From: a virus
Virus record (IMG/VR): IMGVR_UViG_3300047562_004050
Span: 1 to 34,766 of that record
Length of the DNA: 34,766 nt
Direction: 5' to 3' (one strand)
The translations under genes and the position numbers were made by a program. The notes beneath the pieces were generated by a model. That model saw only the letters and a list, made by a program, of their open reading frames with translations, searched no databases and was not told where the DNA came from. Position 1 is the first letter of the stretch; each line of letters begins with the position of its first letter. Shown piece by piece: positions 1 through 34,766 of this stretch.

Positions 1-1136
1 GGTTTTTCTGTCTCTACAATACTTCTGTACTTTTTAGTATTTCTCATAACCTGAGCTCTCTTTGGAAAGCTCTCTTTCACTGTTACTGAACAGCTTCTTG
101 GTACTTCAAACCAATACTTTTCTCCATCTAAATCATATAGAAGCGGAAACGAAAGTTTTTGACACCAGTAGCAAGTACAATCATTAAACGTAAAATCATC
201 TTCCATTTTAACTTCAGGCAAAAGAAAGTCTTTTACAAATGGAGTTTCAAAAATGAGTTGCGGAAGATCTTCATGAGGATAGCGTTTTAATACATGATCT
301 ATATTTCCATCTGGTGCTGGGGTTCCTTCTGCCAACTGAGTTTTATTGACGAACTCTTCGTATTTTTTATAAGAACCAATATCGCCAAGAGCTTTAAAGC
401 TATCATAGGCATGAGCAAAAGAGTCTGCTTTGATTTGCCTTTGCTCGTTAGTTCCCATCCAAGCAAAATGCCATCCCATATCTTGTACAACTTTACCTTG
501 TTGTGTTGGCCACATCACCTGATGAGGAACATTGCCACAACGAATGTTATTCACTGTGTGTTGCATGATCTGAGACTTAGTAGCAAAGAACATAGCTCGC
601 CACCACTTAACCGGATCACCACTTTCTTTATGATAAGCTCTTAAGTCTGCTCTTCCTTGTAAATAAACTAAAGGGATCTTAATGATAATGTTTTGATTGT
701 TCTTAGCCATGTTAGCAACCCACTGAATATTTCTTGGGTTAATAACTTCGTCTGCATCACCATAGATAAACACGTCGTCATTTTTGAATTCGTGCATGGC
801 TAGCATAATAGCATCTTTTTGAAGACGCTCACGTACCCTAGCATAAAGAGAAGCATCATTATTAGAATTAACTCCAGCATTTCTTCTATCTACGTCTCTT
901 ATTTGAAGGTATTCTTGATCCGGGATGTCATGCTCTACGTAAATAATCTTTTCGATTGGAAGACCTTGATTACGAGCAATCTCCATAAATTTTCTTTCAA
1001 CCGGGGCGCCACTATGAGTCTTATCAGATTCAACAATAATAAATTTATCCACATAGTCTTTAAGCAGATTTATTCTTAAATATAAAAGTTCTTCTCCGTA
1101 TGGAGCAAAAAACGGAAAACAATCTACAATAGCCAT
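1..1136 (-). CDS. GT17-family glycosyltransferase fused to sulfotransferase-like domain (3' end cut by window)
   Basis: The frame opens at ATG 1136 and stays open to base 1, so at least 378 residues are present and the C-terminus lies outside the window. Residues ~1-290 read as glycosyltransferase family 17 (N-acetylglucosaminyltransferase-like): it begins MAIVDCFPFFAPYGEELLYL, followed by VDKFIIVESDKTHSG, a DADE-type acidic motif (YGDADEVIN) and a WHFAWMG segment. From about residue 315 a second module begins, KYWFEVPRSCSVTVKESF, which resembles the 5'-phosphosulfate-binding loop at the start of sulfotransferases. Family knowledge suggests transfer of a sugar, and perhaps sulfate, onto a surface glycan or virion protein; the substrate is not visible. 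It starts one base after the TGA of the upstream methyltransferase, so the two are probably co-translated. The GT17 call is fairly firm. The fusion is an inference from a truncated second domain. Confidence 0.75.
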   Translation of the reverse strand, partial: MAIVDCFPFFAPYGEELLYLRINLLKDYVDKFIIVESDKTHSGAPVERKFMEIARNQGLPIEKIIYVEHDIPDQEYLQIRDVDRRNAGVNSNNDASLYARVRERLQKDAIMLAMHEFKNDDVFIYGDADEVINPRNIQWVANMAKNNQNIIIKIPLVYLQGRADLRAYHKESGDPVKWWRAMFFATKSQIMQHTVNNIRCGNVPHQVMWPTQQGKVVQDMGWHFAWMGTNEQRQIKADSFAHAYDSFKALGDIGSYKKYEEFVNKTQLAEGTPAPDGNIDHVLKRYPHEDLPQLIFETPFVKDFLLPEVKMEDDFTFNDCTCYWCQKLSFPLLYDLDGEKYWFEVPRSCSVTVKESFPKRAQVMRNTKKYRSIVETEK

Positions 1137-1137
1137 A

Positions 1138-1701
1138 TCAACCTCTTTCCAATATTGTAAGCCCGTTATTATTTGTTCTAAATTCTTTAAATTTCCAATG
1201 CGGATTGTCAATCATAAATCTAATAATAGCAGGAAGCAAACCGGCTGTTCCTTGCTGAACTTCATTTTTATTCCAGCTCTCGTCTCTTAAGCCGTAAGTA
1301 AACGTATCATGAAAAGCCATATATTTTCTGGCTTTGTTTCCATGAAGATGTAGTTCTTGTTTAAGTTGAGGATAAGAATGCCAAGTGTCTATAAACAGAA
1401 GATCGGTTTCTTCTATTTCAATTTGGCGAACGTCAGCCTTGATATATCTAACGTCTTTTCCTTCTTCTTTTGCTGCATCAAAAATTTTACTTAGATTTTC
1501 ATCAATAAAAATATCATAAGATCTAAGTGCAGCATCAGTTGATAAGAAAGCTCGAGAGCTAGCTCCAAACCTTACACCCATTTCTGTAACATGATCGCAT
1601 TTACTAGCTAAGTCTCTTAAAACTGGAAGATGTTCATTAATATCAGTTTTTCTATTACACCAAGCTTTGTATTCGTTTTCAATTAATTCTTTCCAGCTCA
1701 T
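1138..1701 (-). CDS. Class I SAM-dependent methyltransferase-like protein
   Basis: A protein of 187 residues from ATG 1701. I prefer this start over the GTG at 1713 because the ATG overlaps the TGA of the upstream dehydratase (ATGA) and has AGGTGG about nine bases before it. HVTEMGVRFGASSRAFL is a glycine-rich SAM-binding motif I of the Methyltransf_24 / CmcI-like type. DLLFIDTWHSYPQLKQEL is the acidic strand plus WHSY motif typical of that family, and KYMAFHDTFTYG follows. Related enzymes methylate sugars or small molecules, and the neighbours (RmlB-like dehydratase, GT17) suggest a role in modifying a glycan. Substrate unknown. Confidence 0.7.
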   Translation of the reverse strand: MSWKELIENEYKAWCNRKTDINEHLPVLRDLASKCDHVTEMGVRFGASSRAFLSTDAALRSYDIFIDENLSKIFDAAKEEGKDVRYIKADVRQIEIEETDLLFIDTWHSYPQLKQELHLHGNKARKYMAFHDTFTYGLRDESWNKNEVQQGTAGLLPAIIRFMIDNPHWKFKEFRTNNNGLTILERG

Positions 1702-2720
1702 AGATCTAACCACCTTGTATTATCTAAAGTCCATTGGACTACTTCATTAATTCTATCCTCGACAGGCTGAGGAGTCCATCCCATATTGGCAAGTCTTTGG
1801 CCACTGAGTGCATAACGAAGATCGTGGCCAGGACGGCTGCTATGGAAATCCATAAATTCATACTTGAGCTCCTTACCTTGAGCATCTGCAATCATTTGCG
1901 CCAGTTCAAGGTTATTGAGCTCGGTTGCTCCACATATATTAAATTTTGGACACTTGATTCCAGTGTTGTTTGAAATATCTAAAGTATATTTATTTTCAAG
2001 TAGGAATAGTGTGGCGTCTGCAACATCTTCAGCATGAATGTAATGTCTAGATCCTGGAATAGTTTTAGTAGCATCAGAATGGATAGTAACGACTTCTCCA
2101 TCGCGAGCTTTACGAATGCAAAGCGGAATAAACTTTTCTGGATGCTGTCTTTGACCAAACACATTCATAGTATGCGTAATATAGATCGGCATATTATAGG
2201 TGTTTTGGAATGCTACTGCAAGTTCTTCGCCTCCTGCCTTCGACGCAGAATACGGGTTAGTGCAATTATAACGATCATACTCATCGTATTTTACTCCTTC
2301 GGGTGCAGGTCCAAAAACTTCATCAGTACTAAAATATAAAAAACGCTCTAAGTTATCTTGCTTACGAGCCATCTCAAGCACATTACATGTACCGACAACG
2401 TTATCCATAACAAATTCCATAGGACGTTCGATTGAACGATCTACATGAGAACCTGCTGCTAAGTGAGCAATAATATCCACTTTACCAATGTCTGCAAGGA
2501 GCATTGGGTTGAATTCTGCTTTTAGATCGTGATAGATTGTACGGACTCTTTTACGTTCTGCTGGAGTATAATCCTGCAAAAGGTCTGCGAGTCTATTGAG
2601 ATTTCCACTGTAGTCTAAACGATCTACTGTAACAATTTCCCAATCTGTTCTCTTAAGAACTTGACCAATTAAATGATGCGCGATAAATCCCGCGCCGCCT
2701 GTGATAAGAATTTTTTTCAT
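1698..2720 (-). CDS. rmlB: dTDP-glucose 4,6-dehydratase-like SDR enzyme (RmlB family)
   Basis: A 340-residue extended short-chain dehydrogenase. Visible motifs are the Rossmann loop ITGGAGFIAHHL (6-17), AHLAAGSHVDRSI (85-97, characteristic of RmlB), the TDE catalytic triad part in YFSTDEVFG (Thr132, Asp133, Glu134) and the YxxxK pair Tyr157/Lys161. RmlB converts dTDP-glucose to dTDP-4-keto-6-deoxyglucose, the entry to deoxysugar synthesis. All catalytic positions are present, so it should be active, though a related NDP-sugar dehydratase is possible. Start ATG 2720 follows CGGAGAT. An AATAAATA late-promoter-like box lies ~38 bases upstream. It overlaps the downstream methyltransferase by four bases (ATGA), fitting a sugar-modification operon. 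Confidence 0.85.
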   Translation of the reverse strand: MKKILITGGAGFIAHHLIGQVLKRTDWEIVTVDRLDYSGNLNRLADLLQDYTPAERKRVRTIYHDLKAEFNPMLLADIGKVDIIAHLAAGSHVDRSIERPMEFVMDNVVGTCNVLEMARKQDNLERFLYFSTDEVFGPAPEGVKYDEYDRYNCTNPYSASKAGGEELAVAFQNTYNMPIYITHTMNVFGQRQHPEKFIPLCIRKARDGEVVTIHSDATKTIPGSRHYIHAEDVADATLFLLENKYTLDISNNTGIKCPKFNICGATELNNLELAQMIADAQGKELKYEFMDFHSSRPGHDLRYALSGQRLANMGWTPQPVEDRINEVVQWTLDNTRWLDL

Positions 2721-2757
2721 TATATCTCCGTCATCAATAACATGTTGTAATTATTTT

Positions 2758-2765
2758 TATTTATT
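2758..2765 (-). promoter_or_regulatory. Late-promoter-like box (AATAAATA)
   Basis: The minus-strand reading is AATAAATA, one base from the T4 late consensus TATAAATA. It lies 38 bases upstream of the RmlB-like start, in the only gap of this gene group. It would need the phage late sigma/clamp system, which is not in this window. Confidence 0.4.
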
Positions 2766-3331
2766 CAAGTTCTCTTGTACACGTTCAGGTTTCTAATATG
2801 ATTTGTGTTTCTTTTATTGCATGATTGTCGAATTTGTTTTGTTAATTCTGGATCTACAAAATAGTTTCTTTGCTCCCATTCACCTATCCATTCTCTTTCT
2901 GGTCTTTCTGCTATATGACCGTGGCCGCCTTGCCCAGGACGGGCTGCTGAAAAAACTACTAGTCGTGGATTTTTTGAAGCCAAATAATCAAACATCTTTT
3001 TATGGAATTTTAGATCTATATGTTCCATTACTTCTACTGAGAATATCATATCATATTCTGGTAGTATGCCTTTGGGTTCTTCTTGAACTGTTGCATCCCA
3101 AACAAACTGCTTGCAGTTTTCATAATCAAATCTCGCTTGATCCATAGGAGCTGGTTCTATGCCATGAACAATCTCAACTCCGTGAGTAGCGAAATATTCA
3201 CAATACCAACCGACACCGCACCCAAACTCTAAAATTGTTTTAGGTTTAAGTGTATTCACAACCCATTCGTTCATTCCAGTGTTGTGGTTATTTGGATAAA
3301 GTTTTAAGTGATTATCTAGAGACCAGTGCAT
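2765..3331 (-). CDS. Class I SAM-dependent methyltransferase
   Basis: 188 residues. TILEFGCGVGWYCEYFATHG is motif I (acidic strand then GxGxG-like loop), EIVHGIEPAP holds the ribose-binding acidic residue, and YDMIFSVEVMEHID is the motif IV/post-IV region of Methyltransf_11/23-type enzymes. The acceptor is not predictable. The ATG directly abuts the TAA of the DUF454 gene upstream (TAAATG), so it is the last gene of the nrdB-nrdA-ALAS-DUF454 string. That position leaves open whether it works on a tetrapyrrole, on sugars (its downstream neighbours are sugar genes) or on something else. Confidence 0.75.
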   Translation of the reverse strand: MHWSLDNHLKLYPNNHNTGMNEWVVNTLKPKTILEFGCGVGWYCEYFATHGVEIVHGIEPAPMDQARFDYENCKQFVWDATVQEEPKGILPEYDMIFSVEVMEHIDLKFHKKMFDYLASKNPRLVVFSAARPGQGGHGHIAERPEREWIGEWEQRNYFVDPELTKQIRQSCNKRNTNHIRNLNVYKRT

Positions 3332-3751
3332 TTATTTTAACCATCCAATCTTTTCGCCTGCAGCGATTCTTCTCTCTGCTTCTTCTTTAGATCCTGGATA
3401 CCTTGTAGCCCAAGTAACAATAAGAGCAAAAGTAATAAGGAGATATAGCGTTGCCATGATATTACCCGTAGTAAGGAACATTACTACAAGAGAAGTGCTC
3501 ATAACTGCCACCATCAAATATTTTGCTTTTGTTGGATAAACTCTGTATGTAGACCAGTTTTTAATGAATGGTCCAAACTTTGGGTGATTCATAATCCAGT
3601 TATGAAACTTCTCGCTAGATTTTGCAAAACAGAATGTGGCTCCTAAGATTGGAGTACTCCAAGGTAGTCCTGGAATAAGTACACCAAGATATGCTACACC
3701 TAATAAAATAATTCCTAGCGTAAACCAAAACGCTTTTTTAATCTTACTCAT
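3332..3751 (-). CDS. DUF454 (YbaN-like) inner-membrane protein
   Basis: 139 residues, matching the usual length of the DUF454/YbaN family. The N-terminal segment [21 protein letters not shown] with the family's PGLP motif and the [29 protein letters not shown] block are diagnostic. Two more hydrophobic stretches (about 77-92 and 94-112) give a small polytopic membrane protein. The biochemical role of the family is not established. Its ATG overlaps the stop of the ALAS gene (ATGA), so it is translationally coupled to 5-aminolevulinate synthase. That tie makes a role in heme, precursor or iron handling worth considering, but this is inference only. Confidence 0.85.
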
Positions 3752-4941
3752 TTTAAAACCTTTCTCAATGCTTCAACTAACTCAACCATCATTACGTCGT
3801 CATGATAAGGCGTAGGAGCAATTCTTAATCTCTCAGTACCTACATCTACTGTTGGTGAGTTAATTGGTTGGATATAAATTCCATACTCGTTTAAAAGCTG
3901 ATCACTAGCAGCCTTACATTTAAATGCGTCATTAACCATAACCGGCACGATATGAGTACAAGCATTCGGATGTACTGGAATATTAGCTTCAGCCAACATA
4001 TTTTTTAATTTTATTGCGCGGTGTTGGTGTTTTTCTCGTAAGGAAGGATGGTCTCTGAGATATTTAATCGAGGCCAAAGCACCCGCACAAACAGCAGGAC
4101 TGATGGATGTTGTGAATATGAAGCCACTAGCAATAGTACGAATGGCATCGACAATAGTGCTATGAGCGCTAATATAGCCACCCTGTACACCATAAGCTTT
4201 ACCCAACGTCCCATTTATAATATCTATCCTGTCACCCAATCCTAAGTGTTCGCAATAACCAGCTCCGGTCTCTCCATACAATCCAACTGCGTGAACCTCA
4301 TCAATATATGTAATCGCGTTATATTTATCCGCCAACTCGCAAATTTCTAGAATAGGTGAAACGTCTCCATCCATAGAATAGACAGACTCGAAAACAATAC
4401 AAGGAACTTTTCCAGCAGCAGTTGCTGCTATTAAAGAGTCCTCTAGATCTTTCATGTTGTTGTGCTGGAATATGATTTTGCTAGCTTTACTATGATTAAT
4501 ACCAACAATCATAGAAGCATGGTTTTTACTATCAGAAATGAAGCAAATATCAGGAATAATTCTGCTTAAAGCAATAAGAGACCATTCATTAGCCACATAA
4601 GCGCTTGAAAATAAAAGAGCTGATTCTTTCTTATGAAGCTTAGCTAATTCTAATTCAAGTGTAACATGATAATGAGATGTACCACCAATATTACGAGTAC
4701 CACCAGATCCTGCACCAGTTTGATCTATTGCTGTGTGCATAGAGTCAATAACATGCTGGTTTTGACCCATACCTAGGTAATCATTTGAACACCAGTTTAC
4801 AATATTTTTTGGAGCATATTTTCCATACCAAATAGAGCGAGGAAAGTTCCCTCGCTCTCTAAGTATATCATTGAATACTCTGTAACGACCGTCTTTCTTA
4901 TAGTCGTTTAGAACATTTTCAAAATAGTGTAAGTGTTTCAT
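3748..4941 (-). CDS. hemA: 5-aminolevulinate synthase (Shemin/C4 pathway)
   Basis: 397 residues, the normal length for bacterial ALAS. It condenses glycine with succinyl-CoA to 5-aminolevulinate, the first committed step of tetrapyrrole synthesis in alphaproteobacteria. Motifs: [12 protein letters not shown] near the N-terminus, [13 protein letters not shown] (76-88), the PLP-binding [10 protein letters not shown] (Asp214, His217) and the Schiff-base lysine Lys248 in [14 protein letters not shown]. These distinguish ALAS from the related biotin and sphingolipid alpha-oxoamine synthases, especially GTRNIGGT and the [10 protein letters not shown] block. The ATG abuts the TAA of nrdA (TAAATG) and the stop overlaps the DUF454 start, so it is expressed with ribonucleotide reductase. 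Together with the heme oxygenase and bilin reductase farther along, it suggests that the phage drives flux from precursor to bilin. Confidence 0.93.
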
Positions 4942-6630
4942 TTAAGCTTCACAGGCAGCACACTCTGTTGACATTACACGTTTACGAGTAAGTGATTGTG
5001 CTGCAGACATCGAGTAGCTATAGTAAAGGCTCTTTACACCCATTTCCCAAGCATACAGATAAAGTTGGTTGATTTCTTTAACTGTCATGTCAGGATCAAG
5101 CATCAGGTTAAGACTTTGGCTTTGGTCAATATATTCTTGACGAATAGCTGCTTGATCTACAATTGTGTAAGGATTGATTTCAGCAAAAGTTTTAAATACT
5201 GCTTTTTCATCATCGGTGAGAATTGCAAGATGCTGAACAGAACCGTCTGCATTACGGATTGACTCCCATACTTCTGGCTTGTCTTCGCCTTTTTCTTGTA
5301 GAAGCTTTTCAAGATAAGGGTTCTTAATGGTAACCTTCATCTTAGCAAGGTCTTTAACATAGCAATTACTAAATTCTGGCTCAATAGACTGACTAACTTG
5401 TCCAAGAATAAAGCTTGAAGATTTAGTAGGTGCAATAGCCATAGTGGTTGTATTGCGCATACCATAACCCTTTAAGATTTCTGGTTCACCAAACTTTTCA
5501 GCCATATCACGAGATGCTGCATGAGATTTTTCACGAAGGTTCTTTGCAATCTCAAGGTTTTTCTGAGCTGCTTCTTTTGACTCAAACGCAATCATCTTAG
5601 ACTGAAGATATGAATGCCAACCAAGGATACCAGCACCAAGTGCACGGTGGTTCATAGCAAAATCACGAGCACGCTTAAGGTAAATCTGACCTTCAGTCTT
5701 ACGAATAAACTCTTCACAAACAGTATCAAGGAAGTAAGTCATCACTTCAATAGCATCTGTTTCTATGATTTCATCCCAATGCAATACGTTAATAGAGGAA
5801 AGAACACAAGTAAATGTTTCTTCATGGCTTGATGGAAGAGCGATTTCAGCACACATATTAGATGCATAAACACGACGGTTTTTGTCTTTGTATACTTGAG
5901 GTCTTTGATTGTTTACGTTATCAGAATAAAGAATATATGGGAAGCCAACTTCAGAGCGGCGTTGAAGAACTTTTGCCCAAAGACGACGCTTATCTGCATC
6001 ACCATTTTTCATGTCTGCAATAAATTTATCTGAAACAGAAATACCAGTCGTGAGACCTTGAATAGGATTACCTTCAGTACCAATGTCAAGGAATTCATCT
6101 GCATCAGGATGTTCAATATCTTGATATGCTGCAAAGAAACCACGGCGAACAGAACCTTGGGATACGACTGAAGCTAATGTATCATACATTTGCATGAAGT
6201 GTACAGAACCAGAAGACTCGCCTTGATCTGTAATAGGAGCACCACGATGACGAACAGCACCAAAGTAACCAGATGTACCACCACCATTTTTCATAAGCAT
6301 TCCATTTTCAGCATGGCTAAATAGAATTGCTTGCATGCTATCATCAATATAAGAACCAAAGCAAGACACTGGAAGACCACGTGCTTTACCATAGTTAGCC
6401 CAAACAGGAGACGCTAGAGAATAGAATCCTCTTTCCATGTATGAGAAGAATTTATCTGCAAATCCATCAAAGCTTTTCCTAGCTTCTTCAGTTGTAGCCA
6501 TTTCCTTAAGATATTTTTCAGCTTGGTTTGCGATGTCACGTATACGACTTTCAGGAGTTTCTCCTTCACTCAAATATCCTCGTGACAAAAATGTGCGTGA
6601 ATCGGCATTGAGCCAGTAAAACTTTTCCAT
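4942..6630 (-). CDS. nrdA: Ribonucleoside-diphosphate reductase class I, alpha subunit
   Basis: 562 residues from ATG 6630; a TTG one codon earlier is less likely, and AGGA precedes the ATG. It reduces NDPs to dNDPs with the adjacent beta subunit. Numbering from this ATG, the redox cysteine is Cys90 (PVSCFGS). The catalytic NxCxE set is Asn258/Cys260/Glu262 (NMCAEI). The radical-transfer tyrosines are the Tyr536-Tyr537 pair (SLYYSYS), and the C-terminal shuttle pair is CAAC (Cys557, Cys560). The protein is shorter than host NrdA because the N-terminal ATP-cone is missing: catalytic-domain sequence (WLNADSRTFLSRGYL) begins at once. The regulatory cone is instead on the beta subunit. ALAS follows with no gap. 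Confidence 0.95.
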   Translation of the reverse strand: MEKFYWLNADSRTFLSRGYLSEGETPESRIRDIANQAEKYLKEMATTEEARKSFDGFADKFFSYMERGFYSLASPVWANYGKARGLPVSCFGSYIDDSMQAILFSHAENGMLMKNGGGTSGYFGAVRHRGAPITDQGESSGSVHFMQMYDTLASVVSQGSVRRGFFAAYQDIEHPDADEFLDIGTEGNPIQGLTTGISVSDKFIADMKNGDADKRRLWAKVLQRRSEVGFPYILYSDNVNNQRPQVYKDKNRRVYASNMCAEIALPSSHEETFTCVLSSINVLHWDEIIETDAIEVMTYFLDTVCEEFIRKTEGQIYLKRARDFAMNHRALGAGILGWHSYLQSKMIAFESKEAAQKNLEIAKNLREKSHAASRDMAEKFGEPEILKGYGMRNTTTMAIAPTKSSSFILGQVSQSIEPEFSNCYVKDLAKMKVTIKNPYLEKLLQEKGEDKPEVWESIRNADGSVQHLAILTDDEKAVFKTFAEINPYTIVDQAAIRQEYIDQSQSLNLMLDPDMTVKEINQLYLYAWEMGVKSLYYSYSMSAAQSLTRKRVMSTECAACEA

Positions 6631-6646
6631 CAATCCTGCCCTTTAA

Positions 6647-7927
6647 TTAAAATAAATCATCTTCTGTGAATGCTTTTGTTTTCTTAGAATAAGCGGTTGA
6701 ACGCTTAACAAAGAAATCAACATTCTTAGTACTTAGAATTTCTTCAACAAACCAATCAGTGGTTTTGATTACCTCAGCATCTACTTCATAGATTGGTTTC
6801 ATATCAATCGCTTGCAGTGACTGATTGAAACGATGCTTAAGAAATTCTTTCACGGTATCTTTTGGTAGAAAGTCTAGGTCAGAATCACCATAAATCCAAT
6901 CTACAATTGCAGACTCAGCCTTGTAAGCTTCACGACACAGTCTGTTTACTTCATTAATGCTTTCTTTATCAAACCACTCTGGGTTCTCAGCACGCATAAT
7001 ATTTACAAGTTCAAACCCAAAACGAGCATGAATATCTTCTTCTTTTGAAGTAGCTTCCACGGCATTAGAAATACCTTTAAGCATATTCTTATGCTTATTA
7101 AACGCCATCATAATTAAAAATTGCGAGAATAACGAAACATTCTCGACAAACATAGAAAATAGAATAATTTTGTGGAAGTAGTCTTTATCATCGACTGGTG
7201 AATACATGGACTGTTCCAAGTATGCAATACGACGTTTGATGGCGGGGACGTCAACGATATTTTCAAACTCTGAATTCAATCCCATGATTTCAATAAGGTT
7301 TGAATAAGCATCAGCATGACGTACTTCTGATTCACCAAATGTTACACCAACTGCTTGAACTTCTGGCTTTGGCATCTTATCACCAATCTTAGCCCAGAAA
7401 GTTTTGACCTGTACTTCGATCTGAGAAATAGCAAGCATAGCTTTCTTAACTACTTCAGCCTCATGTGGAGTCATACGAACTTTCATGTCCTGAATATCTG
7501 AAGAGTAATTAAACTCAGTGTGTACCCAATAAGAATGACGAATAGCATCAAGATATTCGATAAGTTGTGGATACTCGTAAGGCTTTAGGTTAGTGCGTTT
7601 ACGGAAAATGTTTGGAGCGTTATTAAAACGGAAAAGAATATACTCACGAGCAAGATCATGGAGTCCCATATCCATGATTACATTCTCTACTGTTCTATGA
7701 ATCTGATCAACGCTTACTTGAACATCAGTTTCTTCTTTGTTTAGTATATCAGTAACTTCTAAAGCCACTTCACCAGGAAGCATCTTGCTTCTCATTCCAA
7801 TAGATTTCATTGCTTTTGCAACAGCAGTACTAATCTTGTTTTCATTGTAGTTTTCAGTAGTGCCATCTCTTTTAAGTACGTAATGTACCCTTCTTAATAT
7901 CTCTGGTGGAGTAGTTTGAAGCATCAT
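6647..7927 (-). CDS. nrdB: Ribonucleoside-diphosphate reductase class I, beta subunit with N-terminal ATP-cone
   Basis: 426 residues, about 90-100 longer than a plain NrdB because residues ~12-100 form an ATP-cone (VLKRDGTTENYNENKISTAV ... VENVIMDMG). The radical subunit follows. Predicted metal ligands are Glu171, Glu201 and His204, Glu262, Glu297 and His300. The radical tyrosine is Tyr208 in EVRHADAY, aligned with E. coli Tyr122, so this is a tyrosyl-radical type and not an R2c-type. NrdBs with their own ATP-cone are a known minority; there, dATP inhibition acts by oligomerising the beta subunit. It is the first gene of the nrdB-nrdA-ALAS-DUF454-methyltransferase string, preceded by a structured 150-base leader. 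The start ATG is followed by a second ATG; either could be used. Confidence 0.93.
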   Translation of the reverse strand: MMLQTTPPEILRRVHYVLKRDGTTENYNENKISTAVAKAMKSIGMRSKMLPGEVALEVTDILNKEETDVQVSVDQIHRTVENVIMDMGLHDLAREYILFRFNNAPNIFRKRTNLKPYEYPQLIEYLDAIRHSYWVHTEFNYSSDIQDMKVRMTPHEAEVVKKAMLAISQIEVQVKTFWAKIGDKMPKPEVQAVGVTFGESEVRHADAYSNLIEIMGLNSEFENIVDVPAIKRRIAYLEQSMYSPVDDKDYFHKIILFSMFVENVSLFSQFLIMMAFNKHKNMLKGISNAVEATSKEEDIHARFGFELVNIMRAENPEWFDKESINEVNRLCREAYKAESAIVDWIYGDSDLDFLPKDTVKEFLKHRFNQSLQAIDMKPIYEVDAEVIKTTDWFVEEILSTKNVDFFVKRSTAYSKKTKAFTEDDLF

Positions 7928-8080
7928 TGGCCCCTCTCTAGGTTGGATTGTTAAAATAAAGATTAGACGACCACCTATTGCTAGGTGGCATATGTTGTAT
8001 AAGTTGTAAGCGAAATAACTACATGTTATTCTATAGTATGAGATATTTATTAGCCGCTTACAACTTTTCTTTGAAAAAAA
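7928..8080 (-). promoter_or_regulatory. Structured leader of the nrdB-nrdA-ALAS operon
   Basis: No gene here. On the minus strand an 11-base perfect inverted repeat (AGTTGTAAGCG at 8055-8065, CGCTTACAACT at 8002-8012) encloses a 42-base loop holding an AATAAATA late-promoter-like box (8044-8051). It is followed by a perfect 7-bp hairpin CCACCTA-GCAA-TAGGTGG (7971-7988) with a GNRA loop. Neither has a T-run like a classic terminator. This could be a regulatory leader for nrdB or the end of the thyX message. Confidence 0.45.
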
Positions 8081-8764
8081 TTAGTCTGTTACAAAATTTG
8101 TTACCGCAGGATAGATCTTAGAAATAGCTTCAGCTACAGCTTTTGCAACTTCAATATGTTCTAGTTGTGTACCATTAGACGAACGCAATTCGATATAATG
8201 AATCCAACTACGAATTGTTCCATTCACATAAAGGCGAGAAGGAGTATTACCTTCTGGCAAAACGGCACGTGCTTGTTCTTTAGCAATCCCGTTTTCAATT
8301 GCCCATTCATAGGCTTGCATTGCTCTTTGCCATACTGCTCTTTGATGTACTTCCCACGCGTTATGAAGAGCTACATCATCATGAATAATACTATTTTGAC
8401 GGTTCTTTGGATCTTGTAAGCGAGCTTTGCGAATTACAACAGAATCGCCAAGATCGCGGACGTCAGCATACCTTTGAGAAAACTCTTGGAATGAAAATGA
8501 TCGGTGGCGGAGGAGTTGTCTTGCGATGTCTCTTGTTGTTTCGATTTCGATGCATGCTGAGGCCATTTCGAATGGTGACCAGTGCTTGTGTTTGATGAGG
8601 TAATCAAGTAACTTTGGAGTTGTCTTTGAGTTATTTTGGTTCGTTGGGTTGGACACACGGGCGCAATACGCGATGAGATCCTGGATGTTGTCGAGGCCAT
8701 TGACTGATTCACCTGTGTGGATGCGACCAGTGGGTTGGCTATGGGATATGAGACGTGCATGCAT
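8081..8764 (-). CDS. thyX: FAD-dependent thymidylate synthase
   Basis: 227 residues from ATG 8764. That start is chosen because AAGGAG sits six bases upstream; a TTG at 8797 would extend into the primase gene. ThyX makes dTMP from dUMP using methylene-tetrahydrofolate, FAD and NADPH. The signature RHRxxSxxxxSxR is seen as RHRSFSFQEFSQR (86-98). HWSPFEMA (61-68) and the substrate-binding RSWIHYIELR region are also present. The length is normal. It sits directly behind primase, in a nucleotide-supply block with ribonucleotide reductase. Confidence 0.95.
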   Translation of the reverse strand: MHARLISHSQPTGRIHTGESVNGLDNIQDLIAYCARVSNPTNQNNSKTTPKLLDYLIKHKHWSPFEMASACIEIETTRDIARQLLRHRSFSFQEFSQRYADVRDLGDSVVIRKARLQDPKNRQNSIIHDDVALHNAWEVHQRAVWQRAMQAYEWAIENGIAKEQARAVLPEGNTPSRLYVNGTIRSWIHYIELRSSNGTQLEHIEVAKAVAEAISKIYPAVTNFVTD

Positions 8765-8774
8765 TATTTTCTCC

Positions 8775-9782
8775 TTAAACTTTTCGCCACGCGGCAAATT
8801 TCAATTCAGCTTGTAAGCCTTGGTATGTATTATCTTCTATCATCTTTTCTACGTTTTGTAAACCGTTTAAATACATTTCGTTAATGTCTTTTCCAGGAAC
8901 ATCTGTTGGCCATATACAAATCTTATATCCAGCTTTTATTACCTTTTCCATTCGTTTATGTATTTCTTTGTTGCGAGGCTCAGCATCAAATACAAATATA
9001 GCTGATTGCGGGTTCTTAACTCCATTAGTATTACCTTCAGCACCAGCCATAGCAACAGCATTTTCTAAGAAGAAACTATCAATAGCACCTTCTACAATGT
9101 AATATGGTTCATTAAAATTGACTTTGTCAAGGCCAAAGATCTTAGGTCTTTCCTCGAACATAATAGTTATATATCTTGGAGCATTCGGGTCAAAACCACG
9201 AGCAGACACGCCAAAGCATTTTCCGTTTTCATCTAAGAAAGGAATGATAAGTCTAGGTTCGTCTTTACCAATGTAATCAAATTTATCTGGAATTATGCTG
9301 TTAATCCAAGTCTTAAACTTTTGAGCATAATAAAGACGATAATGATGGTGAGAAGGGATTTGTCTTTTTTGAATATATTTTTTAATAGGATGGTCAGGTT
9401 TAAGCTGACTTACCTTTTTAATACTTTTCAAAGGATCTTTAGTAAACTTTGGAGCCTGTGTTTTAAACTGCTCAGTATTATTTGTAGAACTTGATGTTGT
9501 GTTGGCAACAAACTTCTCAGTGACATAATCATTGAAAAGTAGAGGATCCAAGTTTTTAAGGAAATAGTTGAAGCCTTGGCTGGCTCCACAGTTGTGACAA
9601 TAGTAAGAGAACTTATTGTCTCTTTCTAAAAGCCAACCACGAGCTTTACTACGAGACTTCTCAGAGTCACCACAGATGGGGCATCTAAAGTTTATCTTGT
9701 AGGGGTTTGTATGTTTTATCTTGAAGTTATCTAGACGCCCTGAGAGCATTTGAGCGTACTGAATATCAATGAAATCTACCAT
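8775..9782 (-). CDS. DNA primase, T4 gp61-like
   Basis: 335 residues from ATG 9782; a TTG four codons upstream is an alternative. The N-terminal zinc ribbon is FRCPICGDSE ... YYCHNCGASQG (Cys34, Cys37, Cys62, Cys65). The TOPRIM-like core follows with YYIVEGAIDSFFLENAVAMAG (the catalytic Glu) and AIFVFDAEPRNKEI (the metal-binding DxE). It makes RNA primers for lagging-strand synthesis together with the gp41 helicase found later in the window. A near-perfect sigma70-type promoter lies just upstream, and thyX follows directly, so primase and thyX are probably transcribed early. Confidence 0.88.
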   Translation of the reverse strand: MVDFIDIQYAQMLSGRLDNFKIKHTNPYKINFRCPICGDSEKSRSKARGWLLERDNKFSYYCHNCGASQGFNYFLKNLDPLLFNDYVTEKFVANTTSSSTNNTEQFKTQAPKFTKDPLKSIKKVSQLKPDHPIKKYIQKRQIPSHHHYRLYYAQKFKTWINSIIPDKFDYIGKDEPRLIIPFLDENGKCFGVSARGFDPNAPRYITIMFEERPKIFGLDKVNFNEPYYIVEGAIDSFFLENAVAMAGAEGNTNGVKNPQSAIFVFDAEPRNKEIHKRMEKVIKAGYKICIWPTDVPGKDINEMYLNGLQNVEKMIEDNTYQGLQAELKFAAWRKV

Positions 9783-9808
9783 AATATAATCCAAAACGTT
9801 ATAGATGC

Positions 9809-9836
9809 ATTATATCTACAACTCGAAAAATGTCAA
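9809..9836 (-). promoter_or_regulatory. Sigma70-type promoter for primase-thyX
   Basis: The minus strand carries TTGACA (9836-9831), a 16-base spacer starting TTTTT, and a perfect TATAAT (9814-9809). Transcription would start near 9802, about 20 bases before the primase ATG. The box overlaps the stop of the upstream coiled-coil gene. Three other promoters here share TTGACA with a 16-base spacer. Confidence 0.8.
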
Positions 9837-10327
9837 CCGAAAAGTGGTGCCCACTGAATTTGACTTGCTAAGAGAATTACTACAGCGCTTATTCCTGCGA
9901 TGTACCACTTAAAGTTCTCAAGGCGAGACGTTTTTGCTTCAAGTTCATTTAGTCTTTTGTCAAGAGAGCCGTTCATTTTAGAAAGTTCTCTCATGATCTC
10001 TTCGTTTCTTTCTTTTCTATTTTGAGCATTTTGATCTGATAATCTTTGATGATCTTCACGAGAAGATTTACGATATTCTTCTAAGCGCTCGCTCATTGTT
10101 TCAGATCTTTTCATATCTTCAAGTCTGTGCTGCTCAATTCTTTCTTCGAGATATTCTAAGTTGTCTGCAGTATTTTTTAATATTTCTCCATGTACAGCAA
10201 CCTTTTGAGACACCTCGGCCATAGCCTCTAGTGCGGCGTCGAATTTACTAAAGAATTTTTCAATTTGCTTAACGTCTTTTTTAATTAACGCTAAATCAGT
10301 TTTAAGCTCTGATAAATCGTCTGCCAT
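9833..10327 (-). CDS. Coiled-coil protein with C-terminal membrane anchor, lysis region (XhlA-like shape)
   Basis: 164 residues, not recognised as a named family. Residues ~1-135 are charged heptad-rich coiled coil (DLALIKKDVKQIEKFF, NLEYLEERIEQHRLED, LDKRLNELEAKTSRLEN). Residues ~143-160 form one transmembrane helix (WYIAGISAVVILLASQI), followed by a short tail. This layout resembles XhlA-type phage lysis-associated proteins, though those are usually shorter. It follows the spanin genes, separated from them by a terminator 14 bases before its own ATG. TAGAGGAAAG is a good ribosome site. No other holin candidate is seen beside the endolysin, so a holin or accessory role is possible but unproven. 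Confidence 0.6.
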   Translation of the reverse strand: MADDLSELKTDLALIKKDVKQIEKFFSKFDAALEAMAEVSQKVAVHGEILKNTADNLEYLEERIEQHRLEDMKRSETMSERLEEYRKSSREDHQRLSDQNAQNRKERNEEIMRELSKMNGSLDKRLNELEAKTSRLENFKWYIAGISAVVILLASQIQWAPLFG

Positions 10328-10340
10328 TTACTTTCCTCTA

Positions 10341-10371
10341 AAATAAAAAGCCCCGCTTTACATGACGGGGC
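10341..10371 (-). terminator. Rho-independent terminator after the spanin genes
   Basis: The minus strand reads GCCCCG, a 10-base loop, CGGGGC (arms 10371-10366 and 10355-10350), then TTTTTATTTT. It ends the spanin transcript. The next gene starts 14 bases later, so that gene needs read-through or a promoter overlapping this region. Confidence 0.85.
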
Positions 10372-10419
10372 GGATTGTGTCAAACAATCATTTTATAGTT
10401 GATTATATTTATCTTAAAA

Positions 10420-10776
10420 TCATTCCCATACTTTTTCATATGTAGCTATAATTACTTTTTGTTGTTGAATAAGAGCTCTAATATCAGAAAGATTTAAAGC
10501 TATATTTTCATAACCTTTAGAAGTAAGAGCAAAGAGAGCTTTGTCGCCCTTCATATTCGCGAATACTTCTTCTACATTTTCTGGTGTAACGATGATAAAC
10601 TCAAAATCTCTAAGATTAAGTTCATCTGGTTTTGGAACCGAAGGCTTAGGAGGCCTTACGAATTCAGTCTCCGTCACTACTCTCGGCGGTGGCTCCACTG
10701 TCGGTCTGGACGAGCACGCCGCGAGCAACAAGATCATCGTAAATCCAAGGGCATTCACTGTTAAACGATCTAGCAT
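10420..10776 (-). CDS. Outer-membrane spanin lipoprotein (o-spanin, Rz1-like)
   Basis: 118 residues from ATG 10776, chosen because AGGAAG lies six bases upstream; an in-frame ATG at 10797 is the alternative. A lipoprotein signal ends in the lipobox LLAAC, so the mature protein would start at a lipidated Cys followed by SSRPTVEPPPRVV. The proline-rich segment (PPKPSVPKP) is typical of o-spanins. The C-terminal half is longer than in lambda Rz1. Its first part lies within the end of the i-spanin gene in another frame, the usual spanin architecture. The pair would bridge the periplasm and fuse the two membranes in the last step of lysis. Confidence 0.82.
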   Translation of the reverse strand: MLDRLTVNALGFTMILLLAACSSRPTVEPPPRVVTETEFVRPPKPSVPKPDELNLRDFEFIIVTPENVEEVFANMKGDKALFALTSKGYENIALNLSDIRALIQQQKVIIATYEKVWE

Positions 10777-11194
10777 TTGTCGCTTCCTTTTCTGCATCTG
10801 TCAAAGGTGCACCAGATTCAAGCTCAAAACATCTCATAGCCTTTGCTGATGCATTATTCACTATTCTTTCAACTAAGACGGGCTTAGCTGCGGCAAGAGC
10901 ATCAAGTTCATGCTTGCCAAGTCTATCTCTTAATTCATTATTTTGTCTGCGGATACTATTAAAATCTTCTTGTAAAGCAGCAATACTCTCTTGTGATCTT
11001 TGATAATCTGCTTGAAGAGTATTAATTGTTTCAAGATTTTTTTCATTAACAGCTTGTATTTGATCAACCTGAGCTGTAAGTGTAGCATTGTAGGAGGTAA
11101 GTTCCATGATAGTGGCTTGGGTGTTTTTGTAATAAACAGCACCACCGCCAGCCACTACCATTAATATCATTCCTACATAGATAAAAGAAGGCAT
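10664..11194 (-). CDS. Inner-membrane spanin (i-spanin, Rz-like)
   Basis: 176 residues. An N-terminal signal-anchor helix (FIYVGMILMVVAGGGAVYY) is followed by a long periplasmic coiled coil (about 25-95: MELTSYNATLTAQVDQIQAV ... SIRRQNNELRDRLGKHELD) with a heptad pattern. A cysteine-containing C-terminal region follows (AMRCFELESGAPLTDAEKE ... NSECPWIYDD). This is the classic i-spanin plan. The last ~113 bases overlap the start of the o-spanin gene in a different frame. The assignment rests on architecture and on the partner, not on close sequence recognition. Confidence 0.82.
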   Translation of the reverse strand: MPSFIYVGMILMVVAGGGAVYYKNTQATIMELTSYNATLTAQVDQIQAVNEKNLETINTLQADYQRSQESIAALQEDFNSIRRQNNELRDRLGKHELDALAAAKPVLVERIVNNASAKAMRCFELESGAPLTDAEKEATNARSFNSECPWIYDDLVARGVLVQTDSGATAESSDGD

Positions 11195-11219
11195 AATTTA
11201 ATACCAAAGAAAACTAAGA

Positions 11220-11444
11220 TTACTCTTCGTCCTCATCTTCGTCGTCTTCATCTTCGTCTTCATCTTCGTCTTCATCTTCTTCATCTTTTGACTCTTCTAG
11301 TTCTTCATCATCTAGTCCAGCCATTTCCATGTACTTAGCTTCTAGAGCAGCAACTACTTTTTCTTGAATAGCTTCTTCAAAAGCTTCTTTCATTTCTAAC
11401 GGACGGCCTGCCATAGCCTCCTGTACGATTTTTTCTAAAGACAT
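11220..11444 (-). CDS. Acidic prohead core protein, gp67-like
   Basis: 74 residues. A helical N-terminal part (KIVQEAMAGRPLEMKEAFEEAIQEKVVAALEAKYMEMAG) is followed by an almost unbroken Asp/Glu tail of about 25 residues. T4 gp67 (PIP), a scaffold-core component of the prohead, has the same plan of a short helical head and an acidic tail. AAAAGGAGATAG is a strong ribosome site, and a late-promoter-like AATAAATA lies at 11475-11482. It sits between endolysin and spanins, an unusual place for a core protein, so the name is tentative. Confidence 0.55.
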   Translation of the reverse strand: MSLEKIVQEAMAGRPLEMKEAFEEAIQEKVVAALEAKYMEMAGLDDEELEESKDEEDEDEDEDEDEDDEDEDEE

Positions 11445-11474
11445 TTCTATCTCCTTTTGAGTTATGTAATGTAC

Positions 11475-11482
11475 TATTTATT
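11475..11482 (-). promoter_or_regulatory. Late-promoter-like box (AATAAATA)
   Basis: One mismatch to TATAAATA. It overlaps the endolysin stop, 31 bases before the gp67-like start. Confidence 0.4.
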
Positions 11483-12338
11483 ATCCAAATAATTTTGCCT
11501 GAGTGGCTGGTCCTGCAATACCATCAGCAGTTAAACCATTCATCTTCTGCCACTTCTTAAGTGCAGTGAGAGTACCAAAGCCGAAATCACCATCCGCTGC
11601 AATACCAAGAGCCTTTTGCATTTTGGCTACGTCATCACCTTTATCACCTTTCTTAAGTGTTCTAACACCAGAAGCTTTAGGAGCCGCAGTTTTTGCTTTT
11701 GGAATAGACTTACCTCCAAGAATAGCTTTAGCTTCCTCGTAACGCTTATTGCGATCATCTAAACCAATTGTACCACCATTAATCTTTTTTGTCAACCCTA
11801 AATTGTCATCTGCGTCAGCATATCTGTCAAGTTTGTTTGTTTTCCAGAACCAGCATGCAGACTCAAGAGCACCTTTTGGTGTAGCTACATATTCTGCTGC
11901 TTCTTCTGCTGACATTCCAACTGATTTTCCGAATGCTGTATAATTATTGCGACCAGTGAGTTGCTTAATGCCACGTCCGCGGAACCTCCAACCATCGCCA
12001 GGCTGTACATTTCCCATTGCTCCTTGCTTACTTCTGAATTCATCTTGGTAAACATAGTTGGCAATTTTTTCAGGGTTTCTAGCATATTCTTTAGCATCTC
12101 TTTTTCCTGGACCAAAATAACGACCAAAGACTGAAGTAAGAGCCTTTTCGCTATAGTTAAGATTTTCTTCTAATAGAGTAAAGTCTGCAGACTCATGACC
12201 ACATTGAGCCATAAAAGCAGCAATACGTAAAGGTGTATTGATTTCATATTGTTCAAACATAGGAACAGCAGCATCATACCAAGCTTTTGGATCTTTATTC
12301 TTTGGAATCATGGCACTGAATTGGTCTAGAGTAATCAT
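11481..12338 (-). CDS. Endolysin: GH19-type glycosidase with C-terminal peptidoglycan-binding domain
   Basis: 285 residues. Residues ~1-205 are a GH19 chitinase/lysozyme-like domain. AAFMAQCGHESADFTLLEENLNYS carries the catalytic HE pair, then YFGPGKRDAKEYARNPEKIAN, then the GWRFRGRGIKQLTGRNNY block typical of phage GH19 endolysins. After a linker rich in Ala/Pro/Lys (~208-225) comes a PG_binding_1 domain (GVRTLKKGDKGDDVAKMQKALG, DGDFGFGTLTALKKWQ, DGIAGPATQAKL). It would cut peptidoglycan glycan strands from the cytoplasmic side once the inner membrane is permeable. No signal peptide is seen. The ATG overlaps the upstream stop (ATGA), with GGGAG before it. Confidence 0.92.
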   Translation of the reverse strand: MITLDQFSAMIPKNKDPKAWYDAAVPMFEQYEINTPLRIAAFMAQCGHESADFTLLEENLNYSEKALTSVFGRYFGPGKRDAKEYARNPEKIANYVYQDEFRSKQGAMGNVQPGDGWRFRGRGIKQLTGRNNYTAFGKSVGMSAEEAAEYVATPKGALESACWFWKTNKLDRYADADDNLGLTKKINGGTIGLDDRNKRYEEAKAILGGKSIPKAKTAAPKASGVRTLKKGDKGDDVAKMQKALGIAADGDFGFGTLTALKKWQKMNGLTADGIAGPATQAKLFG

Positions 12339-12895
12339 ATCTTATCTCCCATTATGTCTCTGAGTTTTTTCTTCTTAGATTTGTTTTGTGAAGTCCATCT
12401 TTTCTGAGCTTCTTTTGAGAATGAATTGCCATCCATACCAGCAATATTTCCACTACCTACGTTATTTGCAGGTTCTTCATCTAATTCTGGTTTTGTGTTA
12501 ATTTTTTTGTTGACATTTTCTGCCAATTGGATATAATTGACATATCGGTCATTAAATAATAATAGAGACTCATTAATCTGTTCTTCAGTAATATCTTCAG
12601 TAAGCAAAGAATCATCTGAGAAATGATTCCATTCTTTAATAAGATAAAGAGCAGCAGCGTATGAAGCAAGTCGAGTGCTACCGCCAGGAACCTTTGCTAA
12701 GATCTTCTTGAGATTTGCAATCATAATATCAAAGATACCCCAAGCTCTACTTTGTTCGCTTCGAGTAAAATCTTTTCTTTTAATGAGAACTTTACCTTTT
12801 TCATCTATGATCCCAAGTTTATACGCCTCCCATTTATTAAATGGAGTTGCAAGTCTGCGTACAAACTGATATACTAAAAACAGGTCTACGATCAT
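12335..12895 (-). CDS. Conserved T4-like marine phage protein, function unknown
   Basis: 186 residues. The blocks YQFVRRLATPFNKWEAYKLG and KVPGGSTRLASYAAALYLIKEW look like a family I associate with marine T4-like myoviruses, without a known function. The C-terminal part is low-complexity and basic, with ELDEEPANNVGSGNIAGMDG followed by a lysine-rich tail. ELDE resembles the candidate protease sites in the proteins described at 13644-17535, but there is no capsid-targeting-like N-terminus. Its position among virion-type genes suggests a structural or assembly role. Confidence 0.6.
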   Translation of the reverse strand: MIVDLFLVYQFVRRLATPFNKWEAYKLGIIDEKGKVLIKRKDFTRSEQSRAWGIFDIMIANLKKILAKVPGGSTRLASYAAALYLIKEWNHFSDDSLLTEDITEEQINESLLLFNDRYVNYIQLAENVNKKINTKPELDEEPANNVGSGNIAGMDGNSFSKEAQKRWTSQNKSKKKKLRDIMGDKI

Positions 12896-12898
12896 AGA

Positions 12899-13273
12899 TC
12901 AAATTTCCTTAAGTTTTTCTTTAATACCTTCATCTGAAAGTATATTATCTTTGTGAAGCATCACGTCTTCATATTTAATAATCTGCGGCATGAAATTTAA
13001 ATACTCTACAAATGGTTTTAAGTATTCGTGATATTCTGATAATTTCATGAACAGCATATTGGTTGCTTCCGGCCCGAATACATTATAAATGATAATCAGA
13101 TGATTCAGAATCAACCTTTCTTTTAAATCTGCGTCTTGTTTATACCTACCGAAAAGCTTACGGAGATACTGAAAACGTTTTAAATCTTCTTCAAATTCCG
13201 TTATGTCTGAACATTGAGGATTATCATAATGTTTAGATGCAAATAACAGAAAGGTTGATTCTGTCAACTTCAT
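12899..13273 (-). CDS. Conserved T4-like marine phage protein, function unknown
   Basis: 124 residues, mostly helical by eye. FLLFASKHYDNPQC and RFQYLRKLFGRYKQDADLKERLILNHLIIIYNVFGPEATNML are well-formed blocks I associate with T4-like marine phages, with no functional motif visible. It lies three bases before the next gene of the same string (stop 12899, next start 12895). It is probably expressed with the virion-type genes around it. Confidence 0.6.
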   Translation of the reverse strand: MKLTESTFLLFASKHYDNPQCSDITEFEEDLKRFQYLRKLFGRYKQDADLKERLILNHLIIIYNVFGPEATNMLFMKLSEYHEYLKPFVEYLNFMPQIIKYEDVMLHKDNILSDEGIKEKLKEI

Positions 13274-13288
13274 TCTCTAAATGCCGTA

Positions 13289-13612
13289 TTATGGAGCTGG
13301 ATCTGCTACGATTGTATCTTCAACGGCTGTGTTACCTGTTACACCAAGGTCACCAGCATCAGCAGCAGAAACTTTCATAGGAATAAGAATTTCTGTCTTA
13401 TGACGTGTGTTTCCTAGACCATCAGTATATGTGTGATATAGATTCCAACCTGGAGTCTTAAGACCTTTTGCACGGTTAGAAGCAACACCAGCTTCTTCTG
13501 TATCTACAAACACGGCATTGTCGCGATCGTTTGATTTGTTTGTATTGTTTGCATCATCCTCTAACCATTTTGGTACTGAAGCTAATGCGTCGGTTTTTCC
13601 CCAAAGTGCCAT
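13289..13612 (-). CDS. Probable virion protein (MALWGK family)
   Basis: 107 residues. MALWGKTDALASVPKWLEDD, an Asn/Lys/Ser linker, AVFVDTEEAG, then GLKTPGWNLYHTYTDGLGNTRHKTEILIPM. The MALWG start and the PGW..Y.TYTD block resemble small proteins found among structural genes of marine T4-like phages. It has no enzymatic motif. AAGGAG lies ahead of the ATG. The virion assignment is from resemblance and context. Confidence 0.5.
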   Translation of the reverse strand: MALWGKTDALASVPKWLEDDANNTNKSNDRDNAVFVDTEEAGVASNRAKGLKTPGWNLYHTYTDGLGNTRHKTEILIPMKVSAADAGDLGVTGNTAVEDTIVADPAP

Positions 13613-13643
13613 TTTTGTTCTCCTTAGTTTGGGTTTTATAAAA

Positions 13644-15134
13644 TTAATTGGCTCGTGATTTAGTTGCTGCTAGCTTTGATTGAGCTCTTTCAACGTCTTT
13701 CTTTAATTTTTGTCTTTGAACCTCAACAGCTCTTTGTTTTCTGAGCTTATCTAACTTTGCTTTCATAGCGTCGTTCTTTGCGGCTGCTGTTCCACGAACA
13801 TTTCCTTGTTTATTTACAACAGCCTTCTTAGCTAAACGTGCTGCGCCAACCGCAGCTTTCGCTCCAACTTTAAAAGCACCCCCAATAACTTTACCGATAA
13901 TCTCGTCAAGCTGTTCAACTGATAAAGTATCGACATCAATATTATTTTCTAGTAGATAAGCTTCAACTAAATCATACTGTGTTTGTTCATCGAGCTCAAC
14001 TTCTTCTTTGCGCATAGAAGCTAGGGAACGTTGAGTAGAAGTCATTTGACGAACTGGCTTCTTGCGACCACGGTTTTTCTCACGCTCTTTTTTAAGCCAA
14101 TCACCCTTTAACTTTGGTGCCGCTTCATCGAGCTCAACTTCTTCTTTTTTACTTATACTCTTTAATTGTTTCTTTAAATCATCACTTTTAGCTAAAGACT
14201 TTTCGTATTCTTTTGCATAGTCTTGATAATTATTAGTCTTACTTTGTCGAATCATTTGTTCACGATCCGCTCTAGTCTTTCTAATTTCTTTATCAAGTCT
14301 GTGTTTCTTAAAGGCAGTACCAATAGCTTTTATTGGACCTTCCTCAAGCTCAACTTCTTCTTTTTTCATCTTTGCTTTTGCTGCAAGTTGTTTAGCAAGT
14401 TTATCTTCTTCACGAGCAGTTTTAGCATTTGGATCACGAAGTGAACTGCGCTTTTTGAGCTTTGATTGCATAGAACTGATAAAGGCTTTCTGTAAATCAG
14501 ATACTTCATCAAGCTCAACTGATTCATCAAAATGTTTTCTAATATGATCAGTAGCATCCCAAGCGTGATTACTCATTTTTTCTAATTTTTCATGTGAGTG
14601 TTTACTTTTATCCTTAGCAGCTTCTCTGTGAGCCTTTGCAGCGTCGACATGTCTATTCCAAGCAATTTCATGATTTCTAGCTGCAGCAGTGCTCCTTGTT
14701 TGATCATAAGCAGTACCATGTTTTTTTGCTGCATTATCGTGATCTTTAGCAATTCTATGTAAATCATCACTTGTTAAATTACTTTCACCTAGCTCAACTT
14801 CTTCTTTCATCTTAGATAGATGTGCTTGTGCTGCTTTCATACCATCTTTTGTGTATGGATATGATTTTACAACCTTACCATCTTTACCAATTACGTCATG
14901 AGAACCTTTACGACCCATTTCTGGAGATAGTGATGAAACATATGCTTTTTCATCAAGTTCAACTTCTTCATTTCTCTCGGCAGAAAGCTTAGCAGCAACA
15001 GCCATTTGTTGACGCTTTTTCTGCGACTTACCTTTGAACTGAGGAGCATCAGAGTCTTGGAAGTCCTTTACCCAAGTACCCATATCATCAGATGCTTTAA
15101 GTTTTTCTTCGAGATGTTTTTTGAAGCCTTGCAT
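13644..15134 (-). CDS. Repeat-containing basic polyprotein with capsid-targeting-like N-terminus
   Basis: 496 residues, Lys/Ala/Glu-rich, no enzymatic domain seen. The N-terminus MQGFKKHLEEKL resembles the T4 capsid-targeting peptide of internal proteins (MKTYQEFIAE). Six copies of a heptad (E/S)VEL(D/G/E)E split it into modules: residues 56-62, 111-117, 204-210, 259-265, 331-337 and 377-383. They are followed by K, S, V, G, A and Q. These fit the T4 gp21 prohead-protease rule of cleavage after (L/I)xE. The modules between are basic and helical. The predicted result is a set of basic peptides released inside the maturing capsid, like T4 internal proteins. A perfect late promoter lies upstream, with GAGGAAA before the ATG. 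Processing is inference. Confidence 0.7.
   Translation of the reverse strand: MQGFKKHLEEKLKASDDMGTWVKDFQDSDAPQFKGKSQKKRQQMAVAAKLSAERNEEVELDEKAYVSSLSPEMGRKGSHDVIGKDGKVVKSYPYTKDGMKAAQAHLSKMKEEVELGESNLTSDDLHRIAKDHDNAAKKHGTAYDQTRSTAAARNHEIAWNRHVDAAKAHREAAKDKSKHSHEKLEKMSNHAWDATDHIRKHFDESVELDEVSDLQKAFISSMQSKLKKRSSLRDPNAKTAREEDKLAKQLAAKAKMKKEEVELEEGPIKAIGTAFKKHRLDKEIRKTRADREQMIRQSKTNNYQDYAKEYEKSLAKSDDLKKQLKSISKKEEVELDEAAPKLKGDWLKKEREKNRGRKKPVRQMTSTQRSLASMRKEEVELDEQTQYDLVEAYLLENNIDVDTLSVEQLDEIIGKVIGGAFKVGAKAAVGAARLAKKAVVNKQGNVRGTAAAKNDAMKAKLDKLRKQRAVEVQRQKLKKDVERAQSKLAATKSRAN
13986..14969 (-). repeat. Six interspersed EEVELDE-coding repeats
   Basis: Copies code at 14949-14969, 14784-14804, 14505-14525, 14340-14360, 14124-14144 and 13986-14006. 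They are also near-identical at the DNA level (GAAGAAGTTGAGCTY core) although spacing varies from 46 to 93 codons. Codon-level conservation suggests recent module shuffling or conversion. Confidence 0.85.
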
Positions 15135-15161
15135 GTTATTTCCTCTTAGAATTCTTTTAAC

Positions 15162-15169
15162 TATTTATA
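15162..15169 (-). promoter_or_regulatory. T4-type late promoter (TATAAATA)
   Basis: An exact TATAAATA on the minus strand, 28 bases before the polyprotein ATG at 15134. Confidence 0.75.
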
Positions 15170-15177
15170 AGATATGG

Positions 15178-15486
15178 TTACCACTTGACTTTATCAGCCC
15201 AGTAAGCAGCAGACATCTTGCCTTTTGCGATGTTCTTTCTGTGACGAGCTTTAAACGATTTTCTCTTCATCTTCATTCGCTTTGACTCGCCCTTCTTAGG
15301 ATCACCGGCAGTCTCTGCCCCTTGTTCTCCAAAACGAATAGTCTTTACTTGACCATCTTTTTTAGCCACAACTATATGACTCTTCTCAGGATGGCCTGGT
15401 GTTCTCTTTGGTTTATTGAAACCGGCCACACCAGCTCTTGCGAGACGAGGATCTTTTTCTTCTAAAAATTGTTTAAAGCTTTTCAT
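15178..15486 (-). CDS. Small basic protein with capsid-targeting-like N-terminus (DUF6321-like)
   Basis: 102 residues from ATG 15486, which has GGAGGG just before it; longer in-frame starts run into the previous gene. It begins MKSFKQFLEEKDPRLARAG, closely like T4 internal-protein targeting peptides. The C-terminal block KRMKMKRKSFKARHRKNIAKG ... AAYWADKVKW is strongly basic and is a conserved signature I associate with a domain of unknown function (DUF6321) in marine phages. A virion-internal DNA-associated role is inferred from charge and context. Confidence 0.7.
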   Translation of the reverse strand: MKSFKQFLEEKDPRLARAGVAGFNKPKRTPGHPEKSHIVVAKKDGQVKTIRFGEQGAETAGDPKKGESKRMKMKRKSFKARHRKNIAKGKMSAAYWADKVKW

Positions 15487-15487
15487 A

Positions 15488-15955
15488 TTACCCTCCGAAC
15501 TCATGGCCAGCAACACGCTTCATTTGCTTGTTGAATTCTGCTTGAGATGGCTTTTCTTTATAAAGTTTGATTGAGATTTCAGGACGGTCTTTACCTTTGA
15601 TACGCCAGTTGTGTCCTTTTTTCTTATGTTCAGGATCTGTTGTCTTTACGACACGACGCTTATATCCAGCTTCCCAAGTTTCGGATCCTTCTTCAAGATC
15701 TGCTTCTTCATAAGCAACACCTTTATGCAAATGCTTTAATTCTGCTGCATTTTTCTTACGTGCAACAGATGTTAAATTCTTTTTTTCAGCACCAGTAATC
15801 TCATCTGGTAAAACCTTCTTTTTATCTAAAGCATCAACATCACCGTCATTATCCCAGTCAATTCCACGATCTTTAATAGCATGCTTTAAAGACTTATTAG
15901 GATCTAAAGCGTGTGGAATTTTCTTTTCATCAAGGAATTGCTTAAATCTAATCAT
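15488..15955 (-). CDS. Predicted virion-internal protein with EF-hand loop
   Basis: 155 residues. The N-terminus MIRFKQFLDEKK is capsid-targeting-like. Residues 33-44 form a canonical 12-residue calcium loop (D33, D35, D37, D39, D41, D44 in DWDNDGDVDALD). DLEE at 86-89 before Gly90 fits a gp21-type cleavage site and would split an acidic/EF-hand half from a basic half rich in Lys/Arg. The ATG overlaps the stop of the nucleotidyltransferase polyprotein (ATGA). Its own stop lies one base before the next ATG, so the set is co-translated. Confidence 0.65.
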   Translation of the reverse strand: MIRFKQFLDEKKIPHALDPNKSLKHAIKDRGIDWDNDGDVDALDKKKVLPDEITGAEKKNLTSVARKKNAAELKHLHKGVAYEEADLEEGSETWEAGYKRRVVKTTDPEHKKKGHNWRIKGKDRPEISIKLYKEKPSQAEFNKQMKRVAGHEFGG

Positions 15956-17535
15956 TTCTTTTCACTTTCGTTAGGTGTATCTTTTTTAAATCTCTTAGTA
16001 AGTTTTGGCGTACCCCAGTCACCAGCGCCACCAGTTTCATTAATAACTTCTTCACCAATATCTAAAGTTTTTGGATAGTCTTTATCTCCAGGCTTCGCTG
16101 GCTTTTCTCCACGCTTGCGCTTTTGATGAATATTGTACCATAAACCTTTTTTGGCTGTACGACCATCTTTTGTTTTGTGAGTATCGCTTGCTTCATTAGT
16201 AGCAATTTTATCTTGACCGTGTTCATCTGTTTTAGTAGATCTTGTTCTCTTCCAAACCGTTCTTGTTCTGCCATCTGGTCCGACAATATTCACAGCTTTC
16301 TTTGTTGCCGCTACTGTAGTTTCATCTAAAGAATCAATATATCTGTCCATGTCAAGGGTTAAAGTTGCTAGATCTTCAGCAAGATCTTCGTAACCTTCAT
16401 TTACTTTACCCTTATACATTCTAAAACGCTTATCGATCTTTACTCTATTATTAGCATCGAGTAATTGGTGTGGTCTTTTCATCACCTTAGTATCTTTACA
16501 TGAAGCTTCGTTTAAGAAATTTTCGAAACGTGTATCTAAATCTTCTTTTTTGGTGGATCTTCTCGCAGCAAGTCTTTCACGATCTTGCTTTTTCATTTGT
16601 GGTAGGAGCTTACGAGCGATTTGATCGAGTCTCTTCTTTGGAAATTTTTCTATGCGCTTATCAATAATTTCTTTTTCACCTGAAGAAAGATCACTATATT
16701 TTCTGCTCTTTGTAAATCTTTTCTTTATCAAAGCTATGGCTGCTTTACGAGCTCTTCTTCTTAGCACAGACATAGTTGCTGATTTCTTTTCAGCTTTTTC
16801 TTTTCCTCTACGAATTCTAAAGCGAGCTCTTCTCATAGCAATAGATCTTTTACGTCTTTGAACTCTATTTAAAGCTTCATCTATTTCTACTTCTTCGTTC
16901 ATACCCATGCCTCTTCTAACTGCGCTATATACTTCTTTTGCGTTGCCTCTAAGCTTTCTTGGAAGACCGGAAGTGAAAGCTGTTAAATCTTCTGATTGAG
17001 CTAATTCTCTCATTTTAGATGCTGACATTCCTTCAACACCTTCTGAGTCAGGATCTCTTGCACCAGCTGAAACAACTTCGATATTTTCGAAATTGTATTC
17101 TTTACCATTATACCTATTTAATAAAGTATCGAATTCTTTTAATCTATCTTGGCCTGCTACAACTACAAGCTTTTTATATTTACCGGTAAGAGACTTGGCC
17201 ACTTCAATAATTGTTCTTGCTTGAGAAGTCTTTACTATTTTACCAAAAGCCTTTTGAGCAAACCTAATTTTATCTTCGTATGAAAGCGGATTTTTCTTTG
17301 CGTCTGATGAATGCGATAAGAAAATATGCGCATCAGCTTTACGTCTTGTTGCTTCACTCGCCACCTTTGTAGCAAGTTTTTCATGGCCGACTGTTACAGG
17401 ATTCATTCTCCCAAAACTGATTACTGCTGTGTCTTTCATAACAGCTTCATCAATTCTTGGTTCTAAATCAATTACCTTAGAAGGATCAAATTCTTTAAAT
17501 CCTTTGATCTTCTTTTTCTTTTTATCTTCAGCCAT
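15952..17535 (-). CDS. HIGH-superfamily nucleotidylyltransferase fused to basic polyprotein, capsid-targeting-like start
   Basis: 527 residues. Residues ~1-30 are lysine-rich with IKGFKEF and end IDE30 before Ala31. Residues ~35-195 are a cytidylyltransferase-like domain: ISFGRMNPVTVGHEKL is the (T/G)xxNPxxxGH signature, VVVAGQDRLKEF the middle strand, and MSASKMREL the ISxSxxR-type motif. Residues 221-343 are extremely Arg/Lys-rich (LNRVQRRKRS ... RRRARKAAIAL ... RERLAARR). The rest is a chain of basic modules. Candidate prohead-protease sites are IDE30/A, EIDE220/A, FLNE343/A, VNE380/G, TNE448/A and INE500/T. The enzyme family joins nucleotides to small substrates (NMN, phosphocholine, pantetheine types); the substrate here is unknown. 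An enzyme carried in the capsid is the inference. Confidence 0.75.
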   Translation of the reverse strand: MAEDKKKKKIKGFKEFDPSKVIDLEPRIDEAVMKDTAVISFGRMNPVTVGHEKLATKVASEATRRKADAHIFLSHSSDAKKNPLSYEDKIRFAQKAFGKIVKTSQARTIIEVAKSLTGKYKKLVVVAGQDRLKEFDTLLNRYNGKEYNFENIEVVSAGARDPDSEGVEGMSASKMRELAQSEDLTAFTSGLPRKLRGNAKEVYSAVRRGMGMNEEVEIDEALNRVQRRKRSIAMRRARFRIRRGKEKAEKKSATMSVLRRRARKAAIALIKKRFTKSRKYSDLSSGEKEIIDKRIEKFPKKRLDQIARKLLPQMKKQDRERLAARRSTKKEDLDTRFENFLNEASCKDTKVMKRPHQLLDANNRVKIDKRFRMYKGKVNEGYEDLAEDLATLTLDMDRYIDSLDETTVAATKKAVNIVGPDGRTRTVWKRTRSTKTDEHGQDKIATNEASDTHKTKDGRTAKKGLWYNIHQKRKRGEKPAKPGDKDYPKTLDIGEEVINETGGAGDWGTPKLTKRFKKDTPNESEKK

Positions 17536-17565
17536 TAAAGTACCCTAGTTATGTATATACGCTTT

Positions 17566-17573
17566 TATTTATT
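17566..17573 (-). promoter_or_regulatory. Late-promoter-like box (AATAAATA)
   Basis: One mismatch to TATAAATA, 31 bases before the ATG at 17535 and in the only gap before that operon. Confidence 0.45.
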
Positions 17574-17577
17574 AATT

Positions 17578-18294
17578 TTAATCAATAGGCCTAAACTTTC
17601 CAACAAAGTTGGTTTTAAATGATTCTAACATTTGCTTTGTGTTATTGTGCATGGCTGATTTACCCCAAATGGTAGAACCTCTTAACCAACCCATCCCAGC
17701 AATTGGATCTGTAATCATCATCTTTGTTCTTGTAAAATTAGATCTACCCTGCATAAAATGCCTGTTGTCGATTGCTTCAGTTATACCTTGTTCGACAATT
17801 TCGTCAACAAGTGTTTGAGCCATCTTAGGAGTAATGGCATAAGCATGAGATCCAGGATTGTTATCAACTGAAACAAGTCTTTTTGGCCCGCCAACTTTTT
17901 CCTTAGCATAATTTTCTATATTAGGATATTTGTAACCAAGAGCTACAATAGCATCGTCAGGAAGATCTAAGTCGACGTTATAGAACATAATGGCATCATG
18001 CTCTAATATAATCGCGCATTCGTTCTTGTCAGCCATATGCTTCCATAAATGAGCATGGCTTGCAGTACAACCAGCTGCTCCGGGCTGCATTCTCTTATAT
18101 TGTTTAATTGGTATACCAGCGGTCTTATGAAAATTTATCCACATTTCATGCTCTTGATCACGTGTTTGGCACTTATAGCCTTCAAAGTATTCCCACTTTA
18201 ATCCAATATCATCACAAGATTTAGCGGTCGCTTCAGCATATTCTTTCGACATCGGTGTATCAATTCTAATAATATAAGCTTTAGTTGGTTTCAT
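17578..18294 (-). CDS. GT25-type glycosyltransferase
   Basis: 238 residues. AYIIRIDTPMSKEYA at the N-terminus, then PGAAGCTASHAHLWKHMADKNECAIILEHDAIMF, match the GT25 (LPS/collagen-type galactosyltransferase) pattern of GC..SH..LW followed by an acidic metal motif, here EHD in place of the usual EDD. GSHAYAITPKMAQTLVDEI is the expected downstream block. It would transfer a sugar to a glycan or protein. The ATG overlaps the stop of the GT32-like gene (ATGA), and a sulfotransferase lies ahead of that, so the three form a carbohydrate-modifying operon. Confidence 0.72.
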   Translation of the reverse strand: MKPTKAYIIRIDTPMSKEYAEATAKSCDDIGLKWEYFEGYKCQTRDQEHEMWINFHKTAGIPIKQYKRMQPGAAGCTASHAHLWKHMADKNECAIILEHDAIMFYNVDLDLPDDAIVALGYKYPNIENYAKEKVGGPKRLVSVDNNPGSHAYAITPKMAQTLVDEIVEQGITEAIDNRHFMQGRSNFTRTKMMITDPIAGMGWLRGSTIWGKSAMHNNTKQMLESFKTNFVGKFRPID

Positions 18295-18995
18295 AATATC
18301 CCTCTTATCAATTTTTGGTATATCTTATTTTCACTAATCAATTCGCTAGAACCGTGTCTCAGCTTATACACGGGAGCAGTTAGTTTTTCATCAGATAAAT
18401 TAGATAACTTACCTGGAGTGTAAGGAGCGAAGTAATGTGGATTAGAACCACTAATTGCTTCTGGCTTAAAATTCGCTTTGTACTTTTTGGTGTTATCCCA
18501 AGTAGATTTGAAATCTAAATCTTTTTCATATAGCTCATTAAAGAGGCTGTGAAACCAAAAATAGTGATGAGCTTTAGATCTATTTTTCCAGTATTCAGTT
18601 ACTTCTTTATGCCATTCTTTTATTATGCGGCTGTCTTTGTCTCCATACAAAAACCAACTGCATATCTTATAGCTTGGCTGAGGATCGCTGAAAGCAAAGA
18701 AACCTTTTTCTATATGAGGTTCTATCCATTCTTCTAATGGCTTGTTGCACAACACTGTAGCATCTATCCACAATCCACCGTGCTCTTTGAGTATATTAAT
18801 TCTAAGTACATCTGACCAAGCTTGAATACTTTTAGGTCTTTCAATATCACTTACATAACTATTTAAATTGTCATCATTTAACTCGTTCACTTTAAAAGAA
18901 AGATTGTAATGTTTCCAACTTCTAAGACAATCTTTAACTAACTCTGGAGCATTTTCAAAACCATTGTTCCAATAAATCCATATGTTTTTATTCAT
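18291..18995 (-). CDS. GT32-type / capsular-polysaccharide glycosyltransferase
   Basis: 234 residues from ATG 18995, with GGAG nine bases upstream; a TTG two codons earlier is less likely. NKNIWIYWNNGFENAPELV is the typical start of this group. AWSDVLRINILKEHGGLWIDATVLC is the core, with the metal-binding acidic position in WIDA. SWFLYGDKDSRIIKEWH and a late HGSSE stretch follow. Family knowledge places such enzymes in capsule or LPS side-chain synthesis. The start overlaps the sulfotransferase stop by eight bases. Confidence 0.72.
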   Translation of the reverse strand: MNKNIWIYWNNGFENAPELVKDCLRSWKHYNLSFKVNELNDDNLNSYVSDIERPKSIQAWSDVLRINILKEHGGLWIDATVLCNKPLEEWIEPHIEKGFFAFSDPQPSYKICSWFLYGDKDSRIIKEWHKEVTEYWKNRSKAHHYFWFHSLFNELYEKDLDFKSTWDNTKKYKANFKPEAISGSNPHYFAPYTPGKLSNLSDEKLTAPVYKLRHGSSELISENKIYQKLIRGIL

Positions 18996-19632
18996 AATCA
19001 AATAGCTCCAAGTCTCTTTGGATTAGCGGTTTTAATCTTTGCATAGTACTTTTAGACATTGAATCTTTATAAGAACCAGATCCAGTTTTATTATAATGCC
19101 CAAATTTAATTTCCATATTAAAGACTTCTGAGAGCTTCTTTTCTGCTTTATCTATTTCTTCGAGTTTAAATACATCATCTACTAGTAAATTATCGTTTTC
19201 ATACACAAAGTGATGCATAGCCATATTGTGAGGATTGAATATGTTACCGTGTTTGTATTGTTCTAATAAAGCTAAATACTTGTTTTCATCAAAAGCTTTA
19301 TTTCTTAGAACATTTTTCCGCCAGTTGATTTCTGAAATAAATCTGTCGTAAGGGTTTCTTACAAAAGCAAAAGTATATTTAGAATTTACAAATTCAGGAT
19401 TGCTCCACTTCTTAAGAAGCTTAGCAGACAAATGTTGTGTTTCTCCAGTAGGTAACCTCTCAGGAGTTTTGTTCCCATAGTGAAACTGAGGTCCGATTTT
19501 AGGACCTAACTGACCATAGATATTATCGGGTTTAAGATCATATCCGTGTTGTTTAAAGAAGAACAACTCTATTGATGTGCCACCACATTTCGGTATATGA
19601 ATAAAGTATGAATTAAATTTTGGTAAGAACAT
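18988..19632 (-). CDS. Sulfotransferase family protein
   Basis: 214 residues. YFIHIPKCGGTSIELFFF is the 5'-phosphosulfate loop of PAPS-dependent sulfotransferases. TFAFVRNPYDRFISEINWRKNV is the 3'-phosphate-binding motif. Sulfotransferases of this type sulfate glycans. It leads a three-gene operon with GT32- and GT25-like enzymes. A perfect late promoter overlapping a terminator lies just upstream. Targets could be the host surface or virion glycans; neither is shown. Confidence 0.82.
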   Translation of the reverse strand: MFLPKFNSYFIHIPKCGGTSIELFFFKQHGYDLKPDNIYGQLGPKIGPQFHYGNKTPERLPTGETQHLSAKLLKKWSNPEFVNSKYTFAFVRNPYDRFISEINWRKNVLRNKAFDENKYLALLEQYKHGNIFNPHNMAMHHFVYENDNLLVDDVFKLEEIDKAEKKLSEVFNMEIKFGHYNKTGSGSYKDSMSKSTMQRLKPLIQRDLELFDYE

Positions 19633-19651
19633 AATATAAATCTCTGTTAAT

Positions 19652-19683
19652 AAAAAAAGGGCTATAGTTGCCTATGCCCTTTT
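19652..19683 (-). terminator. Rho-independent terminator overlapping a late promoter
   Basis: Minus strand: AAAAGGGC-ATAG, GCAA loop, CTAT-A-GCCCTTTT, then further Ts, with one bulged A. It follows the DUF1127-like genes. Its 5' arm starts at the last base of the TATAAATA at 19690-19683. Confidence 0.8.
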
Positions 19684-19690
19684 ATTTATA
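19683..19690 (-). promoter_or_regulatory. T4-type late promoter (TATAAATA) at the terminator's edge
   Basis: An exact TATAAATA. With a start about six bases downstream, the transcript would begin inside the terminator's 5' arm and so could not form the full hairpin. It would then run into the sulfotransferase operon. Confidence 0.75.
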
Positions 19691-19705
19691 CTATGTTAGA
19701 ATGTT

Positions 19706-19864
19706 TTATTTTTGAAGCATGATCTTCTTGGCTTCTTCATGATAACCCATGCGAGCTAATTCTGCTGCAGCTCTTGCTCTTCCAACTCTTTCGAAGAGAC
19801 CAACAAAGCGCTCAAATAAAGAAGGTTTTTCTGCTGGTATAGTGATAGTTTCTGTATAAAACAT
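19706..19864 (-). CDS. Small DUF1127-like protein (52 aa)
   Basis: 52 residues: MFYTETITIPAEKPSLFERF, then a helix GRARAAAELARMGYHEEAKKIMLQK. The ATG overlaps the TAA of the DUF1127 protein (TAATG), giving strict coupling. The AAELARMG..EEAK helix resembles small proteins of alphaproteobacteria related to DUF1127 proteins, but the family signature is incomplete. Confidence 0.6.
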   Translation of the reverse strand: MFYTETITIPAEKPSLFERFVGLFERVGRARAAAELARMGYHEEAKKIMLQK

Positions 19865-20085
19865 TATCTTTCCTCTCTGTAATATGTGCTACGCGCGATG
19901 TCGTAAATTTCTCCACGATTAATACCGATGTCGCGAAGCTCAGAGTCTGAAAGTCTGCTTAATTCGTTTACCGTTTCACTGAAAGCTCGAGCTTTTTTGT
20001 ATTCTGTAACTAAATCATCGAACCAAACATTAATTCTATATGCATATTCTGATAAAAAAGAAAGTGATTGTGTTAAGTGTGTCAT
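19864..20085 (-). CDS. DUF1127 domain protein
   Basis: 73 residues. The C-terminal half, VNELSRLSDSELRDIGINRGEIYDIAR, is the DUF1127 signature (ELSxLSDxELxDIGixRgdI). DUF1127 proteins are abundant small Arg-rich proteins of alphaproteobacteria, some of which bind RNA and affect sRNA or phosphate/carbon regulation. A phage copy could rewire host post-transcriptional control. GAGGATAAATT precedes the ATG, and a late-like AATAAATA lies at 20125-20132. It is coupled to the 52-residue gene downstream. Confidence 0.85.
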   Translation of the reverse strand: MTHLTQSLSFLSEYAYRINVWFDDLVTEYKKARAFSETVNELSRLSDSELRDIGINRGEIYDIARSTYYREER

Positions 20086-20124
20086 AATTTATCCTCTATT
20101 AAGGGTTTCCTTGCTTTACAAGAA

Positions 20125-20132
20125 TATTTATT
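20125..20132 (-). promoter_or_regulatory. Late-promoter-like box (AATAAATA)
   Basis: One mismatch to TATAAATA, 40 bases before the DUF1127 ATG. The rest of the 20086-20193 gap shows no gene. Confidence 0.4.
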
Positions 20133-20193
20133 AGAGGAAATGGTAAACAACGGTTACCAATTTTGAATAGCCGGTAGTTAATAATTGATTAGC

Positions 20194-21474
20194 TTAATAC
20201 TCAATCCACTTAATTAGACCGGCGGCCGCTTTACTAGTTGATCCAGCTCTTACAGCAAGTGTATAAGTGTCTGAAGTTGAAGCGCTTGCCTGCCCAATTT
20301 GGTAATCCCAGTTTGAAGTGCCAAAATTAATCGGTGCAGTCTTACCGCCCAAATAACCACCAGCAACTCTAGTTCCTAGAGCAGTAAGGTTAGCTTCTAC
20401 AGTATCATAAGATACGCCTCCTACAGATGAGCCAAAAGTCATTCCAGCTATAGTAGCATTTTTGAATAAGCCCCACTCAAAATCTGCATTAGCAATGTTC
20501 AGAACATCAAGACCTGTAATAACGGTGATCTTATTTAAATCATTAAGTCTTATTGTAACAAGGTTTACGAATACGTCAGCTGTAATAGTTGAGTTTCCAT
20601 CTAAATCTGTTCCTGCTACTGTTTCTTGACCAATTGCCTCGTAACCACCTTCAGAAATTACTGAGCAGCAAATTTGCTTCATTGTTGTAGAACCACTCGC
20701 GTAAGAAGCGCCAGTAATAATTTGATATGTTACAGGTAGATTTGCCTGTTTCATATAAGTTCCAGTAATACTGTTTGCGTGGTGGAATGTATGAGCTACA
20801 ATAAGAGAACCATTAATCACAAAACCACAACGAACAGAGCCAACACCTAGCCATTCAAAGTCTGCCCAAAATATTTGAGATTTTTCTAGATTTAAAGTAT
20901 AACCTGAAGTACTATCTTCTGGAACTCCATTTAATTTATCACCATTCCATTGTGATTGCGGAATTTTTGTTTCAAGAACAGAACCAGAAACGCTTGAACG
21001 AATAACAATATAGTAAGCACCATTCTCTTCTTCTAGGAAAATACCGTCATTATCATCATAGTAACCTACACGCTGAGTTAAATGTTCTGCACCCGGAGCC
21101 ATAGTAAATGTTGCCATAAGTAAAAGACTTTTGCCAGGCTGATAAGACATACGACGCTTTGATCTACGAGTAATAGTTTCTGAATTGCCAGAAGATACAG
21201 TCATTTCAGCTGAGCTATCATTAGCATTATGATTAACTGCGCCTGCTCCAACTATTACATTGTAGAAATCTGTAGCTAAGCTTCCAACGTTGCTCGAGTC
21301 AAAAAGAGTAAGAGGTTGCGCAAATCTAGCTCTACCAAAAGCGTCTACTGCCGTACCTGAAAAGTTTCCTCCACCAGTACTAATATTACCTTCTTGGTCT
21401 GCAAGCATCACAACTTCAAAGAGTGATGTGCCATTTGGTAAGAACTGGTTATTTTGCTTGTTATACTGTGCCAT
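20194..21474 (-). CDS. Probable virion structural protein (AFGRAR family)
   Basis: 426 residues from ATG 21474, which overlaps the TAA of the ligase-like gene (TAATG) with AAGGA upstream; an in-frame ATG at 21486 is possible. Near the N-terminus, TAVDAFGRARFAQPLTLFDSSNV matches a motif common in large marine-phage virion proteins (DAFGRxRxSxPxTLFDS). The rest is Ser/Thr/Gly-rich beta-type sequence (MSYQPGKSLLLMATFTMAPGAE, TQRVGYYDDNDGIFLEE, GSVRCGFVINGSLIVAHTFHH), as in fibres and capsid-decorating proteins. Late expression is expected from the promoter at 23663-23670. Confidence 0.65.
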   Translation of the reverse strand: MAQYNKQNNQFLPNGTSLFEVVMLADQEGNISTGGGNFSGTAVDAFGRARFAQPLTLFDSSNVGSLATDFYNVIVGAGAVNHNANDSSAEMTVSSGNSETITRRSKRRMSYQPGKSLLLMATFTMAPGAEHLTQRVGYYDDNDGIFLEEENGAYYIVIRSSVSGSVLETKIPQSQWNGDKLNGVPEDSTSGYTLNLEKSQIFWADFEWLGVGSVRCGFVINGSLIVAHTFHHANSITGTYMKQANLPVTYQIITGASYASGSTTMKQICCSVISEGGYEAIGQETVAGTDLDGNSTITADVFVNLVTIRLNDLNKITVITGLDVLNIANADFEWGLFKNATIAGMTFGSSVGGVSYDTVEANLTALGTRVAGGYLGGKTAPINFGTSNWDYQIGQASASTSDTYTLAVRAGSTSKAAAGLIKWIEY

Positions 21475-22703
21475 TATCTTTGCCATCCTTTGATGTATTG
21501 GTCTGAGAAGTTTGCCTTACTAAACCCAAGACGATCCACAAGTTTAACTGCATTCTTACCCATGTGGTCAATAGCAACAAATCCTTCTTGTGCTGTGACC
21601 TCATAACCATTTGCAGTTTTCAAGAATGTACCAACCTGCTTAGCCTTATCAAGCTTATTAATAATCATAAGCTTAGCATCAATAATCAAATTGTACAAAT
21701 TAAACATAGCAATAATTTGCGATCTAGGAGTCTTTTTAAAGTATTGTAAAGTAGCATCACGTTTTTGAACCTGTGCTGATTTACCAGCAGCAGTCTTCTT
21801 TTTGTCCGCTTCTTTATTGTAATAATCTGAAATATATTTTTCTAAATCAGTTACGAAACGAGTGGTGTTCTTAATTCTTTCGCCTTGACGAATCTTAGAA
21901 TTCACGAAAGTTTTAACACGCATAAGTGTTTCTGGATTGTTTGAAATCCCGTTTAGTGTTTCTGCTTTAATAGTAGTAAATAACTTACCGGCTTGAGAAA
22001 GAATAGCAGTTACTTTTTCAGTCTCAGCTTCAGTGAATGTTGCTGTACCGGAAACGTCTTTATAGACCGCGTCTACTGACCAGACCGATCTTGCTTTTTT
22101 GAGGCCAGATGCAATCTCCTCTCCAAAGCTTGCAGACATTTCTTCAAAGCTTGATCCTCGGTATGTTGTATGCCAGACCACACCGATCTTGGATCTGAGT
22201 ATCTCGCGACCGAGGGCTGAATTTTGAGGTACTGCGTAAACAATCGTATTAGGATGGAAAGTAATGTGCGGTTCACCTTCAATGTCCACCACCTTGAGAT
22301 CTTCTTTAGCATATAGGAAATCACCTTGTACTACACCAGTAATACCAAGCTTAGGTAGCTCAGCAAGTGCTAGTTTCAATTTTGTATTTAAATCACCAGA
22401 AGTATCTGCATCAATATCTGCGTCTGTCTTGTATACCTTTGGATTTTTGTTAAAGATACCCTTCTTAGCAACAAAAAACTTTTTGTCTGAAGGATCTATT
22501 CCGGCAAAAATAGCAGGTGCTCCATCCCATTTGACTGTGACGTTAACACGAGATTTAGAACGGCCCGCAAGCATGTCACGTAAAGAACGAAGAAAGTTAA
22601 TAGAGTCACGAGTACCTGCAACACCATTATTAAGGATGTTATCCTCAAGGTGTTCCATGTGAGTATTTTTTTCCTCACCTAGGAATTGTCTAAATGATTT
22701 CAT
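21474..22703 (-). CDS. Predicted nucleotidyltransferase/ligase-like protein with capsid-targeting-like N-terminus
   Basis: 409 residues from ATG 22703, which overlaps the upstream TGA (ATGA) with AGGAGA nearby; the longer TTG start is unlikely. It begins MKSFRQFLGEEK. NVTVKWDGAPAIFAGID holds a KxDG (Lys58-Gly61), the nucleotide-attaching motif of ATP/NAD ligases and capping enzymes. VVQGDFLY (124-131) resembles the next conserved strand. QEGFVAID (Glu373) and AVKLVDR (Lys387) resemble motifs IV and V, though they are farther away than in typical ligases. I think of this as the DUF6267-type family of marine phages, with no proven activity. A capsid-carried RNA or DNA end-modifying enzyme is the hypothesis. 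Confidence 0.6.
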   Translation of the reverse strand: MKSFRQFLGEEKNTHMEHLEDNILNNGVAGTRDSINFLRSLRDMLAGRSKSRVNVTVKWDGAPAIFAGIDPSDKKFFVAKKGIFNKNPKVYKTDADIDADTSGDLNTKLKLALAELPKLGITGVVQGDFLYAKEDLKVVDIEGEPHITFHPNTIVYAVPQNSALGREILRSKIGVVWHTTYRGSSFEEMSASFGEEIASGLKKARSVWSVDAVYKDVSGTATFTEAETEKVTAILSQAGKLFTTIKAETLNGISNNPETLMRVKTFVNSKIRQGERIKNTTRFVTDLEKYISDYYNKEADKKKTAAGKSAQVQKRDATLQYFKKTPRSQIIAMFNLYNLIIDAKLMIINKLDKAKQVGTFLKTANGYEVTAQEGFVAIDHMGKNAVKLVDRLGFSKANFSDQYIKGWQR

Positions 22704-23629
22704 TTCCAAGGATCTCCTGAGAACTTAATAGTAGATGCGAGCTTTTGAGATTCATATTTAGCACGCATTTTCATAATTCTTTTTCCATTTGCTTGAATGC
22801 CAACACTATCATTACCAACTTTAGTTAACACTACTTTGCCAGTTGTTAAAGCAGTAATTTTATTGTTTGCCAACGGATCTTCTACTTTAGCACCAGTTCT
22901 CATACCAGTAATTTTAATATAACGAGGATATACTTCTTTGGCATCCATCCAATCATCTAAAATATATTTTACTAGCTGATCTTCTTCCATTTTAGAAAGT
23001 TTATTATAGAGTTCATCTCTAATAGAGTTTAGAACCTGAGTACCTAACGCTTCAGCTTCAGTTTGAATAGACTTATTAGATCTAATTTCTCTTTTTCTTA
23101 TTGAAGCTGAAGCACTTAGGTTTGGATACTTTGCGATTAGTTTATCTACAGCAATTCCTGGATAATCAGTAAAAGCACCAAGCTTTTTCATAATAGTACC
23201 AAGTCCTGGATTCTTAAATCCAATATCACCCTGTGTTTTAGTAGATTTAGCAGATAGACCTAAGAATTGCCCATCACTAAATTTAATCAAAACATCAGTT
23301 GGGTTTTTACGGCTATCTACAGGTCTTCCGACAGCTTGAGCTAAGACACCAGGACGAGCAGTCCACCAAACATCTGTTACTGCACCTTTATAACCATTTA
23401 TCTTTGCCCAAGACAAAACCTCATAAGACATTGTTTCTGCCTTTTGAGTTTGATTAAAAAATTCTACATCACCAACTTTAAGTTTTTTAATTGAAAGCTG
23501 AGATTGTGCGGCAGAAGGATCATGAAAGTTTTTCCAATTGTTTGATAGAAAATATCCCAATTGGATTTCATTTATGTCAGCGCTGTCTGTATTTGCCATC
23601 TCAGCAATATACCCTTTGAAAGATTGCAT
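22700..23629 (-). CDS. Nuclease-like protein with capsid-targeting-like N-terminus
   Basis: 309 residues. The start MQSFKGYIAEMAN is the closest match in the window to T4's MKTYQEFIAEA. INE21 before Ile22 is a possible processing site. KNPTDVLIKFSDGQFLGLSAKST (Asp112, Lys128) looks like the core of a PD-(D/E)xK nuclease with Ser in place of the usual Glu (SxK). The GLGTIMKKLGAF and RYIKITG blocks have no clear match. A nuclease role is tentative. It is first in a late operon with the ligase-like and AFGRAR proteins, behind a perfect TATAAATA at 23663-23670. Confidence 0.5.
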   Translation of the reverse strand: MQSFKGYIAEMANTDSADINEIQLGYFLSNNWKNFHDPSAAQSQLSIKKLKVGDVEFFNQTQKAETMSYEVLSWAKINGYKGAVTDVWWTARPGVLAQAVGRPVDSRKNPTDVLIKFSDGQFLGLSAKSTKTQGDIGFKNPGLGTIMKKLGAFTDYPGIAVDKLIAKYPNLSASASIRKREIRSNKSIQTEAEALGTQVLNSIRDELYNKLSKMEEDQLVKYILDDWMDAKEVYPRYIKITGMRTGAKVEDPLANNKITALTTGKVVLTKVGNDSVGIQANGKRIMKMRAKYESQKLASTIKFSGDPWK

Positions 23630-23661
23630 AAGGATCCCTTGAACATGGAACTATTTTTCTT

Positions 23662-23850
23662 TTATTTATAAACTAAAGGAAACTCTTGATTGAAGAAGTC
23701 TGGGATCCAATCGCCAAAACCAGAACCAAGATTAAGCTTGCGAGCAATCTTATCAGCTTCCTCTTTAGGATAATTCTTTTCAATAAACTTTTCTTTCTTC
23801 GTATCGTAAATCTTATAGTTGTTTTTTACTTTCTTAACTACGTAGCTCAT
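23662..23850 (-). CDS. Small hypothetical protein
   Basis: 62 residues, MSYVVKKVKNNYKIYDTKKE ... PKEEADKIARKLNLGSGF, with a lysine-rich N-terminus and a short amphipathic helix. It is not recognised. GGAGGTTTAGT precedes the ATG, which overlaps the gp41 stop (ATGA). Its stop overlaps the late promoter for the next operon. Confidence 0.6.
   Translation of the reverse strand: MSYVVKKVKNNYKIYDTKKEKFIEKNYPKEEADKIARKLNLGSGFGDWIPDFFNQEFPLVYK
23663..23670 (-). promoter_or_regulatory. T4-type late promoter (TATAAATA)
   Basis: An exact TATAAATA, 34 bases before the nuclease-like ATG at 23629. Confidence 0.75.
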
Positions 23851-25259
23851 ACTAAACCTCCTGCTTCAAATAAAGTTTTCTTAGATTTACCAAAAGTTGT
23901 TTTGTCGAACAAAGGATCATCGTTAGTTGTAGCCATCATAGTATTCGCTACACTATCGTTTATAACTCTCTTTTGCGCGCTTTCCTCTAGATCATATATC
24001 TGCATTTTAGATCTGTCAATACCCACAGTGAAACGACGATAATAACTCAAGTCACCCCAACGATTTTTCAATTGCTTGAACATGAGTTGGCCAAGAGCAT
24101 CTAGGTCTTCTGACGAAATCAATCCGAGAATACAATCAGCAGTATGAGTGATCCCCATTGACTCAGAGGTATTTGTAAGATCAACATCAGAATTACCGTA
24201 ACCGTCACGATTAAACTGAGAGCTAGTAACAATTGCACAATTAAACTCCATAGATAGTCCACGAATTTCCTCCGCAATTGATTTAACCAAAGTATAAGAG
24301 TTAGCTGCAGCAGATCCTTTAACACGAGAGCTAGCACAGATATTTAGGTAATCAACAAAGATAACGTCTGGAGCAAACCCACGTTTCATCTTAAGTTCAT
24401 TTAGAAGATGTCTGAAGTGCCCAGCATGAGCCGAACCAGTAGGATATTCTTTTACAACAAGCTTACCAGTTGTCTTACCTTTGATTCTTTCGATACGTTT
24501 TTCATAAACGTTACGCGGCATAATCCTAAGTTCATCAAGAGTTACATCCATCATATTAGCATCGATACGTTCAGCGATACGTTCTTCAGCCATTTCCATA
24601 GTGATATACACTACATTCTTACCTTGAAGTAAATAACTTGCTGCCATGTGACACTTAACAAGTGATTTACCACCACCAGTTGTAGCCAATAGAACAGTCA
24701 TAGATTTACGAGGTAAGCCACCTTTGGTAATTTTATTGAGCATCTCAATATCAAAAGGAAGACGTTCTTCTTTACGGTGGTAGAACTCATAGCGAGCGTC
24801 GGCGTCATCAATGAAGTCGTGACCAATAGAAGTATCAAAACTAATCGCAAGAGATTGTGATAGAAGTTCTGGAATAGAACCTTTATCACTATCTTTATCT
24901 TGGCCATCCATAATAAGAATAGCTTTACGAATGGAGTTAAACAAATCACGGTCTTGGCAGAACTTTTCAGTTTCTGACACAAGCCAATCAGAGTTTGTAA
25001 GATCGTCTACTTTGAGGCTATCAACCTCAGACATTACGTTCTTATAAGAGTCTTCATTCAAGTCTTTACGTTTATCAAGAGAAATTTTAAGAGCCTCCAC
25101 TGAGGGAGGCTCCTTGTATTGTTCTACATATTTGGAATATGTTTCAAATACTTTTCTAATGTTATTATCTTCGAAGTAATCCGTTTTTAGATATGGATAT
25201 ACTCTTTGAAAGTAATCTACATTAAATACAAGATTTGATAAGATAGTTTTTTCAATCAT
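23847..25259 (-). CDS. Replicative DNA helicase, T4 gp41-like (DnaB family)
   Basis: 470 residues, the expected length for gp41. A DnaB-type N-terminal domain (about 1-150) is followed by the RecA-like core. Walker A is ATTGGGKS (192-199), VVYITMEMAEERIAERIDANM is the H1a/R-rich region, VIFVDYLNICASSR is Walker B, and IVTSSQFNRDGYG carries the sensor Gln. The LPFDIEMLNKITKGGLPRKSM lead-in is typical. It unwinds DNA 5' to 3' on the lagging strand, loaded by gp59 and partnered by primase. The start overlaps the UvsX stop by four bases. Confidence 0.95.
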   Translation of the reverse strand: MIEKTILSNLVFNVDYFQRVYPYLKTDYFEDNNIRKVFETYSKYVEQYKEPPSVEALKISLDKRKDLNEDSYKNVMSEVDSLKVDDLTNSDWLVSETEKFCQDRDLFNSIRKAILIMDGQDKDSDKGSIPELLSQSLAISFDTSIGHDFIDDADARYEFYHRKEERLPFDIEMLNKITKGGLPRKSMTVLLATTGGGKSLVKCHMAASYLLQGKNVVYITMEMAEERIAERIDANMMDVTLDELRIMPRNVYEKRIERIKGKTTGKLVVKEYPTGSAHAGHFRHLLNELKMKRGFAPDVIFVDYLNICASSRVKGSAAANSYTLVKSIAEEIRGLSMEFNCAIVTSSQFNRDGYGNSDVDLTNTSESMGITHTADCILGLISSEDLDALGQLMFKQLKNRWGDLSYYRRFTVGIDRSKMQIYDLEESAQKRVINDSVANTMMATTNDDPLFDKTTFGKSKKTLFEAGGLV

Positions 25260-26329
25260 TCATCACCTTCTTCGTCATCAATAACAAGATCATCAGTTGC
25301 ATCGATTTGAATAGTTCCTCCAACGGAGAAAGCATTCTTAACATACGATGTAAAATCTGTTTTCTCGAACATATTAATCCAAAACTCAGAATTGTCAACA
25401 ATATCCTTAGCACGAAGGAGCTTATCAGACAATACCTCTCCAGTTGAAGGATCTATTGCCTCATACCAACCAACTTTTGGTTTACGAATGTAGCCACCTT
25501 TTTCAGCTACCTCCATGAGACCAGACCATTTCTGGATACCGCCTTCCCAACTTACAGTAATCGGGATTTTAGATTTTTCTTTAACATGACGAGATTTCTC
25601 GATATTAATAACGAAGTGATAACCTTGAATTTCAGTACCAACTTTGTCTTGTTGGCGACCAATAATCCAAATGCTATCAGCTGAATAATAGATACCTGTA
25701 CCACCTGATACCACATCTTTCGGGAACAAACCAATTTCCTTATAAGTGTGGTTAACCGCAATCATAGGAATATCCTTTAGATTGAGGTGTGGTGTAACAA
25801 TACGGAACAACGACTTAAGTGCTTTTGCACGAGACATGTCAGCAACAGACTTACCGTCAAGAGCATCTTCAACTTCTTTCTTAGATGCAAGGTTACCAAC
25901 TGAGTCGATAACGATTACAACATTATCACCCTTTTCGATCTTATCAAGCTGTTGAGTAATATCAAACTTGAGTTCTTCAACGTTGGTAATTGGTGTATGA
26001 ACAACACGATCCATATCAACACCAAAAGACTCGAAGTAAGATTGAGGAGTGCCAAATTCCGAATCATAGAAAAGCATTACTGCATCTTCATTGCGTTTCA
26101 GGTATGCAGCAGCCATAACAAGAGCAAAAGCTGACTTAAAGTGTTTAGAAGGACCGGCCAGAACAAGAAGTCCTGGAACAAGACCACCATCAATACGGCC
26201 AGACAAAGCCACGTTCACCATAGGAATAGGTGTCGGAGCCATATCTTTTTTACCATACACTTTCGAGTCCATGATAGGAGCAGTCATCTTAATAGTGCTG
26301 TTTTTAACGAGTTTGTCGAGTAGACTCAT
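25256..26329 (-). CDS. uvsX: UvsX recombinase (RecA-like)
   Basis: 357 residues from ATG 26329, chosen for the AAGGAG at proper spacing. Walker A is the T4-type GPSKHFKS (59-66), Walker B is VVIVIDSVGN, and IPMIAVNHTYKEIG and SGGTGIYYSADSIWIIGR are the expected L2/core blocks. It pairs and exchanges strands in recombination-dependent replication on gp32-coated DNA. A Glu/Asp-rich C-terminal tail is present. It lies between a small coiled-coil gene and gp41 in a replication operon. Confidence 0.95.
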   Translation of the reverse strand: MSLLDKLVKNSTIKMTAPIMDSKVYGKKDMAPTPIPMVNVALSGRIDGGLVPGLLVLAGPSKHFKSAFALVMAAAYLKRNEDAVMLFYDSEFGTPQSYFESFGVDMDRVVHTPITNVEELKFDITQQLDKIEKGDNVVIVIDSVGNLASKKEVEDALDGKSVADMSRAKALKSLFRIVTPHLNLKDIPMIAVNHTYKEIGLFPKDVVSGGTGIYYSADSIWIIGRQQDKVGTEIQGYHFVINIEKSRHVKEKSKIPITVSWEGGIQKWSGLMEVAEKGGYIRKPKVGWYEAIDPSTGEVLSDKLLRAKDIVDNSEFWINMFEKTDFTSYVKNAFSVGGTIQIDATDDLVIDDEEGDE

Positions 26330-26330
26330 G

Positions 26331-26657
26331 TTATGCTCCTTGTACGATTGAAAATAATTTGTTTTTATAGGCCTCAATCTTTGCTACACGATCAGGCCAA
26401 TAAATTGTCGATTTTTCTGGATTTTTACAGAGATTATCCAAGAATGGAGTAATTGATTTGTACAAAAGCTCCAAACGATATTCGAGGTCATCAGCTTTGA
26501 CTTTAGCATCCGTGAGTTGATCCTCAATCGTTTGCTTTTCAGAGCTGATGGCCTGAATAGTTTGTTGAACTTCGGCTTCTTTTTCTTGAAGTTCTTCATC
26601 AATAAATGAGAAGCCGAAGTCAAAGTCTAGAACTTCTTCATAGACTTTATTAGCCAT
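26331..26657 (-). CDS. Coiled-coil protein between gp32 and UvsX, function unknown
   Basis: 108 residues. FDFGFSFIDEELQEKEAEVQ is followed by a heptad-rich segment (~22-66), then SITPFLDNLCKNPEKSTIYWPDRVAKIEAYKNKL. It occupies the slot between gp32 and uvsX, and its start overlaps the gp32 stop by eight bases. By place and shape it could be a recombination mediator or gp32 partner, but I see no UvsY motif. Confidence 0.6.
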   Translation of the reverse strand: MANKVYEEVLDFDFGFSFIDEELQEKEAEVQQTIQAISSEKQTIEDQLTDAKVKADDLEYRLELLYKSITPFLDNLCKNPEKSTIYWPDRVAKIEAYKNKLFSIVQGA

Positions 26658-27582
26658 TCGCTAGTTCCTTGAAGATAGACAGATCGTCATCATCGTCGTC
26701 GTCCATCGACATGTTTTTGGTTTCAGGCATTGCTTCCTTGAGAGTAGGCTCAGGAGCAGACTTCTTACCAAAGTTGCTTAGATCGATTTCATCATCGTCA
26801 TCAGCATTCATAGAAACTGCACCACCAGGAGTTGTTTCTTCAAGAGCAAGAACACGATACAGCTTAGCTTTCAACTCACCATAAGACTTGAAGTTCTTAG
26901 GATCGATAAGTTCTTGTAGAGAATGCTCTTGTTTCCAAACTGCTTCAAGCTGGTCATCATCATCAAACAAAGCAGCAGGTGCTTCAAATTCAGACTTGTC
27001 GTAGTTTGGATAACCTTCATACTGACGAATTTTCAGACGGAAGTTAGCACCTTCCCAAAGATCGAAAGGGTTAACTGGCTGTTCATCTTCAAACGAAGGG
27101 TTCATCAAATCATTGAGTTTATCAAAGATTTTCTTACCATAAGCATAAAGGAATACCTTACCTTCATTCTCAGGATGAGCAGAGTCTTTAATCACATAGA
27201 TGTTAGACACGTACTTGAGACGACGCTTTTGTTTACGAGCCTGTTCCTTATCAGACTCAACACCACTATTCCACAGTTTAGAGTTGAACTCAGAAACTGG
27301 GTCATCTTGATTGATTGTAGTAAGAGAGTTTTCGATGTACCAAAGACCGGTTGGGCCTTGGAAACCATGATCCCAAATGCGAATGAAAGGCATTTCTTCT
27401 TCACCAGGAGCAGGGAGGAAGCGAATAATAGCAAAACCGTTACCGGCGTTATCGCGGGTTGGTTTCCAAAATTTACCTTCGTTGGGATCTGAGTAGCTCT
27501 TTTGAGAAATCTTTTCGAGCTGGCTGTTCAATTTGTCGAGCGACTTTGAACGATTCTTTTTAAGTGCGGCAAAATCTACCAT
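26650..27582 (-). CDS. Single-stranded DNA-binding protein, T4 gp32-like
   Basis: 310 residues with the gp32 plan: a basic N-terminal cooperativity segment (LKKNRSKSLDKLNSQLEKI), a core with KFWKPTRDNAGNGFAIIRFLPAPG, RKQKRRLKYVSNIYVIKD and GKVFLYAYGKKIFDKL, and a highly acidic C-terminal tail ending DDDDDDDLSIFKELANG for partner binding. It contains no cysteine, so the zinc site of T4 gp32 is absent. The leader carries a strong hairpin. Both a sigma70-type promoter (inside gp59) and a late promoter precede it. Confidence 0.93.
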   Translation of the reverse strand: MVDFAALKKNRSKSLDKLNSQLEKISQKSYSDPNEGKFWKPTRDNAGNGFAIIRFLPAPGEEEMPFIRIWDHGFQGPTGLWYIENSLTTINQDDPVSEFNSKLWNSGVESDKEQARKQKRRLKYVSNIYVIKDSAHPENEGKVFLYAYGKKIFDKLNDLMNPSFEDEQPVNPFDLWEGANFRLKIRQYEGYPNYDKSEFEAPAALFDDDDQLEAVWKQEHSLQELIDPKNFKSYGELKAKLYRVLALEETTPGGAVSMNADDDDEIDLSNFGKKSAPEPTLKEAMPETKNMSMDDDDDDDLSIFKELANG

Positions 27583-27623
27583 TGTAGTATCTCCTTATAT
27601 AGCAGTGTATGTTTGTATTACGA

Positions 27624-27655
27624 TATATAGTTGCCGAAGCAACACATATATTTAT
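27624..27655 (-). promoter_or_regulatory. Leader hairpin of gp32 mRNA
   Basis: Minus strand: GTTGC-TTCG-GCAAC (27643-27630), a perfect 5-bp stem with a UUCG loop, flanked by ATATAT on both sides that can extend it. It lies ~48 bases before the ATG. T4 gp32 represses its own translation through a leader pseudoknot at about this distance, so this is a candidate operator; no pseudoknot partner was found by eye. Confidence 0.5.
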
Positions 27656-27656
27656 A
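27649..27656 (-). promoter_or_regulatory. T4-type late promoter (TATAAATA) before gp32
   Basis: An exact TATAAATA directly after the gp59 stop. It would give late transcripts starting at the leader hairpin. Confidence 0.65.
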
Positions 27657-28259
27657 TTAGAAAAAGCGTTCTCGAATAACATTCTTGAATTTTTTTTCAT
27701 CTATGATCAAGAAAGGTCTATACTTCCTTGATAACCTCATTATATCACGTGCAACAAATTTGTCAACGATTTCTTTCTCCCAATACGGAAAAATATTAGA
27801 GAGATTAGTTAACAAAGTAAATGATTCCAACGTGATTTGTTTTTGAATGTAAAGAGTCATAATGGATGGATGTTGACCATTGTTTGACACGAAGTTTTCT
27901 TGGTAGTCGTCTTTGAGTTTCTTCAGATCATCCTTAAATACTTTAGTAAGAGAGTCTATTTTTTTCCTCCACTCAAAGTATCGGTCTTCTCCTTCTTGTT
28001 CTACTATTTCACGAATAAAGACTCTTGGATTTACAATAAAATTGGCTAACAAAAGATTTTCAGCATCTTCCTTATTAGCCAATTTATGAAAAAAGAATAC
28101 GTCAGTACGAGTACGAAATGTATCAAATGACGCTCTTGTTTTACCTCTATATTTGTGATAATCGAATTTATCAGTAGTGAAATGTTTTCCCATAGCGAGA
28201 TATTTCATATAATAATTGAATGATTCCTCATTCGCATAAGTCAGTGATGTCTTGATCAT
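27657..28259 (-). CDS. Loader of gp41 helicase, T4 gp59-like
   Basis: 200 residues against ~217 in T4. The order of blocks follows gp59: a short beta start (MIKTSLTYANEESFNYYMKYL), then YFxKL-type FFFHKLANKEDAENLLLANFIVNPR, then FEWRKKIDSLTKVFKDDLKKL, then ITLESFTLLTNLSNIFPYWEK and IMRLSRKYRPFL. It recruits gp41 onto gp32-coated forks. Its start overlaps the gp33-like gene, and gp32 follows. A sigma70-type promoter for gp32 lies within its coding sequence. Confidence 0.8.
   Translation of the reverse strand: MIKTSLTYANEESFNYYMKYLAMGKHFTTDKFDYHKYRGKTRASFDTFRTRTDVFFFHKLANKEDAENLLLANFIVNPRVFIREIVEQEGEDRYFEWRKKIDSLTKVFKDDLKKLKDDYQENFVSNNGQHPSIMTLYIQKQITLESFTLLTNLSNIFPYWEKEIVDKFVARDIMRLSRKYRPFLIIDEKKFKNVIRERFF
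27739..27766 (-). promoter_or_regulatory. Sigma70-type promoter inside gp59, reading to gp32
   Basis: TTGACA (27766-27761), a 16-base spacer, then a perfect TATAAT (27744-27739), all within coding sequence. It has the same spacer length as the promoter at 9809-9836. Confidence 0.65.
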
Positions 28260-28467
28260 CCTTTCTCACCATCTTCAATTTAACGGCTTCGCTCCTAACT
28301 TTTTCTTTTAGGATAGAAGACTTTTTCACGATATCAGCTACTGCTTCAATTTCAAGATCGTTTTTGTGTGCATACTCAACGAGAGCATCAATATAATTGA
28401 CGCCATTAGCTAACATCTCAGCTATTTCGTGGTGCACACGCTCTGGAGTTCTCGGAGATATAATCAT
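28228..28467 (-). CDS. Late transcription accessory protein, gp33-like
   Basis: 79 residues, helical: RVHHEIAEMLANGVNYIDALVEYAHKNDLEIEAVADIVKKSSILKEKVRSEAVKLKMV. The pattern of LEIE.VA.(I/L)IKKS..LKEK...EA..L resembles gp33 of marine T4-like phages, which links the late sigma factor to RNA polymerase and the sliding clamp. It precedes gp59, as gp33 does in T4. A gp33 would fit the many TATAAATA promoters here. The identification is moderate. Confidence 0.55.
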   Translation of the reverse strand: MIISPRTPERVHHEIAEMLANGVNYIDALVEYAHKNDLEIEAVADIVKKSSILKEKVRSEAVKLKMVRKDDQDITDLCE

Positions 28468-28475
28468 ATACTATA

Positions 28476-28676
28476 TCACCCGTTTAATGTTTTGATACCA
28501 TCAAGCCAATTTTCTGCAGCAGAAAGAGCCCAATGGATTGATTTTCCCTCATAAATTTCTTCTTTAAGGAATTCTTCATTAATAAAAAAGCGAACTCCAG
28601 ATCCATTATCTGTTTGGAAATATTCTGCTTTTAAACGCTGACCTGCTTTTTCAGCGAAGAGTGTATCGCCTTTCAT
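28476..28676 (-). CDS. Small hypothetical protein
   Basis: 66 residues from ATG 28676, chosen for CAGGAG upstream. Sequence MKGDTLFAEKAGQRLKAEYF ... NGSGVRFFINEEFLKEEIYEGKSIHWALSAAENWLDGI. It looks like a small alpha/beta fold, not recognised. The start overlaps the TGA of the proposed zinc-ribbon gene. Confidence 0.6.
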   Translation of the reverse strand: MKGDTLFAEKAGQRLKAEYFQTDNGSGVRFFINEEFLKEEIYEGKSIHWALSAAENWLDGIKTLNG

Positions 28677-28825
28677 ATTTTTTTCTCCTGTATACTTGAA
28701 GTTGCCTTCACACTGCCACAATTCTTACAAAAAACTACATTGACCGTAAATTGATGTTTACCAAACATAACGTAAGTAGATCCACTTGTTATTTCTACTT
28801 TATCACAACATCCTGACTGTGTCAA
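28673..28825 (-). CDS. Possible 50-aa zinc-ribbon-like protein with TTG start
   Basis: From TTG 28825 the frame reads TQSGCCDKVEITSGSTYVMF, then a CKNC at residues 33-36, and ends at a TGA overlapping the next ATG. GGAGGA lies seven bases before the TTG. CC plus CKNC could bind zinc. Against it: the TTG is also the start of a TTGACA, so the site could be a promoter, and an in-frame ATG (28768) would give a 31-residue protein lacking the CC pair. Confidence 0.4.
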   Translation of the reverse strand: MTQSGCCDKVEITSGSTYVMFGKHQFTVNVVFCKNCGSVKATSSIQEKKI

Positions 28826-28828
28826 CTG

Positions 28829-29461
28829 TTACTCCTCCTCTTTGGTCTTATATTGCCATTCGTCTGTATGTCCTACTGACCATTTTTGCGCGGTTTCAAC
28901 TTTATAATTTTGTGTACATACATTAAAGTCTGGTCTTGCAAGAGATTCTGGAGTCAAGGAGCTGTCACGCCATATGACTCTATTGTTTGGTTGGGCTGCG
29001 AACTGTCCATTGTCGAGCTTGATGACGTTAAAGGATTTGTGCTCGGGATCGTGCTCACTGAAATTGGTGTCAAGGGTGGAAGATTGAGCATGACAATTGT
29101 CGATTGTGAAGAGATATTCACCGTCGTGCATGACTCTATCTTTTCCAAAATAACTGCATCTGGACAAGAGTGGCTTTTTGATGACGGTAATATCGTAATC
29201 GAAGCAATCCCATAATTGAAGATTATCCAGAGGTAAATCGTCGTGATCAAGCTTCCACACAAAAGCAGATAAAGGAAGCTTATCGTATAAGGCGCCGTAG
29301 TCAGTGAGAAGAGTTTCAAAATACAAAGCCTTTCCTTGTATTGATTTCACACTGATCCAAATTCCAGGAGTGTATTCTCCGTGTCCTTTTTTCAAGTCGT
29401 AAAGGTATTCTTTGCGCACATAAACATGCACAGGTGGAAGGTTGTGTACTAAAAAAGCCAT
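28829..29461 (-). CDS. Hypothetical protein downstream of the bilin reductase
   Basis: 210 residues with no known motif: VHVYVRKEYLYDLKKGHGEYTPGIWISVKSIQG, then FVWKLDHDDLPLDNLQLWDCFDYD, then a beta-rich part and a charged KTKEEE end. It looks like a soluble mixed alpha/beta protein. The ATG overlaps the stop of the FDBR (TAATG), so it is made together with it. A link to bilin metabolism is possible from coupling alone; a general phage role is equally possible. Confidence 0.65.
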   Translation of the reverse strand: MAFLVHNLPPVHVYVRKEYLYDLKKGHGEYTPGIWISVKSIQGKALYFETLLTDYGALYDKLPLSAFVWKLDHDDLPLDNLQLWDCFDYDITVIKKPLLSRCSYFGKDRVMHDGEYLFTIDNCHAQSSTLDTNFSEHDPEHKSFNVIKLDNGQFAAQPNNRVIWRDSSLTPESLARPDFNVCTQNYKVETAQKWSVGHTDEWQYKTKEEE

Positions 29462-30144
29462 TAAATTTCCTCGAATAATACGTCATTAACGTAACGATCT
29501 TTATCTTGCTCTGAAATTCCCATAGCTAAAATAGATCTATGTAGATGTGGATTCATTTTTTGATTTATGCAATACTTATTTAAAACAGGTTTTGTATCTC
29601 TTTGAGAATTAAAAGCGTTATTTGTTAAGTTATCTAAGTAATAATCTAAAAGATTAGAAGTGACATTAATAAATTGCTCTAATTCTTCTTCTGTATTGAT
29701 ATTGCCAACAGCAATCATATCTTCAGAAAATATCTCTTTAGCCCAGTCTGGTAATTCTCTTGGTTTATTCCATTCTAAATTACGAGTTATTACATGCATG
29801 TAGTCATGATATGGATGAGGAAAACCGTGCAAAGGAGAATAGTCCATGAAAGAACCTGTAATCTTTTTAGGACCAGCTACAATATCAAAGCCTAAGATTG
29901 GTAACTCAATACAAGGTCTTGGAAACACGTTAACATGCATCAGCCATAGACCTTTTCCATCTTCTGGAACGATAGTCTTTAAGTGCGCTTTAGATACAGA
30001 AACAGATTGCCAGAACGTGTCAGTCCATCCTGGAAATCTCATGTCTTCAGTGTACTTTGGGTTATCGTATCTTGTAAAGCTCTCATCAAATCTTTTAGTT
30101 ATACTAGCAGCATACTCGTTTAATCTATTCCATAGTGGATGCAT
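29461..30144 (-). CDS. pcyX: Ferredoxin-dependent bilin reductase (PcyX/PebS/PcyA family)
   Basis: 227 residues, the normal FDBR size. The core LMHVNVFPRPCIELPILGFDIVAGPKKITGSFMDYSP is diagnostic: the FPR..(E/D)LPI.G.D.V strand pair followed by a strand ending in Asp101, equivalent to the proton-donating Asp of PcyA and PebS. KYCINQKMNPHLHRSIL near the C-terminus also fits. These enzymes reduce biliverdin with electrons from ferredoxin. PcyX, known from marine phages predicted to infect non-cyanobacterial hosts, makes phycoerythrobilin. I choose pcyX because of the alphaproteobacterial setting; PebS or PcyA specificity cannot be excluded by eye. It is in an early-type operon with gp33/gp59-like genes, one gap away from heme oxygenase. 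Confidence 0.87.
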   Translation of the reverse strand: MHPLWNRLNEYAASITKRFDESFTRYDNPKYTEDMRFPGWTDTFWQSVSVSKAHLKTIVPEDGKGLWLMHVNVFPRPCIELPILGFDIVAGPKKITGSFMDYSPLHGFPHPYHDYMHVITRNLEWNKPRELPDWAKEIFSEDMIAVGNINTEEELEQFINVTSNLLDYYLDNLTNNAFNSQRDTKPVLNKYCINQKMNPHLHRSILAMGISEQDKDRYVNDVLFEEI

Positions 30145-30289
30145 TTTTAAGAGTCCATGTTCCGTCTTTGTTTTCAGTCCATTCTATAGTATCACCAGGA
30201 CCCCAACCGAGCTCCAACACGACATCTTCAGGTAATTGGAAATAAAGATCCCCAGTGAGGGGATCTTCTTGTAATGTAATAGTATTCAT
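30125..30289 (-). CDS. Small AbrB/SpoVT-like protein
   Basis: 54 residues: MNTITLQEDPLTGDLYFQLP, then VVLELGWGPGDTIEWTENKDGTWTLKN. The LP.(D/E)(V/L)...LGW..GDT(I/L)(E/D)W..N.DGTW.L pattern is that of short AbrB-type swapped-hairpin proteins common in phages. The ATG overlaps the TGA of the 57-residue gene (ATGA), and the end overlaps the FDBR start by 20 bases. A DNA-binding role is a family expectation. Confidence 0.72.
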   Translation of the reverse strand: MNTITLQEDPLTGDLYFQLPEDVVLELGWGPGDTIEWTENKDGTWTLKNASTME

Positions 30290-30459
30290 CGTTTTGCTTT
30301 ACGGGCTCTACGCTGTTTAGCCCACTCATTAAGAATTCTTGTTTCTCTTACTTCTTTCAGCTCTTTTCTACGTTGTCGAGCTGCCTCGCTTCGTAACATC
30401 CTTTCGGCACGCTTATAGGATTTGGTTTCAATTTCTTCAAATGCAGGTTGCTCTTGCAT
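30286..30459 (-). CDS. Small basic helical protein (57 aa)
   Basis: MQEQPAFEEIETKSYKRAER, then an Arg/Lys-rich helix ending QRRARKAKR. It is preceded by AGGAGG at ideal spacing. It is the first gene of the FDBR operon and coupled to the AbrB-like gene. Not recognised; likely nucleic-acid binding from charge. Confidence 0.65.
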   Translation of the reverse strand: MQEQPAFEEIETKSYKRAERMLRSEAARQRRKELKEVRETRILNEWAKQRRARKAKR

Positions 30460-30487
30460 GGTCGCCTCCTATTATTGTTACAGTTTT

Positions 30488-30515
30488 AATATATACTATC
30501 TGATAAAAATGTCAA
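30488..30515 (-). promoter_or_regulatory. Sigma70-type promoter of the FDBR-gp33-gp59 operon
   Basis: TTGACA (30515-30510), a 16-base spacer starting TTTTT, then TATATT (30493-30488). It overlaps the heme oxygenase stop and lies ~30 bases before the first small gene. The TTGACATTTTT start is shared with the promoter at 9809-9836. Confidence 0.7.
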
Positions 30516-31063
30516 TCCTTTTCTTGTGACAGTTCATCAAACAGTCTTGAAGCAAAATCAAAGCAAATTTTTGCTTCATCAGCCATTCCATCATGGAGTA
30601 GCAATCTAAATTCATCAATGAGGTATTGTTTATCTACGTCAAATTCGTACATCTTACCAGATCCTGGAATTTTTTTCTTAATGATCTGGCCACCATGTAA
30701 TTCACCAAAATGGCGAGTGTACATATGAGCTAACAACTTTTCGTTGTCGCCTTCGTCTTCTAAATCGTATATGTGAGAAACATAGTCAGCTACTGACTGA
30801 GGAAGATCTGTAGGTCTCTCGAAATTGTACATTCTTTCGAGTTCTTCTATGTCTTCTAAGATAAGATCAGCTCTTTTAATCGCTTCTAAATCTTCTGGAA
30901 TTTCAGTAGCATCTTCTAGAGCTTTATAATTGTAGTGCTGGCAAACTAAAAACGTGTAGTATTTGTGAGGGTCTATAGTACCTTTGATAAGGTCTCTCGC
31001 AAAAGCTCTTCTTTCAGCTGCTTGATGATGAGCCCAAGTGAGCTCTTTTAATTTGTTGCTCAT
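30512..31063 (-). CDS. hemO: Heme oxygenase
   Basis: 183 residues, the short bacterial size. It opens heme to biliverdin IX-alpha, CO and iron. The proximal heme ligand is His13 in LTWAHHQAAER (T...H..AE pattern). YYTFLVCQHYNYKALEDA is the conserved Y.(F/L)L..(Q/L)Y..Y.ALE helix. LLAHMYTRHFGELHGGQIIKKKIPG is the distal-helix signature with the glycine pairs that kink over heme. No membrane tail. Its ATG lies 33 bases after an exact TATAAATA, so it is probably expressed late, unlike the bilin reductase that follows. Confidence 0.92.
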   Translation of the reverse strand: MSNKLKELTWAHHQAAERRAFARDLIKGTIDPHKYYTFLVCQHYNYKALEDATEIPEDLEAIKRADLILEDIEELERMYNFERPTDLPQSVADYVSHIYDLEDEGDNEKLLAHMYTRHFGELHGGQIIKKKIPGSGKMYEFDVDKQYLIDEFRLLLHDGMADEAKICFDFASRLFDELSQEKD

Positions 31064-31095
31064 AATTCACTCCGACAATTTTATAATCGTAAAGT

Positions 31096-31103
31096 TATTT
31101 ATA
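31096..31103 (-). promoter_or_regulatory. T4-type late promoter of heme oxygenase
   Basis: An exact TATAAATA directly downstream of a terminator and 33 bases before the heme oxygenase ATG, the only gene it could immediately serve. Confidence 0.78.
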
Positions 31104-31110
31104 AGCAGAA

Positions 31111-31135
31111 TAAAGGGGCGCCGAAACGCCCCTTG
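31111..31135 (-). terminator. Rho-independent terminator after the outer-membrane-like gene
   Basis: Minus strand AGGGGCG, a 6-base loop, CGCCCCT, then TTATT. The stem is perfect and GC-rich, the T tract short. Confidence 0.7.
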
Positions 31136-31157
31136 GTAGTTGTATTATTTACTTCTA

Positions 31158-31553
31158 TTAGAAGTTAAATGTAGCAGTCATTGTGATTTCGCCACGCTCT
31201 GCAGCTTCGAAATCGTATGAAGTACCAAGTTCTAGCTCAAGAGCTGTAAGAGCAGCTGGAGCATAGGTCAATCCAAGAAGAATTTCTGGCTTAACGTCGA
31301 ACTGATTAGTTAGAGTAAAACCATCTGCTTTGCTCCATACGTCAAGCTCAATACCTGCTGTTGCGGTTAGACCGCTAACTAATGCTGGCGAATAGGCGAG
31401 TTCTGGAGTAGCGGTAAGAGTTGCAGTTTCTGCATCTACTTTGTATTCTGCAACTACTTCAGTATTTAGAGCAAGTCCTGCAATAGGAAGATCCATAGCT
31501 GAAGCTACGGTTGCTGACGCTAGAAGAGCAATTGCTGCGACTGTGAATTTCAT
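31158..31553 (-). CDS. Secreted outer-membrane beta-barrel-like protein
   Basis: 131 residues. A signal peptide (MKFTVAAIALLASATVASA) with an AxA site precedes a mature part of alternating strands (NTEVVAEYKVDAETATLTA, GIELDVWSKADGFTLTNQFD, ALELELGTSYDFEAAERGEI). It ends TMTATFNF, with terminal Phe as in the barrel-assembly signal of outer-membrane proteins. At ~110 mature residues it could form a small barrel of about eight strands. Phages rarely carry such a gene; blocking receptors or altering permeability are possibilities. It is followed by its own terminator. Confidence 0.7.
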   Translation of the reverse strand: MKFTVAAIALLASATVASAMDLPIAGLALNTEVVAEYKVDAETATLTATPELAYSPALVSGLTATAGIELDVWSKADGFTLTNQFDVKPEILLGLTYAPAALTALELELGTSYDFEAAERGEITMTATFNF

Positions 31554-31590
31554 TTTATTAATCCTTGTTTCTGTTTTAGTTTATTGCAAT

Positions 31591-31941
31591 AAAAAAGTGG
31601 GCCCGTTCTGTTTCTAGGTGGAACCCATACCCACCAGCATCATGCCGCTAGGGCGTAACCTGTAGGAGCAAAGTTATCGTTTGCATTTAGTTTAATTGAC
31701 CGATACGAGGTCATCCGGTAAACTCCACTCTATCTTCACACCTGTCGATCCTATGTCGACCCCATCAAAGATAATCTGTCTAAGTGGTTTTTCTCAGATC
31801 AACGCTCTAAGCCTATCTTTCCAAGAAACCAATTCAAAGATAAAGAGTGGAAAATTTCTTCGCCATTCCAGATTATCTATGGTGGAGTCGCCGGGCACTG
31901 CCCCCGGGTCCAGAATGTGTCCACGTCGCTTCAACGTTTAC
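31591..31941 (-). ncRNA. ssrA: Circularly permuted (two-piece) tmRNA
   Basis: The acceptor piece comes first (about 31941-31880). It has a T-arm CCGGG-GGCAGTG-CCCGG, acceptor strand CGACTCC, discriminator A and an encoded CCA ending at 31880. An intervening segment (31879-31764) is closed by a perfect 10-bp pairing AGATAATCTG/CAGATTATCT. The coding piece starts at 31763 with GGGGTCG, which pairs with CGACTCC to give a 7-bp acceptor stem with a G3-U wobble, the alanyl-tRNA synthetase identity mark. The tag frame 31684-31640 reads ANDNFAPTGYALAA then TGA. Near the 3' end CAGAA and CCAC can pair with UUCUG and GUGG of the acceptor piece. A T-run at 31596-31591 ends it. It would rescue stalled ribosomes with SmpB. 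This layout is that of alphaproteobacterial tmRNA. Confidence 0.92.
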
Positions 31942-31947
31942 TAGTTA

Positions 31948-31975
31948 TATATAAACCATCTGGAGAGAATGTCAA
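31948..31975 (-). promoter_or_regulatory. Sigma70-type promoter of the tmRNA
   Basis: TTGACA (31975-31970), a 16-base spacer, then TATATA (31953-31948). Start near 31941, just ahead of the acceptor piece. Confidence 0.65.
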
Positions 31976-32013
31976 CAATTATTTTTGCGCAGAATGTAAT
32001 TGTATCTTTTATG

Positions 32014-32223
32014 TCACATTGCTTTCTTAGAGAGTTGTCTTGCATCCCAAGCCTGTCTGAAAGCGAAATCACAATACTCAGCTTTTTCGTTGTTTCCCCA
32101 GAGTCTTGAAAAGTATGAGTCGTATATTTTCATTACTTCATTATCCGTCCAGTTCTCTGGTATGAGCTGACCTTTTACATAAAAGTAATATCTATTAGCT
32201 TCTCTACGTTGAAAATAAGTCAC
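32014..32223 (-). CDS. Small protein with GTG start behind a hairpin-masked ribosome site
   Basis: 69 residues from GTG 32223: TYFQRREANRYYFYVKGQLI, NWTDNEVMKIYDSYFSRLWG, FAFRQAWDARQLSKKAM. Not recognised; aromatic-rich and soluble. AGAGGAGG at ideal spacing decides the start over a longer GTG frame at 32286. That ribosome site is inside the 3' arm of a strong hairpin, so translation probably depends on where the transcript begins. Confidence 0.65.
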   Translation of the reverse strand: MTYFQRREANRYYFYVKGQLIPENWTDNEVMKIYDSYFSRLWGNNEKAEYCDFAFRQAWDARQLSKKAM

Positions 32224-32265
32224 AAAAAAACCTCCTCTAATACCTGAGTATTTATGAGGAGGTTT
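32224..32265 (-). terminator. Terminator hairpin that also hides a ribosome-binding site
   Basis: Minus strand: AAACCTCCTC (32265-32256), an inner stem AATAC-TCAG-GTATT, GAGGAGGTTT (32237-32228), then TTTT. It lies after pstS. The 3' arm contains the ribosome site of the 69-residue gene. A late-promoter-like CATAAATA (32256-32249) lies between the arms. Confidence 0.75.
32249..32256 (-). promoter_or_regulatory. Late-promoter-like box inside the hairpin (CATAAATA)
   Basis: One mismatch to TATAAATA. A start ~6 bases downstream (about 32243) would give an mRNA without the 5' arm, freeing the ribosome site. Confidence 0.5.
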
Positions 32266-32286
32266 TAAACTTGTTACCGGTATCAC

Positions 32287-32308
32287 TTCATGTTATCGCT
32301 AACATGAA
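32287..32308 (-). other. Perfect 9-bp hairpin with GNRA loop after pstS
   Basis: TTCATGTTA-GCGA-TAACATGAA on the minus strand, 11 bases after the pstS stop and 21 before the terminator hairpin. No T-run, so more likely an mRNA 3'-end stabiliser or a protein site than a terminator. Confidence 0.55.
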
Positions 32309-32319
32309 ACAAATTGTTA

Positions 32320-33288
32320 TCAGTTACTTAGTTTAGATACCATTTCTTGAGTCTTTGCAAGTTCAGGATCTGGAACTAGGCCATACTCTGCAAGTGGGCT
32401 ATTTGGACCTACCATTTCGTCACTCACAAAGAATTCAATGTATTCTCTTAGACCTGGAATTACATCTAGGTGAGCATTCTTAACATAGAAGTAAAGAGGG
32501 CGGCTGATTGGATATTCACCATTTGCGATCGCTTCTACAGTAGGAAATACACCACTCACGGTAGTGACTTCTAACTTACTCATGTTATTTTGATAGAAGC
32601 TTAGTCCGAATACGCCAAGTGCTGTTTTATTAGCATCTAGTCGTGCAAGTGTTTCAGTATAATCTCCATCGACGTCAACGCTGCGACCGTCTGTACGAAC
32701 CTTTACACACTCACCGATTTCTTCTTTACTGAGCTTGTCAACACCCTTAACAGCTTTACAACCGGCTTCCATAACCTTTACGTCAAAAACTTCACGAGTG
32801 CCGTGCTTAGTTCCAGGAATATAAGCTAGAATTTCGATTGCCGGAAGAGAAGGATCTACATCGCTCCATAGTGTTGCGGTGCTGTCAGCATGTAGAGCGG
32901 TATAAAGTTGAGTAGGTGTAAGATCTTTAATATTTAGAGCACCAATGTTTGAAGCAAATACAATACCGTCGTATCCAATACGAATTTCTGTTACTTTACC
33001 GATTGCAGCTTCGCATGCTTCCCACTCAGCTTGCTTCATCTTCGAAGAAGAGTTTGCGATGTCTACTGTGTTAGGACCGGTTCCTTCACAAAGTCTCTTG
33101 CGGCCTGCGCCTGAACCACCACCTTCTACTACCGGTGTTTTAAAGCCGAAATTTTCACCAAATGCTTCAGCAACGATAGTAGCATAAGGAAGAACTGTTG
33201 AAGAACCCGTTACTTGAACATTGTCTCGAGCAAAAGACATAGTGCCAGCTAGCGAAATAGCTGCTGTTAGCATAATTAGTTTTTTCAT
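32320..33288 (-). CDS. pstS: Phosphate ABC transporter substrate-binding protein PstS
   Basis: 322 residues from ATG 33288, chosen for GGAG eight bases upstream and because it begins a clean signal peptide (MKKLIMLTAAISLAGTMSFA). The mature protein binds phosphate in the periplasm: QVTGSSTVLPYATIVAEAF and VEGGGSGAGRKRLCEGTGPNTVDIANSSSKMK are the phosphate-loop blocks, with IGYDGIVFASN and GVFGLSFYQNN later. It would feed the host PstCAB transporter during infection. Phage pstS is known from marine T4-like phages. A Pho-box promoter lies just upstream, so the host PhoB response probably switches it on. Confidence 0.93.
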   Translation of the reverse strand: MKKLIMLTAAISLAGTMSFARDNVQVTGSSTVLPYATIVAEAFGENFGFKTPVVEGGGSGAGRKRLCEGTGPNTVDIANSSSKMKQAEWEACEAAIGKVTEIRIGYDGIVFASNIGALNIKDLTPTQLYTALHADSTATLWSDVDPSLPAIEILAYIPGTKHGTREVFDVKVMEAGCKAVKGVDKLSKEEIGECVKVRTDGRSVDVDGDYTETLARLDANKTALGVFGLSFYQNNMSKLEVTTVSGVFPTVEAIANGEYPISRPLYFYVKNAHLDVIPGLREYIEFFVSDEMVGPNSPLAEYGLVPDPELAKTQEMVSKLSN

Positions 33289-33349
33289 GAAAAATCTCCG
33301 TGTGATATGTTGCACGTTTTTGTGAAAGACCGGATTGCCTTTCGGTTTC

Positions 33350-33394
33350 TATATATCAGGTGATTGTAACAGAGTGATAACGTTTGCGTAACGT
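33350..33394 (-). promoter_or_regulatory. Pho-box promoter of pstS
   Basis: Minus strand: ACGTTAC (33394-33388), ACGTTAT (33383-33377) and CTGTTAC (33372-33366), each 11 bases apart with 4-base spacers, a fourth degenerate unit ACCTGAT at 33361-33355, and TATATA at 33355-33350, 10 bases after the third unit. This is the geometry of PhoB sites (7-base repeats, 11-base period, replacing the -35). The match to CTGTCAT is imperfect. Confidence 0.7.
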
Positions 33395-33413
33395 TTCCAA
33401 TAAGTTTTGCGTT

Positions 33414-34115
33414 TTAGTGAATTTTTTTTAAGATGTAAACATATCTCTGTTTCATCACATAATCTACTAATTTGTGCTGGTTCTTAATTTCTTTTGTGTA
33501 ATCTAATTTTTCTATACTAAGCCCAAAACCTTCTGCTAAAGTATTGATGTAAGACTCTGAAGGAATTCCTGTTAATATATTTTTAGGAGAGCCATTGACG
33601 TCAATATCTTTATCAATATTTCTATATCCATTTCCATCCCACGTTGAAGATTCGAGTTGAATATGAACCATAGGATCTTGAGATGGCCAAATGTGAGTAT
33701 CCAATATTATACAGTCATTAAAGCTTTCACACATGTATTTAAAATATTCTAAGTGTTTTAAGGTATGATAAAACACACCACAACAAAGTATAACATCATA
33801 TTTGAAGTTGTTGTTTTTTAAGAAAGATATATTGTCTTCTTTTATGAAATCTGCGTTTACCCACCTATATTTCTTCTTAATACTATTGGCTTTAAGTATC
33901 AAGCTTTCATTATATTCTACACCTAAAGTAGATTTAGCGCCAGCCTCTAGTGCTGCAAAAGACCATCTTCCATCATGGCTACCTAAATCTAATACTGTTT
34001 TGTTTTTATAGGATACAGACTCTATTATATTTTTGTATCTATATTTGAGTCTATTCAAGTCGCTTCCAACCTCACTAGAAGTTGTAAACTCCTGATATTC
34101 TTCAAAAAAGCTCAT
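33414..34115 (-). CDS. SAM-dependent methyltransferase
   Basis: 233 residues. KTVLDLGSHDGRWSFAALEAGA is motif I, TLGVEYNESLI the acidic ribose contact, YRWVNADFIKED motif II/III, and YDVILCCGVFYHTLKHLEYF the motif IV region with the FYH signature seen in CmoB-like and related Methyltransf_23 enzymes. The rest (DTHIWPSQDPMVHIQLESS) is less typical. Acceptor unknown; surface-glycan genes lie at both ends of the window, which makes sugar methylation plausible. It is transcribed divergently from 34181. Confidence 0.75.
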   Translation of the reverse strand: MSFFEEYQEFTTSSEVGSDLNRLKYRYKNIIESVSYKNKTVLDLGSHDGRWSFAALEAGAKSTLGVEYNESLILKANSIKKKYRWVNADFIKEDNISFLKNNNFKYDVILCCGVFYHTLKHLEYFKYMCESFNDCIILDTHIWPSQDPMVHIQLESSTWDGNGYRNIDKDIDVNGSPKNILTGIPSESYINTLAEGFGLSIEKLDYTKEIKNQHKLVDYVMKQRYVYILKKIH

Positions 34116-34141
34116 AATCTACCTTTCAAAAATATTCTAAA

Positions 34142-34153
34142 TATTTATAAATA
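34142..34153. promoter_or_regulatory. Palindromic double late promoter
   Basis: TATTTATAAATA contains an exact TATAAATA on each strand (minus 34149-34142, plus 34146-34153). It lies 27 bases from each of the two divergent start codons (34115 minus, 34181 plus). Confidence 0.75.
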
Positions 34154-34180
34154 AGCTATATGATTTCATGGAGATAAACA

Positions 34181-34537
34181 ATGTTTGTACAAAAGCAAAA
34201 GTTGCAATCTACTATTGGTTGGTCTTGCAATCTTACAGAACAAGAATTAGAAGATCCTTCTGTAACATTTAGTGTTATTTACGATTTCAAAACTCAGCAC
34301 ATGGGGTATGTTTCAGATCCAATTTATAGTGATTGGTTTTCAATTAGTTCTACTTTACCTAAAATGCCAGATTTTGAAATTAATGCTAACAATGAAATTA
34401 TTAGAACTTTCTATTGGAATGATGAAGCTTCTATGAATTCTGCTTCAATCACCATGGATGCGTTAGATGCTCAATATATCGCAGCAGGAGGTTCTATTCC
34501 TTATGTGATAACGACTTTAGAAGAGTATACTATTTAA
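34181..34537 (+). CDS. Hypothetical phage protein
   Basis: 118 residues, beta-rich and acidic: STIGWSCNLTEQELEDPSVT, YDFKTQHMGYVSDPIYSDWF, then TFYWNDEASMNSASITMDAL and GSIPYVITTLEEYTI. No family recognised. It could be a small virion or chaperone-type protein. GGAGATAAACA precedes the ATG. It is followed four bases later by a sulfotransferase gene, with which it is probably transcribed from the divergent late promoter. Confidence 0.65.
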   Translation: MFVQKQKLQSTIGWSCNLTEQELEDPSVTFSVIYDFKTQHMGYVSDPIYSDWFSISSTLPKMPDFEINANNEIIRTFYWNDEASMNSASITMDALDAQYIAAGGSIPYVITTLEEYTI

Positions 34538-34541
34538 GTAA

Positions 34542-34766
34542 ATGATTAAAAGTGATAATTGGGTGTTTATACACATCCCAAAAACTTCTGGTACAAATTT
34601 TCAAAATTATATTCTTTCTCAAAACGGCGCAAGAGATTGCCACTCTTTTTATAGCCGCCATTTCACGCATCAGCCTCTTTGGTGGTGGGAAGAAAAAGAA
34701 GATATAAAAGATCTACAAACTATAACAATAGTGAGAAATCCTTATTCTCGATTTCTAAGCCTGTAT
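34542..34766 (+). CDS. Sulfotransferase family protein (3' end cut by window)
   Basis: 75 residues are visible. NWVFIHIPKTSGTNFQNYIL is the 5'-phosphosulfate loop and TITIVRNPYSRFLSLY the 3'-phosphate motif. It is the third sulfotransferase-type sequence of the window, after the fusion at the left end and the gene at 18988. The C-terminus lies beyond the window. Confidence 0.8.
   Translation, partial: MIKSDNWVFIHIPKTSGTNFQNYILSQNGARDCHSFYSRHFTHQPLWWWEEKEDIKDLQTITIVRNPYSRFLSLY

Follow-up and report, generated by a model that had tools for sequence, protein, structure and literature searches.

The DNA analysed here (the window) is an IMG/VR virus record of 34,766 bases that carries on its minus strand, at 31596-31942, a complete circularly permuted (two-piece) tmRNA of the alphaproteobacterial type. 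The Rfam model RF01849 (alpha_tmRNA) matches with 108.3 bits at 31979-31596 (E 7e-29; gathering threshold 50), RF04321 (tmRNA_permuted) matches with 101.9 bits at 31942-31640 (gathering threshold 47), and ARAGORN calls a permuted tmRNA on the same strand with the tag ANDNFAPTGYALAA*. An earlier note on this DNA had described a phage-encoded two-piece tmRNA and proposed a search with the alphaproteobacterial covariance model, which, at more than twice its gathering threshold, bears the description out. In the precursor, the acceptor piece comes first, followed by a spacer between CCA and the mature 5′ end, and then by the coding piece (all on the minus strand). The acceptor (tRNA-like 3′) piece with its leader occupies 31880-31942, as placed by Rfam alignments, coordinates and covariation, with a presumptive exact 5′ end; it contains the T arm (31891-31907), the acceptor 3′ strand CGACTCC (31884-31890) and the encoded ACCA (31880-31883). 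The internal transcribed spacer of 116 nt (31764-31879) is closed by a helix, AGAUAAUCUG/CAGAUUAUCU (31869-31878 with 31769-31778), that lengthens the acceptor stem in the precursor. The coding (mRNA-like) piece, assigned by ARAGORN, Rfam and coordinates, spans 31596-31763, begins with the mature 5′ acceptor strand GGGGUCG (DNA GGGGTCG, 31757-31763) and includes the tag reading frame ANDNFAPTGYALAA with its UGA stop (31640-31684). All seven pairs of the acceptor stem GGGGUCG/CGACUCC form, G3-U70 among them, as do all five pairs of the T stem; the encoded CCA, the 7-bp acceptor stem with its G3-U wobble and the tag could thus all be located letter by letter, as the note had said.

The window tmRNA shares with alphaproteobacterial ssrA (RF01849, with Caulobacter vibrioides as the control match) the layout, the acceptor stem, the type of T-loop and the ANDN/ALAA ends of the tag. 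The T-loop GGCAGTG, earlier taken to be unusual, matches the RF01849 consensus GGCgGUA and is normal for the family. The proposal that the tag has an altered protease recognition found no support, since the tag keeps the alphaproteobacterial ANDN...ALAA form (RF01849 consensus tag, ANDNYAPVALAA) and ends in a ClpXP-type ALAA. The differences lie elsewhere: the spacer is 116 nt long versus about 28 in the consensus, and the tag is two residues longer in its middle. At the 3′ end (31591-31635, minus strand), where the end of the RF01849 model is matched, a conserved stem GUGGGU/GCCCAC is followed by UUUUUU. Both elements of the terminator claimed in the note are therefore present, but the candidate (GUGGG...CCCAC and U6) folds no more stably than shuffled sequence (z -0.43) and coincides in part with the conserved 3′ end of the tmRNA itself, which leaves a terminator plausible but weak. 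Directly after the tmRNA lies a gene for a 131-aa protein (31158-31553) with a signal-peptide-like start and no family match; signal-peptide starts also follow the tmRNA in several relatives.

The window encodes a UvsX-like recombinase, a gp41-type helicase, gp32, ThyX and both ribonucleotide reductase subunits, a set that marks it as T4-like. Its closest UvsX, that of phage C48C1, is only 66% identical, so no near named relative is known; the top gp41 match is Caulobacter phage Cr30. No permuted tmRNA was found in C48C1 or Cr30. The window also encodes 5-aminolevulinate synthase (3748-4941; TIGR01821, 562 bits), ferredoxin-dependent bilin reductase (29461-30144) and heme oxygenase (30512-31063), a gene set also on record from freshwater phages such as CB_2, whose proposed host is Methylocystis (PMC11480375). 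SmpB was found in none of 15 tmRNA-bearing or related records, several of which are partial and not all of which have a demonstrated tmRNA, while controls were positive in 10 of 14 genomes, suggesting that the RNA must use host proteins.

A two-piece tmRNA in a phage is as such already known: such RNAs occur in Methylophilales phage Melnitz and dozens of other phages, mostly aquatic, and make up 53 of the 133 distinct phage tmRNA structures in a 2022 catalogue (PMC9004378). Melnitz and the pelagimyophages resemble the window in being T4-like aquatic phages with a permuted alpha_tmRNA (PMC9004378), and Melnitz has the same type of promoter (TTGACA-17-TATAAATA, see below); its tag, ANDNYVPVDYALAA, is unlike ANDNFAPTGYALAA, and the neighbouring genes differ. 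Just downstream of the Melnitz tmRNA (L208:1929-2346), Rfam places a glutamine riboswitch (2354-2402), which by this position may serve the next gene and not, as published, ssrA; a search for a glutamine riboswitch near the tmRNA of the window came out negative. Permuted tmRNAs are also present in Pelagibacter phage HTVC008M (RF04321, 90.6 bits) and in the Sinorhizobium jumbo phage Phosso (469 kb; RF04321, 113.3 bits; tag ANDNVSTKVALAA), where the gene lies in a gap without any annotated feature (PV764938.1:349596-350198; L206). Blastn with the whole tmRNA matched few named phages; Rhodobacter phage RcSimone-Hastad is a further match at the BLAST level only.

To follow the gene beyond named phages we used two sets of relatives: 80 IMG/VR loci encoding a PstS relative, not chosen by tag, and IMG/VR loci matching a tag-region pattern (at least 119 stretches), in which the ANDN..AP part of the tags is fixed by the search. 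Many of these contigs are related to one another, so the counts below are not independent. ARAGORN called tmRNAs in 20 of the 80 PstS loci, and Rfam found further ones among the loci on which it was run. A parser asking for 7/7 acceptor pairs, G3-U and 5/5 T-stem pairs passed 69 of 71 phage tmRNAs and none of 355 shuffles. Among 41 selected distinct phage rows, picked by a pairing-rewarding parser and not including tmRNAs whose T stem has another register, the acceptor and T stems were fully paired in all 41, double changes occurred in 8 of the 12 stem pairs, the stem covariation score was 0.554 (0.099 when shuffled and at most 0.094 when slid), and the alanine identity pair G3-U70 was invariant. 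The spacer, which ranges from 18 to 296 nt among phage tmRNAs, is closed by a helix that averages 10.4 bp over the 71 phage tmRNAs, versus 6.0 bp in shuffled spacers. In the PstS set the tags start with AN.N in every case and end in LAA in nearly all. One relative has an unusual arrangement (L041:1196-2945), in which a composite promoter and what looks like the 5′ start of a tmRNA (to GGACTCGG) come before a 397-aa ORF, followed by a complete tmRNA; judged by eye, the ORF resembles a homing endonuclease, and an endonuclease insertion at the tmRNA gene is possible.

The note had also given the tmRNA its own promoter, and one is indeed present at 31946-31975 (minus strand): a -35 box TTGACA (31970-31975), 16 bp, and the octamer TATATATA (31946-31953), a -10 box that overlaps a T4 late-promoter-like motif. 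It is the sole such composite in the window, where 0.02 would be expected by chance. The upstream regions of phage tmRNAs align on TTGACA, 17 bp and TATAAATA, the octamer of most relatives, of which the window has a variant with a shorter spacer; TTGAC is kept 16-18 nt from the octamer. Read as motifs, the general form TTGACA-17-TATAWATA is a sigma70 -35 box joined to a T4 late-promoter octamer. A 14-letter composite score of at least 11 was reached by 76% of 68 unique tmRNA upstream regions versus 2.5% of random stretches, and on the same contigs TATAAATA was accompanied by a -35 box in 27 of 32 cases upstream of ARAGORN tmRNAs but in only 10 of 149 upstream of ORFs. TATAWATA was present in 26 of 28 dereplicated tmRNA promoters, as opposed to 8 of 94 other TTGAC-16/18-TATA sites (Fisher p 2e-17). 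The composite also led to tmRNAs away from ARAGORN calls: at ten loci (L006, L007, L010, L014, L019, L021, L035, L050, L184 and L147) Rfam identified the gene, while five loci without a composite site, scanned alongside, gave no tmRNA by Rfam. Three leftover composite sites (L101, L182 and L056) precede gp32-like genes. A description of this promoter was absent from the literature found, in a search of a small set of open-access papers; what appears to be new here is thus the placing of tmRNAs behind a composite promoter in the window phage and its relatives.

In one reading of this promoter, the tmRNA would be made only early, by host sigma70 alone, and its use would lie in recycling host proteins or ribosomes when infection begins. 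This has been proposed for Melnitz, whose authors put an early promoter in front of ssrA and make the case for an early role (PMC9004378). In tmRNA promoters, a complete TTGACA, 16-18 bp away, and a TGn-like extension ahead of the octamer fit such a reading. The -10 element speaks against it. Sigma70 prefers T at position 6 of the octamer, and the other dereplicated TTGAC-16/18-TATA sites before ORFs mostly have it, in the form TATANT (66 of 94), as against 1 of 28 tmRNA sites; the window site itself was absent from a generic promoter scan because the -10 rule of that scan demands this T. Positions 6-8 are instead kept as A, T, A in the relatives, although they were not used in picking the sites, and positions 7-8 match the late octamer. 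The window has seven TATAAATA boxes in all (at 15162, 19683, 23663, 27649, 31096, 34142 on the minus strand and 34146 on the plus strand), each located some 27-67 nt ahead of a gene start and without a preceding TTGACW; by motif and placement these are T4-type late promoters, which indicates that this phage uses such promoters. It may, on the other hand, be that TATAAATA is simply accepted by the host sigma factors of these bacteria. We consider early-only synthesis possible but rather doubtful, and favour a tmRNA promoter that would be read both early and late in infection.

A further element lies upstream of the promoter in one lineage. A palindrome, GTGAYA-N4-TRTCAC, was found with at most two mismatches in 16 of 79 phage tmRNAs versus 1.3% of random stretches, at a nearly constant distance, 108-112 nt ahead of the T arm and roughly 65 nt ahead of the octamer. 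It is present in L002, L085, L187, L145, L046, L149 and others; in the window only the first half-site is kept (GTGACATAAAAGATAC, 32002-32017, minus strand, 110 nt upstream of the T arm). It may be a regulator site; its half-site spacing or orientation differs from those of CRP, FNR and Pho boxes, and we therefore name no regulator for it.

That the gene was taken from a host, as the note had supposed, is plausible from its family membership, but no particular donor emerged from a search of 84,980 species genomes by tag pattern. The pattern NDN(F/Y)APx(G/A)xALAA occurred there in one contig only (NHBR02000136.1; L201), which belongs to a Bacteroidota MAG (Muricauda sp. TMED12), encodes a permuted alpha-type tmRNA and, from its ORF translations, is probably misbinned T4-like phage DNA. 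Since ssrA is a common integration site, with an acceptor end that mobile elements often bring along, and short ssrA acceptor fragments are found on alphaproteobacterial plasmids, the locus could in principle be a captured host fragment, left for instance by integration into ssrA and no longer used. We strongly disfavour this explanation and give it very little probability: the gene is complete, with tag and stop intact, its stems show compensatory changes, its promoter is conserved, and tmRNAs of this kind lie beside phage genes in many contigs. A modified or decoy tmRNA, which would retag proteins for a different degradation fate or compete with the host tmRNA, has a precedent in the CDS-less tmRNA of phage DS6A, which inhibits endogenous tmRNA in E. 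coli (PMC11915505), and could draw on the few relatives with altered tag ends (such as ANSNYAPMERMVA in L041) and on the near absence of the phage tag pattern from the sampled bacterial genomes, its single occurrence being in the phage-like contig. The window tag nevertheless keeps ANDN...ALAA, as does the RF01849 consensus, and ALAA also closes the tags of most relatives, though contigs of the pattern set were chosen by the ANDN..AP part; we regard this alternative as improbable.

The explanation that we hold, with good though not complete confidence, is that of a functional phage-borne ssrA of the alphaproteobacterial permuted family, acting in host-dependent ribosome rescue from a promoter read early and late; what is known of the family and its conservation argue for a working rescue RNA, and the promoter motifs for dual use. 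Host tRNA-processing enzymes would cut the precursor, both ends of which would be presented by the closing helix of the spacer. The two-piece RNA would then be charged with alanine by host AlaRS and bound by host SmpB, and would free ribosomes that had stalled on broken mRNAs; the ANDN...ALAA tag added in the process would be degradable, with host proteases acting on the tagged products. Early in infection the promoter would be read by host sigma70-RNA polymerase and later, from the same start, by RNA polymerase with the phage late sigma (gp55-type), so that the rescue RNA would be topped up throughout infection, in difference to the early-only proposal for Melnitz (PMC9004378). Ribosome recycling is the likeliest role of the phage tmRNA. 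In T4-infected E. coli, host SsrA remains stable as tRNAs are broken down, and its suggested role there is to keep ribosomes available (PMC9697503); this agrees with a demand for rescue for as long as the infection lasts.

In practice, the composite promoter is a marker for this gene, having led to ten tmRNA genes missed by ARAGORN. Whether the arrangement is general, that is, whether T4-like phages of alphaproteobacteria and their relatives keep a tmRNA, and on a few contigs gene 32 as well, under a composite sigma70/late promoter, a single start for host and phage sigma factors that would supply rescue RNA for the whole infection, with the palindrome adding a regulator in one lineage, we judge to be an even call. 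On the question of what a ribosome-rescue RNA is for in a virus, the composite promoter offers a concrete, testable prediction: the RNA would be synthesised both early and late.
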